DNA from: Candidatus Kaelpia aquatica
GTDB lineage: Bacteria; Omnitrophota; Gorgyraeia; Kaelpiales; Kaelpiaceae
Direction: 5' to 3'
Length of the DNA: 60,106 nt
Assembly: GCA_030765335.1 (NCBI GenBank)
Contig: JAVCCU010000026.1
Location: 1 to 60,106 of the forward strand
Both the position numbers and the translations under genes were made by a program. Position 1 is the stretch's first letter; every line of letters begins with the position of its first letter. The notes beneath the pieces were generated by a model that saw only the letters and a program-made list of their open reading frames with translations, was not told the origin of the DNA and ran no database searches. Shown here piece after piece: positions 1 to 60,106 of the stretch.

Positions 1-2
1 AA

Positions 3-446
3 AGAGCAAGCGAGCTGGGTATTGCACCGGAAAGCTGTTATATTCCTCTGGGATATGTAGTTTCTAGTCACTTTGAAGGAACAGAATTATCAGATTTAGT
101 TCTTCACGAAGATTGGATTGTTTCTAGGGATAATTATAGCTGGCTATTTGCAGAGTTAGGATATTTAACTGCTGTATTAGAGAAAAATGGATTTGATTAT
201 AGTGACTGGGGTGAGTTTAATATTATTGTTAATTCAGATGCTCGTGAAGTTAGGATAATAGATTTTGAAAATGCTCAAGTTAAAACTTCCAATGGAAATT
301 TAGTGTTTGTAAAAGATGTCGCGTCACTTTTTACACAGATAAAAGTTTTGGTTGAAAATTTATTTGGAATTGATATTGGATTACGTAGAGAAATGATTCA
401 AATATTTGAAACTGCTCATCTTGAAGAGATGGATAAGGAGATATAA
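3..446 (+). CDS. C-terminal part of a kinase-fold protein (5' end outside window)
   Basis: An open frame enters from the left edge and ends at a TAA at 444-446, leaving 147 codons. The visible part looks like the C-lobe of an aminoglycoside-phosphotransferase/protein-kinase fold. YSDWGEFNIIV at about residues 70-80 has the D-x4-N spacing of a catalytic loop, and IIDFENA about ten residues later matches the metal-binding DFG/DFE position. The substrate cannot be told from this fragment, and the N-lobe and any signal peptide are outside the window. It sits just upstream of the left direct repeat and may belong to the same accessory region. The family call is moderate; a specific function is not supported. 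Confidence 0.6.
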   Translation, partial: RASELGIAPESCYIPLGYVVSSHFEGTELSDLVLHEDWIVSRDNYSWLFAELGYLTAVLEKNGFDYSDWGEFNIIVNSDAREVRIIDFENAQVKTSNGNLVFVKDVASLFTQIKVLVENLFGIDIGLRREMIQIFETAHLEEMDKEI

Positions 447-570
447 GTTTTAATCTGTGTTTTAGCTCATCTTTAAAATAAAGCAATTATCGACCCACTT
501 CTATTTGCCTCAATTCCGAGTATTACCCTCTATTGCCCGACACAATTTGGACACCAATTCTGGGTGTAAG

Positions 571-708
571 GTGGTTTCAAACAGCCACAAAATAACCACA
601 ATGGCATTGCAAAAATTACCACTTAAAATCTACTGCTTATAAACCATTGCTATTCAAGCACTAGCAACGCATTAATTTAAATAATCCAGACATACACTTG
701 ACTGTGGC
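571..708 (+). repeat. Left copy of a 138-bp imperfect direct repeat ending in a tRNA-His-like core
   Basis: This stretch aligns without gaps to 5069-5206. The most conserved parts are the 38 bases at 671-708 (one mismatch, ending CACTTGACTGTGGC) and a block around TGGCAYTGCAAAAATTACCA. The shared 3' end is the left half of a tRNA-His anticodon arm. In this copy the sequence after the core is not tRNA. The rest of the gap between the first gene and the three-gene cassette (447-802) shows no further gene. Confidence 0.8.
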
Positions 709-747
709 GAGAAGGCTCTCCCTTTAATCTTAATTAACCCTCTCAAT

Positions 748-775
748 TTGACTATTACTATATATATGGCATACT
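748..775 (+). promoter_or_regulatory. Possible promoter for the three-gene cassette
   Basis: TTGACT at 748-753 is followed after 16 bases by CATACT at 770-775, a 4/6 match to a -10 box. The predicted start would fall almost on the AGAGGGG ribosome-binding sequence, so the fit is imperfect. Low confidence. Confidence 0.25.
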
Positions 776-802
776 TTATAAAGAGGGGAATTGGTACAAA
801 AT

Positions 803-2392
803 ATGGTAAACCTAAAGACCAAGGGGATTATTTTATTCATAATGGGGGTTGTTTTGTTTTCTTGTCCTGCTCAGGCACGACGGATAAAAAAGGATACTTT
901 AAAATCCTCTGTTCAGAGATTATCAGTTTCTGAAGCACAGCAAGTGTTGTTGGGTAGCATAGTAACTATTCGGGATAATTTTCCACGCTTGATTGAAACT
1001 ACAAGAGAGGGTCTTTTAATTTATGAAACTGAAGGGCTTGATGCTTTTGAAGAAAAAGTCTGGAGTGATATTCAGGAAGCAAATAAAACCATTAAGGATG
1101 CAATAAACAGGATAAATGCTTTAAGTGGGTATATTGGTTTTGAAGCAGATCCGTTACGTCAAATGGTTGATGAATTTTTACAAGATATTGCTCATGAGAT
1201 GGAGACTGATAAAATTATGATTGGATTTGGTGGAGACTTTAGTTTTAATGTTACGTTTTCCTTAGGGTTGTCCGATTTAGAACACGCTCAATTTATTGAG
1301 GGATTAGAAGACATAGGCTATTATTTTCGTTCTCTAGAAAAAGGCTCAACTATGGATAGTACAGACTTAGAAAGCAAAGCTTTAAAAGGCCAGGAAGTAC
1401 TTCAATCGCTGGGCATACATTCAGGAGCTCATTATCAAGGGCATTTAACTTTAGACGCAAAAAAGTTGGTGTTTGAAGATTTTATCCAATATTTAATTGT
1501 TGGTAGAACTGAAGCTGGAATAAATCAAGGAGGTGAATTTAGCGATCAAGATTCACAAAGACTAGAAGCGTTAATAAGAGAGAGACTAGATGTTTTTCGT
1601 CAGATACGCAGTGCATTGTTTAAAGAGTGGGCTGGTTTCTGCTTACAGAGCACAATGGTAAAACATAGGGGTGGTGTGGATGAGTTAAACTTTAAGCTTA
1701 ATGCAACAATTGATTATTTGCCAAAATATTTGGAGGGAATGCGGAATGGAGGTTTAGATAACGCTGAACATGAAGAGCATTTTTTAAATATATTGCGTGT
1801 TTTTGCAAATTTAGAAAGCCCTGAATCATACCAAGCGTTTAATGATCTCAATACTTATATTGATTTAGTCAAAATGGGGATAGATTTTTCACCCCAAGAT
1901 ATTACGCCAGTGCTTAAAGAAAGAATTGAATATTTTAGAGGTCAAGTAGAGCAGAAAGGGCTTGATTATAAAATTGCAATTGGTGTTGAGGATGCGATTA
2001 TAAATTGCGATCTAAATCAAATAGCTTTTATAGTCGATACTCTTATAGAGAATGCTATAAAATACACTCCTCAAGGTGCTGTAAGAGTAGCAGTAACTCA
2101 AGAGCATGGTGAAATCGGTGATATAGTAGGATTATCAGGAACTCCTACTTGTGATTATTTGGAAATTATCGTCGGAGATACAGGTATCGGAATACCCAAG
2201 GAAGATATTTATAAGGTTGAGCATAGAGGTTTTAGAGCTGGTAATGTTGGTGAGATAGAAGGAACAGGGGTAGGTCTTGATTTAGCATACAATATTATTG
2301 CGTCGAATTTACATGGATTTATGACTATTGTATCAGAGTTAAACGAAGGCACTTGCGTAGTTATCAGACTTCCAATAGTAAGTAGTCCGTAA
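803..2392 (+). CDS. Leader-bearing histidine-kinase-like ATPase
   Basis: The 529-residue product starts with a hydrophobic leader ending PAQA before RRI. The C-terminal third is a HATPase_c domain with an N box (LIENAIKYTP, Asn about 417), a G1 box (DTGIGIP, Asp about 459) and a G2 box (GTGVGL, about 487). A classical H box is not evident; His288 in VKHRGG is the only candidate phospho-acceptor. No second membrane span and no receiver domain are visible. I chose the ATG at 803 over the in-frame TTG at 791 because the resulting leader aligns residue for residue, without gaps, with that of the next gene. It is first of three co-directional leader-bearing genes. A kinase-type ATPase behind an export leader is odd, since ATP should be absent outside. 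Confidence 0.75.
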   Translation: MVNLKTKGIILFIMGVVLFSCPAQARRIKKDTLKSSVQRLSVSEAQQVLLGSIVTIRDNFPRLIETTREGLLIYETEGLDAFEEKVWSDIQEANKTIKDAINRINALSGYIGFEADPLRQMVDEFLQDIAHEMETDKIMIGFGGDFSFNVTFSLGLSDLEHAQFIEGLEDIGYYFRSLEKGSTMDSTDLESKALKGQEVLQSLGIHSGAHYQGHLTLDAKKLVFEDFIQYLIVGRTEAGINQGGEFSDQDSQRLEALIRERLDVFRQIRSALFKEWAGFCLQSTMVKHRGGVDELNFKLNATIDYLPKYLEGMRNGGLDNAEHEEHFLNILRVFANLESPESYQAFNDLNTYIDLVKMGIDFSPQDITPVLKERIEYFRGQVEQKGLDYKIAIGVEDAIINCDLNQIAFIVDTLIENAIKYTPQGAVRVAVTQEHGEIGDIVGLSGTPTCDYLEIIVGDTGIGIPKEDIYKVEHRGFRAGNVGEIEGTGVGLDLAYNIIASNLHGFMTIVSELNEGTCVVIRLPIVSSP

Positions 2393-2409
2393 GATTTTTA
2401 AGAGGCATT

Positions 2410-3864
2410 ATGAAAAATACGCTTGTTAAGATGATTATTTTATTTATAGTGGGGACTATTTTATTTTCTTATCCTGCAGATGCGAGGAGGATAGGGACAG
2501 TAAAAATAATTAACTTAAGCCATGATTGGGCGCATAGTATGCCGCTTTACCAAGAGGCACAGAGATTAAAAGCAAAAGGTGATAAGGTTGGTTATTACAT
2601 AGCGATGTTTAGACATTTACGATACGAATACATTGAAGATATGCCAACACCAATTCTTTCTTCATTTAATTATGGATATAAAGTTAGAATTAATTATTTC
2701 CAAGCAGTCTTAGGTATATTAGACAGAGCTGTTAATGAAGAAATTATAAAAAGAGATGTTCTTATCCAAAAAATTAATGAATTCGACGAGCGAGAGTGGG
2801 GTTTCGACAGAGGAGAGCGGACTACCAAGGAAGATATAGAATACGTAGACTCTCTGTTAGATGAAGTCATTATCTACCTTGAACAGATAAACAGTGCCAC
2901 GAGTTATGGATATAGCATAGAGGAGGCCTGTGGATTTATGCACGCTATCATTGAATTAGATAGGCAGATGGAGCAACATATTGCTCAGGGAAATGAGGAC
3001 CAGATTAAAGCTAACTCTTTTGAAAGAACAATATATGCATCAATTCTTTCTGGCGCACGGCATGAGTACTGGCTAGATAGATTTAGATTTCGGAAAAGTG
3101 CTAGCGATGAACGTCCAAGTGAGTTAATTCAATCAAATACTCCAGAGTTGGATTTTAAAGCAAGAACAAGTTTTATAGCGATTCTTCGTTTTGAACTGGG
3201 ACTTGCACTTAAAGAAGGAGTTCTTGCAGGCGAAAGGATACAAAAGCTTGTAGATGAATTTAAAGCTCGTAAATTTAATGCCGGTAAAAAACTTCCGAAA
3301 ATTGACAGAAGAAAGTGGACTACTCTAGATGAAATAACTTATATGAATGAGGTATTAGAAAAAGTTGTTACCTATCTTGAACAAGTAAACAATGCCATGG
3401 GTTATGGATATAGTCTCTCATGGGCACAAAACATAATAGAATTACTTGGTAATGTAAGAGATGGCGAGGCAGAAGTCCTTCCAAGCTTAGCTATAAGATA
3501 CGAAGCGACGTTATCAGGAAATCTTCCTAAGCATACTTTATCAGAGTTTAGAAGTATAAAGGCTTATGACGATGTTCTTGTAGATGAATTTCTTCCTTCT
3601 GATGCAAAGCATAAGGCCAGAGGACGAGTCATTATTGGTATATCTCTTAGACTACAGAGAGCACTAAGAGAAGGTATTATTGTTGGCGATGAAATGGAAG
3701 CTCTCGTTAGAGAGTTTAAAAATAAAGAATGGAATTTCTCTGCTCATGAAGATTTATCTCCCGAAGACCCCAGAACATTTACAACACAAGAAGAGATTGA
3801 TTATATAAATAAAGTTTTAGATACAGTTATAGTTTATTTAATGGAAAGATATGAAATTAATTAA
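2410..3864 (+). CDS. Exported protein of three tandem helical repeats, function unknown
   Basis: This 484-residue protein is not recognised. Residues 1-28 form a leader with a hydrophobic core and a PADA site before RRI. The leader resembles the upstream gene in both protein and DNA, so the leaders are probably duplicates. The mature part is about three copies of a unit of roughly 155-165 residues. Each unit ends in a conserved block: TTKEDIEYVDSLLDEVIIYL near 138, TTLDEITYMNEVLEKVVTYL near 304 and TTQEEIDYINKVLDTVIVYL near 458. The first two blocks are followed by GYGYS-like turns. The units look all-helical and charged. The gene lies 17 bases after the kinase-like gene and overlaps the next one by 14 bases, so the three are probably co-transcribed. 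Confidence 0.65.
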   Translation: MKNTLVKMIILFIVGTILFSYPADARRIGTVKIINLSHDWAHSMPLYQEAQRLKAKGDKVGYYIAMFRHLRYEYIEDMPTPILSSFNYGYKVRINYFQAVLGILDRAVNEEIIKRDVLIQKINEFDEREWGFDRGERTTKEDIEYVDSLLDEVIIYLEQINSATSYGYSIEEACGFMHAIIELDRQMEQHIAQGNEDQIKANSFERTIYASILSGARHEYWLDRFRFRKSASDERPSELIQSNTPELDFKARTSFIAILRFELGLALKEGVLAGERIQKLVDEFKARKFNAGKKLPKIDRRKWTTLDEITYMNEVLEKVVTYLEQVNNAMGYGYSLSWAQNIIELLGNVRDGEAEVLPSLAIRYEATLSGNLPKHTLSEFRSIKAYDDVLVDEFLPSDAKHKARGRVIIGISLRLQRALREGIIVGDEMEALVREFKNKEWNFSAHEDLSPEDPRTFTTQEEIDYINKVLDTVIVYLMERYEIN

Positions 3865-5053
3865 ATTACCAATTTTAATTTTAGCAGCAATTAGCCTGCT
3901 CTTATCCAATCCTGCAGATGCGAGGAGGATTATTACTCCTCAAGAGGGACGAGTAGCTGAAATAACTGAGGTAGTACAGTGGTATTCAGGAATGTACGAC
4001 TATGTTATGTCTAATTATGAGCCAGATTCACTCCAGCATAGATTCTTTAAAGAAGTTCAAAATCCTAAGACTTGGGTTCTACATTCTGAATGGGGGCCGA
4101 GTTTAAAGTTAGATGAAATTGAGTATTGCGTAAGGATTTCTAAAATGACAATCCAAGAACTTTTAGAAGAATACAATGACCTTAATCCGGATCATTTTGT
4201 ACATCAATATATAGGCCAAACATTGACACAGCTTGAGGGCCTTTATTTTCGGGAGCATTTATTAGGAAGAACCATAGGTAGGATTAATAGCTATGATGAT
4301 ACATTAGAATCAATGCCAGAAATTTTAGCTGCTGATTCATTTTTTGAAGAGGAAGCTTTGTTAGCTAAAAAAAAGATACTTCTATTTCGTGAATGGGCAT
4401 ATAGGCATTGGAATGGAAAACCAAAAATAGTTTCTAGCTTAATTTTTAATCTTTCTTCACAAGATAAGGTAGGCTTGCCTCATGATTCCGATTTCCCTAA
4501 AACAGCCTTGCAGGTGTTAAGCAATGTTGAACCAATAATACCAGGGATGGAGGGATATTATTTATTACAAGAGCCCAATGGTGCACTCCTTACTTTCTTA
4601 GTTGAGGAGTTAAAAAGATTACCATTCAACGATGAGGTTGGACAAACTATTCTTATGAGAGATGATGCAAAAGAAGTTATTGATAAACTAATAATATACA
4701 TAGAGAGAAATATTGAAATAGTAGCTAATGGCGGAAAATGGAATGTTGATTCTTTTGATGAAATACGAGGTTTTTTTCAATCGGGATATCTAGAAACCTT
4801 CAAAAATGAGATATACGAAGATACTGATTTGGAAGGCATAGGTTATAATATCGATTTAGGAATAAATTATGGCGGTGGAATAATTGGAAATCCTTCTGAA
4901 TTTCGTATTAAATTAGAAAGATATTGTGTTCAGCAGAATCCTTTTCGAGTTACAACAAACGGCTCGATGGATCTACATCTTCTTTCTGGAGCTATGGTAG
5001 TTGATTTAAGTGAGATGGTTTTATCACAACCCCATACTCCTTTCGTTCCTTAA
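3851..5053 (+). CDS. Exported protein of unknown function
   Basis: This 400-residue product has a short leader (MKLIKLPILILAAISLLLS) followed by NPADARRI, the same site as in the two upstream genes. The DNA of that site repeats the upstream gene over about 20 bases. The mature part has no motif I recognise. It is mixed helical with many Glu, Lys and aromatic residues, and its Gly-rich stretch LGINYGGGIIGN lies near residues 334-345. The start overlaps the end of the preceding gene by 14 bases, which argues for translational coupling. The right direct repeat begins 16 bases after the stop, so this is the last gene of the cassette. Confidence 0.6.
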   Translation: MKLIKLPILILAAISLLLSNPADARRIITPQEGRVAEITEVVQWYSGMYDYVMSNYEPDSLQHRFFKEVQNPKTWVLHSEWGPSLKLDEIEYCVRISKMTIQELLEEYNDLNPDHFVHQYIGQTLTQLEGLYFREHLLGRTIGRINSYDDTLESMPEILAADSFFEEEALLAKKKILLFREWAYRHWNGKPKIVSSLIFNLSSQDKVGLPHDSDFPKTALQVLSNVEPIIPGMEGYYLLQEPNGALLTFLVEELKRLPFNDEVGQTILMRDDAKEVIDKLIIYIERNIEIVANGGKWNVDSFDEIRGFFQSGYLETFKNEIYEDTDLEGIGYNIDLGINYGGGIIGNPSEFRIKLERYCVQQNPFRVTTNGSMDLHLLSGAMVVDLSEMVLSQPHTPFVP

Positions 5054-5068
5054 CTTTCACAAGTCAAA

Positions 5069-5206
5069 GTGGTTTCCAAGGGACACAAAAAGGGCACAAT
5101 GGCACTGCAAAAATTACCAATCAGAATATAACTCTCCTAACTTGTTGATAATCAAACACTAACAACTAATTAATTTAAATAATCCAGACATGCACTTGAC
5201 TGTGGC
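5069..5206 (+). repeat. Right copy of the 138-bp direct repeat, joined to a tRNA-His 3' half
   Basis: Ungapped partner of 571-708. In this copy the conserved core CACTTGACTGTGGC continues into a genuine tRNA-His 3' half (5195-5243). Both copies also carry a short open reading stretch in the same frame with the shared peptide MALQKLP followed by a stop. That is compatible with the decayed 3' end of an integrase-like gene next to an attachment site, although this remnant is too short to prove. Confidence 0.8.
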
Positions 5207-5243
5207 TCAAGTTGTCGCGGGTTCAAATTCCGTCGCTCGCCCG
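5195..5243 (+). pseudogene. 3' half of a tRNA-His(GTG) gene
   Basis: CTTGA at 5195-5199 pairs perfectly with TCAAG at 5207-5211 around the seven-base loop CTGTGGC, giving anticodon GTG (His). A TTGTC variable region, a T arm with loop TTCAAAT, and an acceptor strand GCTCGCCC follow, as in bacterial tRNA-His. No matching GGGCGAGC acceptor strand or D arm is found upstream; the sequence before it is the direct repeat. It is therefore a truncated tRNA, as left at an attachment site after integration into a tRNA gene. Confidence 0.75.
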
Positions 5244-5298
5244 AAAACATTATTAGAGACGAGTATTTTAAAGTAAGTTTTATTCCTAAGATAAGATA

Positions 5299-5319
5299 CT
5301 AACGTCACGCTAACGTCAC
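5299..5319 (+). repeat. Two tandem CTAACGTCAC boxes, 11-bp period
   Basis: CTAACGTCAC occurs at 5299-5308 and again at 5310-5319, one helical turn apart, about 55 bases beyond the tRNA-His remnant. The spacing suggests a protein-binding site, possibly an arm-type integrase site, but nothing else supports this. The rest of 5244-5504 shows no gene. Confidence 0.4.
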
Positions 5320-5504
5320 AAAATGAAGCCGAAGATGTTCAAACCCTATAGTAGCATAACCACTTACAAAATATTAGAGAACGATTCTGGGTCTCGGCAT
5401 TTTTTATTTTTAGATTTTAGATTTTAAATGTAGGTTTTTATTTTCGATATTGTTTTTGTTAAGATTAGATAGGGATTTTTATGTCTTAAGCAGAGATATG
5501 CGAG

Positions 5505-5873
5505 TCACCATATTGGCACAACATATCTAATTATATAATAAACGAATTGTGTTTTGTACATGTTTAATATCTCTCCGTTGCTCTTTTTAACAAATTCTAC
5601 ACGACCTATAATTTCATTTTTGGGTATTGTTTCGTTGATTTTATAATGTAGGTAAGCGTCAGTCTTGATCAGAAGAGCGTTTTTATTTTTCCGTATAACC
5701 CTACGTGCTATCCAACTACCTTTTTGATTTTTATATACTACTATATTGCCTGGTCTAATATTTTGCCAACCTACAGGTTGAATAAATAAAGTATCACCTT
5801 TTCTTATCCAGGGACGCATGCTATTGCCGTTTAATACTGCTGCTAGAAGTTTAGTTTCTATTCTCTCTATCAG
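5505..5873 (-). CDS. S24/S26 signal-peptidase-like protein, start uncertain
   Basis: The frame encodes the S26 family motif NGNSMRPWIRKGD, with the Ser immediately before the first ATG (5817-5819). That ATG therefore cannot be the true start if the nucleophile is used. An in-frame TAG lies at 5880-5882 and no ATG, GTG or TTG lies between, leaving a CTG at 5871-5873 as the best candidate. Alternatively the gene has lost its start. Where SipW-type enzymes have HRV (general base His), this protein has ARRV, and GDAN is replaced by TDAY, so catalysis may be lost or changed. The length of about 122 residues is short for a signal peptidase, and no strong membrane anchor is evident. It stands alone beside the tRNA-His remnant. 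Confidence 0.5.
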   Translation of the reverse strand: MIERIETKLLAAVLNGNSMRPWIRKGDTLFIQPVGWQNIRPGNIVVYKNQKGSWIARRVIRKNKNALLIKTDAYLHYKINETIPKNEIIGRVEFVKKSNGEILNMYKTQFVYYIIRYVVPIW

Positions 5874-6020
5874 CTTATTCTATATAAAATACTTACTTAA
5901 AGTAATTTGTCATCAGTTAATTATTGTTTATTAACTTAATTTAGATAGTTTCTATTTATATTTTTTTAAGAAAGAGATTGTAATGATAGAATGAGCAATA
6001 TAAAACAAGGAGGTTTTAAT

Positions 6021-6044
6021 ATGAAGAGAGCTATAAGCATGTAA
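6021..6044 (+). other. Seven-codon open frame behind a perfect Shine-Dalgarno
   Basis: AAGGAGG at 6007-6013 lies seven bases before ATG at 6021. The frame reads MKRAISM and then stops. It could be a leader peptide or the start of a gene that has decayed; no continuation is seen in any frame. The rest of the 5883-6167 gap holds only the tRNA-Thr promoter. Confidence 0.3.
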
Positions 6045-6084
6045 CCTTCTAAATAAATTGTCATTGAGATAGTACCTTTCTTAC

Positions 6085-6113
6085 CTTACAGGTGTTTCTT
6101 TATGTGCTATAAT
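6085..6113 (+). promoter_or_regulatory. Promoter of tRNA-Thr
   Basis: CTTACA (6085-6090), a 17-base spacer, then an extended -10 TGC-TATAAT (TATAAT at 6108-6113). Transcription would start near 6120, about 48 bases ahead of the tRNA. Confidence 0.6.
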
Positions 6114-6167
6114 CCGTATTTACAGTCTTTTGCAGATGTTTATAGCTATAGATTAGGTGTGATTTTT

Positions 6168-6240
6168 GCCGGGGTAGCTCAGTCAGTAGAGCAGGGCTTT
6201 CGTAAAGCTCAGGCCAAGGGTTCGAATCCCTTCTCCGGCT
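6168..6240 (+). tRNA. tRNA-Thr (anticodon CGT)
   Basis: This is a full cloverleaf. Acceptor GCCGGGG pairs with CTCCGGC (one G-T), and the D arm is AGCTC/GAGC. The anticodon stem GGGCT/AGCTC encloses TTCGTAA, giving anticodon CGT. The T arm AAGGG/CCCTT has loop TTCGAAT. The discriminator base is T at 6240 and CCA is not encoded. Confidence 0.93.
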
Positions 6241-6246
6241 TTGTTT

Positions 6247-6777
6247 TTATTTAGATAGGTCTTTATATAGAGAGGGAACCTCTGTCTTAGATAAATAGTT
6301 CCATCGCCAAGCTTCTTGAGCGATAGATTTAAGGTGAGATACTGAGCCGGGTTGATATTCTATCTTCCAGTCTCTAGCTGTACCTTCTTCGCTGAGCTCT
6401 CCAATAGGAGTATAAGGTGAGTTTAAAATGTTACGCAGGCTTTCTTCCTTAACATTAACTATTAAATTACCCCGTTTTAACAATGCGGTCCCTACATGTT
6501 CTCCCTGCTCTAAGCTCTCAGGGTCCAATTTCCAAAAATCTATTTTTACTACTCTGGAATCATCGAATTCTTCTACTATTAAATGAGTATTTCTTTGTAT
6601 ATCTATTTTATTTTTAGCCAAGCTTGCTAAAATATTAGCAACTTTGGATTGTTCAGCAGATATTAGGTTTATAAAATTTAGAATAGCCAAGTATATTGCT
6701 AAAAGGAATGCTATCGACAGTATGTTCAGTTTTCGTATCATTTGTTTTATATTAAATTTATTGTTTATTCTTGTCAA
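6247..6777 (-). CDS. Membrane-anchored protein of unknown function
   Basis: This 176-residue product is not recognised. It has a basic N-terminus and one hydrophobic segment at about residues 16-38 (LNILSIAFLLAIYLAILNF), with the remainder likely outside the membrane. The extracytoplasmic part is hydrophilic and ends with a Trp-rich stretch (EAWRWNYLSK). It is read divergently from hisH, with only 30 bases between the two starts, so their promoters must overlap. Its 3' end lies seven bases from tRNA-Thr on the opposite strand. The reading frame is intact, but the gene call rests only on length and the plausible anchor. Confidence 0.5.
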   Translation of the reverse strand: MTRINNKFNIKQMIRKLNILSIAFLLAIYLAILNFINLISAEQSKVANILASLAKNKIDIQRNTHLIVEEFDDSRVVKIDFWKLDPESLEQGEHVGTALLKRGNLIVNVKEESLRNILNSPYTPIGELSEEGTARDWKIEYQPGSVSHLKSIAQEAWRWNYLSKTEVPSLYKDLSK

Positions 6778-6797
6778 CCTAGATTTTATTATATAAT
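6771..6797 (+). promoter_or_regulatory. Candidate hisH promoter giving a very short leader
   Basis: A perfect TATAAT lies at 6792-6797 with TTGTCA at 6771-6776 (15-base spacer). The predicted start is about 4 bases from the hisH ATG at 6808, and there is no Shine-Dalgarno, so the message may be leaderless. Confidence 0.4.
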
Positions 6798-6807
6798 ATC
6801 TTAAATT

Positions 6808-7452
6808 ATGAAATATATTACCGTGATTGATTACAACATGGGTAACTTACACAGCGTATCCAAAGCTTTAGAGAGAGTTTCTGAATCTCGGGGGGTTGGA
6901 ATTAAGGTAAGCAATGATAGAGAGGTTATATCTAGAGCTTCTGGCATTGTCTTTCCAGGCGTAGGTGCTTTTGGAAAGGGGATGGAAAATATCAAGAAGT
7001 TTGATTTGATAGATATTTTAAAAGGGAGGATTAAAGAAGGAATACCTTTTCTTGGAATATGCTTAGGACTTCAGTTGTTATTTACAGAGAGCGAGGAACA
7101 CGGAAGCTTCAAGGGGCTTGATATTTTATCTGGGAAGGTTATGGGATTCTCTAGAGGAGTTAAGACCCCTCATATGGGATGGAATGATGTTAGCTATACA
7201 GGTAAGAAGCCAGATAAAGATTTTAGGTTATTTAAAAATATTTCAGATAGAGATTATTTCTATTTTGTTCATTCTTTTTTTGTTTTGCCTGATAATAAGG
7301 ATATTATTATTGCAGAAGTTGATTATGGAAAGAGTATTGCTGCAGCTGTAAATAAAGATAATATTTATGGTGTTCAGTTTCATCCTGAGAAAAGTGGAGA
7401 TTCTGGATTGGTTATATTTTCAAATTTTGTTGAAATAGTTAAAGGAGATTAA
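6808..7452 (+). CDS. hisH: Imidazole glycerol phosphate synthase, glutaminase subunit HisH
   Basis: HisH hydrolyses glutamine and passes ammonia to HisF for ring closure in histidine synthesis. The 214 residues match the family length. The class I amidotransferase triad is visible: Cys85 in GICLGLQ, and His192 and Glu194 in QFHPEKSG. The N-terminus [10 protein letters not shown] and the PGVGAF oxyanion region are typical. It is followed one base later by hisF, so the two subunits are made from one message. The other his genes of the window (hisD, B, A, I) are 39 kb away on the same strand. Confidence 0.95.
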
Positions 7453-7453
7453 A

Positions 7454-8215
7454 ATGCTGACTAAAAGAATAATACCCTGTCTTGATGTTAAAGGTGGGCG
7501 GGTTGTTAAAGGCATAAACTTTGTTAATTTAAAAGATGCTGGAGACCCAGTAGAGCAGGCCAAGGTTTATAACGCTCAAGGTGCGGATGAGCTAGTATTT
7601 CTTGATATTGCTGCCTCTTTTGAAGATAGAGGCCCTATGCTTGAAATCATAACAAAAACAGCTGAGCAGGTCTTTATCCCTTTAACAGTTGGAGGTGGGG
7701 TGAGGAGTATTGATGATATTAGAGAACTCCTTAAAGCCGGAGCTGATAAAGTCTCTATTAATACAGCGGCTGTTAAAAGTCCAGGTTTAATTAAGGAGTC
7801 AGCCGTTGAGTTTGGTAGTCAGTGTATAGTCGTGGCTATAGATGCTAAAAAAGAGGAAGAGGGTAGGTGGGAAGTCTATATCACTGGAGGAAGGACATCA
7901 TCTGGTTTAGATGCTATAGAGTGGGTGAAAGAGATTGAAGAGCTGGGGGCAGGTGAGATTCTTTTAACCAGTATGGATAGAGATGGGACTAAAGATGGAT
8001 ATGACTTAGAGTTAACTAAAAAAGTAGTGGCTGCAGTCAATATTCCTGTAATTGCTTCAGGGGGCGCTGGAGAGCTCGAACATCTTTATCAAGCTTTCAA
8101 TATTACAGACTGCGATGCTGTTCTTGCAGCTTCAATATTTCATTATGGTGAGTGTACAATCAAAGAGGCTAAAGAATATCTCAAAAGGAATGGAATTTCA
8201 ATAAGACCTATTTAG
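7454..8215 (+). CDS. hisF: Imidazole glycerol phosphate synthase, cyclase subunit HisF
   Basis: HisF is a (beta/alpha)8 barrel that uses ammonia from HisH to turn PRFAR into imidazole glycerol phosphate and AICAR. The length of 253 residues is normal. The opening [12 protein letters not shown] carries the first catalytic Asp (about residue 11) and VAIDAKK carries the second (about 130). Both phosphate-binding glycine loops (VGGGVRS and ASGGAGE) are present. The start is an ATG directly after the hisH stop. The 3' end overlaps convergent lpxB by 8 bases. Confidence 0.96.
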
Positions 8216-9326
8216 AGATGTAGTCTAATATTGAGCTCGTTGCTCTAGCTACAGCTCCTTTGTCTCCTAGCTTGCCTTTAAAGTCGTTAAGTTTTTCTTT
8301 TAAGCTAGAACAATATTCTTCATCCGACAATATTTTTTCAAGATATTCTGTTAGGTTCTTGTGGTTGAATTTATATTGGATAAGTTCGGGCATTGCCTCT
8401 TCTTTTAATATTAGATTGACCATCCCAACATGCTTTATTTTAATCATTGGTTTAAGGATTAGATAGTTAATCAATGATGTTTTATATATTACAAGGAATG
8501 GGTTGCCTATAATGGCAGCTTCAAGAGTTGCTGTTCCTGAAGCTACTACTCCAACGTGAGAGTGGTACATTGCATTGTAGGCATTATCTGTGATTATCTT
8601 AAAAGAATTAGTGATACTCTGATCTAAATATTTTTTTAAGTGTTCTGGGATTAGTAGTAGAGCGTCTAATTCGTATTTTTTTGAAATTTCGGCCAGAGAT
8701 TTTTTTATTACAGGCATATGTTTTTTAAACTCATTCTCTCTTGAACCCGGCATAAGGAATACCCTTCTTTTGTTTTTATCTAGTTGGTATTTTTCTAAGA
8801 ATGCATCTCCTGTTAATTCAGATTTTATTGTATCTAGAAAAGGGTGGCCTATGAATTCAACTTCAACTCCGAATTTTTTATAAAAATCTCTCTCAAATTC
8901 AAAGAATACAAACATCTTATCGACATATCTTTTTATAATATCTATTCTTTTCTCTCTCCAAGCCCAAAGTTGAGGGCTGATGTAGTATATTGTTTTTATA
9001 TTGAGTTTTTTGACCTCCTTAACAAGCTTGAGGTTAAATCCTGGGTAATCTATGAATATGACAGCCTCTGGTTGTTCCTCTTTGATCTTGGCTAATATCT
9101 CATGGAATAGTTTTTTAAAGAAAGAGATTTTCTTAATAACATCAAAAAAACCGACTATTGCGTTGGATGCCAAATCATAATATATGCATACTCCAGCAGA
9201 GCGCATCTTATCTCCGCCTAATCCATAGAATTGAATCTCAGGGTCTCTATCTTTTATTTCATTGACTAGGAGATTGCCGTGGAAATCCCCTGAAGGCTCA
9301 CCTGCTATAACAAATATTTTCTTCAT
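8208..9326 (-). CDS. lpxB: Lipid-A-disaccharide synthase LpxB
   Basis: LpxB is a GT19 enzyme that condenses UDP-2,3-diacylglucosamine with lipid X on the inner membrane. The 372-residue product has the family N-terminus [10 protein letters not shown], the MPGSREN nucleotide-site motif in the middle and the GTATLEAAI segment near residue 260. It indicates an outer membrane with lipid A. It is the second gene of a two-gene minus-strand unit, one base after the oxidoreductase gene. It ends convergently with hisF, the two overlapping by 8 bases without room for an intergenic terminator. Other lpx genes are not in the window. Confidence 0.95.
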
Positions 9327-9327
9327 A

Positions 9328-10245
9328 TTAGTTGCGGGAGATTATTCGCTCTATTTTTAAAGCTGTCTCTAAGGCTAACCTTGCATCCTCTCCGGATACT
9401 TCTGGTTGAGTCCTGTTTTTGACTGCATCTACAAAGCTTCTGAGTTCAAGTTGTAGAGGCTGCTCTTTTTCTATATCTATATGTTTTTTTTTGATCTCTC
9501 CATTAACCTTACGGTATATGTTAACTTCCTGATTCTGGTAGTCTAAAGATATGTAGCAGTTTTCTTTGAAAATTCTTATTTTGCGTAAGCTATCATCGGA
9601 TACACGGGAAGATGTTATATTGCACACAGTCTTATTTTTAAATGTTATCCTGGCATTTGCTATGTCGGGATGATCAGTTATTACTTTTAATCCTGTTGCT
9701 TCAATTTTCTTTATTCTAGAAGAAACAAACTGAAGGATTATATCAAGATCATGTATCATGAGATCAAGAACAACGCTAACATCTGTCGATCTTTTACTGA
9801 AAGAGCCTATTCTGTGGCATTCAATAAATTTAATTTCACCCGGAATATCCTCTATTGCAGTTAGTGCCTTGTTGAACCTCTCTACATGGCCAACCTGTAA
9901 TATTCGTGAGTTTTTTTTGGCAATTGCGATCAGGCTCTCTGCATCTTTAAGCTTTATCGTAATAGGCTTCTCTACCAGCACATCTACCCCGTTACTTAGA
10001 AACTCTTTTGCTATTGAGTAATGCGTTGAGGTGGGAGTGGCTATACTTACTGCGTCTACTTTAGAGAGCCCATCTCTAAAATCGTCTGAATATTCAGCTT
10101 TTAATTCAGATGCTAGGCTACGTGCTTTTTCTAAATCAATATCTGAAAGAAAACTTACTTCTACATCGGGAATCTGAGAGTAAATCTTACTGTGAAATGT
10201 CCCTAAATGTCCTATGCCTATAACTCCAACTCTTATTTTTTTCAT
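9328..10245 (-). CDS. Gfo/Idh/MocA-family NAD(P)-dependent oxidoreductase
   Basis: This 305-residue protein has a Rossmann N-terminal domain (VIGIGHLGTFH, dinucleotide loop), the family EKPI motif with its Lys near residue 93, and a C-terminal sugar-binding domain with HDLDIIL around residue 165. Such enzymes oxidise or reduce sugars, often as nucleotide sugars. Its tight pairing with lpxB suggests a role in envelope sugar metabolism, for example a UDP-GlcNAc 3-dehydrogenase of the GnnA type. No GnnB-like aminotransferase is adjacent, so that assignment is an inference. The family call is firm; the substrate is unknown. Confidence 0.85.
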   Translation of the reverse strand: MKKIRVGVIGIGHLGTFHSKIYSQIPDVEVSFLSDIDLEKARSLASELKAEYSDDFRDGLSKVDAVSIATPTSTHYSIAKEFLSNGVDVLVEKPITIKLKDAESLIAIAKKNSRILQVGHVERFNKALTAIEDIPGEIKFIECHRIGSFSKRSTDVSVVLDLMIHDLDIILQFVSSRIKKIEATGLKVITDHPDIANARITFKNKTVCNITSSRVSDDSLRKIRIFKENCYISLDYQNQEVNIYRKVNGEIKKKHIDIEKEQPLQLELRSFVDAVKNRTQPEVSGEDARLALETALKIERIISRN

Positions 10246-10351
10246 CTAAAGGATTATAACTAACTTATAAAGAATTGGTCAATCGGTTTATCTTTTTAGC
10301 AATTTTAAATTCTCTTGTATTAGAGCAGGTGGTTATTTTAGAATTATAGAA

Positions 10352-11116
10352 GTGAAAAATATTTATCTTAAAGCCATCATTGCAGCATTTGCTCTTTTTA
10401 TTCTATTTCAATATTTTAATCAACAGATTAATTATCCTAAGGTAGCTTTTGTTGAAGATGTTATTGATGGAGACACCATTCTGCTCTCTAGTGGAAAGAT
10501 GGTAAGACTGCTTGGCCTAAATACCCCGGAGACAAAAATGAACATAAATGGAGAGTGGAGAGAGAAAGAGAGCTTATGGGGTGAGAGAGCCTATCTTTTC
10601 AGTAAGAACAATCTTAAGAACAAGAAGATCAGGATAGAGTATGACAGAGAGAAAAAGGATAGATATGGAAGGTTACTAGGATATGTTTTTTCAGAAGATA
10701 ACTTTATAAATCAGGCTTTATTAAGCGAAGGCTTAGCTGTCATAGATGTAAGGTTCCCCAATTTTAAATATCTAGACCAACTATCCTCGAGCTTTAAAGA
10801 TGCTAAAGAGCGTGGAAAGGGTATCTGGTCTGATTTAAAAATAATAGGGCCTAACGATCTGTCTGAATATGACGGGGAGATAGTTGCTGTTGAAGGGGTG
10901 GTGATTGATGTTTATAATAGTGAGGAGCTTCTGTTCTTTCTTTTGCCTTCTGAGTTTAAATTTGTTATATTCAAAAAGAGTTTGCCTTCTTTAAAAATTG
11001 AAGAAATGGTTGTTTTAAAAGATGAGATTATAAGAGTATCCGGCATGGTTAAAAGATATAAAAGTTCTTATCAGATGGTGATACACCATCCTTACCAATT
11101 GGAGGTTTTAAGATGA
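10352..11116 (+). CDS. Membrane-anchored thermonuclease-like protein
   Basis: The product (254 residues, GTG start) has a hydrophobic N-terminal segment (about residues 6-22) and then a staphylococcal-nuclease fold. DGDTI binds calcium, and VRLLGLNTPE supplies the first catalytic Arg and Glu. DRYGRLLGYV supplies the second Arg, and INQALLSEGLA follows. After about residue 165 an extra segment of roughly 85 residues, rich in beta strand, resembles an OB-type domain (EVEGVVIDVY to MVIHHPYQ). It probably acts outside the cytoplasm on nucleic acid. The stop overlaps the trxB start by 4 bases, so it is coupled to the thioredoxin genes. Confidence 0.85.
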   Translation: MKNIYLKAIIAAFALFILFQYFNQQINYPKVAFVEDVIDGDTILLSSGKMVRLLGLNTPETKMNINGEWREKESLWGERAYLFSKNNLKNKKIRIEYDREKKDRYGRLLGYVFSEDNFINQALLSEGLAVIDVRFPNFKYLDQLSSSFKDAKERGKGIWSDLKIIGPNDLSEYDGEIVAVEGVVIDVYNSEELLFFLLPSEFKFVIFKKSLPSLKIEEMVVLKDEIIRVSGMVKRYKSSYQMVIHHPYQLEVLR

Positions 11117-12039
11117 GAGATGTTGCGGTTGTTGGCTTAGGTCCCAGCGGTATGACAGCGGCTCTCTATCTCACTCGTTCTAAGTTGGATATTCTATGTT
11201 TTGAAAAGACATCTCCTGGCGGGCAGATTGTTATGACTGATAATATAGAGAATTATCCCGGTTTTCCTGAAGGCATATCTGGATATAAGCTAGCCGAACT
11301 TTTTAAAAAGCAGCTTCAGAATTATCCAGTTGAAATAAAGAGCGAAGAAGTTATCTCTATTGAAAAAAAAGATAATCTTATCGTTAAGACCTCTTTTTTT
11401 GACTATGAGGTGTTGAGTGTTATAGTCTCAACGGGAGCGTATCCTAGAAGATTGGGCATCAAAGGAGAGGATGTTTTTATTGGTCGTGGTGTTTCATATT
11501 GTGCTACATGTGATGCTAATTTCTTTAAAGGCAAGAGAGTGGCTGTATTGGGCGGGGGTGACTCTGCTATTGAGGAGGCTATATTTCTTTCCAAGTTTGT
11601 AGAGAAACTATATTTAATACATCGTAGAGATAGGCTGAGAGCTGTGGGTGTACTTCAGGATAAGATTCTAGCTCTTACTAATGTGGAGTTTGTTTTAGAT
11701 AGTGCTATAGAGGAGATAGGTGGTGATTCTAAAGTAAATTTTATTCAGGTAAAGAATTTGAAAACCGCAGATAGTAAGAGGATAGATTTAGACGGTGTTT
11801 TTATTTTTGCCGGTTATACTCCAAATACTCAGTTTTTGAAAGAGTTTTTGCAATTAGATTCAGAAGGTTATATAATTGCTGCAGATAGTTTCAAAACTTC
11901 GATAGAAGGGGTTTTTACTGCAGGTGATGTAAGGAGTAGTTCTCTTAAGCAGGTTATCTCTGCTTCTGGAGAAGGTGCTCATGCGGCGGTTAAAGTTTCG
12001 AAGTATCTAGATAAGATAAAAGGGGTCTCTTATGATTAA
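11113..12039 (+). CDS. trxB: Thioredoxin reductase
   Basis: An FAD flavoenzyme that passes electrons from NADPH to thioredoxin. The 308 residues show the FAD-binding GLGPSGMTAALY at the N-terminus, the redox pair Cys130 and Cys133 in CATCD, the NADPH loop GGGDSAIEEA, and the C-terminal FAD motif TAGDVRSSSLKQV. It lies 21 bases before trxA, so reductase and substrate are co-expressed. The start overlaps the nuclease-like gene by 4 bases. Confidence 0.95.
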   Translation: MRDVAVVGLGPSGMTAALYLTRSKLDILCFEKTSPGGQIVMTDNIENYPGFPEGISGYKLAELFKKQLQNYPVEIKSEEVISIEKKDNLIVKTSFFDYEVLSVIVSTGAYPRRLGIKGEDVFIGRGVSYCATCDANFFKGKRVAVLGGGDSAIEEAIFLSKFVEKLYLIHRRDRLRAVGVLQDKILALTNVEFVLDSAIEEIGGDSKVNFIQVKNLKTADSKRIDLDGVFIFAGYTPNTQFLKEFLQLDSEGYIIAADSFKTSIEGVFTAGDVRSSSLKQVISASGEGAHAAVKVSKYLDKIKGVSYD

Positions 12040-12060
12040 ACATTTTAAAGGAGGGTTAAT

Positions 12061-12375
12061 ATGCAAGAAGTAAATGTAGACAACTTTAAAAGCGAAGTCT
12101 TAGAATCATCTGCTCCTGTTTTGGTCGATTTTTGGGCTCCCTGGTGTGGGCCCTGTAAAATGATCAGTCCCATACTTGAGGAAGTGGCCGTTGGTTTTGA
12201 AGGTAGGGTTAAATTTTCAAAGCTAAATGTTGATGATAATACTCAGATAGCCACTGACTATGGAATTATGAGCATACCGGCGCTAATTCTTTTTAAAGAG
12301 GGAAGGCCGACTGCTCAGATTATAGGTGTTCAATCAAAAGAAGGAATAACTAAATTTCTTGAAACCAATGCTTAA
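12061..12375 (+). CDS. trxA: Thioredoxin
   Basis: A 104-residue cytoplasmic disulfide reductase. The active site is WAPWCGPCK with Cys29 and Cys32, and the cis-Pro loop is MSIPAL. AAAGGAGG lies just ahead of the ATG. It is the last gene of the nuclease-trxB-trxA unit; a weak hairpin follows within the end of the gene. Confidence 0.96.
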   Translation: MQEVNVDNFKSEVLESSAPVLVDFWAPWCGPCKMISPILEEVAVGFEGRVKFSKLNVDDNTQIATDYGIMSIPALILFKEGRPTAQIIGVQSKEGITKFLETNA

Positions 12376-12398
12376 GAAGCACCGCTTAAGAGTTTTTT
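12371..12398 (+). terminator. Weak rho-independent terminator after trxA
   Basis: CTTAAG (12371-12376) and CTTAAG (12385-12390) can pair around an eight-base loop and are followed by six T (12393-12398). The stem is short and AT-rich, so it is weak. The remaining gap up to the mraZ promoter shows no gene. Confidence 0.4.
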
Positions 12399-12607
12399 AA
12401 AAGATAGAAGAGCGTAGTTAAGCTATTTTCTGGAAAGCGGCAGGTGTTTTACTATCTACACGACTTATCTCTGTGTTTTTCTATTGCTTAAAATTATTAT
12501 AAAGAGAGTAAAATATTATTTATTCTATTCTTTCTTTGAATATTTGATTCAGAAACAGTCTCCTCATGAATAGTATTATACTTTCTTTTCCAGCTTTTAA
12601 TTTTCTC

Positions 12608-12636
12608 TTGACAGGGCGCCATGTTGTTTATAGAAT
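12608..12636 (+). promoter_or_regulatory. Promoter of the dcw cluster
   Basis: TTGACA at 12608-12613, a 17-base spacer and TAGAAT at 12631-12636 give a consensus sigma-70 promoter. It ends 8 bases before the first MraZ-type box, so transcription would begin inside the operator region. Confidence 0.75.
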
Positions 12637-12643
12637 ACACTCG

Positions 12644-12667
12644 GTGGTATAAAGTGGAGCAAAGTGG
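12644..12667 (+). promoter_or_regulatory. MraZ-type operator: three GTGG boxes, 10-bp period
   Basis: GTGG occurs at 12644-12647, 12654-12657 and 12664-12667, the last two inside AAAGTGGA. MraZ proteins of other bacteria bind GTGG/TGGG-type direct repeats with a ten-base period upstream of their own gene. The boxes lie between the promoter and the mraZ ATG at 12671 and overlap the ribosome-binding region, as expected for autorepression. Confidence 0.7.
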
Positions 12668-12670
12668 AAT

Positions 12671-13108
12671 ATGTTTTACGGAGAATACGAACACAGTCTG
12701 GATGAAAAGGGCAGAGTGGTCTTACCGGCCAAATTCAGGCAATTAGCCAAGAAGAAGATAATCAAGAAGTTTTACCTTACACGCGGTATGGAGAAATGCC
12801 TTTTTCTTTTCCCCGAGAATGAATGGAGAGGGCAAGAGGATAAGTTTAAAGCTCTTTCTATTATGAAAAAAGACGCTCGAAGTTTTAACAGGATATATTT
12901 CTCCGGAGCAACTGAGGTAATGCCTGATTCTCAAGGCAGATTTTTAATACCATCTTATCTGAAGAATTATTCTGAAATTAAGAGGGAGCTTGTTGTCATA
13001 GGAGTCTCAAGCAGGATAGAGGTATGGGCTAAGTCTAAGTGGGATGAATTTTGTGAAACACAACTTAAGAATTTTGAAGATATAGCCGAAAAGCTTATTG
13101 AGGAATGA
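12671..13108 (+). CDS. mraZ: Transcriptional regulator MraZ
   Basis: MraZ is a ring-forming AbrB-fold DNA-binding protein that regulates the dcw cluster. The 145 residues contain the two characteristic repeats. The first is YGEYEHSLDEKGRVVLPAKF at residues 3-22, and the second, GATEVMPDSQGRFLIPSYL, lies around residues 79-97. The DxxGR signature occurs in both. The gene begins immediately after its presumed operator and overlaps the possible upstream start of rsmH (ATGA), so it is coupled to the cluster it regulates. Confidence 0.95.
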   Translation: MFYGEYEHSLDEKGRVVLPAKFRQLAKKKIIKKFYLTRGMEKCLFLFPENEWRGQEDKFKALSIMKKDARSFNRIYFSGATEVMPDSQGRFLIPSYLKNYSEIKRELVVIGVSSRIEVWAKSKWDEFCETQLKNFEDIAEKLIEE

Positions 13109-13131
13109 ATACTTTATTAAAAGAGGTAATT

Positions 13132-14073
13132 ATGGATGAGAAAAACAGAGCCGAGCATATTCCTGTTATGCTGAATGAATCTATAGATTTTATGAATCTT
13201 AAAGCAGGCGATGTTGTAGTGGATTGTACTGTTGGTATGGGTGGGCATTCAGAGAGAATATTAGAGTGCATATTGCCAGGCGGTAAGCTCATTGCAATAG
13301 ATAGAGACTCTGAAGGCTTGAAGTTGGCTAAAGAGAAGCTTTCTCGATTTAAAGACAGTTTCTATATTTTTAATGACAATTTTACAAATATAAAACAGAT
13401 ACTCCGTTCTCTAAATATAGAGAAGGTGGATGCGGTCTTATTTGACCTAGGAATATCCTCTTACCAGCTTGAAAGCGATAGAGGATTTAGTTTTAAAAGA
13501 GATGCATTTCTAGATATGCGCATGGATACCAGGAGCAAGTTGATAGCTTACGATATAGTCAATTACTATTCCGAAAGAGAGATTTCAAGGATTTTGAAAG
13601 ATTTTGGAGAAGAGAGATATCATCAACGTATTGCGCGCGGGATCGTCTTGGCTAGAAAAGAGAAAGCGATAGAGACAACCAAAGAGCTTTCAGGGGTGAT
13701 CTTAAAAGCAGTGCCGCACTCTTATACAAATAAAAGGATAAGCCCCGCTACGCGAACTTTTCAAGCATTACGTATAGCGGTCAACAGAGAATTGGAGAGC
13801 ATCTTTACAGCAGTTAAGGATGCGATAGATGTTTTGCTTCCAGAGGGAAGGATAGTAGTGATAAGTTTTCATTCCCTAGAGGATAGAATTATAAAACGTA
13901 CTTTTAGGGATTTTCAGAAAGAGGGGCATCTGCAGTCTCTTACTTCTAAGCCGCTGATTCCTTCTCCTCTGGAAGTTGATATTAACCCTAGGTCGAGAAG
14001 CGCTAAATTGCGTGTAGGTAAAAAATGTAAAAATTCAGATCTAAACTTATTTTTGAAAATATTTATGCTATGA
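13132..14073 (+). CDS. rsmH: 16S rRNA m4C1402 methyltransferase RsmH
   Basis: RsmH methylates N4 of C1402 in 16S rRNA using S-adenosylmethionine and is the standard second dcw gene. The SAM motif DCTVGMGGHSE lies near residue 30, followed by DLGISSYQLE and the C-terminal VISFHSLEDRI. I take the ATG at 13132, which has AGAGG a few bases upstream and gives 313 residues. An in-frame ATG at 13105 that overlaps the mraZ stop would add nine residues. The 3' end overlaps the next gene by 4 bases. Confidence 0.95.
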   Translation: MDEKNRAEHIPVMLNESIDFMNLKAGDVVVDCTVGMGGHSERILECILPGGKLIAIDRDSEGLKLAKEKLSRFKDSFYIFNDNFTNIKQILRSLNIEKVDAVLFDLGISSYQLESDRGFSFKRDAFLDMRMDTRSKLIAYDIVNYYSEREISRILKDFGEERYHQRIARGIVLARKEKAIETTKELSGVILKAVPHSYTNKRISPATRTFQALRIAVNRELESIFTAVKDAIDVLLPEGRIVVISFHSLEDRIIKRTFRDFQKEGHLQSLTSKPLIPSPLEVDINPRSRSAKLRVGKKCKNSDLNLFLKIFML

Positions 14074-14420
14074 ACAGGAGTGATGTTTTTTATCTAAAAA
14101 ATATTTTTGGAGTGTTCATCCTGGCTTTAATGAGTTTTTTATATTTAGAACAGAGAATGTCTTTAATCAAAGAGAACTATTGGGAGGCAAGGTTTCAGAG
14201 TACATTAAAAGCAGAGATGGTAGCAAATGAAGAGCTTACATGTAAGATTGCGGGATTAGAGACTCCCTCTATGCTGGAGGAGAAGCTTTTGGTTTCAAAG
14301 CCTGACTTTAGTTTTGCTAAATCGGTAAGGGTGGTTAGAATTCCTTATCAGAGAATAGGTAGAGATGAAGAGGAGTATAATGTAGGCGGTAGAACATCTT
14401 TTGCTAGTGAAATTCCCTAA
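14070..14420 (+). CDS. FtsL/DivIC-like division protein (by position and topology)
   Basis: A 116-residue single-pass membrane protein. It has a short cytoplasmic N-terminus, one membrane span at about residues 11-25 (IFGVFILALMSFLYL), and then a helical segment with a heptad-like pattern. FtsL proteins diverge strongly in sequence, so the call depends on its place between rsmH and ftsI and on the topology. FtsL forms a coiled-coil complex with FtsB and FtsQ at the divisome. Its start overlaps the rsmH stop. Confidence 0.6.
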   Translation: MNRSDVFYLKNIFGVFILALMSFLYLEQRMSLIKENYWEARFQSTLKAEMVANEELTCKIAGLETPSMLEEKLLVSKPDFSFAKSVRVVRIPYQRIGRDEEEYNVGGRTSFASEIP

Positions 14421-14437
14421 AAAATTTTAAGACTAAA

Positions 14438-16156
14438 TTGCTCGATGTAAAAATTTTAAGACTCAGGTTCTTTCTTTTTTTACTTCTTGCTTTAATACTC
14501 GGGAAGTTGGTTTATCTGCAGCTAATAAAAGGAGATCAGTTTTACCAAATAGCCCTCAAACAACAGGAGAGGTATTTAATAGTCAGAGGGGAGAGAGGCA
14601 AGATTTTTGATTCTTGCGGCAGGGTTTTTGCTATGGATAGAAACATTTATTCGATATTTGCTGATCCAAGCAGGGTGTCTGATAAAAAAGCGGCTGCTAT
14701 CAAAATAGCAGCTGTACTTGATATGGATTTTAAGTTAGTTTCAGAAAGATTAAATAAAGACCGCATGTTTGTGTGGCTTAAGAGAGGCTTAGAACATGAT
14801 AAAGCTCGGGAGTATCTTAAAGAGATTGACTTAAGCGGAATAGGAATTAAAGTTGAGAGAAAGAGAGTATATCCCCATGATGCTCTTGCTTCTCAGGTGC
14901 TGGGCGCAGTTGACATTGACAATAGAGGTATATCCGGACTGGAGTTCCATTATAACGATATGCTAGAAGGAACTGAAGGGTATAGGCTTACTTTAGGTGA
15001 TGGGAAAAATTTGACTCTAAATGGGTTCACGACGACTTATATGCCTCCCAAGAACGGCAACACATTAGTACTTACAATAGACCAGGTTTTACAACATTAT
15101 GCTCAGGAAGAAGCTAGGCAAGTTTATGAGAAGTATAAAGCCAAGAGGGTTTCTATCGTTATTATGGATCCTCACAATGGAGAGATACTCTCTCTTGTAA
15201 ATATTCCAGCCTTTAACCCTAATAGGATAACTGATGCGGATTTAAGCAATATGAGGAATTTTGCTATTTCAGATCTTTTTGAACCTGGTTCGGTTTTGAA
15301 AGTCATTACAGCCGCCGCTCTCTTAGATCAAGGGCTCCTAAGATTGGAGGATAAAATTTATTGTGAGAATGGAATCTATAAAATGGGTAGGAGAATATTG
15401 CATGATTATCATGCTTATGGAGATTTAGATTTTAAGTCTGTAATAGTCTATTCAAGTAATATTGGGGTGGCAAAATCAGTGATGAAGATGGATAAATATG
15501 AATTCCATGAATACTTAAGGCTTTTTGGTGTTGGTGAGCCTACAGGCGTAGATTTGCCTGGGGAGTCCGGGGGCATATTAAGGGAGCCTGGTGATTGGTC
15601 TGATTATAGTCAAGTATCTATTGCAATGGGTCAAGAAGTAGCTGTTAATTGTTTGCATCTTGGTAAGATTATGAGCATAATAGCTAATGGAGGCTATTCC
15701 GTGGAACCTCATATAGTCAAAGAGGTGAGGGATGAGAATGGGTTTAAAGTAAAAAGCATGACCCCATCTAAGGGTGAGAGGGTATTGAGCTTAGAGGCTG
15801 CAAATAAGATGCAGCTCCTATTGCAGGAAGTGGTTGAGAGCGGTACCGGCAGGCATGCTAAAAGCAGTCTTTATAGTATAGCCGGTAAGACAGGTACAGC
15901 CCAAAAGGCTAATTTAAAAGATGGTGGATATCATAAGAATAGGTACGTTGCTACATTCATGGGTTTTCTCCCAGTTGAAGATCCTAAGATTGTAATCGTT
16001 GTAACAGTAGATGAGCCGCAGCCTATACATCTTGGCGGCGTAGTATCTGCTCCGGCGTTTAAGAACATAGCAGAAAAAGCAATGTTATATTTAACGGTTT
16101 CTGAAAACAAGAGAGGGGTTTCTAATGCAGTTAAGCAGAGTTTTGTCTGGAATTGA
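14438..16156 (+). CDS. ftsI: Class B penicillin-binding protein (FtsI/PBP3 type)
   Basis: A septal transpeptidase of 572 residues. It has one N-terminal membrane anchor (about residues 9-28), a dimerisation/pedestal domain, and a transpeptidase domain with SxxK at Ser285-Lys288 (EPGSVLK), SSN at 339-341 and KTGT at 484-487. The start is a TTG at 14438 with no clear Shine-Dalgarno. No ATG occurs before the membrane segment, so the start must be close to here. A 15-base direct repeat flanks the start. The 3' end overlaps murE by 32 bases. Position between ftsL and murE supports FtsI over the sporulation paralog. Confidence 0.92.
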   Translation: MLDVKILRLRFFLFLLLALILGKLVYLQLIKGDQFYQIALKQQERYLIVRGERGKIFDSCGRVFAMDRNIYSIFADPSRVSDKKAAAIKIAAVLDMDFKLVSERLNKDRMFVWLKRGLEHDKAREYLKEIDLSGIGIKVERKRVYPHDALASQVLGAVDIDNRGISGLEFHYNDMLEGTEGYRLTLGDGKNLTLNGFTTTYMPPKNGNTLVLTIDQVLQHYAQEEARQVYEKYKAKRVSIVIMDPHNGEILSLVNIPAFNPNRITDADLSNMRNFAISDLFEPGSVLKVITAAALLDQGLLRLEDKIYCENGIYKMGRRILHDYHAYGDLDFKSVIVYSSNIGVAKSVMKMDKYEFHEYLRLFGVGEPTGVDLPGESGGILREPGDWSDYSQVSIAMGQEVAVNCLHLGKIMSIIANGGYSVEPHIVKEVRDENGFKVKSMTPSKGERVLSLEAANKMQLLLQEVVESGTGRHAKSSLYSIAGKTGTAQKANLKDGGYHKNRYVATFMGFLPVEDPKIVIVVTVDEPQPIHLGGVVSAPAFKNIAEKAMLYLTVSENKRGVSNAVKQSFVWN

Positions 16157-17615
16157 TTTTCAATCCAGGAATTTTCAAAATTTAAATTTAAAAGGAATAA
16201 GCATCGATTCTAATAAAATTCAAAGGGATTTTATGTTTTTGGCTATTAAAGGTGAAAATAGAGATGGACATGATTTTATTTATCATGCTATAGAGCGCGG
16301 GGCTTCGGTTATACTTGTAGAGGAAGGCAGGTTCAGTGAGGTTGTTTTTTCCGGAAGAGTTGTACTCATTGAAGTTAAAGATCCAAAGGCTGTTCTGGCA
16401 AAAGTAAGTTCTAATTTTTACCAGACCCCCGAAAACTTACTGTATATGGTAGGCATAACAGGGACAAACGGTAAAACTACTATAAGTTTTATTTTAGAAC
16501 ATATTTTTAAAAAAGCAGGATTAACTACTGGATTAATAGGTACTATCTGTTACAGGATTGGCAATAGAGAGATTCCTGCTTTTAACACAACTCCCGATGC
16601 AATCACCATTAGGAGGTATATTAGAGAGGTTGCGGATCTATCGGGAGATGCGGTATTTATGGAAACATCTTCTCATGGTCTTATCCAGGGTAGGCTTAAA
16701 GGGATAGGTTTTGATAGTGCTGTATTTACAAATTTAGATAAAGATCACCTCGATTACCATAAAGATATGGATGGTTATTATCAGGCCAAGAAGATTCTCT
16801 TCACAGAGCTCTTAAAAAAAGATGGTTTCGGAGTTATGAATTTGGATGATCCTTACGGTAGGCGGTTATATGAAGATATTTCTCAAGAAAAAGTGAGTTA
16901 TGGATTTTCAAAAGATGCAGACATAGCAGTTTTAGATCACAAGCTGGATATTAAAGGCACCTCTCTTAGAGTTAAAATTTTTGGAGAAGTATTCAGTTTC
17001 AATACCCCCATGATCGGTATTCACAACATATACAATATCTTAGCAGCTATTGGTGTGGCCATAAGGTATGGATTGGATAAAGAATTGGTCGTCAATGCGA
17101 TAGAATCTTTTAAGGGTGTTAGAGGGAGACTGGAAAGAGTGTTTGGGTCTTCTGAAGTCAAGGTTTTCATTGATTATGCCCATACTCCAAAAGCATTAGA
17201 AGAGATGCTTAAGTTGTTCAAGAGTTTAAAGAAAAACAATCTCTGGGTTGTCTTTGGTTGCGGCGGAGATAGGTATAAGGATAAGAGGTCTCAAATGGGA
17301 CGTATTGCCTCTAGTCTGGCAGATAAGATTATAGTCACAACGGATAATCCCAGAAGTGAGAACCCGCTCAATATTATAGAAGATATAAAAAAAGGATTGG
17401 GTCAATTAGGTTCCGATTGCTGTATAGTCCCTGACAGAAAAGAGGCTATAGAGAAAGCGGTATATGAGTCACAGAAAAACGACATAGTGCTTATAGCCGG
17501 CAAAGGTCATGAAAAGTATCAGTTGGTAGATAATCTGGTTATTCCTTTTGACGATAAAGAGGTAGCTAAAAAAGCTTTAGCTATGAGGATTATGGAAAGA
17601 ATGGCAAATGTCTGA
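16125..17615 (+). CDS. murE: UDP-MurNAc-tripeptide synthetase MurE
   Basis: MurE adds the third amino acid of the peptidoglycan stem using ATP in the cytoplasm. The 496 residues show the P-loop GITGTNGKTT near residue 110, the ETSSHG segment and the DHLDYH Mg site. DNPRSENP near residue 408 is the motif that marks meso-diaminopimelate ligases. GKGHEKYQ lies near the C-terminus. A GAGAGGGG sequence precedes the ATG, which lies inside the end of ftsI. The next gene, murF, overlaps by 8 bases. Confidence 0.95.
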   Translation: MQLSRVLSGIDFQSRNFQNLNLKGISIDSNKIQRDFMFLAIKGENRDGHDFIYHAIERGASVILVEEGRFSEVVFSGRVVLIEVKDPKAVLAKVSSNFYQTPENLLYMVGITGTNGKTTISFILEHIFKKAGLTTGLIGTICYRIGNREIPAFNTTPDAITIRRYIREVADLSGDAVFMETSSHGLIQGRLKGIGFDSAVFTNLDKDHLDYHKDMDGYYQAKKILFTELLKKDGFGVMNLDDPYGRRLYEDISQEKVSYGFSKDADIAVLDHKLDIKGTSLRVKIFGEVFSFNTPMIGIHNIYNILAAIGVAIRYGLDKELVVNAIESFKGVRGRLERVFGSSEVKVFIDYAHTPKALEEMLKLFKSLKKNNLWVVFGCGGDRYKDKRSQMGRIASSLADKIIVTTDNPRSENPLNIIEDIKKGLGQLGSDCCIVPDRKEAIEKAVYESQKNDIVLIAGKGHEKYQLVDNLVIPFDDKEVAKKALAMRIMERMANV

Positions 17616-19008
17616 ATTGCCCTGCTCAGAGATCAGAGAATGTTTAAGCACCTTTCTATTAGATATAAATAAAGAGAGTTTGCCTGCTGTCGGTTTTTCA
17701 ATTGATAGCAGAACTATTCAGCCAGGTGAAATATTTATTGCACTTAAGGGTCTGAACTTTGATGGCCATAGCTTTATAGATGAGGCTGTCTCAAAAGGGG
17801 CGCAGGGGGTAATATATCAAGATGATAGCGCGATCAGCGATCTAAAGAAGAGCGGCAGGTCATCTCTTTTTAAAGTCAGTGATTCTTATGATTTTATATA
17901 TCAACTGGCAAGATATAAAAGAAGTAAGTTTAGATTTCCTATAATTGCAGTTACAGGCAGTAATGGTAAGACAACAGTCAAAGAGCTTACAGCTGCATTT
18001 TTAAATTCCAAATTTTCTACTTACAAGAATTATCTTAATCAGAACAATATTCTAGGACTCTCTTTAAATATTCTCAACTGTAATATTGATTATGATTATG
18101 CAGTTTTTGAAATAGGGATCTCAAGAGAGGGTGAGATGGACATGCTTCTGGACGTATTAAAGCCTGACCATGGTCTGATTACCAATATATCTTCAACTCA
18201 TCTTGAATTTTTGAAAAATGAGGAGAATGTTTTTAACGAGAAAATAAAGCTTTTTGAATTTTTAAAAAAAGGAGCGCTTGCCCTCTATTCTAAAGATCAA
18301 AATTGTTTTAAAAATTTAAATAGTAGGGTAGGAGCTGGTCTTAGGTTTAAAACGTTTGGTTTTAAAGAAGATAACGATTGCTGGTTAAGGGTAGACAAGG
18401 TACATGTAGATGGTCTTAAGTTGAATTATAGGGGTAATCTTAGTTTAAGCTCAAATTTGCTGGGATATAAAAACGGTTTCAATATATCTGCAGCAATCTT
18501 GATTGCGATGGAGTTTGGCGTAGGTCTAGATTCTATCGCCAGAGTTTTATCTGAATTCAAACCCTTGAGCGGTAGAATGAGCTATGAAAAGTTTTTCAAT
18601 GTCGATATCATAGATGATAGCTATAATTCTAGCCCTCAGGCTTTAGCTGCAGCTTTAGATTTTATTTCAAGCTTAAATTATAGTGGATTGAAGTTTGCAG
18701 TATTATCTGATATGTCAGAGTTAGGCAGAGTCTCAGAGAAAAAACATTTAGAGATTGGAATTTTTGCGGCTAATTTAGATATTGATTATTATTTCTGTTA
18801 CGGTTCTGATATAGAATTTTTTATTAAAGGACTTAAGAGCGGAGGCTTTCCCGAGGAGCGGATTTTTCTTTTGGACCAGCAGGGTTTAGTAGAAGACCTC
18901 ACAGCAATTATCAAGAGTTCTAAAGAGAGTTCTATGTTGTTTTTTAAAGCTTCTCATGACATGCATATTGATGATATTATTAAAAGAGTCAAAGAGAGAA
19001 TTGTTTAA
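17608..19008 (+). CDS. murF: UDP-MurNAc-tripeptide D-Ala-D-Ala ligase MurF
   Basis: MurF completes the UDP-MurNAc pentapeptide with D-Ala-D-Ala. The 466 residues carry SIDSRTIQPGEIFIALKG in the uridine-binding domain, the P-loop AVTGSNGKTTVKEL near residue 114, the EIGISREGEM segment, NISSTHLEF, and DDSYNSSPQA near residue 335. The gene overlaps murE by 8 bases and ends 2 bases before mraY, consistent with one message. Confidence 0.95.
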   Translation: MSELPCSEIRECLSTFLLDINKESLPAVGFSIDSRTIQPGEIFIALKGLNFDGHSFIDEAVSKGAQGVIYQDDSAISDLKKSGRSSLFKVSDSYDFIYQLARYKRSKFRFPIIAVTGSNGKTTVKELTAAFLNSKFSTYKNYLNQNNILGLSLNILNCNIDYDYAVFEIGISREGEMDMLLDVLKPDHGLITNISSTHLEFLKNEENVFNEKIKLFEFLKKGALALYSKDQNCFKNLNSRVGAGLRFKTFGFKEDNDCWLRVDKVHVDGLKLNYRGNLSLSSNLLGYKNGFNISAAILIAMEFGVGLDSIARVLSEFKPLSGRMSYEKFFNVDIIDDSYNSSPQALAAALDFISSLNYSGLKFAVLSDMSELGRVSEKKHLEIGIFAANLDIDYYFCYGSDIEFFIKGLKSGGFPEERIFLLDQQGLVEDLTAIIKSSKESSMLFFKASHDMHIDDIIKRVKERIV

Positions 19009-19010
19009 AA

Positions 19011-20096
19011 ATGTTCTATAGAATAATTTATCCTTTAAAAGATATTTTTTTTGGTTTTAATCTTTTTCAGTATATTACTTTTCGTTCAATAATTGCATCT
19101 GGATGTTCTTTTTTTATTTTCGTTCTCTTCTATCCAAAGTTTGTGCAGTATCTGATTAAAAGAGGTTTGGTTGAAAGTGTAAAAAGAGAGAAATGTGAAA
19201 AGCTCTATAAGTACCATGCTCACAAGGAAGGTGTTCCTACTTCAGGCGGTATCCTGATAATATTCTCAACCGTTATTGCCACTCTGGTTTTTGGAGACGT
19301 CTTAAATCATTATGTACAGATTGCCTTGCTGGCTTTTCTCTCCTTGGGAGCCTTGGGTTACTGGGATGATATATCTAAAATTAAGAATCAGAAGAGAGGA
19401 ATATCGAGAAAATCTAAGATATTAATTCAATCCTTGGTAGGTGCTATTGTTGGAGGTTATCTTTATCTAAGATCGGATTATAGTACGGTATTAGAGATTC
19501 CTTTTTTAAAAGATTTTGTTTTTAATATCGGTATTCTATATATCTTTTTTGTGATACTTGTTATCGTAGCCACCTCTAATGCTGTAAATCTTACCGATGG
19601 TCTAGATGGTTTAGCTGTCGGATCTGTCATAATAGCAGCAATTGCTTTTGCGATAATGGCATATCTTGCTGGCCATTTTAAGTTGAGTCACTATCTTTTA
19701 ATATCTTATGTAGAGGGATCTGGAGAACTTGCTGTATTTCTATCTGCATTGGTAGGAGCTTGCTTTGGTTTTCTTTGGTACAATGCCTATCCGGCTGATA
19801 TTTTTATGGGTGATAGCGGCTCTATGGCTTTAGGAGGTGCTATAGCTACTGTTGCAGTAGTTATTAAAAAAGAGCTCCTTTTGCTGATAATAGGAGGTCT
19901 TTTTGTAATTGAGACTATCTCTGTTTTAATTCAAGTCTTAAGTTTTAAAACGCGGGGCAAGAGGGTCTTTTATTTTGCTCCAATACATCATCATTTTCAG
20001 ATTAAAGGGTGGGCGGAGCCTAAAATAATAGTTCGTTTCTGGATTATATCTATTCTTTTTGCTCTTTTGAGCTTGCTCACTTTGAAGTTGAGATGA
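19011..20096 (+). CDS. mraY: Phospho-MurNAc-pentapeptide transferase MraY
   Basis: A polytopic inner-membrane enzyme that moves phospho-MurNAc-pentapeptide to undecaprenyl phosphate to give lipid I. The 361 residues have about ten hydrophobic segments. Family motifs include GVPTSGGI, YWDDI, NAVNLTDGLDGLA, MGDSGSMALGG and the cytoplasmic HHHFQIKG loop near the C-terminus. There is no separate ribosome-binding gap after murF, so translation is likely coupled. Confidence 0.96.
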   Translation: MFYRIIYPLKDIFFGFNLFQYITFRSIIASGCSFFIFVLFYPKFVQYLIKRGLVESVKREKCEKLYKYHAHKEGVPTSGGILIIFSTVIATLVFGDVLNHYVQIALLAFLSLGALGYWDDISKIKNQKRGISRKSKILIQSLVGAIVGGYLYLRSDYSTVLEIPFLKDFVFNIGILYIFFVILVIVATSNAVNLTDGLDGLAVGSVIIAAIAFAIMAYLAGHFKLSHYLLISYVEGSGELAVFLSALVGACFGFLWYNAYPADIFMGDSGSMALGGAIATVAVVIKKELLLLIIGGLFVIETISVLIQVLSFKTRGKRVFYFAPIHHHFQIKGWAEPKIIVRFWIISILFALLSLLTLKLR

Positions 20097-20097
20097 A

Positions 20098-21354
20098 ATG
20101 GATAATATTTTCTGCGTAGTAGGCCTGGGTGAGAGCGGATATGCTGCTGCTCAGCTATTGAAGAGAAAAGGTTTCCGTGTTAAGGTAACTGAATCTTCAG
20201 ACAACAGAGAGCTGAAAAAAAAGGCTTCCTATCTCTTGGAATCTGATGTTGATGTAGAGCTGGGGGCGCATAATGAGGATTTTTATAGAGATGCTGCGCT
20301 ATATATACTCTCACCTTCTATCGACAGCAGTAATCCGGTTTTAAAATATGCCAAGAGTCATAATATTCCTGCGATATCAGAGATAGAGCTTGCCTGGATG
20401 TACTCTCCGGCTAAAGTTATTGCAATAACCGGGACAAATGGCAAAACATCAGTCTCGACCTATACTCATAGAATTTTAAATAAAATGGGCTTTTCAGCTG
20501 TTCTTGCAGGCAATATAGGTATTCCATTTTCTTCCTTAGTATTAGATCTGGATAAAGATGATTTAGTTGTTTTGGAGCTTAGCTCTTTTCAGCTTGAATA
20601 TACAGTCAATTTTCATCCTTACATAGCTGTTCTTTTAAATATTTCTCAGGATCATTTAGATAGACACAAGAGTATGGATAATTATTTAGGAGCAAAGTTT
20701 AAGATTTTTTCTAATCAGAGTCCAGATGATATTGCAATAGTTGATCTAGCTCAGAAAATGATTAGAGAGAGGGGTAATTCGATTTTGGCAAAACTTGTAG
20801 ATATTTCAGCTTTTAAATCCTCCAAGATGAGTCAGAACCAAAAAGTAGTCTACCTTATAATGAAAGCTCTTGGGTTAGAAGGCAGGCAGCTGCTCTCTGA
20901 GATTAAGAAACTGAAGAATCTGAGTCATAGGAGAGAGAACCTTGGTTGTGTAGTTGGAGTAAGATTTATAAACGATTCTAAGGCTACAAATCCTCATGCT
21001 ACCAAATGGGCTTTGAGTAATATTGATTCCGATGTGGTTCTTATTGCAGGCGGAAGAGATAAAGGTACTAATTTTAGAATAGTTAAAGATGAAGTTTCAA
21101 GCAGAGTTAAAGCTTTAGTATTAATAGGCGAGGCAAAAGAGAAGATAGCCAGCGCAATAGGCGGCTTTGTCGAAGTTGTAAAGTTTGCTGACGATTTAGA
21201 AGATGCTATTAATATATCACTAAGGGAGGCATCTTCTGGCGATACAGTCTTGCTCTCTCCTATGTGTTCTAGTTTTGACATGTTTAAGAGTTATGAGGAG
21301 AGAGGTAATTTGTTTAAAAGAATAGTAAGAGATTTACAGAGATGCAAAAATTAA
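20098..21354 (+). CDS. murD: UDP-MurNAc-L-Ala D-Glu ligase MurD
   Basis: MurD adds D-glutamate to UDP-MurNAc-L-alanine. The 418 residues start with a Rossmann-like domain (VVGLGESGYAAA). They continue with P-loop AITGTNGKTSVST near residue 115, ELSSFQLE, NISQDHLDRH, and the DSKATNPHAT and GGRDKGTNF segments of the C-terminal domain. The start is one base after mraY and the end overlaps ftsW by 13 bases. Confidence 0.95.
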   Translation: MDNIFCVVGLGESGYAAAQLLKRKGFRVKVTESSDNRELKKKASYLLESDVDVELGAHNEDFYRDAALYILSPSIDSSNPVLKYAKSHNIPAISEIELAWMYSPAKVIAITGTNGKTSVSTYTHRILNKMGFSAVLAGNIGIPFSSLVLDLDKDDLVVLELSSFQLEYTVNFHPYIAVLLNISQDHLDRHKSMDNYLGAKFKIFSNQSPDDIAIVDLAQKMIRERGNSILAKLVDISAFKSSKMSQNQKVVYLIMKALGLEGRQLLSEIKKLKNLSHRRENLGCVVGVRFINDSKATNPHATKWALSNIDSDVVLIAGGRDKGTNFRIVKDEVSSRVKALVLIGEAKEKIASAIGGFVEVVKFADDLEDAINISLREASSGDTVLLSPMCSSFDMFKSYEERGNLFKRIVRDLQRCKN

Positions 21355-22433
21355 AATGGAGAGTCATTCTTTTAAGTTTTATTTTAATATCTGTCGGGGC
21401 CGTATTTCTTTATAGTTCTTCAGGCATATATTCTGAGATGGTCTTTGAAGATAGTTTCTATTACTTAAAACGTCAATTGCTGTTCATGCTTCTAGGCTTA
21501 ATAACTTCCATAATCGTCTATAAAGTAGACCTCAATAAAGTTGCAGGTCATAGCAGAGGGCTTCTCTTTTTTGGGTTAGCAATGCTTGTATCTGTTCTTC
21601 TGTTCGGCATACGTGCTGGCGGTGCTCAAAGATGGTTTAGGTTAGGTAGTTTTGGTATTCAGCCTATAGAGTTTGTGAGGATAATATATATAATCTATCT
21701 GGCAGCATTTTTAGAAAGAAAGAGATACCTTTATAAGAATTTTAGCAGAGTATGTTTGCCGGTTTACTCTATTACCGCTATTTTAATGTTGCTTCTGATA
21801 CTACAGCCTGATTTCGGGAATGCTATCTTTATAGCTTTAATCAGCATCTCTATGCTCTACTTTACTGGAATTCCTTTTAAGTTTTTTTTCTGCACCCTTT
21901 TAGGGGCCATACCCTTTATTTCTATAGCATTTTGGAGGCTGCCTTATTTAAAATTAAGAGTATTGGGGTTTCTTGCTCCCTGGCGTCATCCTGAGAGCAT
22001 AGGTTTTCAGTTAATACAATCTTTTATAGCTATAGGCTCAGGCAGATTATTTGGTCATGGACTAGGCTTATCGCGCCAGAAGCTCTTCTATCTTCCTCAA
22101 GCACATAATGATTTTATATTTTCAATCGTTGCAGAAGAGCTTGGTTTTTTAGGAGCATTGTCCCTGCTTTTAGTTTATGTTTTTTTGATTTGGAATTTTA
22201 TTTCTATTTTGAGTAGAATAGGAGGGTTATTTAAAAGATTACTGCTTACAGGATTGATTATTTCTTTTAGTTATCAAGTAGCTATTAACATTGGAGTCTG
22301 CTTAGGGTTGTTGCCGACCAAAGGCTGCCCTCTTCCTTTCATAAGCTATGGCGGCTCCTCTATGATAGCGAATATGGTTCTAGTCGGGTTGATTTTAAAT
22401 ATAGCTAAGAGCGGATCTAGTTTTAGTGAATAA
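21342..22433 (+). CDS. ftsW: Lipid II polymerase FtsW (SEDS family)
   Basis: FtsW is the septal SEDS glycosyltransferase that works with FtsI. The 363 residues form about ten membrane segments. Typical SEDS motifs are present: GGAQRWFRLG, LQPDFGNA (with the catalytic Asp), HNDFIFSIVAEELGF and the C-terminal LPFISYGGSSM. Location between murD and murG supports FtsW rather than RodA. The start overlaps murD. Confidence 0.94.
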   Translation: MQKLKWRVILLSFILISVGAVFLYSSSGIYSEMVFEDSFYYLKRQLLFMLLGLITSIIVYKVDLNKVAGHSRGLLFFGLAMLVSVLLFGIRAGGAQRWFRLGSFGIQPIEFVRIIYIIYLAAFLERKRYLYKNFSRVCLPVYSITAILMLLLILQPDFGNAIFIALISISMLYFTGIPFKFFFCTLLGAIPFISIAFWRLPYLKLRVLGFLAPWRHPESIGFQLIQSFIAIGSGRLFGHGLGLSRQKLFYLPQAHNDFIFSIVAEELGFLGALSLLLVYVFLIWNFISILSRIGGLFKRLLLTGLIISFSYQVAINIGVCLGLLPTKGCPLPFISYGGSSMIANMVLVGLILNIAKSGSSFSE

Positions 22434-22476
22434 TATTTTGTATCGTCTGTTTTAAGCAGTAGGTTGGAAGTTATTT

Positions 22477-23517
22477 ATGAATAGAGAGAGTGTTTTTTTA
22501 TTTACAGGAGGCAGCGGTGGACATGTCTATCCGGCTCTAGTCTTAAAAGAAGATTTAGAGTCTCAGGGTTATAGGACGATTTTATTTGTAAGTAACTTTT
22601 CTAATTTTAAAGCGGAGCCAGGGATTAGAAGTTTTAAGGTGTCTAAGTCAAAACCATTGGCTTTGATTCAGTCTCTCTATATGTTTAACCATCTCTTGAT
22701 GCTCTTTATTTTAAGGAAGACCAGGATTGCTGTAGGATTTGGCGGGTATTATTCATTAGCTGGAATAGTAGCTGCAAAGGTTCTTAGGAGGAAGACTTTT
22801 ATATATGAGCCCAACATGGCACTGGGGCGGGCTAATAAAATACTAGCTTATTTTATAGACAGGATTTTAGTCTTATGGCCGGAGATATCCTTAAAACCCG
22901 AGCTAGAGCCTAAGATTAGAAGAATAATGCCTTTGATAAAAAAAAGGAGCAGTGTAGTTGTAAAAGATAAGCGAGGTCTATTCTCTGTTCTGTTTGCAGG
23001 CGGTAGCTCTGGCTCAATGTTTTTAAACAATCTTTTTACAGAGATTATTCAAAGCGATTTCTTTAAAGGCCAAGACTTAAAGCTTGTTCTTATAGCAGGA
23101 GATAAGTTTTATCATAAAGTCAAAGAGAGGGTTGATAGTTTACATATTAGCAGCAATATTAATGTGGAAGTTTATGGTTTTCGCAACGATGTAGAAATTT
23201 TTATTGATGAATTTGATTTTCTTATTTCCCGTGCCGGAGCTCAGGTGATAGTTGAATCAATTTTCTCTGAGATTCCAACGCTCTATATTCCTTATCCTTA
23301 TGCTGGTGAACATCAGCTTCAGAATGCGAGGAATATACTGAGTAAAAGATGTTGTTTTATTATCAGGCAGGAGTTGGCAGATGTGAAAGCTGTTGTTAGG
23401 TTTATAAAATATCTGGCAAGAAATAGGGAGAGTTTAAATCGGACAAAAGATAGATTACGGCAGCTTAAGGATGATTTCAAAAAAGCGGATAGGTCTATTG
23501 ATATTATTTTAAAATGA
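22477..23517 (+). CDS. murG: Lipid II synthase MurG
   Basis: A peripheral GT28 enzyme that adds GlcNAc to lipid I. The 346 residues contain the N-terminal GGSGGHVYPA loop, EPNMALGRAN, AGGSSGS in the linker, and the UDP-binding SRAGAQVIVE followed by IPYPYAGEHQLQNA. GGTGGH of most families is GGSGGH here, a mild change. The gene follows ftsW after 43 bases and overlaps murC by 4. Confidence 0.94.
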   Translation: MNRESVFLFTGGSGGHVYPALVLKEDLESQGYRTILFVSNFSNFKAEPGIRSFKVSKSKPLALIQSLYMFNHLLMLFILRKTRIAVGFGGYYSLAGIVAAKVLRRKTFIYEPNMALGRANKILAYFIDRILVLWPEISLKPELEPKIRRIMPLIKKRSSVVVKDKRGLFSVLFAGGSSGSMFLNNLFTEIIQSDFFKGQDLKLVLIAGDKFYHKVKERVDSLHISSNINVEVYGFRNDVEIFIDEFDFLISRAGAQVIVESIFSEIPTLYIPYPYAGEHQLQNARNILSKRCCFIIRQELADVKAVVRFIKYLARNRESLNRTKDRLRQLKDDFKKADRSIDIILK

Positions 23518-24872
23518 ATAGGGATATTTCTTATTATCTAATTGGTATCTGCGGTATAGGCATGAGCTCACTGGCCCAGCTTATCCAAAGCAGAGGTTTT
23601 AAGGTCCGAGGTTCCGATGCAAATCCTGATATTCAAATAAAAAGAAAGCTGAACTCCTTAGGTATTGAAGTATATCCTCTTCATAAAGCCGGGAGGATTA
23701 GAGAAGGAGACATAGTTGTCTATTCAACAGCTGTAGGGAAGAGCAATCCTGAGTATATCGAAGCCAAAGAGAAGAAGTGTGTTCTGCTGCACAGGACATC
23801 TGCTTTGGTTGAGATGTTAAAGGGCAGGAAATCTATTGCTGTTACAGGGACCCATGGTAAGACGACAATGACGTATCTTCTTGCTTCTGTTTTAAGAAAC
23901 TATGGTTTTGATTCGGGAATGATTTTAGGAGGTATATCAAAAGAGATAAATAATAATTTTATTTTCTCCGATTCAAGTTATATTTTGGAATTAGATGAGA
24001 GTGATAGGAGTTTTAAGGTTCTAGATCCTGACTTAAAAGTATTTACCAGCTTGGATAATGACCATCTTGAGTTTTACAATAATGATTTCTCTGAGTTAAA
24101 AGAAGAGTTTAGGCGCTATATGCAAAAAGAAGGAACTAATATTATATCCGCAGACGATGATTATTTAGTAGATCTGGCAAAGTTAAGCTCTGTGAAGTAT
24201 TTTAGTTTTGGATTTAGATCCAACGCTGATTATAGAGGTGAATTAGTAGATAAAGGAGATTTTTTCTCAAAGATAAAACTTTATAAAAACGGTAGCTTTA
24301 TAACCGAATATACCGTTCCTCTTATAGGCTATAAGAATGCATCTAGTAGTTTAGCGGTATTTGCTCTTGCCGATATTTTAAAATTAGATCTTCTAAAGAT
24401 TGCAGAATCTTTTTCAGGTCTCTGCGGTATTGAGAGAAGGTATGATCTAAAGTTTTGTTCTAGAGCTGTAACTCTTATGGAAGATTATGCCCACCACCCT
24501 AAGGAGATAGAGGAAGCGATAAGGACAGCTAGGGAATATTTAAAACCACTGAGGGTTTTGGTTGTTTTTCAGCCTCATAGGTATACGAGAACAAAGATGC
24601 TCTGGGATGATTATAAGACCTGCTTTAAAGGCGGGGATAAGGTCTACATCAGTGATATCTATTCAGCCTTTGAAGATGTTGTTCCCAGTATAAATTCTAA
24701 GATGCTGGTTGAGAATATAGGGTCTTCCAATGTTAAGTATGCTAAGATGGATGAGCTTATAGACCTATTGCTGAATGAAGTTAGGGAGGGTGATATTATT
24801 CTTATCTTAGGTGCTGGGGATATAAATAAGATTTCGGAGAGATTAGGTGAAGGATTGTTGAATGTTAGATAG
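23514..24872 (+). CDS. murC: UDP-MurNAc L-alanine ligase MurC
   Basis: MurC adds the first stem-peptide residue. The 452 residues begin with the MurC-type dinucleotide-like loop GICGIGMSSLAQL, then AVTGTHGKTTMTYL near residue 110, ELDESDRSF, SLDNDHLEFY, and EDYAHHPKEIE with FQPHRYTRT in the C-terminal domain. GTHGKTT instead of GTNGKTT is normal for MurC. The start overlaps murG and the end overlaps murB by 11 bases. Confidence 0.95.
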   Translation: MNRDISYYLIGICGIGMSSLAQLIQSRGFKVRGSDANPDIQIKRKLNSLGIEVYPLHKAGRIREGDIVVYSTAVGKSNPEYIEAKEKKCVLLHRTSALVEMLKGRKSIAVTGTHGKTTMTYLLASVLRNYGFDSGMILGGISKEINNNFIFSDSSYILELDESDRSFKVLDPDLKVFTSLDNDHLEFYNNDFSELKEEFRRYMQKEGTNIISADDDYLVDLAKLSSVKYFSFGFRSNADYRGELVDKGDFFSKIKLYKNGSFITEYTVPLIGYKNASSSLAVFALADILKLDLLKIAESFSGLCGIERRYDLKFCSRAVTLMEDYAHHPKEIEEAIRTAREYLKPLRVLVVFQPHRYTRTKMLWDDYKTCFKGGDKVYISDIYSAFEDVVPSINSKMLVENIGSSNVKYAKMDELIDLLLNEVREGDIILILGAGDINKISERLGEGLLNVR

Positions 24873-25704
24873 CACTATTTTTGATGGCTACGGGTATTCA
24901 CTAAGCCCTGCTTTTTTGCTTGAAATTTCAACACTAGAAGAGCTGAAGGATGCTATTTTAGATTTAAATAGTAAATATTTAAGATATAGAGTTTTTGGGA
25001 GATTAAAAAATGTAGTCTTTGCTAGTCAGCGGAGTGATATAGGTGTTCTAAAGTTAAGCGGAGCTATCTTTAAAAAGATTAAAAGAGAGGGAGATATTTT
25101 GAATATTGGAGCAGGGGTAGATATTTCTGAGTTAATGAGATTCTCTATAGATAATTCAATCGGAGGGTTAGAGTATATGGTTGGCATCCCTGCTACTATA
25201 GCCGGAGCAGCCGTTGGAAATTCGGGAGCTTTTGGAAGAGAGATTTTTGAGAACATAGTTCAGGTTGAATGCTTAAATACCAAAGGAGAATTATTGATTT
25301 TAAATCGCGAAGAGATAGATTTTAAATATCGAAGTTCTAATTTGGAAAGTTTTATTCTGACCAAAGTGTTTTTGAAGATTACTCTGGGGGCTAAGGCAGA
25401 GATAAAAGAAAACATGAGAGTTTATATAAAGAAGCGGTTTAATACCCAAGATGCAAGAGGTCTTTCCTGCGGTTGTTTTTTTAAAAATCACCCAGAACAT
25501 AAGGCAGCTATTCTAATAGACTCTCTGGGTCTTAAAGGCTACAGGAGGGGCGGAGCAGTTGTATCTGACAAGCATGCCAATTTTTTAATCAGCCTAGATA
25601 ATAGCTCTTCTGAAGATATTCTGTCATTGAAAGATGTCTTGCAGAGAAGAGTTTGGAAAGATAAGAGAGTTTGGTTAATGCCTGAAGTTGAACTGATATG
25701 GTAG
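24862..25704 (+). CDS. murB: UDP-N-acetylenolpyruvoylglucosamine reductase MurB
   Basis: A FAD enzyme that reduces enolpyruvyl-UDP-GlcNAc to UDP-MurNAc using NADPH. The 280 residues match the short type II form. VGIPATIAGAAVGNSGAFG (near residues 107-125) is the FAD-binding segment, and KYRSSNL follows. The proton-donor region reads SCGCFFKN where many MurB proteins have SAGSxFKN, so Cys stands at the usual Ser position. The C-terminal EVELIW is typical. It overlaps murC and ddl. Confidence 0.92.
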   Translation: MLDSTIFDGYGYSLSPAFLLEISTLEELKDAILDLNSKYLRYRVFGRLKNVVFASQRSDIGVLKLSGAIFKKIKREGDILNIGAGVDISELMRFSIDNSIGGLEYMVGIPATIAGAAVGNSGAFGREIFENIVQVECLNTKGELLILNREEIDFKYRSSNLESFILTKVFLKITLGAKAEIKENMRVYIKKRFNTQDARGLSCGCFFKNHPEHKAAILIDSLGLKGYRRGGAVVSDKHANFLISLDNSSSEDILSLKDVLQRRVWKDKRVWLMPEVELIW

Positions 25705-26660
25705 TAGATTTAAAAAAATACAGGATTGGAGTTTTAAGAGGAGGGCCTTCTTCGGAGCGGGAGATATCCTTGCTTTCAGGGGAGTCAATTTTAGAGATTT
25801 TAGAAGAGAGAGGTTTTGAAGTTATAGATATTATAGTTCCAGAGAGAAAAGATAGGCAGTATTTAAAAAGTTGGATTCTAAGAGTCTTAAAAGAAGAAAA
25901 GGTAGACGTCTGCTTTATAGCGCTGCATGGATGGTTTGGTGAAGATGGAAATATTCAGAAAATATTGGATGAATCCAGCTATCTCTACACAGGATCTGGT
26001 GAGCATGCCTGTAAAATATCTATGGATAAGATAGCTTCGAAAGATGTTTTTGAAAGTAATCTTATACCAACACCGCGCTATTTTATAGTAGACTCTAAGA
26101 GCAGAGTGGATTGGTCCCTACTTAAATTCCCGGTTATCTTAAAGCCTTCTTCTCAGGGTTCAAGTATAGGGGTTTATAAAATCAAAAATAGTACGGAAGC
26201 AGAATCTCTTATACCTGAGGTTCTCAATTATGATGGAAGAGTTTTGGTTGAGGATTTTATAGAAGGAATAGAGTTAACCGTTGGGATAGCAGAAGATAAA
26301 CCTCTTGCTGTGATTAAAATATCTCCCTCTGGCGATATCTATAATTATGAAGTTAAATATACCGATGGTTTAAGCAGCTACTCAATTCCGGCTGATATAG
26401 ATGAAGGATTAACTGAGAGAGTTCAGAGTTTAGCCCTTAAGGCTCATCGGGCGATGGGATGTAGTATGTTTTCTAGAGTAGATATGCTATATTCAATAGT
26501 TGAGGATGAGGCCTATGTTTTGGAGGTCAATACCATTCCCGGATTTACGAAAGTCAGTCTTTTGCCTAAAGCTGCCAAGGCTTCTGGAATTGAATTTGAC
26601 GAGCTAGTATTAAAAATGTTAGAATCTGCCTTCAAGGAAGAGAGATGTTCAAGAAAATAG
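25698..26660 (+). CDS. ddl: D-alanine-D-alanine ligase
   Basis: An ATP-grasp enzyme that supplies D-Ala-D-Ala to MurF. The 320 residues start with VLRGGPSSEREISLLSG. LHGWFGEDGNIQ follows near residue 74, then KPSSQGSSIGV around residue 148, and the Mg site EVNTIPGFTKVSL near residue 275. The overlap with murB (7 bases) and ftsQ (16 bases) shows tight coupling. Confidence 0.95.
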   Translation: MVVDLKKYRIGVLRGGPSSEREISLLSGESILEILEERGFEVIDIIVPERKDRQYLKSWILRVLKEEKVDVCFIALHGWFGEDGNIQKILDESSYLYTGSGEHACKISMDKIASKDVFESNLIPTPRYFIVDSKSRVDWSLLKFPVILKPSSQGSSIGVYKIKNSTEAESLIPEVLNYDGRVLVEDFIEGIELTVGIAEDKPLAVIKISPSGDIYNYEVKYTDGLSSYSIPADIDEGLTERVQSLALKAHRAMGCSMFSRVDMLYSIVEDEAYVLEVNTIPGFTKVSLLPKAAKASGIEFDELVLKMLESAFKEERCSRK

Positions 26661-27403
26661 ATTACGAGAAAATAAAAACCGCGCTCTTTTTTTTAAGCTG
26701 GGCTTTCTTAATTCTGTTGTTGGTTTGGTTCTTCGGTATTATGCAGGATTACAAGATCTCTTCGTCTAGTTTTAGAGTAAAAGATGTCAGCGTTATTTTT
26801 AGTGATGGATCAGAGTTAGATAAAGACGATGCGTTTAGATATTTAAATATTAAAAAAGAAGACTCTATTTTTAAGATAGATCCAGTGGTAAAAATTAAAG
26901 AGGTTTTTAAGAAGCATCCGGAGATACTTAAATTAAGCCTCCATAAGCAGATGCCAGGCAAGATTACAGCTAATGTTACAAATAGAATTTCTGTGGCTCA
27001 GGTTCATTTAGGGCGTTATTATCCTCTGGATGCCGAAGGTTTTGTATTGCCATTTCCTAGTAATTTCCGTATCGAATCCCTGCCTCTAATTAGAGGGGTA
27101 AATCCAGGTGAGGTTGCGGTGGCTAGTAGTTCTGACAATACTAAGATAGGCATAGCTTTAGAGTTGTTAAATTTGATAGATCTTCTTTTGGGTACAAGAG
27201 ATATCAATTTTGATATCGATGTCAATAGTATTGAAGATGTTAACCTCGTACTTATTAATGATATTAAGGTCAAACTAGGTAAAGGTGGTTTTAAAGATAA
27301 ACTGATGCGCTTAAAGTTGGTTTTAGACGATATGGAAGCTAAAAAGTTAAACCCAGCTATTGTAGATTTGAGATTTGATAAGGCTGTCTTAATACCGCGT
27401 TGA
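26645..27403 (+). CDS. ftsQ: FtsQ-type cell division protein
   Basis: A single-pass membrane protein of 252 residues. A membrane span lies at about residues 13-30 (LFFLSWAFLILLLVWFFG). A POTRA-like domain (about 40-115, including FRVKDVSV and KHPEILKLSLHKQMPGK) and an FtsQ beta-domain (YPLDAEGFVLP) follow. FtsQ scaffolds the FtsB/FtsL complex. Position after ddl and before ftsA is the classical dcw order. Confidence 0.85.
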   Translation: MFKKIDYEKIKTALFFLSWAFLILLLVWFFGIMQDYKISSSSFRVKDVSVIFSDGSELDKDDAFRYLNIKKEDSIFKIDPVVKIKEVFKKHPEILKLSLHKQMPGKITANVTNRISVAQVHLGRYYPLDAEGFVLPFPSNFRIESLPLIRGVNPGEVAVASSSDNTKIGIALELLNLIDLLLGTRDINFDIDVNSIEDVNLVLINDIKVKLGKGGFKDKLMRLKLVLDDMEAKKLNPAIVDLRFDKAVLIPR

Positions 27404-27427
27404 AATTAAAAACTAAGAGAGGTTTAA

Positions 27428-28606
27428 ATGCTTAAGTACGCTTTAGATATTGGTTCTACCAAATTGAGGTTTGCTGCTGCAGATTTTATAGCTGGTGAGT
27501 TGAAAATTTTGGGGTCTCTAACATCTAAAGTAGAAGGTTATTCAGGGGGGGTGATAACTGACTATAAAAAGTTATTTTTCTCTATTTTAAAGATTATAAA
27601 AGACTTCGAAAAACAATATGATAGTAAACCTAAAAAAGTTCTGCTTAATTGTTCGCATCCGGATAGTAAATTCTATCATTTACGAGAATCTTTTCAGAGA
27701 AATATTCCCGAGCGGCCTATTTCAAATAAAGAGTTAGAGCGCTTTAGGAATCAAGTCTTACAGGATAAGATCGGTTTTGAAGAAAAAGAGATATTGATCC
27801 AGATTGAAGAGTATATCATAGATGGGCAGAGAGGGGTCGTAAACCCAGAGAGGATGGCTGCAAAAAGCGTAGAGATTTTACTCAGTGCTATTACTATCCC
27901 AGTTAACTTTTTTAACAATATTCTTTCTATTTTTTCAGAGATAGGAATAGAGCTGGAAGCCATTATTCCAGAGGCTATAGCCAAGGCCAGTCTCTATTTG
28001 AATTCAGAAGACAAAGAGGCAGGCGTAATGCTTTTAGATCTTGGGTGGTCTAAAGCTAAGATGGTTCTCTTCAAAGGCGGTATATTAAGAAATAGCATTG
28101 TTTTTGAAAGCGGTTTTGATGATATTTTCAAAAAATTTAAAGGGATATACCACTTAGACAATATAGAGGCAGATAGGATTTTAAATGAAGCTATGGTTAC
28201 AGAGAAAGAGAGCATAATGCTTCAAAGTGAAGAAGGCATAAAAGAGATCTCTGTTGAAAATGTACTCCAGATCATAGATAGGGGTTTTAGAAAAAATCTC
28301 TACTTCATTAAAAAGACTATGGATTCAAAAGAGATTTTCCATCTTCTTGCAAGGGGAATATTGATAACAGGAGGCTCCATTTTAGAATATCCGAACTTAA
28401 AAGATATTGCGGTGGAGATTTTAAAGCAACCAGTTGTTATTAAGCAAGATAAAGCTTCTTCTCTATCGCCAGATTATGCAGCTGTGCTTGGAATGTTCAG
28501 TTATTCGTTTAAAGAGGAAGTAGATTTTAATGAGAGAAATAACGGGTATAGTTTTGCAAGAAAAGGTTTAGGTAAGATTTATCAAATCTTTGATAAGTAT
28601 TTTTAG
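27428..28606 (+). CDS. ftsA: Cell division protein FtsA
   Basis: An actin-fold ATPase that anchors FtsZ to the membrane. The 392 residues show the phosphate-1 motif ALDIGSTKLRFAAADF at the start, the phosphate-2 motif LLDLGWSKAK near residue 205, and the adenosine motif LITGGSILEYPNL near 315. The C-terminus ends in an amphipathic membrane-targeting helix (ARKGLGKIYQIFDKYF), a hallmark of FtsA. ftsZ, the usual next gene, is missing here: a glycosyltransferase starts 4 bases after the stop. PilM-type relatives are excluded by the C-terminal helix and context. Confidence 0.85.
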   Translation: MLKYALDIGSTKLRFAAADFIAGELKILGSLTSKVEGYSGGVITDYKKLFFSILKIIKDFEKQYDSKPKKVLLNCSHPDSKFYHLRESFQRNIPERPISNKELERFRNQVLQDKIGFEEKEILIQIEEYIIDGQRGVVNPERMAAKSVEILLSAITIPVNFFNNILSIFSEIGIELEAIIPEAIAKASLYLNSEDKEAGVMLLDLGWSKAKMVLFKGGILRNSIVFESGFDDIFKKFKGIYHLDNIEADRILNEAMVTEKESIMLQSEEGIKEISVENVLQIIDRGFRKNLYFIKKTMDSKEIFHLLARGILITGGSILEYPNLKDIAVEILKQPVVIKQDKASSLSPDYAAVLGMFSYSFKEEVDFNERNNGYSFARKGLGKIYQIFDKYF

Positions 28607-28609
28607 TCT

Positions 28610-29719
28610 GTGAAAATACTTCAAATAATTACTCACCTGGAGATGGGCGGTGCTCAAAAAGCAACTCTTCTTTTATCGCAAGAACTTATAAGTAGAGGCC
28701 ATGATGTTGTTGTCCTATCTTCTGTTCGAGGCGGATTATTAAAAGAGTTTAGAGAAAAATTAGGACCAAATTTCAGAAGTTTATGTTTTTTAAAAAGAAG
28801 TGTAAATCCTGTTTTTGACCTCTTAGCTTTCTTCTCGCTCTTTATTTACATAAAAGAATTCAATTTTGATCTGGTTCATACGCACTCTTCTAAAGCTGGC
28901 ATTTTAGGGCGTTGGGCTGCTTTCTTCTCGTCTGTTAAGTCTGTCCATACTGTCCATGGTTTTGCTTTTCATGATTATCAAAATTTTATTTTGAGACATT
29001 GTTCTATTTTGATTGAAAGAGTCACGGCTCTTATATCAGATAAGATTATACTTGTATCCGAAGAGGTTAAAAAAAAGGCGCTTAAGAATTCTATAATAAT
29101 CACTGAAGAGAGAGCCGAGGTTATCTATGAGCTTGTTAAGATTCCCCCGGTCGATCCTATTGTAAAAAATAAAAATTTTTTTACAATAGGTATGGTTGCT
29201 CCATTGAAAACACAAAAAAGGCCCGAAGATTTCCTGAAATTTGTGGCATCTTTAAGCAGAATACGTAAAGATGTAAGATTTGTTTTAGTAGGAGATGGTA
29301 AGTTAAGGCCGAAGCTGGAGATGATTGCAAAGAGATACGGAATTCTGGACAAAGTTGAATTTAAAGGCTGGAGAGAGGATGCTTATGCTATAATGCAATC
29401 TTTCGATATCTTTGTGCTTACCAGTATCTTTGAGGGGCAACCACATGTAATAATAGAAGCGATGTCGTTATCAATCCCAGTAATTGCCACTGCGGTTGAC
29501 GGAGTAAAGGATTTGATCTCTCAAGGCGAGAATGGATTTTTAGTCAAACCTTTCAAATATAACGATATAGCGCTCTTGGCGAATAGGCTATTAGATGATA
29601 AAGTATTAAGAGGGTCTGTTGGGTTTAGAGGATATAGTTATTTAAAGACCGAGAAGAGGTTTGACTATATTGAAAATATTAGTAAAATCGAAAGATTATA
29701 TAATTCTATAGTAAAATGA
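28610..29719 (+). CDS. GT4-family glycosyltransferase
   Basis: A retaining GT-B glycosyltransferase of 369 residues with GTG start. The N-terminal domain has THLEMGGAQKATLLLS and VHTHSSKAGILGRWAA. The C-terminal domain has GMVAPLKTQKRPEDFL, VGDGKLRPKLE, and SIFEGQPHVIIEAMSLSIPV with the EX7E nucleotide-sugar motif (about residues 277-285). The donor and acceptor are unknown. It follows ftsA after 3 bases and overlaps the next gene by 4, opening a five-gene glycan-type module. Confidence 0.88.
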   Translation: MKILQIITHLEMGGAQKATLLLSQELISRGHDVVVLSSVRGGLLKEFREKLGPNFRSLCFLKRSVNPVFDLLAFFSLFIYIKEFNFDLVHTHSSKAGILGRWAAFFSSVKSVHTVHGFAFHDYQNFILRHCSILIERVTALISDKIILVSEEVKKKALKNSIIITEERAEVIYELVKIPPVDPIVKNKNFFTIGMVAPLKTQKRPEDFLKFVASLSRIRKDVRFVLVGDGKLRPKLEMIAKRYGILDKVEFKGWREDAYAIMQSFDIFVLTSIFEGQPHVIIEAMSLSIPVIATAVDGVKDLISQGENGFLVKPFKYNDIALLANRLLDDKVLRGSVGFRGYSYLKTEKRFDYIENISKIERLYNSIVK

Positions 29720-30672
29720 ATAGGGTAGAAGTTTTTAACATAATGCTTGTCTGTTTCGTATTCTCCTTTTTCTTTTCTAGTTTTTTCTATAAAAAGAAAA
29801 TTAAAGTAGGCAGAAAGGAGCAGTCTACGCACGGTGGAGTTGTAATTTTAGTGACAGTTCTTTTGGGAATATTAATATCTCCTTTAAGAGATACTTACTA
29901 TGTCTGGAAGCTGTTCCTGCTCTTCTTCTTAATGTTTCTACTAGGTTTTATCGATGATTATAAACATCTCTCTCCTTACCCAAAGTTAATTGCCGAGATC
30001 TTTGTAATACTTCTTGCACTTTTTATGGGTTTTAAAACCGAAATCATATATTTCCCTGGTTATCTCAATTACCTTGTTTCTCTGGTTTGGATTTTAATTT
30101 TAAGCAATGAGTTTAATTTTTTAGACATAATGGATGGCCTCTCTTTGGGCAGCGTTATAGTTATATCTTTGACATTTACAATAATCGGCTTGATAAACTT
30201 CCAGCCTTTTAATCTTCTTTTTGCGGCAATTGTTCTGGCCTCCTGCTTGGGTTTCTTTCCTTACAATTACCGTAAAGCATCTGCTTATCTTGGAGATAGC
30301 GGCAGCTTATCGTTAGGTCTGCTTATGGCTATCTTAGCTATATCGTTTAGTTATACGCGAGAAGATAGACCTATGGTCTTATTAACCCCTGTTATTATAT
30401 TCGGGCTTCCTATTTTTGATTTTTTATATCTTACTATAAGGAGGGCCTGGAAAAGGAAATCTATCTTAAGAAAGAGCCCTGATCACCTTGTAATACTTAT
30501 GCATATTAATGGAGCCTCCAGGAAAAGAATAATATATAAGTTCTGGCTTATATCCGCAGGTTTTGCTTCTACAGCATTACTGCTTCAGTTTGGTTCGAGT
30601 TTTTTAGGTATCGCTGCACTGATTATATCTATATTTCTTTTCTTTGAAATTGCTTTACGATGCTATAAATGA
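29716..30672 (+). CDS. WecA/MraY-type polyprenyl-phosphate sugar-1-phosphate transferase
   Basis: A polytopic membrane enzyme of 318 residues that would start a lipid-linked glycan. Family motifs are present: STHGGVV, GFIDDYK, NEFNFLDIMDGLSLG and AYLGDSGSLSLG, plus DHLVILM in the last cytoplasmic loop where MraY has HHH. It is shorter and distinct from the MraY encoded 10 kb upstream, and its neighbours (GT4, FAD enzyme) point to a surface polysaccharide or glycolipid rather than peptidoglycan. Confidence 0.85.
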   Translation: MNRVEVFNIMLVCFVFSFFFSSFFYKKKIKVGRKEQSTHGGVVILVTVLLGILISPLRDTYYVWKLFLLFFLMFLLGFIDDYKHLSPYPKLIAEIFVILLALFMGFKTEIIYFPGYLNYLVSLVWILILSNEFNFLDIMDGLSLGSVIVISLTFTIIGLINFQPFNLLFAAIVLASCLGFFPYNYRKASAYLGDSGSLSLGLLMAILAISFSYTREDRPMVLLTPVIIFGLPIFDFLYLTIRRAWKRKSILRKSPDHLVILMHINGASRKRIIYKFWLISAGFASTALLLQFGSSFLGIAALIISIFLFFEIALRCYK

Positions 30673-31994
30673 AAAAAAGCGTAAACAATTTAATTCTTGG
30701 CTCAGGTATAACAGGGCTGAGCTGCGGCTTACATCTAGAGAATTTAAGTAATAAAAAAGATAGCTGTTTGTCGAACTATTTAATCCTTGAAAAAGAAAAT
30801 AGTGTTGGAGGTTTAGCTCGCTCCATCAAGAAAAAAGGTTTTATATTTGACTATAGCGCTCATCTCCTGCATTGCAGGGATCCATATTTTTCAAAATGGG
30901 TAGAGAGTAATCTTAAGAAGAATCTTAAGCTTCACAAGAGAAATGCTTGGGTGTACTCACATGGGGTATTTACCAAGTATCCTTTTCAGGCGAATTTCTA
31001 TGGCTTGCCTAGGGATGTAATAAAAGATTGTCTTTTGGGACTCTTGAGCTTAAATGGTTTTAAAGATAGTATGCCCAGTAATTTTGAAGAGTGGTGTTAC
31101 AGTAAATTTGGCAGCGGAATCTCTAAGCACTTTATGATTCCTTACAATGAAAAGTTTTGGAATATAGCAGCTAAAAAAATTACGTTAGAATGGATAGATG
31201 GTTTTATACCTCAGCCGCAGCTTAGGGATATGGTTAAAGGAGGATTTGAATATTCCCATAAAGAGTTTGGCTACCATAGTAAATTTTACTATCCTGTCAA
31301 TGAAGGGATAGAGCTTTTAGTGAAGAAGATCAGTTCGCAATGTAATAATATAGCACTCAAAGAAAAAGCAGAAAAGATAAACTTAAAAGAGAGATGGGTT
31401 CTAACTTCTAGAGGTAGAAAGATTTACTATAATAATCTAGTCTCTACTCTTCCCATGGTGGATTTAAACGATATGATTATTGGAATAGATGACAATATCA
31501 GTAATCTTTTTAGTAAGCTAAAGTATATATCTGTTGTTAATATAAATATGGGTATAAAACGGCCCAATATATCAGATAAAGATTGGATCTATTTCCCAGA
31601 AGATAATTTCTCTTTTTATCGCATTGGGTTTCCGATGAACTTTGCCCCTTCTTCTACACCTAGTGGTTTCAGTTCAATATACATAGATATTTCTTATTCA
31701 GATCCTTCAGCTATTAATAAGGGGAAAGCAGGTATGGTTGAGCGGGTAAAAGCTGATTTGATCAAACTGGGTATTATTGGAGAAGAAGAAAATATCCCAG
31801 TTATAGATTATAATGACATAAAATATGCTTATATACTTTATGATAAAAATTGGTCTCATGCTCGAGGTGGGATTATCGATTATCTTTTAAAAAACTCTGT
31901 ATATCCTGCTGGGCGGTTTGGTTCTTGGAGCTATCTGTCTATGGAGGGGTGTTTTTTAGAGGGTAAGAGAGCAGCTAACATGCTGAAGAGATGA
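30669..31994 (+). CDS. FAD-dependent oxidoreductase, UDP-galactopyranose-mutase/amine-oxidase-like
   Basis: A 441-residue flavoprotein. The FAD-binding loop LGSGITGLSCGLHL lies at residues 10-23 and EKENSVGGLARS near 43, followed by FDYSAHLLHCRDPYFSKW. The last resembles the pattern in UDP-galactopyranose mutases and related NAD(P)-binding amine-oxidase-like proteins of polysaccharide clusters. A C-terminal FGSWSYLSMEGCFLEGKRAA completes the FAD site. It overlaps the upstream transferase by 4 bases. The exact reaction is unknown; a sugar-ring or lipid-linked substrate is an inference from context. Confidence 0.75.
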   Translation: MKKSVNNLILGSGITGLSCGLHLENLSNKKDSCLSNYLILEKENSVGGLARSIKKKGFIFDYSAHLLHCRDPYFSKWVESNLKKNLKLHKRNAWVYSHGVFTKYPFQANFYGLPRDVIKDCLLGLLSLNGFKDSMPSNFEEWCYSKFGSGISKHFMIPYNEKFWNIAAKKITLEWIDGFIPQPQLRDMVKGGFEYSHKEFGYHSKFYYPVNEGIELLVKKISSQCNNIALKEKAEKINLKERWVLTSRGRKIYYNNLVSTLPMVDLNDMIIGIDDNISNLFSKLKYISVVNINMGIKRPNISDKDWIYFPEDNFSFYRIGFPMNFAPSSTPSGFSSIYIDISYSDPSAINKGKAGMVERVKADLIKLGIIGEEENIPVIDYNDIKYAYILYDKNWSHARGGIIDYLLKNSVYPAGRFGSWSYLSMEGCFLEGKRAANMLKR

Positions 31995-32018
31995 AACATT
32001 TAATAGTTTTTTGTTGCA

Positions 32019-33074
32019 ATGTTTAATGAACTAGGTCTTTATATAAGACTCTATCCTAAAATTTTAAATCTTGGATTCATAAGAGAGGCGATATGGTATC
32101 TCTTAAAAGGTGTTAGCAAGCATCCAATATCAATAAATTTTCTAATAACTTCTAGGTGTAATTTTAGGTGTAAAATCTGTAGTTATTACGGTAATTCAGA
32201 GGCTAATTCCCCTGAGCTGAGCTTTCAGGGGATTACAGATTTTCTAGATCAGGTTCAGACTTTTAAGCCCATAATCTTTTTAGGCGGCGGAGAACCTTTT
32301 GTAAGAGACGATATATATTCTATATTGAAGGAGATAGAGAAGAGAGGGCTTAAGGTAATAGTGTCGACAAATGGTTACTTGTTAGACTTAGATAAAATAT
32401 CTTCTTTAAATTTAGATTCACTCATCTTCTCTCTTTATGGGTCTGAGTCGATTCATGATAGCATTACTGGAGTTCCGGGTTCTTATTCTGTGGTTGTTAA
32501 AAAAATAAAAAAAATAGCGGCTGATAATATGGTTAAAAATTTAATTGTATCTACAGTTCTATTACCTTTAAATTTTAAGTCTCTCCTTGAATTTAGTGAT
32601 TCTGTTTTTGCTCTGGGGGTTGATTCAATTAAAATCGAAAACCTTAATTATCTAACAGAAGAAGAGTTTAAGCGTTCTGCTAAAAAGAAAGGCGGCCTTG
32701 TTTTAAGACCTCACACTCTTGTTTTAGAGAAGCACTGCTTCAGTAAATTTGACTTGGAGTATGTTTGGAATAACATCAATATTCTAAGAAGAAAATATAA
32801 AGGCAGATTGTTTTTGAAGCCAGCTTTAAACAAGAGAGATTTTTTAAAATGGTATTGCGATGGCAAGGCTTTTAAGGGCTGCCATTTTATAAGGCATTCT
32901 ACCTTTGTCTCACCTTCTGGAGATATTATACCTTGTCAATTTTTAAGGGAAACTAAGCTTGGAAAAATAGACAGCAATGCTGTAGAATATATATGGAACT
33001 CAAAGAGATATAATGATTTTAGAGAGTTTATGCAAAAAGCCGGCTTAGAAGTTTGTAAACGTTGTTGCAAGTAA
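32019..33074 (+). CDS. Radical SAM protein with C-terminal SPASM-like Cys cluster
   Basis: A 351-residue protein. TSRCNFRCKICSYYG near residue 45-60 is the CxxxCxxC 4Fe-4S motif, LGGGEPF is the SAM-binding GGE motif, and STNGYLLD follows. The C-terminus has further Cys residues (CHF, IPCQF, and VCKRCCK at the very end), as in SPASM or twitch domains that bind extra clusters. Such proteins modify peptides, sugars or other substrates. No precursor peptide is obvious next to it. It lies between the FAD oxidoreductase and an unknown small gene. Confidence 0.82.
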   Translation: MFNELGLYIRLYPKILNLGFIREAIWYLLKGVSKHPISINFLITSRCNFRCKICSYYGNSEANSPELSFQGITDFLDQVQTFKPIIFLGGGEPFVRDDIYSILKEIEKRGLKVIVSTNGYLLDLDKISSLNLDSLIFSLYGSESIHDSITGVPGSYSVVVKKIKKIAADNMVKNLIVSTVLLPLNFKSLLEFSDSVFALGVDSIKIENLNYLTEEEFKRSAKKKGGLVLRPHTLVLEKHCFSKFDLEYVWNNINILRRKYKGRLFLKPALNKRDFLKWYCDGKAFKGCHFIRHSTFVSPSGDIIPCQFLRETKLGKIDSNAVEYIWNSKRYNDFREFMQKAGLEVCKRCCK

Positions 33075-33087
33075 AAGGTTTTAAATT

Positions 33088-33624
33088 ATGGATTTTGAAC
33101 AAAAATGGAATAGGGCTGTAAAAAATACCGAAATAGAGAAAAGTTGGGCAGGCTATTTAAATACCAGCTCAAGTACAGTGCTTTCCTATATAATGCTCTC
33201 TGAGTCTATGCTTGATAGTTCAGATACTGTTGTCAGAAAAGGTAGGGTTGAGGTAACACGGCCTTTAATATACTTGCCGGATAACAATCCTGTATTTAAA
33301 GGCTTTGAGTTATCAGAGCATAATTTATTTGATAACTCTGCTATAACTTTTCTTTTATTGAGAGGAGTAAGTTTTCCTTCTTTAAAGTATCAAAATAGTG
33401 TTTACTCTTTGGATATTGATAATCTCTCCTTAAATGAGGTGGTTAAAAAGCATAAGAGAGAGCTTCAAAGACTAGAGGATGTTAAGACCGGTCTCATAGT
33501 AGGGCCTGACGATTACTGGCACTACTCTCTTGCTATTTATGTTGCGGCGCTGGCTTCTAAGTCTGCTTCTAATGACATAGAGAGATACCTCGAAGATTTA
33601 AAAGGTAAATTTAGAGATAGATGA
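33088..33624 (+). CDS. Protein of unknown function downstream of the radical SAM gene
   Basis: This 178-residue product is not recognised. It is soluble, with no signal peptide or membrane span. It has Trp-rich segments (EQKWNRAVK, KSWAGYL, DDYWHYSL) and a charged helical C-terminus. It begins 13 bases after the radical SAM stop on the same strand, so a shared role is plausible but unproven. An RBS-like AAAAGG precedes the ATG. Confidence 0.55.
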   Translation: MDFEQKWNRAVKNTEIEKSWAGYLNTSSSTVLSYIMLSESMLDSSDTVVRKGRVEVTRPLIYLPDNNPVFKGFELSEHNLFDNSAITFLLLRGVSFPSLKYQNSVYSLDIDNLSLNEVVKKHKRELQRLEDVKTGLIVGPDDYWHYSLAIYVAALASKSASNDIERYLEDLKGKFRDR

Positions 33625-33678
33625 TCTTATGTTAAGGAGTAAGAAAGCACGTATTTAACTGTATAAAAGGAGGTTAAG

Positions 33679-34620
33679 ATGGAAGAGAGAGAAGTTTTTG
33701 CAAAAATTAATGGCTTGATAGAGAATATCGAAAAAGTTATATTAGGAAAACATGATGCTGTTAGACTGGCAGTAGCTGTATTTCTATCCGAAGGTCATCT
33801 ATTGATGGAGGATGTTCCTGGAGTAGGTAAGACTGTGCTTGCTAAATCTATGGCTAAATCATTTTCAGCAAGTTTTAGAAGGATACAGTTTACGCCCGAC
33901 CTTCTTCCTTCAGATGTTACGGGCAGCTATATATTTAATCAAAAAAATTCCGAATTTGAATTTAGGTCCGGTCCGGTATTTGCCAATATAGTTATAGCTG
34001 ATGAGATTAATCGCGGTACGCCTAGGACACAGAGTGCTCTTTTAGAGCCTATGGAAGAGTTTCAAGTAACTGCCGATGGCAATACTTTTCAGCTTGATAA
34101 GCCATTTTTCTTGATAGCAACTCAGAACCCCGTTGAGAGGGAAGGCACCTATTTTCTTCCCATCTCACAGTTAGACAGGTTTTTAGTTAAGATGGGGATG
34201 GGGTATCCCGATAAAGCTCAAGAGACTCAAATTCTTTTAGACAGAGAGAAAGATGATCCTTTGGATAAAATCGAGCCTGTAATTACCAAAGAAGAAATTC
34301 TTGAGATTCAAAATTTTGTAAGAACCATCAAAGTGGATGCCAAGATATACGAATATGTTATCAATATAGCACAGATGACTCGCGAAACCGATAAGCTTAT
34401 TCTAGGAGTGAGCCCTAGGGCATCTCTTGACTTATTTAGATTATCTCAAGCCCTGGCCCTAATGGAGGAGAGAACATATTGTATTCCTGACGATGTTAAG
34501 AAAGCTGCTCCGCTAGTCTTTGCTCATAGGGTTATACCATCTTCACCTGCAAAGGCTCAGATTGGAAATACTCAGGAGATAATTAAAAAACTAGTAGATG
34601 AAATCTCCGTCCCTATCTAA
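33679..34620 (+). CDS. MoxR-family AAA+ ATPase
   Basis: A chaperone-like ATPase of 313 residues. Walker A is PGVGKT (about 47-52), Walker B IADEINR is near residue 110, sensor 1 ATQNPVE is near 151, and the arginine-rich LDRFLVK follows. AAAGGAGG precedes the ATG. MoxR proteins act with DUF58 and transglutaminase partners encoded next to them, and that arrangement is seen here. The 3' end overlaps the DUF58 gene by 23 bases. Confidence 0.93.
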   Translation: MEEREVFAKINGLIENIEKVILGKHDAVRLAVAVFLSEGHLLMEDVPGVGKTVLAKSMAKSFSASFRRIQFTPDLLPSDVTGSYIFNQKNSEFEFRSGPVFANIVIADEINRGTPRTQSALLEPMEEFQVTADGNTFQLDKPFFLIATQNPVEREGTYFLPISQLDRFLVKMGMGYPDKAQETQILLDREKDDPLDKIEPVITKEEILEIQNFVRTIKVDAKIYEYVINIAQMTRETDKLILGVSPRASLDLFRLSQALALMEERTYCIPDDVKKAAPLVFAHRVIPSSPAKAQIGNTQEIIKKLVDEISVPI

Positions 34621-35893
34621 TAACAAGGGTTACTGCGTTTTAACAGAGCTTGGCTTCTATGCTCTGATTGTAGCGGTATTTTTGACTTTTTTTGGTTTCA
34701 TACTACAGTCTAATCTAATCTATCTCGTAGCCTCAGGACTTTGGGGGCTTATATTGACTGACTTTCTGCTCTCTTTTCTTTCTTTGAGGGGAATAAGGGT
34801 TATGAGATTTGCTCCAACCCATGCAGTCAGAGACGAAGATTTTAAAGTAAGAATAAAATTAGAGAATAGAGGATTCTCTAAGTATTTGATAAAGCTGACT
34901 GATAGTAGTTTCACTAAAAATATACCTGGAGTAGAGCTTCCTATTATACCTAGCTTAAAAAGCAGGGAGACTTTAGAGTTTGATTATATTATTAAAATAA
35001 AAGCAAGAGGTGTCCATAATCTTGAATCTGTTCAAGCAGAGAGCAGCTTTCCTCTTGGCCTTTGGAAGAGAGTTGTAAATTTTTCCTACAGGTCCAAAAT
35101 CACCATATATCCTGAATTTTATGAGGTGCCTCAATTTGCGGTATCTTATAGGGGTATGAGGTCGGAGTTTGCAAATACATCTTCTAATAGGTCTGGTATG
35201 GGCGGCAACTTTTTACAGATACGAAAGTATCAATATGGGGATAGCTTAAAGAATGTTCACTGGAGAGCAACGGCTAGAACAGGAAAGCTTATGATTAGAG
35301 AGTTAGAGAAATTTACTCTTTCAAACCTCTCTATAGTACTAGATAGTTCCTCTAACATGGTATTGGGATTACTTGAGGAATCTAATTTTGAATATGCAAT
35401 TAAAACAGTTGCAACTATAGCCAATAAAGCTTTAAGCACTCGCTACCATGTAAAGTTTATATACTATGATCAGATTAAAAAGAAAATTGAGTTTAAGAAG
35501 GCTTATGGCCGAATGACTCCCATATTAGATAGCCTTTCCAAGGTAGGTATGACGGATAGAGTAGATGTCAAAGACCTCGTAGATGCTGCTATACCTGAGA
35601 TTGAAAGAGAGTCTGTTGCAGTATTTGTCTTATTATCTCTTAACTCTGATGTCACTCAAAAAATCATACAACTTGCAAATCAGGGTATTGATTCTGTGCT
35701 TGTAGTATTTGATCCCAGGTCTTTTGCTGCTGTTCTGGATAAGAATATTGGGGATTTTTATAATGTTTTCTCTCAGCTTATGAACGGAGAAGCGTCCTAT
35801 CTAACTGGTGAGGGTATAAGGGTGTATATGGTAAAACACGGCGATAGCATACCTGATGCGTTAAGCAGGCCGCATATGTTTTTATCTTCTTAA
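34598..35893 (+). CDS. DUF58-domain membrane protein
   Basis: A 431-residue protein with two N-terminal membrane segments (about residues 17-57). A beta-rich region follows, then the DUF58 signature RKYQYGDSLKNVHWRATART around residues 207-226 and a von-Willebrand-like domain (SIVLDSSSNM). Proteins of this kind pair with MoxR ATPases; their exact task is not known. It overlaps MoxR and ends one base before the transglutaminase gene. Confidence 0.88.
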   Translation: MKSPSLSNNKGYCVLTELGFYALIVAVFLTFFGFILQSNLIYLVASGLWGLILTDFLLSFLSLRGIRVMRFAPTHAVRDEDFKVRIKLENRGFSKYLIKLTDSSFTKNIPGVELPIIPSLKSRETLEFDYIIKIKARGVHNLESVQAESSFPLGLWKRVVNFSYRSKITIYPEFYEVPQFAVSYRGMRSEFANTSSNRSGMGGNFLQIRKYQYGDSLKNVHWRATARTGKLMIRELEKFTLSNLSIVLDSSSNMVLGLLEESNFEYAIKTVATIANKALSTRYHVKFIYYDQIKKKIEFKKAYGRMTPILDSLSKVGMTDRVDVKDLVDAAIPEIERESVAVFVLLSLNSDVTQKIIQLANQGIDSVLVVFDPRSFAAVLDKNIGDFYNVFSQLMNGEASYLTGEGIRVYMVKHGDSIPDALSRPHMFLSS

Positions 35894-35894
35894 A

Positions 35895-38800
35895 ATGTTT
35901 TATATTATTTCATTTTTACTGGTAAGTATCGGTATAGCAGCTCTTCCGCTTATTGAAGGGGTAGGCTCTAGCCTGCTTCTTGCAGGTTCTATTTTTACTT
36001 TTGGCTTTGTATTGACGCAGCTGATTAAAATATTCCACTTTTCAAAAAATATTGCCAGAGCACTGTTGTTTATTGCTTCAATTGTTGGGGCTGGAGCATT
36101 TTTTACTTCAGGTAATTCTGGAGAGTGGGCAATCGTATGGTTGGTGTGGTATTTTATACTCTCTTTTCAGATTATAAGCATCTTTAGTTCTAAAGATGCA
36201 AAGAGCTGGTTCAGCTCCTATCTCCTGAGTTTTATTCAGCTTTCTCTGGGCGGTATTTTTACAGAAAAATTGTTTTTCTTGGTTATATTCTCTCTTTATT
36301 TAGCGTTGTCAGTATTTGGTTTTATTTTTCTGCTTCCTAAATTACAGATACGAGAAAAAATTTTAAAATTGATAAAACCCCGCCTAGATTTAGCAAGATG
36401 GGGCGCCTTAACAACTGTTAATGTCTTTTTTGTGACAGGGTTAGTTTTTCTCGTTCTACCAAGGACTCAAGATCCATTATTTGCAGTTAAAAAAGAGATG
36501 CATCTTGTTGAGAGGCTAAAAAAAGAAGTTGATTTTACAGAGGAAATGACAAAAGAGGAAGCTATGAGTTTGCCGGATGAGGTTGAGTTAGGAACTATAT
36601 CCGAATTAAAAAACGAAAATAAGATTCTAATGTTGGTAGAGACAGAGAAGCCATTTCTTTTTAAGGCCCAGACTTTTAACTATTATAACGGTAGTAACTG
36701 GATCAAGTATGGCAGTAAGCCTGTGGCTATCAGAGTTAAAGACGAGAAGATTAATTTTAAACCACTTTATTTAAGAAAAGAACTTTTTGCAAAAATGACT
36801 CCCGATAAGTTTTACCATCAAAAATTTTATATTAGGAATTATTCTCAAAATCTTATTTTAGGGTCGTATCCTATCATAAGTTTGTCTGGTTCAGGTATAG
36901 AAGAGATTAAGATAGATCATTTTGAAAATATTTATTTGCAGAGAAAGCTTAAATTTGGAGATGAATATGAGGTAGTCTCTGTCGACAAGAGCTATCCTTC
37001 CAATTATTTAAGATCATTGTCGAGGCAATATCCTAAAGAGATTATGGATCTATATCTTCAGCTTCCACCCGATTTAGATAAAAGATTAATGGATTTAACT
37101 TCTGAGATTTTAAAATATACTCCTCCCAATATCTATGATGAGTTAATTACGATTAGAAAATATTTAAAAGAGCATTGCGTTTATAGTAGGTTGACAGGCA
37201 AGAGCCCAACGCTCTATGAGTTTCTTTTTGATAAGAAGCCTGGCGATTGTGAATATTTTGCAACAGCCCTGGCTTTGATGTTGCGTTACCGCAATATTCC
37301 TACGCGGCTTATTGTAGGATTTTCAGGTGGAGAATTTGATTCTCAGAAGAGGACTTCTATAGTTTATGCTAAGAATGCCCATGCCTGGATAGAGGTTTTC
37401 TTTCCGACTATAGGTTGGTTGCCTTGCGATGCAACTCCTAAAGCTCTTCCTCAAGAGCAGTGGGAGGAAGAACCTAAGGTACTGGTCTTAAAACCTCAGA
37501 AAAGTTCAGAGGATAAAGGTTCTACTGGTGAAAGTAGTATTGAGAGCGGGTCTGGAGAGATTGCCTATTCGAAACAGAGTTCAGAGAGTGAGAGGATTAC
37601 CGAAGAGGGTGTTCCAGAAGAAGATCTCTTGCCAGAAGATTACTATTTTAAAGATAAGCTCTCTCAATATAGTCTTCCCAAGGAAGAGGCTGTCTTTTCT
37701 GGGGAGTTTTTTGAAGAAGCAGCTCCTGCTGAAGACAGCCTTGATTCAGGTTCTGAGCTGGAAGAAGAAGTTTCACCTGAAGAGCTGGCTGTTGAAGAGA
37801 GAGAGGCAGTTACTTTTGAAGAGGAGGCTGTCTCTAGCGAAAGTTTGCTGGATAAAAATTCTGTTTCTGAAGAGATCTTTGCAAAAGAAGAGACAGAGGA
37901 TTGGTTTTATAAAGAGGATAGTGTTTCAGAAGAGGGGGCAGCTGGAGAGGGGGTAGCTGAAGAAGAGCCTCAATTAGAAAAAGATGTTTTTGAGGAGATT
38001 ATATTTTCTGGAGAGGAAGAGGATCTTGCTGAAGAGTTAGAAGAGTCGATGGCTAAGGACATTGTTTCTACAGAAGAAGATCTGTTATCTTTTGCTCAAG
38101 GTGAAGACAAGGCCGAATTTACTGGATTAGAGTCTGAGATTGAAAAGGAAGAGAGTATTGTTGAGGAAGATAAGCTTGCCTTAGATGCCGAAGGTTTAGA
38201 AGAGGCTGTTCTGACTGAAGAACTCAAAGAAGAACAGGACGGTGAAGGATCTACCGAAGCGGATTCTCTAAAAGAGATTACGGATGAGATATCAAACGAG
38301 GGTTTTGCCGAAGAACAAGAAGAGAAAATGGATTCTCTCTCTGAAAGCGAAGAGGCCTCTGATAAGGAGTTCTTAGAAGAGGGGCTCTCTATTGAGGTAG
38401 ATGATGTCGAAGAGCTTGAAGATAGATCAACATCTTTAGTTCAGAGTTTTGAGGAAGATAAAACAGGAGATGTCTTTGAAGTGAAGCCTGAGGAGGATAG
38501 TTCTGGTATAGAGGAAGAGTCTACTGGGAGTCCTTCTGTAGAGGAAGAGATATCTGAGCCTGAAGACATCTCTGAAGAGCTATTATCTTCTAGTGAAAGT
38601 GGGATATCAGAAGAGGATCTGCTTGCTGATGAAGGTTTGGTTGTTGAAGACAGCGCTCCATTAGAAGAAGAGATGCTTCCGAGTCAGGAGATTCAGGTTG
38701 AGAATTTGATTGCTGAGGAAGATGTTTTATCTGAGTCGTACTTGTTGCCCAAAGATACTTTAGCGGCTGAAGAAAAGGAAGAAATAAGTGGGAGTGCAGA

Positions 38801-39854
38801 CTCAGAAGATAGAGAAGAAGAGATTATTTCTGATCTTGAAATTATTGATGAGGGATCTCTTTTTGAAGAGGGTGTGATTTCAGAAGAGATGCCAGCAGAA
38901 GATGTATTTTTAGAAGAAGATATTAGTTTAGAAGAGGTTAGAGATGTTCTTTTTGACGAAAAGCTGGCCTCAGAAGAACTGCCTGAAGAGTTAGAAGAAG
39001 AGGTTTTTGAGAAAGATGTTGTTTTTGAGCCCGATCTAAAGAGCTTGAAAGAGGAGCCCCTTGATGATGTTGTTGAGATAATTGAAGATAAATTAATGTC
39101 TGAGGGGATTGAAGGTAAGATAGAAGATTATTTAGTTGAAAATATTCTTTTTGATGATGATTTTGAAAAATTAATTGCTGATCAAAGCTTAACAGAGGTT
39201 GAAGATGTTATAGAGGATGATTTTGAGATCGAAGAACTTTCTGCTGAAGATATGATTCCTGATGATGATTTGACTTCAGGTGAGATGAGCTTATTATTTA
39301 AGATTTTGAAAGATAAGCTCAAAGAGTGGGTTTTTGGGTTCTCTTATTATACTCAGGCTCTAATAGTGGATTTTATTAAGGGAATATTTGGAGGAATTAA
39401 AGATTTTCTTTATGGTGTAGGTGCTAATATTTATAATCATCTTAAAAACAACAGAAATCCGTATGCTCTATCTTTTGTCACTATTATTGTAGTATATCTC
39501 CTGTGGACATTTTTAAAGGAATTAATCAGAAAGAAGAAGGAGAAGCAGCAGGTGCGCAGATTGTTTCCCCAGAAAAAGCTTACTAAAGAAGAGAAGAAGG
39601 TTAGGAATTTCTATTTTCAGGTATTAGATCTTTTAGCTAAAGCAGGCTATAAGAGGCTACCAAATTTAACGCCGCGTGAATTTTCTCATCAAATTATCAG
39701 TAAAGGTTTTAGTATTTCAAAAGATTTCTACCATCTCACAGATATGTTTTATAGAATAAGTTTTGGTCAAATTGAGCTTGAGGTACAGGAGTTAAGAAAA
39801 GTTGATCTTATCACAGCTTCAATTAGAGAATGGACCAAAGAGACAAGACGCTAG
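35895..39854 (+). CDS. Large membrane transglutaminase with a long acidic insertion
   Basis: A 1319-residue protein of the TgpA/DUF3488 type. The N-terminus has several membrane segments (about residues 1-190). A periplasmic transglutaminase-like domain follows, with the triad Cys452 (PGDCEYFATA), His496 (NAHAWIEVF) and Asp512 (LPCDATP). Residues of about 540-1130 are an extraordinary Glu/Asp/Ser/Leu-rich low-complexity stretch with loosely repeated SEEE-type blocks. A second membrane span lies near 1190 (LSFVTIIVVYLLW), and a C-terminal DUF4129-like domain (YKRLPNLTPREFS) ends the protein. Typical relatives are 650-750 residues, so the acidic region accounts for the excess. The other-frame open stretches inside it are shadows of the repetitive GAAGAG codons. 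Confidence 0.88.
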   Translation: MFYIISFLLVSIGIAALPLIEGVGSSLLLAGSIFTFGFVLTQLIKIFHFSKNIARALLFIASIVGAGAFFTSGNSGEWAIVWLVWYFILSFQIISIFSSKDAKSWFSSYLLSFIQLSLGGIFTEKLFFLVIFSLYLALSVFGFIFLLPKLQIREKILKLIKPRLDLARWGALTTVNVFFVTGLVFLVLPRTQDPLFAVKKEMHLVERLKKEVDFTEEMTKEEAMSLPDEVELGTISELKNENKILMLVETEKPFLFKAQTFNYYNGSNWIKYGSKPVAIRVKDEKINFKPLYLRKELFAKMTPDKFYHQKFYIRNYSQNLILGSYPIISLSGSGIEEIKIDHFENIYLQRKLKFGDEYEVVSVDKSYPSNYLRSLSRQYPKEIMDLYLQLPPDLDKRLMDLTSEILKYTPPNIYDELITIRKYLKEHCVYSRLTGKSPTLYEFLFDKKPGDCEYFATALALMLRYRNIPTRLIVGFSGGEFDSQKRTSIVYAKNAHAWIEVFFPTIGWLPCDATPKALPQEQWEEEPKVLVLKPQKSSEDKGSTGESSIESGSGEIAYSKQSSESERITEEGVPEEDLLPEDYYFKDKLSQYSLPKEEAVFSGEFFEEAAPAEDSLDSGSELEEEVSPEELAVEEREAVTFEEEAVSSESLLDKNSVSEEIFAKEETEDWFYKEDSVSEEGAAGEGVAEEEPQLEKDVFEEIIFSGEEEDLAEELEESMAKDIVSTEEDLLSFAQGEDKAEFTGLESEIEKEESIVEEDKLALDAEGLEEAVLTEELKEEQDGEGSTEADSLKEITDEISNEGFAEEQEEKMDSLSESEEASDKEFLEEGLSIEVDDVEELEDRSTSLVQSFEEDKTGDVFEVKPEEDSSGIEEESTGSPSVEEEISEPEDISEELLSSSESGISEEDLLADEGLVVEDSAPLEEEMLPSQEIQVENLIAEEDVLSESYLLPKDTLAAEEKEEISGSADSEDREEEIISDLEIIDEGSLFEEGVISEEMPAEDVFLEEDISLEEVRDVLFDEKLASEELPEELEEEVFEKDVVFEPDLKSLKEEPLDDVVEIIEDKLMSEGIEGKIEDYLVENILFDDDFEKLIADQSLTEVEDVIEDDFEIEELSAEDMIPDDDLTSGEMSLLFKILKDKLKEWVFGFSYYTQALIVDFIKGIFGGIKDFLYGVGANIYNHLKNNRNPYALSFVTIIVVYLLWTFLKELIRKKKEKQQVRRLFPQKKLTKEEKKVRNFYFQVLDLLAKAGYKRLPNLTPREFSHQIISKGFSISKDFYHLTDMFYRISFGQIELEVQELRKVDLITASIREWTKETRR

Positions 39855-39869
39855 TATTTTTTTATATAT

Positions 39870-39885
39870 GAGCAGAGCTCTTTTT
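39870..39885 (+). terminator. Possible short terminator after the transglutaminase gene
   Basis: GAGC-AGA-GCTC (39870-39880) followed by TTTTT (39881-39885). The four-base stem is short, so this is a weak candidate. Confidence 0.25.
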
Positions 39886-39893
39886 GTTATAAT
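39885..39893 (+). promoter_or_regulatory. Extended -10 promoter element before hom
   Basis: TGT followed by TATAAT (39888-39893), with no clear -35 box. The predicted start near 39900 leaves about 25 bases before the hom ATG. Confidence 0.45.
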
Positions 39894-39924
39894 TATCAAT
39901 TGATATTATTTGCTGAATTTTGAT

Positions 39925-41208
39925 ATGAAAATTATAAAAGTAGGTCTCATAGGTTTTGGTACAATAGGAGAGGAAGTAGCGGAATACTTAGTGAAAAACC
40001 GTGCTTATTTGAAAGAAAAGAGTGGAGTTAGATTCGAGCTTTCAAGAATTGCAGAGAGAGAGACCAAGAAAGTTCCCTCAAAGTATAAAAAGATCCTAAC
40101 TTCTAAAGCAGAAGATATAATAAAAGATAAGAGTATAGATGTTGTTATTGAGCTTATTGGGGGAATTAAAGATGCAAGAAAATATATACTGGGTGCTTTT
40201 AGAAGCAAGAAGCATGTCATAACTGCAAATAAGGCTCTTTTGGCTGAAGATGGAAAGAATCTTTTTATCAAAGCCAAAGAGAATGGAGTGGCTTTAAAAT
40301 TTGAAGCTTCTGTCTGCGGCGGAATTCCTGTGATAGATAATATTGTTAACTCTTTAGCAGCCAACGATATTCAATACATTTTAGGTATAGTTAATGGCAC
40401 CTCTAATTACATTCTTACTGTTATGGAAGAACAGAATGCTTCAATGAAAGAGGCCCTTGATATTGCTAAAGGTAGAGGATATGCAGAGAGCAATCCAAGT
40501 TTAGATTTAGAAGGAATAGACTCTTCTCATAAGCTTGCTGTCATAGCAAGGCTGGCGTTTGGTTTTAGTCCAGATTTTTCTAAAATCTATAAAGAAGGAA
40601 TAACATTTATCTCAAATTTAGATATCAGATATGCTAAAGAGTTAGGTTATAGAATAAAACTTTTATTGATTGCAAGGAGATCTTCTGGAGGTCTTCTGGA
40701 AGCAAGAGTGCACCCTGTTTTGCTTCCCCTGGACCATATGCTCTCTTCAGTAAAAGGAGTTTTTAATGCACTCTTTATTGAAGGTGATTTGACTGGAGAG
40801 ATGCTCTTTTATGGTAAAGGAGCGGGCAGCAAGCCTACAACTTCAGCTGTAATAGCGGATTTAATAAGCCTAGCTGCTATTGTAGGAGAGAAGGGTTTTT
40901 CAAGCTACAATTATATTGATGCAAGGATCAAAGGATTAAAGGATATTAATGATATAGATTTTAGATATTATATTAGATTTATGGCGCTTGATAAACCTGG
41001 TGTTCTAGCTAAAATTTCCGGAGTTTTATCTAGTTACGGTATAAGTATTGCAAATGTAACCCAAAAAGATAGAGCAAGAGCTTCCTCTGTGCCAATAGTT
41101 ATGATGACCCATAAGGCAAATGAAAAGAATATGAGAAAAGCATTAACTAAGATAGAGAGATTAGATGTTATAGTTAAGAGGCCGATATCTATCAGGGTAG
41201 AGAGATGA
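39925..41208 (+). CDS. hom: Homoserine dehydrogenase
   Basis: The enzyme reduces aspartate semialdehyde to homoserine for threonine and methionine. The 427 residues begin with the NAD(P) loop GLIGFGTIGEEVA. TANKALLAEDG and GGIPVIDNI follow, then catalytic GRGYAESNPSLDLEGIDSSHK near residue 190-210. A C-terminal ACT domain (RFMALDKPGVLAKISGVL) suggests feedback by threonine. I prefer the ATG at 39925 over the in-frame TTG at 39910. There is no aspartokinase fusion. The stop overlaps thrC by 4 bases. Confidence 0.94.
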   Translation: MKIIKVGLIGFGTIGEEVAEYLVKNRAYLKEKSGVRFELSRIAERETKKVPSKYKKILTSKAEDIIKDKSIDVVIELIGGIKDARKYILGAFRSKKHVITANKALLAEDGKNLFIKAKENGVALKFEASVCGGIPVIDNIVNSLAANDIQYILGIVNGTSNYILTVMEEQNASMKEALDIAKGRGYAESNPSLDLEGIDSSHKLAVIARLAFGFSPDFSKIYKEGITFISNLDIRYAKELGYRIKLLLIARRSSGGLLEARVHPVLLPLDHMLSSVKGVFNALFIEGDLTGEMLFYGKGAGSKPTTSAVIADLISLAAIVGEKGFSSYNYIDARIKGLKDINDIDFRYYIRFMALDKPGVLAKISGVLSSYGISIANVTQKDRARASSVPIVMMTHKANEKNMRKALTKIERLDVIVKRPISIRVER

Positions 41209-42266
41209 AGTGGCAGGGAGTTATAAATCAGTATAGAGAATATTTGCCTATAGGGGATAAAACCCCCGTTGTCACTCTTCAAGAAGGTAATACACCTCTT
41301 CTCTATTCATGCTTTTTATCTGAGGAGCTGGGGAATAGTTCTCAGGTTTACTTGAAGTTCGAAGGAGCTAACCCTACAGGATCTTTTAAAGATAGAGGTA
41401 TGACGCTTGCTGTTTCAAAAGCTCTAGAAGAAGGCAGTAAAGCTGTTATATGTGCCTCAACAGGTAATACCTCTGCTTCAGCAGCAGCTTATTCAGCAAA
41501 ATGTGGATTAAAATGTGCGGTGCTCATCCCTAATGGTGCTATAGCTAAAGGCAAATTGACTCAGGCTCTGGCTCATGGTGCTCAAGTTTTGGCTGTAGAT
41601 GGCAACTTTGATGATTGTCTAAAAATAGTAAAAGAGATAACAGATAATTTTCCTATCACACTTGTGAATTCGCTTAACCCCTATAGGATAGAAGGGCAGA
41701 AAACAGGTTCTTTTGAGATCTCTGATTTTTTAGGTGATAGTCCAGATTTTAATTTTATACCGGTTGGAAATGCTGGAAATATTACTGCTTATTGGAAGGG
41801 TTATAAGGAATATAAAAGTAAAGGTAAGATAACCAAGTTGCCTAAAATGATGGGTTTTCAGGCATCTGGATCTGCTCCTATTGTCTGTGGTCATCCGATA
41901 GAGAACCCTGAAACAATTGCAACGGCTATTAGAATAGGAAATCCTGCTTCCTGGGAAAAGGCCGAAGAGGCTCGAGATGAATCCGGCGGTTGCATAAGAG
42001 ATGTAACAGATAGAGAGATATTGAATAGCTATAAGCTCTTAGCTTCCCGGGACGGCATATTTGTTGAACCTGCTTCTGCAGCTTCCGTTGCAGGGTTATT
42101 AAAACTTATTGAAGAAGGATATTTTAAAGATTGTAATAATATAAAGGTCGTAGCTATTCTTACAGGCCATGGATTGAAGGATCCTGATATTGCAATGAAA
42201 GAGTCTCAGGAACCAATTGAAGTTGAAGCGGATATAGGGAAGATTATAGATATTATAGGTATCTAG
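41205..42266 (+). CDS. thrC: Threonine synthase
   Basis: A fold-type II PLP enzyme that converts O-phosphohomoserine to threonine. The 353 residues show the PLP Lys in NPTGSFKDRGM (near residue 61), STGNTSASAAAY, the phosphate-binding VGNAGNITAYWKG and the C-terminal LTGHGLKDP. It starts inside the end of hom (ATGA), so the two steps of the pathway are coupled. It matches the short bacterial class of the enzyme. Confidence 0.95.
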   Translation: MKWQGVINQYREYLPIGDKTPVVTLQEGNTPLLYSCFLSEELGNSSQVYLKFEGANPTGSFKDRGMTLAVSKALEEGSKAVICASTGNTSASAAAYSAKCGLKCAVLIPNGAIAKGKLTQALAHGAQVLAVDGNFDDCLKIVKEITDNFPITLVNSLNPYRIEGQKTGSFEISDFLGDSPDFNFIPVGNAGNITAYWKGYKEYKSKGKITKLPKMMGFQASGSAPIVCGHPIENPETIATAIRIGNPASWEKAEEARDESGGCIRDVTDREILNSYKLLASRDGIFVEPASAASVAGLLKLIEEGYFKDCNNIKVVAILTGHGLKDPDIAMKESQEPIEVEADIGKIIDIIGI

Positions 42267-42311
42267 CGTTTGTTAAACCACAGTGTTGTTTTTTATAACA
42301 GGAGGTATGTT

Positions 42312-43343
42312 ATGGTAAAGGTAGATAGTGAAGAGAAAAAAACTCAACAGGATTCAGGGAAATTAAAAGCATTAGGTCTGGCATTAGGTCAGATTGAAAA
42401 AGAGTTTGGTAAGGGTTCTATAATGAGGCTGGGTTCAGAGGTCAAACTGGACATCCCTTTTATATCTACAGGTTCAATAAGCTTGGATTTAGCTTTAGGC
42501 ATAGGCGGTGTTCCAAGAGGTAGGGTTATTGAAATATATGGCCCAGAATCAAGCGGAAAGACTACTCTTGCACTTAGTATAGTAGCTAAGGCTCAGGAAG
42601 CAGGAGGTATTGCGGCTTTTATTGATGTGGAACATGCGCTTGATCCTGGCTACTCAAATAAGATAGGTGTTAATATGGATGATCTTTTGATATCGCAGCC
42701 TGACACCGGGGAACAGGCTTTAGAAATAACGGAATATCTTGTTCGCTCTAACGCTGTCGATATAATAATTATTGATTCTGTTGCTGCCTTAGTTCCAAAA
42801 GCTGAGATAGCGGGTGATATGGGCGATAGTTTTATAGGGCTACAAGCCCGTCTTATGTCTCAGGCTATGAGAAAACTCACTGCTGCAATAAGCAAATCTA
42901 AAACCTGTGTTATCTTTATTAATCAGATAAGAGAGAAGATAGGAGTTATGTTTGGTAACCCTGAGACTACACCTGGCGGTCGTGCTCTTAAGTTTTATTC
43001 ATCTGTTAGAATAGATGTCAGAAGAGCGGGCGTTATAACATCAGATGATAAGCCAATTGGTAATACAGTTCGAGCAAAGATAGTTAAAAATAAAGTTGCT
43101 CCTCCTTTTAAAAAAGCCGAATTTGACATAATCTATGATGAAGGTATCTCCTATGAAGGCGGGCTAATAGATATGGGTGTTGATCTAGGGATTATAGTTA
43201 AATCCGGTAGCTGGATATCTTATGGCGATGAGAAGTTAGGCCAGGGCAAAGATAATTCCAGAGTCTATTTAAAAGAGAACAAGAAGTTGGCAAAAGAGAT
43301 AGATGGTAAAATAAGAGCTAGTATCTCCGGAGACAGCAGTTGA
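42312..43343 (+). CDS. recA: Recombinase RecA
   Basis: The strand-exchange ATPase of homologous recombination and SOS control. From the ATG at 42312, which has AGGAGG just upstream, the product is 343 residues. An in-frame upstream ATG-less extension to 42270 looks spurious. Walker A GPESSGKT is at residues 77-84, followed by [20 protein letters not shown], and the L2 segment [22 protein letters not shown]. No SOS box is obvious in the 45-base gap after thrC. recX follows 15 bases later. Confidence 0.97.
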
Positions 43344-43358
43344 ATCTAGAGGGGTAGG

Positions 43359-43811
43359 GTGGATTCTTTTAGGTATGCTCAGATGCTTTTAAAATATCGG
43401 CCGCGTTCTGAAGAAGAGATTAAAGAGAGGCTCTCTCTGCGAGGTTATGATAGTGAGAGCATTAAAGAAGTTGTAGAAAAATTAAAACAATGCGATTTTA
43501 TAAACGATTTAGAATTTGCAAAGTATTGGATGAGGTATCGCCTTTCATCTAACCTTAGAAGTAAGTTCTTTACAGTACTTGAACTTAAGAGAAAGGGGGT
43601 CTCGAAAGAGATTATTGAGAGCGTATTGAGGGATTTTGACATTGTAAACGAAAAAGATATTGTGTTTAGTCTTGCTGAAAAGAAGGTGAAAAGCATGAAT
43701 AAGATTAAAGATAGTTTAACAAGAAGGCGTAGGCTATATGCTTATCTAGGAAGAAGAGGATTTGGGTCTTCAATTTCAAGAGAAGCAGTTAATAGTGTTT
43801 TAAGTGATTAG
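43359..43811 (+). CDS. recX: RecA modulator RecX
   Basis: RecX binds RecA filaments and limits their activity. The 150-residue product has a GTG start at 43359 and contains the helical repeats of the family. The first has RPRSEEEIKERLSLRGYDSE, the second LNDLEFAKYWMRYRLSS-like spacing, and the third LYAYLGRRGFGSSI. Conservation is modest, as usual for RecX, but the place directly after recA and the length settle the call. alaS begins 6 bases later. Confidence 0.85.
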   Translation: MDSFRYAQMLLKYRPRSEEEIKERLSLRGYDSESIKEVVEKLKQCDFINDLEFAKYWMRYRLSSNLRSKFFTVLELKRKGVSKEIIESVLRDFDIVNEKDIVFSLAEKKVKSMNKIKDSLTRRRRLYAYLGRRGFGSSISREAVNSVLSD

Positions 43812-43817
43812 AGTATT

Positions 43818-46454
43818 ATGAAGACAGACGAAATTCGCACTAAATTTTTAGAATTTTTTAAAAACAAGGAACATAAAGTCTTTATTTCCGACAATCTTGT
43901 TCCTTCAGGAGATAGAACGGTTCTATTTACTTCTGCAGGGATGAATCAATTTAAACCTTATTTTTTAGGAACAAAAAATGATATCAAAAGAGCAGCTAGC
44001 TCTCAGAAGTGCCTCAGAACTGATGATCTTGAAAAAGTAGGCAAGACCTCATCGCATCATACCTTCTTTGAGATGCTTGGCAACTTTTCTTTTGGTGATT
44101 ATTTTAAAGAAGATGCCATAGTTTGGGCCTGGGAATTTATAGTTGAGATAATTAAAATTCCGAAAAATAAGCTATGGATCTCTGTCTATGAGGAAGATGA
44201 AGATTCGTTTAATATTTGGATCAGTAAGATTAATTTCCCTCAGGAACGGATTGTAAAGCTGGCAGCTGATAAAAATTTTTGGCCTGCAGATGCAATAAAA
44301 AACGGACCTAATGGTCTTTGCGGCCCCTGCTCTGAGATCTTCTATGACTTAGGGGAAAGCTATGGCTGCTCTTCAGATAATTGTGATCCGGGGTGTGACT
44401 GCGGAAGGTTTATTGAAATATGGAATCTTGTCTTTACTCAATTTAACAGAAAAGAGAAGAATGGAGAAGGTTTCTTAGAGCCGCTTCCTACTAAAAATAT
44501 TGATACTGGAATGGGTCTTGAGAGAGTGGCCTCTGTCCTTCAGGGTGTTGATACAAATTTTAAGATAGATATATTTATACCTATAGTTAAAGAGATAGAT
44601 GTCCAAATTAAAAATTCTAAAAGCAGGTCTGATTTAGATGTTTATGCCATTGCAGATCATATAAGAGCTGTTTCATTTGCTATTGCAGAAGGAGTATTAC
44701 CTTCTAATGAAGAGAAGGGTTATGTAGTAAGAAAGATTATCAGAAAGGCAGTTTGGCATGGCTACAAAATGGGGTTGAAAGACCTGTTTCTCTATAAGCT
44801 TGTAGCGGTTGTCTCTTCTGTTATGAAAGCTGCCTACCCTGAGCTGGAGAAGAGGTGTGAGTATATATCTTCGGTAGTGAAGTCGGAAGAGGAGAGATTT
44901 CAGAATACTATCGACTCAGGCCTTATGAGGTTAAATGATTTAATGGATAAATTAAAAAAGGACAAAAAAGATAGGATAGCAGGAGAAGATGTTTTTAAGC
45001 TCTATGATACATTTGGTTTTCCTTATGAGTTGACCAGAAAAGTTGCTCAGGAGGAAGGATTTAAAATAGATCTAAATGGTTTTAATCAAGCTTTAGATAA
45101 ACAGAAAGAGAGGTCTAAGTCTTCCAGTCAAATGAAGGATGAGATATTTTCAAAAGATAAAGAGTTATTAAGAGAGGTAGTTCTTACAGATTTTATTGGT
45201 TATGAAGATAATATTTGTGAATCTCAGATAGCAGCGATATTTAATACGGAGTTGAATGAATCTTTTACTGAAGTAGATAGCGGCGAAGCGGTGATATTGA
45301 CTGCTAAGACGCCATTCTATGGTAAAGGAGGTGGTCAGGCTGCAGATAAGGGTAAATTGAGCTCTAGAGATTTTATAGCAGAAGTATTTGATGTCAAGAA
45401 TGTAGATGATAGAGTGCTGCATTTTGTAAAAATAATTAAGGGCAAGATTAGAGACAAGAGCAAGGTGTTTTTTATAGTAGATAAAGAGCAGAGATTGGCT
45501 ATAGCGCGTAACCATACGGCAACTCATCTTCTTCATGTGGCGCTAAGAGAGGTGCTTGGAGCTCATATTGAACAGGCAGGTTCTTCTGTTGGTCCTCATA
45601 AGCTAAGATTTGATTTCAATCATTTTAAGGCATTATCTAGCGAGGAGATTGAAGAGGTTGAAAATGAGGTTAATAAACACATATTAGCTAATTTAAAAGT
45701 TAATACAAAAAACGTTTCTTTTGAGCAGGCAAAAAAAGAAGGCGCAATGGCTTTATTTAGCGAGAAGTATGGTGATAAGGTTAGGGTAGTAGATATATTA
45801 GGAGTAAGCAAGGAGCTTTGTGGGGGGACACATGTTGATTATACCGGAGATATTGGGCTCTTTAAGATAATTTCAGAGACTTCTTCTTCAGGCGGCGTTA
45901 GAAGAGTGGAAGCGATAACAGCCAGAGAAGCTCGGACTTATTTTAAATCAAAAGAGTCGACATTAAAGCAAGTGCTGGATCTATTAACAACTACTGAATC
46001 TAAAGTTGTTAAAGAAGTAGAAGGTTTGATGAAAACAGTTTGCTTATCGCAAGAGCATAGTAAGAATTTAGAGAAAGGAGATATTGATAAAGAGGCTGAA
46101 GGATTAATAATTAAATCTGAGAAGATAGAAGATTTACTATTCATAGTTAGAGAGATAGATGGGGAGGCTGATTACATCTCTTTACTGTCGGATAAAATAA
46201 AAACCAAGTCTAAAAATAATACGATTATTATGCTATACTCTTTTATTGATGGAAAGGTTAAGCTTGTTTTGAGCTTAACTAAGGATTTAGCTGGAAAAGG
46301 TTTTGATGCCAGAGTTATGCTCGATAAGATCTCTACTCTGATAGATGGAGGTGGCGGTGGTCGAGCAGAATTTGTTAAAGCCGGGGGAAAAGATATTACT
46401 AGAATAAAAGAAGCAATAGATTTAATAAGAAAGGAAATTGGAGATAATTTATGA
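43818..46454 (+). CDS. alaS: Alanyl-tRNA synthetase
   Basis: A class II synthetase of 878 residues. The N-terminal catalytic core has RTKFLEFFKNKEH and SAGMNQFKPYF. A Cys-rich insertion (CSSDNCDPGCDCGRF) lies near residue 195. The editing domain carries the zinc ligands HTATHLLH near residue 565 and CGGTHVDYTG near 665, and a C-terminal C-Ala domain with GGGGGRAEFVKAGG ends the protein. All are standard. It follows recX after 6 bases and overlaps hisD by 4. Confidence 0.96.
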   Translation: MKTDEIRTKFLEFFKNKEHKVFISDNLVPSGDRTVLFTSAGMNQFKPYFLGTKNDIKRAASSQKCLRTDDLEKVGKTSSHHTFFEMLGNFSFGDYFKEDAIVWAWEFIVEIIKIPKNKLWISVYEEDEDSFNIWISKINFPQERIVKLAADKNFWPADAIKNGPNGLCGPCSEIFYDLGESYGCSSDNCDPGCDCGRFIEIWNLVFTQFNRKEKNGEGFLEPLPTKNIDTGMGLERVASVLQGVDTNFKIDIFIPIVKEIDVQIKNSKSRSDLDVYAIADHIRAVSFAIAEGVLPSNEEKGYVVRKIIRKAVWHGYKMGLKDLFLYKLVAVVSSVMKAAYPELEKRCEYISSVVKSEEERFQNTIDSGLMRLNDLMDKLKKDKKDRIAGEDVFKLYDTFGFPYELTRKVAQEEGFKIDLNGFNQALDKQKERSKSSSQMKDEIFSKDKELLREVVLTDFIGYEDNICESQIAAIFNTELNESFTEVDSGEAVILTAKTPFYGKGGGQAADKGKLSSRDFIAEVFDVKNVDDRVLHFVKIIKGKIRDKSKVFFIVDKEQRLAIARNHTATHLLHVALREVLGAHIEQAGSSVGPHKLRFDFNHFKALSSEEIEEVENEVNKHILANLKVNTKNVSFEQAKKEGAMALFSEKYGDKVRVVDILGVSKELCGGTHVDYTGDIGLFKIISETSSSGGVRRVEAITAREARTYFKSKESTLKQVLDLLTTTESKVVKEVEGLMKTVCLSQEHSKNLEKGDIDKEAEGLIIKSEKIEDLLFIVREIDGEADYISLLSDKIKTKSKNNTIIMLYSFIDGKVKLVLSLTKDLAGKGFDARVMLDKISTLIDGGGGGRAEFVKAGGKDITRIKEAIDLIRKEIGDNL

Positions 46455-47671
46455 AGTGTGTTGGTTTATCAAGTAAGGAATTTGAAAAACTCTGCAATAG
46501 AAGTTTTAATAAAAATCAGAGATTAAATAATACGGTAGCTAATATTATCTCTGAAGTTAGTAATCATGGAGACAGGGCGCTGCTGCAGTATACAAAAAAA
46601 TTCGATAAGGTTAATATAAAGCAGAGAAGCATTAAGGTTACAGAATCTGAAATAAGCGCAGCTTTTCAGAATATAAGCCCTTCTTTCGTAACCCATATCA
46701 AGCAGTCTATAAACAATATTACAAAGTTTCACCAACAGCAGGGCCTGAAGTCTTTCAGGATTAAAACAGAAGAAGGGGCTATCTTAGGGGAAGAAGTACA
46801 GCCTCTTGATAAAGTAGGTGTCTATATTCCTGGAGGTACTGCTCCTTTAGTCTCAACTATTCTAATGACCGTTCTCCCGGCTAGAGTTGCTCAAGTTAAA
46901 GAGATATATCTTGCTTCTCCTCCACAGCGGGACGGCGATATTAATCCATATATACTTGTGGTTGCAAGCCTGCTTAAAGTCAAAAATATTTTTAAGATGG
47001 GCGGAGCTCAGGCTATAGCTGCTCTTGCCTTTGGAACAAAAACTGTAACTAGGGTAGATAAAATAGTTGGCCCTGGAAATAAATATGTGACGGAGGCTAA
47101 AAGACAGCTCTATGGTTACGTTGATATTGACACACTTGCTGGGCCTAGCGAAGTTGTTGTTATAGCCTCTAAATTTACTAAAGGTGATTATGTCGTCCAG
47201 GATTTAAAAGCCCAAGCAGAGCATAAAGACGGCGTTGCTATACTGATAACTCCTAGTAAAACTCTAGCAAATTATGTAAAGGATAAAGTCTCAAAAGGGT
47301 ATCTGATAAAAGTTAAAAACTTAGATCAGGCTATAGATGTTGCAAATAAGATTGCACCGGAACATCTTGAACTTCTTGTCCAAAGGCCTCACAGGTTGGT
47401 TAAGAGGATAAAGAATGCAGGCGCTGTATTCTTGGGCCCTTATAGTCCGACAGCTGTGGGCGATTATATTGCCGGTCCTTCACACGTATTGCCGACTTAC
47501 GGAACAGCTAGGTTTTTCTCGGGACTTTCGGTGAGAGATTTCTTAAAAACACAATCTATTATAAATTATTCTAAAAAGGCATTGGAAAAGTATTATCCTA
47601 CTTTAGAGCTTCTGTCCGAGATAGAAGGCCTTAAAGAGCATTTAAACTCTGTAAAGATAAGGTTGTCATGA
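46451..47671 (+). CDS. hisD: Histidinol dehydrogenase
   Basis: HisD catalyses the last two oxidations of histidine synthesis with NAD and zinc. The 406 residues contain YIPGGTAPLVSTILMT, the nucleotide region GGAQAIAALAFGT, VGPGNKYVTEAKR, AGPSEVVVIA, the zinc and catalytic segments AQAEHKDG and APEHLELL, and GPYSPTAVGDYIAGPSHVLPT. It starts in the alaS stop and is followed by hisB with a 4-base overlap, so a his sub-operon is embedded after alaS. Confidence 0.95.
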   Translation: MKCVGLSSKEFEKLCNRSFNKNQRLNNTVANIISEVSNHGDRALLQYTKKFDKVNIKQRSIKVTESEISAAFQNISPSFVTHIKQSINNITKFHQQQGLKSFRIKTEEGAILGEEVQPLDKVGVYIPGGTAPLVSTILMTVLPARVAQVKEIYLASPPQRDGDINPYILVVASLLKVKNIFKMGGAQAIAALAFGTKTVTRVDKIVGPGNKYVTEAKRQLYGYVDIDTLAGPSEVVVIASKFTKGDYVVQDLKAQAEHKDGVAILITPSKTLANYVKDKVSKGYLIKVKNLDQAIDVANKIAPEHLELLVQRPHRLVKRIKNAGAVFLGPYSPTAVGDYIAGPSHVLPTYGTARFFSGLSVRDFLKTQSIINYSKKALEKYYPTLELLSEIEGLKEHLNSVKIRLS

Positions 47672-48279
47672 AATTTTTGTTTAAAAGTAAGAAAAAAAGG
47701 CGAGTCTCTAAGATTGAGAGAAAGACAAGAGAGACTAATATAAAGATAGTCTTAGATTTGGATGGAAGCGGTAAATATCATATTGATACCGGGATAGGTT
47801 TTTTAAACCATATGCTGGAACTTTTTGTTTTTCATGGCAAGTTTGATTTGAATTTAAAAGCAAAAGGGGATTTAGACGTAGATATTCACCACGTAAATGA
47901 AGATATTGGCTTAACTCTTGGCGAGGCTTTCAGGGAGGCGCTTGGAGATAAGAATCAGATAAAAAGGTTCGGATTCTACGCTCCTATGGATGAAGCACTA
48001 GTAAGAGTTGTTCTAGATATTTCAAGTAGACCTTCTCTGAATATCAAGACCGAGATTGAATTAAAAAGTCTAGATGGATATGAGTTTTTTGATTTTAAAC
48101 ATTTTTTAGAAGGTTTTGCTCAAAAATCCGGACTCAATCTACATGTCGATGTTTTTAAAGGAGAGAGCATGCATCATATATTCGAAGCTGTTTTTAAAGC
48201 TCTGGCGAAAGCATTGAAAGAAGCTGTTAAGATTGATCCTGATTCCAGCGGCGTACCTTCCACGAAAGGAAAACTGTAA
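47668..48279 (+). CDS. hisB: Imidazoleglycerol-phosphate dehydratase HisB
   Basis: HisB removes water from imidazole glycerol phosphate at a dimanganese site. The 203 residues include TRETNIKIVLDLDG, GIGFLNHMLELFVFHG, DIHHVNEDIGLTLGEAF with metal-binding His, and GESMHHIFEAVFKALA near the end. A basic N-terminal stretch (KFLFKSKKKRRVSK) is longer than usual, so the true start could lie slightly downstream. It overlaps hisD and directly abuts hisA. Confidence 0.94.
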   Translation: MKFLFKSKKKRRVSKIERKTRETNIKIVLDLDGSGKYHIDTGIGFLNHMLELFVFHGKFDLNLKAKGDLDVDIHHVNEDIGLTLGEAFREALGDKNQIKRFGFYAPMDEALVRVVLDISSRPSLNIKTEIELKSLDGYEFFDFKHFLEGFAQKSGLNLHVDVFKGESMHHIFEAVFKALAKALKEAVKIDPDSSGVPSTKGKL

Positions 48280-49014
48280 GTGCTGTTAATACCTGCTATA
48301 GATATAAGAGATTCTAAAGTTGTACGATTAATAAAAGGGGATTTTACTCAGAGTAAGATATACTCCGATGATCCTTTAGATATTGCCTGGAATTACAAAA
48401 ATTCTTTTATACCCAGAGTTCATATTGTTGATCTGGATGCAGCTTTAAAAGGAGACTCATCTAACAAAGAGCTAATAAAGAGGATTGTATCTGAGGTTGG
48501 ATTAGAAGTTGAGCTTGGGGGCGGGATAAGAGACGAAGATACAATTGTAGATTATCTTAATGCGGGGATAAAGTATCTTATAGTAGGAACAAAGGCATAT
48601 AGAGATCCTAGCTGGTTTAAAAAGATGTTATCTAAATATGCTCAGCACCTTATTTTGGGATTAGATCTTTCTGATCAGCAGATAAAGATATCCGGCTGGA
48701 CTGAGACCATAGGCTCAGAGACAGAGAGCTTAGTCGCAGATTTTATAGATTCTGGGCTTAAGAGCTTAATTTATACTGATATATCAAGAGATGGAACTTT
48801 GGAAGGAATCAATGTAGAGTCTTTAAAAGAATTTCTGGATAGTATTAGAGGTTTAAATTTAAGTATTATAGTATCTGGTGGTGTTAAAAGTATGGAAGAC
48901 GCGGTTAATCTATCAGCTGTTGAAGATCCCAGAATAGAGGGTCTCATAGTAGGTAAAGCTTTATATGAAGGTAGAATAAGTTTAGAAGATTTAAAAGGGG
49001 GATTTTATGAGTAA
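48280..49014 (+). CDS. hisA: ProFAR isomerase HisA
   Basis: A barrel enzyme related to HisF that isomerises ProFAR to PRFAR. The 244 residues begin at a GTG directly after the hisB stop. [19 protein letters not shown] carries the first catalytic Asp (about residue 8), [12 protein letters not shown] the second (near 169), and the two phosphate loops are ELGGGIRDE and VSGGVKSME. It overlaps hisI by 8 bases. Confidence 0.94.
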
Positions 49015-49375
49015 GAGGTCTATATTTAATGACTTAAAATTGAATCAACAAGAATTAATACCAGTAATAGTTCAGGATTATAAAAGCGGCGATGTTTTAA
49101 TGATGGCTTATATGAATAGTGATTCTATTAAAAAGACGTTGGAGGATGGAAAAGCCTGCTTCTATAGCCGTTCTCGTCAGAAGCTCTGGTTAAAAGGCGA
49201 GACGTCTGGAAACTTTCAAATGGTTCGCGATGTCTATCTCGATTGTGATAACGATACTATACTGCTTAAGGTTGATCAGGTTGGGAAAGGAGCATGTCAT
49301 ACCGGGAATTGGAGCTGTTTCTATAAGAAAGTTGATTTAAAGAGCGGTGATTTTGAGAATGAAGATAACGCCTGA
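49007..49375 (+). CDS. hisI: Phosphoribosyl-AMP cyclohydrolase HisI
   Basis: HisI opens the purine ring of PR-AMP in histidine synthesis. The 122 residues show [11 protein letters not shown], the [18 protein letters not shown] core, the metal site [11 protein letters not shown] and the zinc ligand segment [12 protein letters not shown]. It is the stand-alone form without a fused HisE pyrophosphohydrolase domain; hisE is not in the window. The 3' end overlaps trpE. Confidence 0.94.
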
Positions 49376-50846
49376 TTATCCGGATTTTAAAAAATTAAGT
49401 AAAAAGGGGAACCTCATTCCTGTATATAGCGAGGTTCTCTCTGATAGGTGTACTCCTTTTTCTCTCCTTGAAAGGTTTAAAAAAGAGAACCACTCTATCT
49501 TGTTAGAATCTATAATCGGCGGAGAGCATATAGCTCGTTACTCTTTTGTGGGGGTCTCACCTGTCAAAGTAATAAAGTCTAAAGGCAATGTGATGGAGAT
49601 ATTATCTGAGAGTAAAAAAAAGACTATCAAGATAAAGACGGATGTTTTAGACGAAATAAAGAATGAGCTTTCACGTTACAAATATGTCTCTTTAAGGGAG
49701 TTGCCTCGCTTTTCAGGAGGTTTCGTAGGCTACCTATCTTATAATCTGGTAAGATATTTTGAAAATATTCCTCAAAATAATCCGGATAGGCTATCTCTCT
49801 ACGATGTTTTTCTTATGGAGATTAGAGACCTCTATATCTTTGATCATATAAAGCAAAGATTAATACTCTTGACCCATGCATATATTGAAGAGGATGATTT
49901 AAAGAGTTCTTATGAAAAGGCTTGCATTAGATTAGAAGAGATGCATGAGGTTCTCCTTAAGAACATTAAAGCATCAAGACCTCAAGTATTAAAAAGTAAT
50001 GTTAAAGAAGGAAAGTTCAATTCTAATTTCAAAAAAGAGGATTTCTTAGGCAGCATTGATGAGATTAAGAAGTATATAAAAAAAGGTGATATTATTCAAG
50101 CTGTCTTATCTCAAAGATTTGGCCGCAAGAGTAAGGTTGAAGATAGTCAGATATATAGGTGGCTTCGTTTTATCAATCCGTCGCCTTACATGTTTTATCT
50201 TCGCTGTGGAGATCATTCACTTATAGGTTCATCTCCTGAGGTTTTTGTTCGCTGTGAAGATAATATTGCAGAGCTCCGTCCTATTGCTGGTACAAGGAAG
50301 AGGGGCAGAGATGAGAGCGAAGACTTGTATCTTCAGAAAGAGCTGCTTGCTGATGAAAAAGAGAGAGCTGAGCATATTATGCTTCTTGATTTAGGTCGCA
50401 ATGACTTAGGCAGAGTCTGTAAGTATGGGACTGTTAAGGTTAGAGAAGAGATGGTTATTGAAAAATATTCCCATGTCATGCATATTGTCTCTGATGTTGC
50501 AGGCAGGCTAGATAAAGGTAAGGACATGTTTGATTTAATCCGAGCTGCCTTTCCTGCTGGCACTGTTTCCGGAGCTCCTAAGATAAGGGCTATGGAGATA
50601 ATAGATGAGCTTGAACCTGAGAACCGTGGTCCTTATGCCGGGTCTGTAGGTTATTTTTCTTATTCCGGCAATATGGATACCTGCATCACAATAAGGACTA
50701 TTATTAAAAAGGGAGATTCTGTCTATATTCAGGCTGGAGCAGGTATTGTTGCAGATTCAGTCCCAGAGCGGGAATATCAGGAGACTATAAATAAGGCTAA
50801 GGCTTTAAATAAAGCGGTTGATTTAGCAGAAGCTGCAGGGAGCTAG
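49359..50846 (+). CDS. trpE: Anthranilate synthase component I
   Basis: TrpE makes anthranilate from chorismate with ammonia supplied by TrpG. The 495 residues from the ATG at 49359 have the N-terminal [18 protein letters not shown] near residues 46-63. There LLES is the usual tryptophan feedback site, which favours trpE over pabB. The C-terminal chorismate core has [40 protein letters not shown] and [14 protein letters not shown]. An in-frame GTG 12 bases upstream is possible. trpG follows 5 bases later. Confidence 0.92.
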
Positions 50847-50851
50847 AGTTA

Positions 50852-51415
50852 ATGATAGTAATGATTGATAATTATGATTCTTTCACTTATAACCTTGTTC
50901 AGTATCTTGGTGAGTTAGGAGCAAATGTCAAAGTATTTAGGAATGATAAGGTTTCACTTGATGAGATAAAGAGAATAAAGCCCAGTCATATTGTTATATC
51001 ACCTGGCCCCGGTAGGCCTGACGACGCTGGAATATCTAAAGATGTAATCCTTGAGTTTTACAAGCATGTTCCTATATTAGGTGTCTGCTTGGGGCACCAG
51101 GCTATAGCTGAGGTTTTTGGTGCTAAGATTGTTCGCGCAAAATGTCTCATGCATGGTAAAACCTCACCCATCTATCATAATGGTAAAGATCTCTTTAAAG
51201 ATATTCCCAATCCATTTGAGGCAACGAGGTATCATTCGCTTATTGTTAAGCCTAGCACAGTATCTTCAGTTTTTGCAATAACAGCAGAGACAGAAGGTAA
51301 AGAGATTATGGGGATAAAGTATAAAAAATATCCGCTTTTTGGGGTTCAATTTCACCCGGAGTCTATTTTGACTTCTGCAGGTCATGATATTTTAAATAAT
51401 TTTTTGAAATGTTAA
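50852..51415 (+). CDS. trpG: Anthranilate synthase glutaminase component
   Basis: A class I glutamine amidotransferase of 187 residues that supplies ammonia to TrpE. It starts with the family signature MIDNYDSFTYNLVQYL and has SPGPGRPDDAGIS, the nucleophile Cys in GVCLGHQAIAE (near residue 79) and the His-Glu pair in QFHPESIL. Context beside trpE supports TrpG, although it could also serve PabB. No other trp genes follow: an unrelated small gene and rpsB come next. Confidence 0.92.
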   Translation: MIVMIDNYDSFTYNLVQYLGELGANVKVFRNDKVSLDEIKRIKPSHIVISPGPGRPDDAGISKDVILEFYKHVPILGVCLGHQAIAEVFGAKIVRAKCLMHGKTSPIYHNGKDLFKDIPNPFEATRYHSLIVKPSTVSSVFAITAETEGKEIMGIKYKKYPLFGVQFHPESILTSAGHDILNNFLKC

Positions 51416-51483
51416 GTTCGGGGTTATTCCGTTGCATTGCTCCTGCCTGATCTATATAATTGTCTTATAAAAGGAGGAATATT

Positions 51484-51810
51484 ATGGCTAAGAAGAAGAA
51501 AAAGGACTTAAAAGACACTATGGTAGATATCTGGAAAAGCACTAGAGGTGAGTTTGATATTGTGATGGATGAAACTTCTAAGTTAATTAAGAAAGGCGAG
51601 AAGCACGTTAAAGTTTTCTCTGATAAGAGCAAGGAAACGTTAGAATTAATAAGCGCCAAGCTGAGAAGAGAGAACCTATATTACCAGCTTGGTAAAACAG
51701 CTTCATCAACAACTAAGTCTAGGTGGAACGATAGTAAGAAGATGGATAAATTACGTTCTGAAATAACTAAATTATCAAAAGAGATTAAAAGCAAAGAGCT
51801 TAAGAAGTAA
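51484..51810 (+). CDS. Small basic coiled protein of unknown function
   Basis: A 108-residue Lys-rich protein beginning with MAKKKKKDLKDTM. AAAAGGAGG lies just ahead of the ATG at 51484, so the upstream in-frame ATG at 51460 is not needed. The sequence is largely helical with heptad-like leucines and isoleucines (KSTRGEFDIVMDE, KLRSEITKLSKEIKS). It has no Cys and no signal peptide or membrane span. It lies alone between trpG and the rpsB promoter. No family is recognised. Confidence 0.6.
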   Translation: MAKKKKKDLKDTMVDIWKSTRGEFDIVMDETSKLIKKGEKHVKVFSDKSKETLELISAKLRRENLYYQLGKTASSTTKSRWNDSKKMDKLRSEITKLSKEIKSKELKK

Positions 51811-51872
51811 CTCTCTGATGCTGCATATATTGGGAATTTGTTCTTGATTCGGCTTCAATGTAAAATATTTGC

Positions 51873-51901
51873 TTGATTTAGCTTGTTTTTATTACTATAA
51901 T
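51873..51901 (+). promoter_or_regulatory. Promoter of the rpsB-tsf-pyrH-frr operon
   Basis: TTGATT (51873-51878), a 17-base spacer, and a perfect TATAAT (51896-51901). The predicted start is near 51908, giving a leader of about 43 bases. Confidence 0.75.
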
Positions 51902-51950
51902 CTATAAACTTTAAATGTAAATTTATGTTTGAAATAAGGAGGTATGACAA

Positions 51951-52799
51951 TTGGCAGCAATAGGTGTTATTAAAGAACTGCTTGAAGCAGGCGTACATTT
52001 TGGGCATCCCAAGAAAAAATGGAATCCCAAGATGAAACCTTATATATACGGTCTTAAGAGAGGGATATATATTATTGATCTTGAAAAGACTGCCCAGCTT
52101 CTGCTTAAGGCTTGCGAGTTTGTTCGCGATACTGTTTCGTCGGGCGGATTTATACTTTTTGTAGGAACTAAGAGGCAGGTGCAGGATATGGTAGAAGAAG
52201 AAGCTAAGAGGTGCGGTATGTTCTATGTTAATAACCGTTGGCTGGGCGGGACATTGACCAATTTTGAAACTGTTAGAAAATCCATATCGCGGTTAAAAGA
52301 TATTCAGCGCTTAAAAGAAGAAGGTAAATATGCTTTGGTTACAAAAAAAGAACAGGCAGGTTTAGATAAGGAGCTTAATAAGCTCTTGAAAAATTTAGGC
52401 GGCATTGTTGATATGGATAGGGTGCCTGATGCAATATATGTTATTGACCCTAATAGAGAGGATATAGCTGTAAAAGAAGCTAAAAAATTAAATATTCCGG
52501 TTGTAAGTATAATAGATACTAATTGCAACCCAGCGGTTGTCGATTACCTGATCCCCGGAAATGATGATGCTATTAAATCTTGCAAGCTCATAACTTCATA
52601 TATTGCCAATGCCGTTATAGAGGGCAGAAGATTCCATACGGATAGTGAAAGTAAGATCAAAGAAAAAGAAGAGCATGTTGAAGTCAAAGTAGCTATAGGA
52701 GATGATGTTATAAAGGAGCTTGAAAAAAAGGTAGAGAGTAAAAGCTCTAAAGAGATAAAGAGTTCTAAGTTAAGTAGCGGTAAGGAGGATAATAAATGA
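51951..52799 (+). CDS. rpsB: 30S ribosomal protein S2
   Basis: A structural protein of the small subunit. The 282 residues show LLEAGVHFGHPKKKWNPKMKPYIYG, FVGTKRQVQDMVEEEA, NNRWLGGTLTNF and PVVSIIDTNCNP. A highly charged C-terminal tail of about 45 residues follows the core. Translation appears to start at TTG (51951), eight bases after AAGGAGG. An ATG at 51944 is only one base from that sequence and its frame stops after nine codons. Confidence 0.96.
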   Translation: MAAIGVIKELLEAGVHFGHPKKKWNPKMKPYIYGLKRGIYIIDLEKTAQLLLKACEFVRDTVSSGGFILFVGTKRQVQDMVEEEAKRCGMFYVNNRWLGGTLTNFETVRKSISRLKDIQRLKEEGKYALVTKKEQAGLDKELNKLLKNLGGIVDMDRVPDAIYVIDPNREDIAVKEAKKLNIPVVSIIDTNCNPAVVDYLIPGNDDAIKSCKLITSYIANAVIEGRRFHTDSESKIKEKEEHVEVKVAIGDDVIKELEKKVESKSSKEIKSSKLSSGKEDNK

Positions 52800-53383
52800 G
52801 TCTCTCTCTGGAGGATATCCGCGTTTTAAGGGATAAGACAGGTGCTGGAGTAATGGATTGCAAGAATGCGCTTAATGAATCTAAATGTGATATAGATAAG
52901 GCTGTTGAAATTTTAAGGAAGAGAGGGATTAAAGTTGCAGAGAAGAAGTCTTCTCGAGATGTTAAAGATGGCATAGTAGAAGTATATATCCATGCCGGTT
53001 CTAAGTTAGGAGTTATGGTAGAATTGAGCTGTGAAACAGATTTTGTTGCCAAAAATGAAGAGTTTAAGGCTTTGGCGCATGATCTTGCTATGCAGATTGC
53101 AGCTAAAAGCCCTAGTCATATTAGCAGAGAAGAAATCTCTCAGAATGTTATCGATAAAGAGAAAGAGATCTTAAAAGCCCAGTTCAAAGATAAGCCTGAC
53201 AATGTTGTTGAGAAGATATTAAATGGTAAGATAGAGGATTTTTATAAAGAGAAATGTCTTCTAGATCAAACTTACGTTAAAGAAGAAGGCGTTATAATTA
53301 AAGATTTGATAACTGATAAAATTGCTAAGTTTGGAGAGAATATAGTTGTAAGAAGGTTTGTTCGTTTTAGTGTTGGTGAATAG
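52796..53383 (+). CDS. tsf: Elongation factor Ts
   Basis: EF-Ts exchanges GDP for GTP on EF-Tu. The 195 residues begin with the UBA-like domain (VLRDKTGAGVMDCKNAL), followed by the signature ELSCETDFVAKNEEFK near residue 75. The length is that of the short EF-Ts form with one reduced core subdomain. The start overlaps the rpsB stop by 4 bases, so the two are translationally coupled. Confidence 0.96.
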   Translation: MSLSLEDIRVLRDKTGAGVMDCKNALNESKCDIDKAVEILRKRGIKVAEKKSSRDVKDGIVEVYIHAGSKLGVMVELSCETDFVAKNEEFKALAHDLAMQIAAKSPSHISREEISQNVIDKEKEILKAQFKDKPDNVVEKILNGKIEDFYKEKCLLDQTYVKEEGVIIKDLITDKIAKFGENIVVRRFVRFSVGE

Positions 53384-53395
53384 ACTCAATAGGGG

Positions 53396-54112
53396 ATGAA
53401 TAAACCAAAATATAAAAGGGTTGTATTAAAAATAAGCGGTGAAGCCCTTCAGTCTGAGAAAGGCTATGGAATAGATTTAGCCTCCATCTCATCTATATCT
53501 GCTCAACTCATAGAAGTACATAAGCTAGGTCTTGAGATTGCTATTGTTATAGGTGGTGGCAATATTTTTAGAGGAGAGATTGCAGCTTCTGAGGGTATGG
53601 ATAGGTCAACAGCTGACTATATGGGTATGCTGGCCACTGTAATTAATGGATTAGCACTGCAAGATGTACTGGAACGAGATGGTGTAGCTACTCGCGTTCA
53701 GAGCGCTATTACAATGCGCTCGCTTACGGAGCCTTATATAAGAAGACGCGCTGTGAGGCATCTCGATAAAGGCAGGATTGTTATCTTTGTCTGCGGTACA
53801 GGTAATCCTTATTTCACAACCGATACAGCTGCAGCTCTTCGGGCTATGGAGATAGGGGCTGATGCGATTTTAAAAGGAACAAAAGTGAACGGAGTTTATG
53901 ATTCTGATCCTATGAAAAATAAATCTGCTAAGATGTTCAAAGAGTTGAAGTATATCGATGTTTTAAATAAAAATCTTAAAGTTATGGATGCAACTGCTAT
54001 TACGCTTTGTATGGACAAGAAATTGCCGATTATAGTCTTTAATTTATTTAAGAATGGTAATCTAAAGAAGGTTATAACAGGAGCTGAGATAGGCACTGTT
54101 GTCAAAGGCTAA
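53396..54112 (+). CDS. pyrH: UMP kinase
   Basis: A hexameric amino-acid-kinase-fold enzyme that phosphorylates UMP. The 238 residues contain [11 protein letters not shown] at the N-terminus, [27 protein letters not shown] near residue 80, [20 protein letters not shown], and [17 protein letters not shown]. It follows tsf after 12 bases and precedes frr by 12, as in the common rpsB-tsf-pyrH-frr order. Confidence 0.96.
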
Positions 54113-54124
54113 AGGAGTGTTATT

Positions 54125-54685
54125 ATGGAATTAAAAGATGTTCATAGAGATGTAGACCATAAAATGGACAAGACCATAGAGGCTTTAAAGGCGGAATTTA
54201 CCGCTCTGCGCACTTCTCGGGCGACACCTGCATTGGTTGAAAATATAAAGGTAGAGTGTTATGGTTCTATCCTACCTTTAAAGCAGGTTGCGTCTATTTC
54301 GATACCAGAATCAAGGATGATTTTAATCCAACCCTGGGATGTCAATGCTATATCAGATATAGAAAAAGCATTTTTGAAATCTGACCTTGGAATAACACCC
54401 AACAATGATGGTAAAGTAATAAGACTAGTCTTGCCTTCTTTAACAGAAGAGAGAAGGCGGGAGTTGGTAAAGTTTGCAAGTAAGATTGCAGAGGATAGTA
54501 AGATTGCAGTGCGCAATGTAAGGCGTGAATCCAACGAAGGGATAAAGAAGCTGGAAAAAGATTCTAAGATTACTGAAGACGAGAGGTTTAAAGCCCAAGA
54601 AGATATACAGCATGTTACAGATGAACACATAAAAAAGATAGGGCAGATATTAGAAGCTAAAGAGAAAGAGATTCTTGAGGTTTAA
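54125..54685 (+). CDS. frr: Ribosome recycling factor
   Basis: RRF splits post-termination ribosomes with EF-G. The 186 residues match the family length. The segment KAEFTALRTSRATPALVENIKVE and the PWDVNAISDIEKAF, DLGITPNNDGKVIRL and RRESNEGIKKLEKD signatures are all present. GGAGT precedes the ATG. It ends the translation operon; no clear terminator follows and the next 105 bases hold only the tRNA-Lys promoter. Confidence 0.96.
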   Translation: MELKDVHRDVDHKMDKTIEALKAEFTALRTSRATPALVENIKVECYGSILPLKQVASISIPESRMILIQPWDVNAISDIEKAFLKSDLGITPNNDGKVIRLVLPSLTEERRRELVKFASKIAEDSKIAVRNVRRESNEGIKKLEKDSKITEDERFKAQEDIQHVTDEHIKKIGQILEAKEKEILEV

Positions 54686-54740
54686 CAGACACTTCTTTAC
54701 CGAAAAAAGATTCCTATCTATTGTGATTTAGAGTTTTTTA

Positions 54741-54769
54741 TTGATAAAAGTAGTTATTTGTGAGATAAA
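54741..54769 (+). promoter_or_regulatory. Candidate promoter of tRNA-Lys
   Basis: TTGATA (54741-54746), a 17-base spacer that ends in an extended TGA, and GATAAA (54764-54769). The start would be about 15 bases ahead of the tRNA. Confidence 0.45.
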
Positions 54770-54790
54770 GCATAAATTATTTAGATTTAT

Positions 54791-54863
54791 GAGCCGCTAG
54801 CTCAGTTGGCAGAGCACCGCCCTTTTAAGGCGGGTGTCCGGAGTTCGAGCCTCCGGCGGCTCA
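54791..54863 (+). tRNA. tRNA-Lys (anticodon TTT)
   Basis: Full cloverleaf. Acceptor GAGCCGC/GCGGCTC is perfect and the D arm is AGCTC/GAGC. The anticodon stem CCGCC/GGCGG encloses CTTTTAA, giving anticodon TTT. The T arm CCGGA/TCCGG has loop GTTCGAGCC. The discriminator is A and CCA is not encoded. The archease gene starts 13 bases later. Confidence 0.95.
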
Positions 54864-54875
54864 TCTTTTACTACA

Positions 54876-55292
54876 ATGAGAAAGTACTATAAATTGATTC
54901 CTCATACAGCTGATATCGCTATGGTTGTGGAAGCTAAATCCCTAGAAAAACTTTACTCTAATTCTGCTCTGGCACTATTTGATATTTTGCTAGGAGTTGA
55001 TAATATAAAGCAGTGCATGGAAAAAGAGTTATTGATAGGAGGTGTAGATAGAGATGATCTCTTGATAAGATTTCTAAATGAACTGATCTACCTTCTCTCA
55101 GTAGAGAAAATTGCATTTTCAGACTTTAAAATAACTAAATTACAGGATAGAGAGTTGAGTTGCATAGCAAAAGGAGAGAGGCTTAATTCTTTAGAAGGGA
55201 TAAAGAATGAGATTAAAGCAGCTACTTATTGTGATTTTAAAATAGAGGAAGATGAGGATGGCTATAAAGCAAGAATAATATTCGATGTTTAA
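54876..55292 (+). CDS. Archease
   Basis: A small protein (138 residues) that assists RNA ligase RtcB in its guanylylation turnover. The family signature is clear: YKLIPHTADIAMVVEA at the start, DLLIRFLNELIYLL near residue 64, EIKAATYCDFKI near 115, and the terminal IIFDV. The usual His of KAVTYH is Cys here. The ATG at 54876 begins just after tRNA-Lys. No rtcB gene lies in the window. The next gene, HypF-like, follows 2 bases later, suggesting co-transcription. Confidence 0.88.
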   Translation: MRKYYKLIPHTADIAMVVEAKSLEKLYSNSALALFDILLGVDNIKQCMEKELLIGGVDRDDLLIRFLNELIYLLSVEKIAFSDFKITKLQDRELSCIAKGERLNSLEGIKNEIKAATYCDFKIEEDEDGYKARIIFDV

Positions 55293-55294
55293 CT

Positions 55295-57418
55295 ATGCTA
55301 AGAATAAAATCTAAAAAAAGTAAGATCAAAAGCAATGATTCTTTTAGGGTGTCTATTAAGGGTACTGTTGCTGGATCTGGATTTAAAAGTTTTATTAAGC
55401 GTGCTGCAGAGCGTAGAAATATTAAAGGTGTTTTAAATGATGAGTCTTATGGTATTTTAATGAGTGTAGAGGGAGATAAAGATAAGATATATGATCTTGT
55501 TGCTAAGATATACGAAGATAAACCTCACTCTGCAACTATTGATTCTATAGATGTTGATCAGATTGAATATGTTGGTTATGAAGATTTTAAAATTCCAGAT
55601 ATTGATCTTAAAAAAGTAGAGCATTCTTTAGCTTTTTCAGATATTGCAATATGTCCCGATTGTGTAGAAGAGTTGTTTAATCAAAAGGATAGAAGGTATT
55701 TTTATCCTTTTATAAGCTGCAGTCATTGTGGTTTGCGTTCATCTATTTTAAATGCCCTTCCTTATGAGAGAAATAATACAACGATGGGTCAATTTGAACT
55801 CTGCCCGAAATGTCTTAAGGAGTATCAGGAGTCAAATGATAGAAGGTTTAATAATCATATTAACTCTTGTTGGGATTGTGGTCCAAAATTAAGATTGCAA
55901 CATAGAGATTCCTCTAGAGAATATAATTACGAGAAGAGAGAGGCATTGGATAAGGCTATAGATTTATTGAAAAAAGGAACTATTCTTGTTTTTAAAGATT
56001 CGTCAGGGTATAAGATTTGTTCTAGTCTTTTTTCTGATAATGCTAGTGGAATCATTGAGGACAATCTTAAAGATATAGAGTCATATTTATTGGTTAAAGG
56101 AATAAAGATGGTTGAAGAGTATGCTAGGGTAAATGAAAAAGAGAGGGAGCTGTTGCTCTCTCATCGCAGACCGAAGATGGTTTTAAGACTATTGGAAGAT
56201 GCTAAAATTCCAAAATCTATAAGAAATGAGAAAAAATATTTTAAATTTCAGCTTCCTTATTCAGGTTTTAATTATACGGTTTTTAAAAATATTGATTTTC
56301 CATTATTAGTCAAAGATTGTGAATGTTTAGTAATAGAAGATATCGATCCGATTCTTATAGGTGCTTCTTGGGCTCTTCTATCTCATGATAGAGAAGCTGG
56401 GGTCTACTCCGGAGAGTCTGAAGCAAGAGTCTTTACCTCAAGAGACGGGAGTTTGAGTAAGGATCTTATAATCAGAAGGTCAAAGGGTTATATTCCAGAT
56501 TCTTTAATATTTGAATATCAGGTATCTAGCTCTATTCTTGCTTTAGGCGGTAGTAGAGATTCTTCTTTTACTTTAGCTAAAGATAATAAATTTTATATCA
56601 GTCCTTACTTGGGGGACCTATCTAAAAAGAGTAACCAGATTAATTACAAAAGGGTATTAAATCATTATCTAGAGTTGTTTAAGATAGAGCCTTCAGTTAT
56701 TGTAGTTGGCAAAAAAGAAGACTCTTTTTTGAGCGGTTTAACTGAGGAGCTATCTAAAAGTTTAAATACCAGAGTAATAGAGATGGAGAATAATCATGCT
56801 CGTGTTGTCTCTACTATGTTAGAAAATAATTTAGATGAAGATGTAATTGGATTTGCGTTGAATAACGAACTAAGCAGTAAAGGTATTTTTGATTTTGAAT
56901 TCTCTTTAACCAGCCTATTTTCTTCTAAAATCCTGGGTTATTTTGAGTCTTTGGGTGATTTAACTAAAATCTATAATAGTTATAGCGTAGAATCTGAATG
57001 GTTGGGTCAAGTAAAGGATGAGTTTTGTAAAGAGTCTTATCCAATAGATATCAGAGAAGTAGGTAATCAACTGGTGATTTTATCTAGTCTTATCTTAGAT
57101 AGCGCGATAGCTGATATGAAAAGAGCAATACCCCAGTCTCGTATAATAGCAAAATTGTACAATAGTATAGTTGAAGGAGTTTACAAAGTGTCCCTAAGGC
57201 TAAGAAGAAGATTGAAAATAAATAAGATATCTTTAGCTGGGGATATGCTTGAAAATGTATTCTTCCTTACTAATCTCTACGAGAGACTTAAATCTAAGGA
57301 TTTTGAAGTCTATATTTCAGGGTCTATTCCAACCAATGATTCTAGTATCTCTTTAGGTCAGATTATAGTTGCAGATAGTATAATAAAGGAAGAAATAAAA
57401 AGTCATAGAGATTCTTGA
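55295..57418 (+). CDS. HypF-like protein that has lost its catalytic motifs
   Basis: The 707-residue frame has HypF architecture: an acylphosphatase-like domain (about 15-105), two Cys4 zinc-finger-like motifs (CPDC at about 120 to CWDCGPKL near 205), a YrdC-like region and a Kae1-like C-terminal domain (ALGG, GDL, GSIPTNDSSISLGQ). HypF makes the CN ligands of [NiFe] hydrogenase. Here the acylphosphatase GFRPF is GFKSF, and the YrdC glycine motif is KDSSGYK. The metal-binding QHHHAH is ENNHAR (His501 remains). The DGTGYG motif is NNELSS and the terminal GGVFQN is GDMLEN. The zinc-finger cysteines are intact, and no stop or frameshift interrupts the gene. No hydrogenase or hyp genes are nearby. 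It is best read as a repurposed or pseudoenzyme paralog; its role is unknown. Confidence 0.8.
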   Translation: MLRIKSKKSKIKSNDSFRVSIKGTVAGSGFKSFIKRAAERRNIKGVLNDESYGILMSVEGDKDKIYDLVAKIYEDKPHSATIDSIDVDQIEYVGYEDFKIPDIDLKKVEHSLAFSDIAICPDCVEELFNQKDRRYFYPFISCSHCGLRSSILNALPYERNNTTMGQFELCPKCLKEYQESNDRRFNNHINSCWDCGPKLRLQHRDSSREYNYEKREALDKAIDLLKKGTILVFKDSSGYKICSSLFSDNASGIIEDNLKDIESYLLVKGIKMVEEYARVNEKERELLLSHRRPKMVLRLLEDAKIPKSIRNEKKYFKFQLPYSGFNYTVFKNIDFPLLVKDCECLVIEDIDPILIGASWALLSHDREAGVYSGESEARVFTSRDGSLSKDLIIRRSKGYIPDSLIFEYQVSSSILALGGSRDSSFTLAKDNKFYISPYLGDLSKKSNQINYKRVLNHYLELFKIEPSVIVVGKKEDSFLSGLTEELSKSLNTRVIEMENNHARVVSTMLENNLDEDVIGFALNNELSSKGIFDFEFSLTSLFSSKILGYFESLGDLTKIYNSYSVESEWLGQVKDEFCKESYPIDIREVGNQLVILSSLILDSAIADMKRAIPQSRIIAKLYNSIVEGVYKVSLRLRRRLKINKISLAGDMLENVFFLTNLYERLKSKDFEVYISGSIPTNDSSISLGQIIVADSIIKEEIKSHRDS

Positions 57419-57443
57419 CAGTCTTTATTAAGTATGTTATAAA
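57415..57443 (+). promoter_or_regulatory. Strong promoter of the tandem GAPDH gene
   Basis: A perfect TTGACA at 57415-57420 overlaps the stop codon of the HypF-like gene. A 17-base spacer follows, ending with an extended TGT, and then TATAAA (57438-57443). The leader to the ATG is about 48 bases. Confidence 0.8.
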
Positions 57444-57497
57444 TACTTTAGGCTTGGTAGTTTAGAGTTTATAGAGTAACTAGAAAGGAGGAGGGCA

Positions 57498-60106
57498 ATG
57501 AGGTATTCCAGATTTTTGGTAGTAATTCTTTTCGTAGTTTCCTTAGTAATATCCCAAGTAGGATTTCAAAGTCAGGATGTATGTCGTAGGGTTCAAACAG
57601 GTGAATTCTTAGATGTAATTCAATTATCTGTTTTACCTGTAATAGATAATATTGACGGTGTTGTTAGAGTTAATATAAGACTTACAGGGGGAGTTAAGGG
57701 AGACGCTGCGACTTTGACTACTTTTGCTGCTTTTATTCGATCTATTGCTCATAATAAAGATATTGAAGTAGCAAGTATTACTACAATTAGTTCTGCAGAA
57801 AACATTGCTCATTTGATACAAACTTGTGATTCGTTGGGGCCTTGGAGAGGTGTCAGTGTTACAGCTGACGGGTCTGATGTTGTAATCAATAGCACAGGAG
57901 AAGAAATAAGGATCCCCGTAATTAATCTTGGCGATGTTTTTAGCGCTGATATTTGTATGATTATAGGACCTCTTGCACAAGAGCTAAGTATCACCCCAGA
58001 GCAGCTGGGAGTCCAAAGAATAATTGCCGTAGTGACTGGACTTGATCCAATAGATCTGTATGAAGAGGCAGAAAGTGCTCGTATTCCCGGTGAAATTTCC
58101 GAGGATGATGATATGGCGACTGTTCCTGTCTCAGAAATTGCTGGACTTGGGATTGTTCTAGGAGCTATAGATAACAATTTAGGCAATGTTAATCTTTCTA
58201 GAGCAAATCTCTTTTTGCCTCAGGGTGATATGGCAATAAGACCGCTATCTGATGAGATAGATTTATCTGGAATGTTGGAAAAATTACACCTTCAAAATAC
58301 TGGTGCTTCGCTTCATGTTACTGAAGTATCTGGCGCAATACAAGGAGCGCGTAGAGTGGAGGCGATTTTAACTGTTAATGGCAATGTGTTAGAGAGTGAT
58401 TTAATTGCACTTTTCAACATTACTTCTAATATAAGCGTAGCTTCTCAAGATGTATCAACTTCATCGATGTTTAATAGTCCGTATGAAACTTCTTCTTTTA
58501 TATTAGATCCCGAACAAACTTCTTTAACTCAAATGGACGGCTATACTCGCATTACATTATGCGGATGGGTTGGGAATTATTCCATGGCAGGTATGGTTAT
58601 AGATTCAGTTACAGAAGTAGGTAGGCAGCTTGCAGAAAGTAATCTGCTTTCAACTCAAGATGCAATAACCGTCTATCCTAACTTAGATTATCCATTAAAA
58701 AGCGTTCTTTCAAGAGCAAGGTCAGTTATGATAAATGGTGCTGCAGGAAGAATTGGTAGAAATATTCTAAGAATACTTAAAAGCACCTTTAATGATAGTG
58801 AATCTGATTGGGATCTTGTCGCAGTAAATGGTGTCAGAAGCGCAGCAGCGCTTGTAGATGCGTTAACAAACGATGAAGTATTGGGTCCTGTAAATGCTCA
58901 GATTGAAATAGGTAGTACTACAGTAGAGATTCCCAGATTAGATCTTAAGCATTATGTGGATGTTGACGGGCAGAGGCATTATGTATCAGGTAAAAATGAA
59001 GCAAACCGTTTAGCAGACACCCTTCGTAGCCAATTTGAAGGTAGAGAGATAGAGGCAGATATAGCTATCGGGGAACTACTTAGCCCGCAGGAAGATATGG
59101 TTGAGGTTGAAGTTGAATATGTAGAGGTAAATGGGAATAGGATATATATCTTTAATGAGCGTGAAGATACCTACATAAGTACTCGATTACCGTATTTATT
59201 TGAAGCTTTAGATTTAGAGATGGATTTTATGTGGGAGGCTTCCGGTAATTACAAATCTCCCGATAGGGTAAAGCCGTTTTTGGATGCAGGATTTCAACGT
59301 ATTGGTATTACTGCTCCGGCATCAGGGGGAATAATTCAGATAGTTGTTGGGGTTAATGATGGTAAATTGCTAGAAGTATTTCAAGATAGCGGAATTCCTA
59401 CTGTAGTTTCAAGCGGTTCTTGTACGACAAATAATGTTGCTCCAGTTGCTCAAGCTTTCGTTGATATGCTTGCTGAAGAAGGAACATCTATTGTCCGAGT
59501 AATCGATTTAAAAACTATTCATGCCGGTACTCAGACCCAAGCCGGATTATTACCTCAGCAGTTAAAAAACCCTTCTAAGGCCGATCGTATCAGAGCAGCA
59601 GTAACTAATATTGTTCCGACAACAACTGGTGCAGCTAAAGTATTACCTGATATTATTGAAGGCGTAGATACTATATTAGGTTCTGCACTTCGTGTAGGTA
59701 ATCCTAATGGTTCTGAGACTGAAGTCGTATTTTATTTAGACGGCATATGTACATTGAGCAAAGAAGAGATAATTGCAAATCTGCAGTTTCGTGCTAGAAC
59801 AGATATGCTAAATGTGTTAGCGGTAAATACTGGTATACATTTAAGCTCTTCTGATATTAACGGAGCAGATGTTACATCTATCGTTGAAGCAGATTCTATC
59901 GATATTGTTCCCATATATGATGGTGCAAATAACCATGTTTCCGATGCCATCGTGGTAAATACCTGGTACGACAATGAATTTGGATATACACGTCAATTTA
60001 TGCGCACTATGACGATGTGGGCTCTTCTGGAAGAAAATCCTGGATTAACCAGAGAAGAGTTACTTGATATATCCAACGTGCTAGGTGAGAATGCTTATGT
60101 TCCAGG
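57498..60106 (+). CDS. Leader-bearing tandem GAPDH-like protein (3' end outside window)
   Basis: An uninterrupted frame from ATG 57498, seven bases after AAGGAGG, runs off the right edge (at least 869 residues). Residues 1-20 form a hydrophobic leader (RFLVVILFVVSLVI), followed by CRRV near 29-32. Domain 1 (about 45-400) has the GAPDH layout (DIEVASIT, ENIAHL, FNSPYETSS and GWVGNYS where GAPDH has WYDNE) but lacks the glycine loop and the catalytic Cys motif. Domain 2 (from about 409) keeps both. Its loop NGAAGRIGR is at 413-421, SCTTN has Cys642, KTIHAGT has His675, IVPTTTGAAK follows, and WYDNEFGYT starts at Trp823. The loop is GxxGxxG rather than the usual GxGxxG of NGFGRIGR. GAPDH oxidises glyceraldehyde-3-phosphate with NAD in the cytoplasm, so a leader and an inactive-looking twin are both unusual. 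Further domains may lie beyond the window. Confidence 0.88.
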   Translation, partial: MRYSRFLVVILFVVSLVISQVGFQSQDVCRRVQTGEFLDVIQLSVLPVIDNIDGVVRVNIRLTGGVKGDAATLTTFAAFIRSIAHNKDIEVASITTISSAENIAHLIQTCDSLGPWRGVSVTADGSDVVINSTGEEIRIPVINLGDVFSADICMIIGPLAQELSITPEQLGVQRIIAVVTGLDPIDLYEEAESARIPGEISEDDDMATVPVSEIAGLGIVLGAIDNNLGNVNLSRANLFLPQGDMAIRPLSDEIDLSGMLEKLHLQNTGASLHVTEVSGAIQGARRVEAILTVNGNVLESDLIALFNITSNISVASQDVSTSSMFNSPYETSSFILDPEQTSLTQMDGYTRITLCGWVGNYSMAGMVIDSVTEVGRQLAESNLLSTQDAITVYPNLDYPLKSVLSRARSVMINGAAGRIGRNILRILKSTFNDSESDWDLVAVNGVRSAAALVDALTNDEVLGPVNAQIEIGSTTVEIPRLDLKHYVDVDGQRHYVSGKNEANRLADTLRSQFEGREIEADIAIGELLSPQEDMVEVEVEYVEVNGNRIYIFNEREDTYISTRLPYLFEALDLEMDFMWEASGNYKSPDRVKPFLDAGFQRIGITAPASGGIIQIVVGVNDGKLLEVFQDSGIPTVVSSGSCTTNNVAPVAQAFVDMLAEEGTSIVRVIDLKTIHAGTQTQAGLLPQQLKNPSKADRIRAAVTNIVPTTTGAAKVLPDIIEGVDTILGSALRVGNPNGSETEVVFYLDGICTLSKEEIIANLQFRARTDMLNVLAVNTGIHLSSSDINGADVTSIVEADSIDIVPIYDGANNHVSDAIVVNTWYDNEFGYTRQFMRTMTMWALLEENPGLTREELLDISNVLGENAYVP

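What the first reader, a model, noticed from the sequence alone, without database searches (positions are those of the whole stretch)
57498..60106. Tandem GAPDH protein behind an export-type leader, with a degenerate first domain and an intact second domain
The protein starts with a hydrophobic leader and holds two GAPDH-like domains in series. The first (about 45-400) can be aligned to GAPDH by DIEVASIT, ENIAHL and the SSxxDP-type segment, but it has no SCTTN Cys and no Gly loop. The second has Cys642, His675 and WYDNEFGY. Known GAPDH is a single-domain, leaderless cytoplasmic enzyme that forms tetramers. A pseudo-domain fused to an active-looking domain might fix a dimer or sense substrate, and a leader would place an NAD enzyme outside the cytoplasm. 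The gene has its own strong promoter.
Basis: partly seen in the sequence, partly recalled or inferred. Interest (0 to 1): 0.82.

Follow-up and report, generated by a model that had tools for sequence, protein, structure and literature searches.

The report
Leader-tagged tandem GAPDH in Omnitrophota
A glycolysis enzyme (GAPDH) in an uncultured bacterium is fused to a dead copy of itself and carries an export-like leader, and it belongs to a whole set of sugar-breakdown enzymes that bear the same kind of leader, which is odd because glycolysis is expected only inside the cytoplasm.

Summary
The ORF at 57498 runs off the contig; an exact 127-bp overlap joins contig C17 and completes it at 872 aa. 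It has a hydrophobic leader, a GAPDH-derived first domain without the Gly loop, Cys or His, and a second GAPDH domain that keeps 20 of 21 invariant catalytic and ligand residues, losing only the NAD-binding Asp32. Two other genomes of the class carry the same architecture, so it is not an assembly fusion. Each also has an ordinary leaderless GAPDH.

It is not alone. The next gene is a leader-bearing aldolase-phosphofructokinase fusion. In genome G061 the orthologue sits in a roughly 42-kb run of leader-bearing enzyme paralogues: PGI, PGK, GAPDH, aldolase, PFK, split PPDK and others. These leaders are followed by a conserved RR[VI][KH]T tag (p about 1e-6 to 1e-12 per position). Elsewhere in the class, giant ORFs, mostly with signal-peptide-like starts, string glycolytic domains together. 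SSU rRNA probe matches identify the class as Omnitrophota.

Best reading: a GAPDH paralogue made for use outside the cytoplasm, probably catalytic, with a structural pseudo-domain. Export, activity and destination (periplasm, surface, or a host or prey cell) are inferred, not shown.

The parts
57415..57443 (+). promoter-like TTGACA-N17-TATAAA
   Evidence: one match in the window, 0.03 expected; one search's stricter rule does not list it
57484..57491 (+). Shine-Dalgarno AAAGGAGG, 6 nt before the ATG
   Evidence: sequence
57498..60106 (+). tandem GAPDH gene (869 of 872 codons in the window; the last 3 and the stop lie on contig C17)
57498..57566 (+). hydrophobic leader, residues 1-23
57582..57599 (+). 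post-leader tag CRRVQT (residues 29-34), instance of the shared RR[VI][KHRQ][TS] motif
57630..58697 (+). domain 1 (about residues 45-400): degenerate GAPDH-derived domain, no Gly loop, catalytic Cys or His
58722..60104 (+). domain 2 (residues 409-869): GAPDH with intact catalytic residues and a C-terminal extension
58734..58757 (+). NGAAGRIG dinucleotide loop (residues 413-420)
58830..58832 (+). Gly445 in place of the NAD-binding Asp32; Asp is lost in all 7 leader-bearing or giant-ORF GAPDH domains compared
58929..59120 (+). insertion in domain 2 (about residues 478-541), much shorter in the orthologues
59421..59423 (+). catalytic Cys642 (SCTTN)
59520..59522 (+). catalytic His675
59691..59693 (+). 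substrate-phosphate Arg732 (Arg231 of classical GAPDH)
59964..59978 (+). WYDNE motif, residues 823-827
59980..60106 (+). 127-bp exact overlap with the end of contig C17, which carries the rest of the gene and the leader-bearing FBA-PFK gene
791..2392 (+). another leader+RR protein (PAQARRIKK), histidine-kinase-type ATPase domain
2410..3864 (+). another leader+RR protein (PADARRI), no family above cut-off
3851..5053 (+). another leader+RR protein (PADARRI), no family

Best explanation
This is a GAPDH paralogue, separate from the cell's housekeeping GAPDH, built to work outside the cytoplasm. The N-terminal leader sends it across or into the inner membrane (inferred). The RR[VI][KH]T tag behind the leader is read by a processing or sorting step shared with many other proteins (motif shown, role inferred). 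Domain 2 is a working GAPDH catalytic domain with changed cofactor binding (residues shown, activity inferred). Domain 1 is a decayed GAPDH copy that most likely stands in for a partner subunit and stabilises domain 2 in a fixed intramolecular pair (inferred). It acts with leader-bearing aldolase and phosphofructokinase encoded next to it, as one piece of an extracytoplasmic set of glycolytic enzymes found in several lineages of Omnitrophota. Because these enzymes need NAD(P), phosphates and sugar phosphates, the site of action is most plausibly a place that has them, such as a host or prey cell or its lysate, but this last step is conjecture.
For: Leader and tandem architecture in three genomes of two families. 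Domain 2 keeps 20/21 invariant catalytic/ligand residues against 29/52 other invariants (Fisher p 8e-4), as expected if catalysis is under selection. D2 copies form one clade (99/98) outside housekeeping GAPDH. Separate leaderless GAPDH, PGK, PFK and TIM exist. Adjacent leader-bearing FBA-PFK fusion. G061 run of leader-bearing CofD-like, PGI, 6PGL-type, PRPP-synthase-type, PGK, GAPDH, FBA, PFK, aminotransferase and split PPDK. RR after leaders enriched (17/54 vs 6%, p 1e-8; 10/24, p 2e-6). RR[VI][KH]T context p 5e-11, 1e-12, 7e-7 by position. N-flank more positive than C-flank in most tagged leaders, i.e. body outside. One leader nearly identical on a kinase-type and an acetyltransferase body (75% over 32 aa). 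Giant ORFs with signal-like starts carrying glycolytic domains elsewhere in the class.
Against: No proteomics, fractionation or activity data. No dedicated signal-peptide predictor was available. Arg-Arg close behind a hydrophobic core disfavours Sec export in classical cases (general knowledge). A cofactor supply outside the cytoplasm is not known. Leader-bearing PGK has lost residues (HRAH to HGSD) and the leader-bearing set has no TIM, so it is not a complete pathway. Only 3 of 384 sampled genomes have the tandem form. The AF2 models were too poor to test the pairing idea.
Confidence: 0.55

Rival explanations
1. Membrane-anchored cytoplasmic enzyme: the leader is an uncleaved anchor with the body inside, tethering a glycolytic complex to the inner face of the membrane. 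The RR behind it would mark the cytoplasmic side.
For: RR behind the hydrophobic stretch; cofactors are available in the cytoplasm; linked FBA, PFK, GAPDH and PGK would make a metabolon.
Against: The N-flank is more positive than the C-flank in most tagged leaders. The ADARR-type leaders look like ordinary cleavable signal peptides. Related giant ORFs have plain AxA-type signal starts.
Confidence: 0.2
2. Surface protein without catalysis: glycolytic folds reused as adhesins or structural modules on the cell surface, as moonlighting GAPDH, enolase and PGK are in other bacteria.
For: Domain 1 is a non-catalytic GAPDH fold; the leader-bearing PGK is eroded; glycolytic domains are strung together in giant ORFs.
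Against: Selective retention of catalytic residues in domain 2; leader-bearing PFK and FBA also keep most active-site motifs.
Confidence: 0.15
3. Secreted effector (a special case of the best explanation, scored for the destination alone): the tagged proteins are delivered into a host or prey cell, where cofactors exist, to redirect its sugar metabolism.
For: Cofactor argument; the tagged set mixes many cytosolic-type enzymes (GNAT, methyltransferase, aminotransferase, kinase-type); Omnitrophota are reported as host-dependent or predatory (PMC10066038).
Against: No secretion system, host or delivery evidence here; Sec-type leaders end in the periplasm unless a second step exists.
Confidence: 0.2
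4. Decaying duplicate or assembly artefact.
For: The window ends inside the gene; domain 1 is degenerate.
Against: Exact 127-bp overlap completes the gene; same architecture in two other genomes; no stops; catalytic residues retained.
Confidence: 0.03

Closest known systems
Type I GAPDH (TIGR01534; PF00044 + PF02800)
   Same: Domain 2 has both Pfam domains, Cys, His, phosphate-site and WYDNE residues
   Different: Scores 168 bits against a cut-off of 367; tandem with a pseudo-domain; leader; Asp32 lost; insertion and C-terminal extension
Stramenopile mitochondrial TPI-GAPDH fusion (PMC3527533, PMC6198282)
   Same: Glycolytic enzymes moved to another compartment by an N-terminal targeting sequence, with enzyme fusion
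   Different: Bacterial; partner is a pseudo-GAPDH; no TPI; leader is hydrophobic with an RR tag
Omnitrophota giant ORFs (PMC10066038)
   Same: Same phylum; long leader-bearing proteins; some hold two GAPDH domains in a row (G154, G345)
   Different: The paper reports few annotated domains; the terms glyceraldehyde and signal peptide do not occur in it. The window's protein is a free-standing gene
Moonlighting surface GAPDH of other bacteria
   Same: GAPDH outside the cytoplasm
   Different: Those are the leaderless housekeeping enzyme (general knowledge); here a dedicated leader-bearing paralogue exists beside the housekeeping one

Membership tests
GAPDH superfamily (PF00044/PF02800) | both domains above gathering scores | tested here: met
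   Gp_dh_N 47.1 vs 31.7, Gp_dh_C 49.6 vs 24.4 bits for the whole protein, best stretches in domain 2
GAPDH superfamily (PF00044/PF02800) | domain 1 is also GAPDH-derived | tested here: met
   E 2.4e-6 and 5.6e-7, collinear; structure prediction failed
Type I GAPDH equivalog (TIGR01534) | score above the curated cut-off | tested here: not met
   167.8 vs 367.2 bits
Type I GAPDH equivalog (TIGR01534) | catalytic Cys, His, phosphate-site residues | tested here: met
Type I GAPDH equivalog (TIGR01534) | NAD-binding Asp32 | tested here: not met
   Gly in G000 and G061, Ala in G004
Type I GAPDH equivalog (TIGR01534) | oxidation of GAP by purified protein, tetramer | not testable with these tools
   needs protein
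Sec-exported protein | n-region positive, hydrophobic core, cleavage site | tested here: inconclusive
   first two by sequence; no AxA site beside this leader; no signal-peptide predictor
Omnitrophota | OP3-565 16S rRNA signature | tested here: met
   exact in SSU rRNA of G057, G145, G345, one mismatch in G061 (same class). No match with up to 2 mismatches in the window's own assembly, so met for the class, not for the genome itself. Probe sequence from PMC13153191

The most novel reading that the evidence does not exclude
Part of the Omnitrophota runs a second, tagged set of glycolytic enzymes outside its own cytoplasm. The set is addressed by a leader plus an RR[VI][KH]T sorting motif and is used on sugar phosphates in or from host or prey cells. 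It exists as separate tagged genes in some lineages and as multi-enzyme giant proteins in others.
Probability: 0.25. Interest if true: 0.95.

Novelty: new variant of a known kind. Interest (0 to 1): 0.8.

Why it matters
Glycolysis is the textbook cytoplasmic pathway. A bacterium that keeps a normal set and also encodes a diverged, leader-tagged set would be a bacterial case of relocated glycolysis, known so far from eukaryotes (glycosomes, stramenopile mitochondria). The shared RR[VI][KH]T tag gives a handle on an undescribed sorting step and on what Omnitrophota export, which bears on how they feed on or depend on other cells. The hypothesis can be tested directly: existing Velamenicoccus proteome data and leader-reporter fusions would answer it.

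Tried and rejected
Assembly artefact: rejected. Domain 1 unrelated to GAPDH: rejected. Named relatives in genome contigs and viral contigs: none. A complete exported glycolysis: not supported, no leader-bearing TIM in G000, G004 or G061 and only one enolase in G000. NADP specificity: Asp32 is lost but Pro188 appears kept in two of three, so not called. PPi-type PFK signature (GGDD, K before T/S-[IM]-D) is present, but the housekeeping paralogue has it too, so it says nothing about location. Literature searches found no description of tandem GAPDH or of exported glycolytic sets in bacteria; only open-access papers were searched.

Full report
What was checked. The ORF starts at 57498 and is open at the end of the window, which is the whole contig C26. 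The reverse complement of contig C17 overlaps the last 127 bp of C26 exactly, a typical graph overlap, and completes the protein at 872 aa. The next gene on C17 starts about 170 bp after the stop.

Domain 2. It matches both GAPDH Pfam domains above their cut-offs, but not the cut-offs of NCBI's equivalog models. Against 17 housekeeping GAPDHs of the same class it keeps 20 of 21 invariant catalytic or ligand residues, and only 29 of 52 other invariant residues (p 8e-4). The one lost is Asp32, which in classical GAPDH hydrogen-bonds the adenosine 2'-hydroxyl of NAD (PMC3728087). It is Gly, Ala or Tyr in all seven leader-bearing or giant-ORF GAPDH domains compared. This suggests changed cofactor use; which cofactor is not decided.

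Domain 1. One sequence alone gives only a weak signal (E 0.013). A profile of three orthologues gives PDB hits that are GAPDH in 32 of 34 cases (best 5.6e-7), with the N-terminal stretch matching GAPDH 16-82 and the C-terminal stretch matching 240-323. hhalign gives E 2.4e-6 over 292 columns. No Cys or His is conserved, and the Gly loop is absent. It is a pseudo-GAPDH domain. Single-sequence structure models were too poor to use.

Distribution. Of 384 genomes of the class, three have the tandem: the window's (G000), G004 (same family) and G061 (another family). The D2 domains form one clade (99/98), with G000 and G061 as sisters and G004 outside, against the family assignment, so transfer or old paralogy is likely (branches are long). 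Each genome also has an ordinary leaderless GAPDH.

The neighbours. Next to the tandem GAPDH in G000 lies a leader-bearing fusion of class II aldolase (with a helix-hairpin-helix insert) and phosphofructokinase, then a leader-bearing protein with a weak PEP-utiliser mobile domain. G004 has tandem GAPDH then leader-bearing PFK. In G061, from about 42.9 to 84.9 kb of contig C1, most of the longer genes bear leaders followed by RR: CofD-like, a weak ROK hit, PGI, 6-phosphogluconolactonase type, PRPP-synthase type, methyltransferase, PGK, tandem GAPDH, aldolase, PFK, aminotransferase, and PPDK in two pieces. A subtilase in the run has a leader without RR. G002, same genus as G000, has the leader-bearing aldolase.

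The tag. In a sample of G000, 17 of 54 single-leader proteins have RR within 32 residues after the hydrophobic core, against 6% per stretch in their bodies (p 1e-8); G061 10/24 (p 2e-6); G004 5/6. The positions after RR were not used for selection, yet they are V/I (25/34 vs 39/232), K/H (20/34 vs 14/232) and T (12/34 vs 10/232), p 5e-11, 1e-12 and 7e-7. Some of these proteins are paralogues, so the counts are not fully independent. One leader is nearly identical on two unrelated bodies, which fits a reusable address tag. Charge balance favours the body outside.

Class-wide context. Elsewhere in the class, large ORFs, with signal-like starts where the start is held, carry glycolytic domains in series: GAPDH-GAPDH-PGK-enolase-aldolase (G154), GAPDH-GAPDH-acyl-CoA dehydrogenase (G345), GAPDH-TIM-PEPCK (G071), TIM-aldolase-enolase (G193), PPDK-TIM-aldolase-enolase (G204), aldolase-PFK-GAPDH (G312), hexokinase-aldolase (G194), PGM-PGI-aldolase (G179) and others. 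The starts of G204 and G179 are not held.

Taxonomy. The OP3-565 probe target (sequence from PMC13153191) is exact inside the SSU rRNA of three genomes of the class and has one mismatch in G061, so the class is Omnitrophota. The window's own assembly gave no match to the probe target.

What remains inference. Export, processing at RR, enzyme activity, the role of domain 1 and the destination. The cofactor problem argues either for action inside a host or prey cell or for a body that stays in the cytoplasm; the data here do not decide.

Noticed in passing
G061:C1:42899-84870 (L049, L043, L050): Run of leader+RR enzyme paralogues covering much of glycolysis, including a PPDK split into two leader-bearing genes.
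   Followed up: partly
L044:6983-15958; L145:1-9207; L144:4215-11015; L149:2120-7699; L150:2666-12232: Large ORFs (about 1.9-3.2 thousand aa) with several glycolytic enzyme domains in series; signal-peptide-like starts where the start is held.
   Followed up: partly
window 791-2392 and L102:8530-10401: Leaders 75% identical over 32 aa in front of unrelated bodies (histidine-kinase-type ATPase; GNAT acetyltransferase).
   Followed up: partly
window 791-5053: Three adjacent leader+RR proteins at the left end of the contig; two have no family above cut-off.
   Followed up: partly
L012:8523-10844: 773-aa leader+RR protein whose only Pfam match is a weak PEP-utiliser mobile domain with a TAH motif like the phosphocarrier His.
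   Followed up: no
window 35895-39854: 1319-aa ORF with a long, very acidic Glu/Ser-rich stretch in the middle.
   Followed up: no
L053:195-926 (G004): Leader+RR protein with leucine-rich-repeat matches.
   Followed up: no
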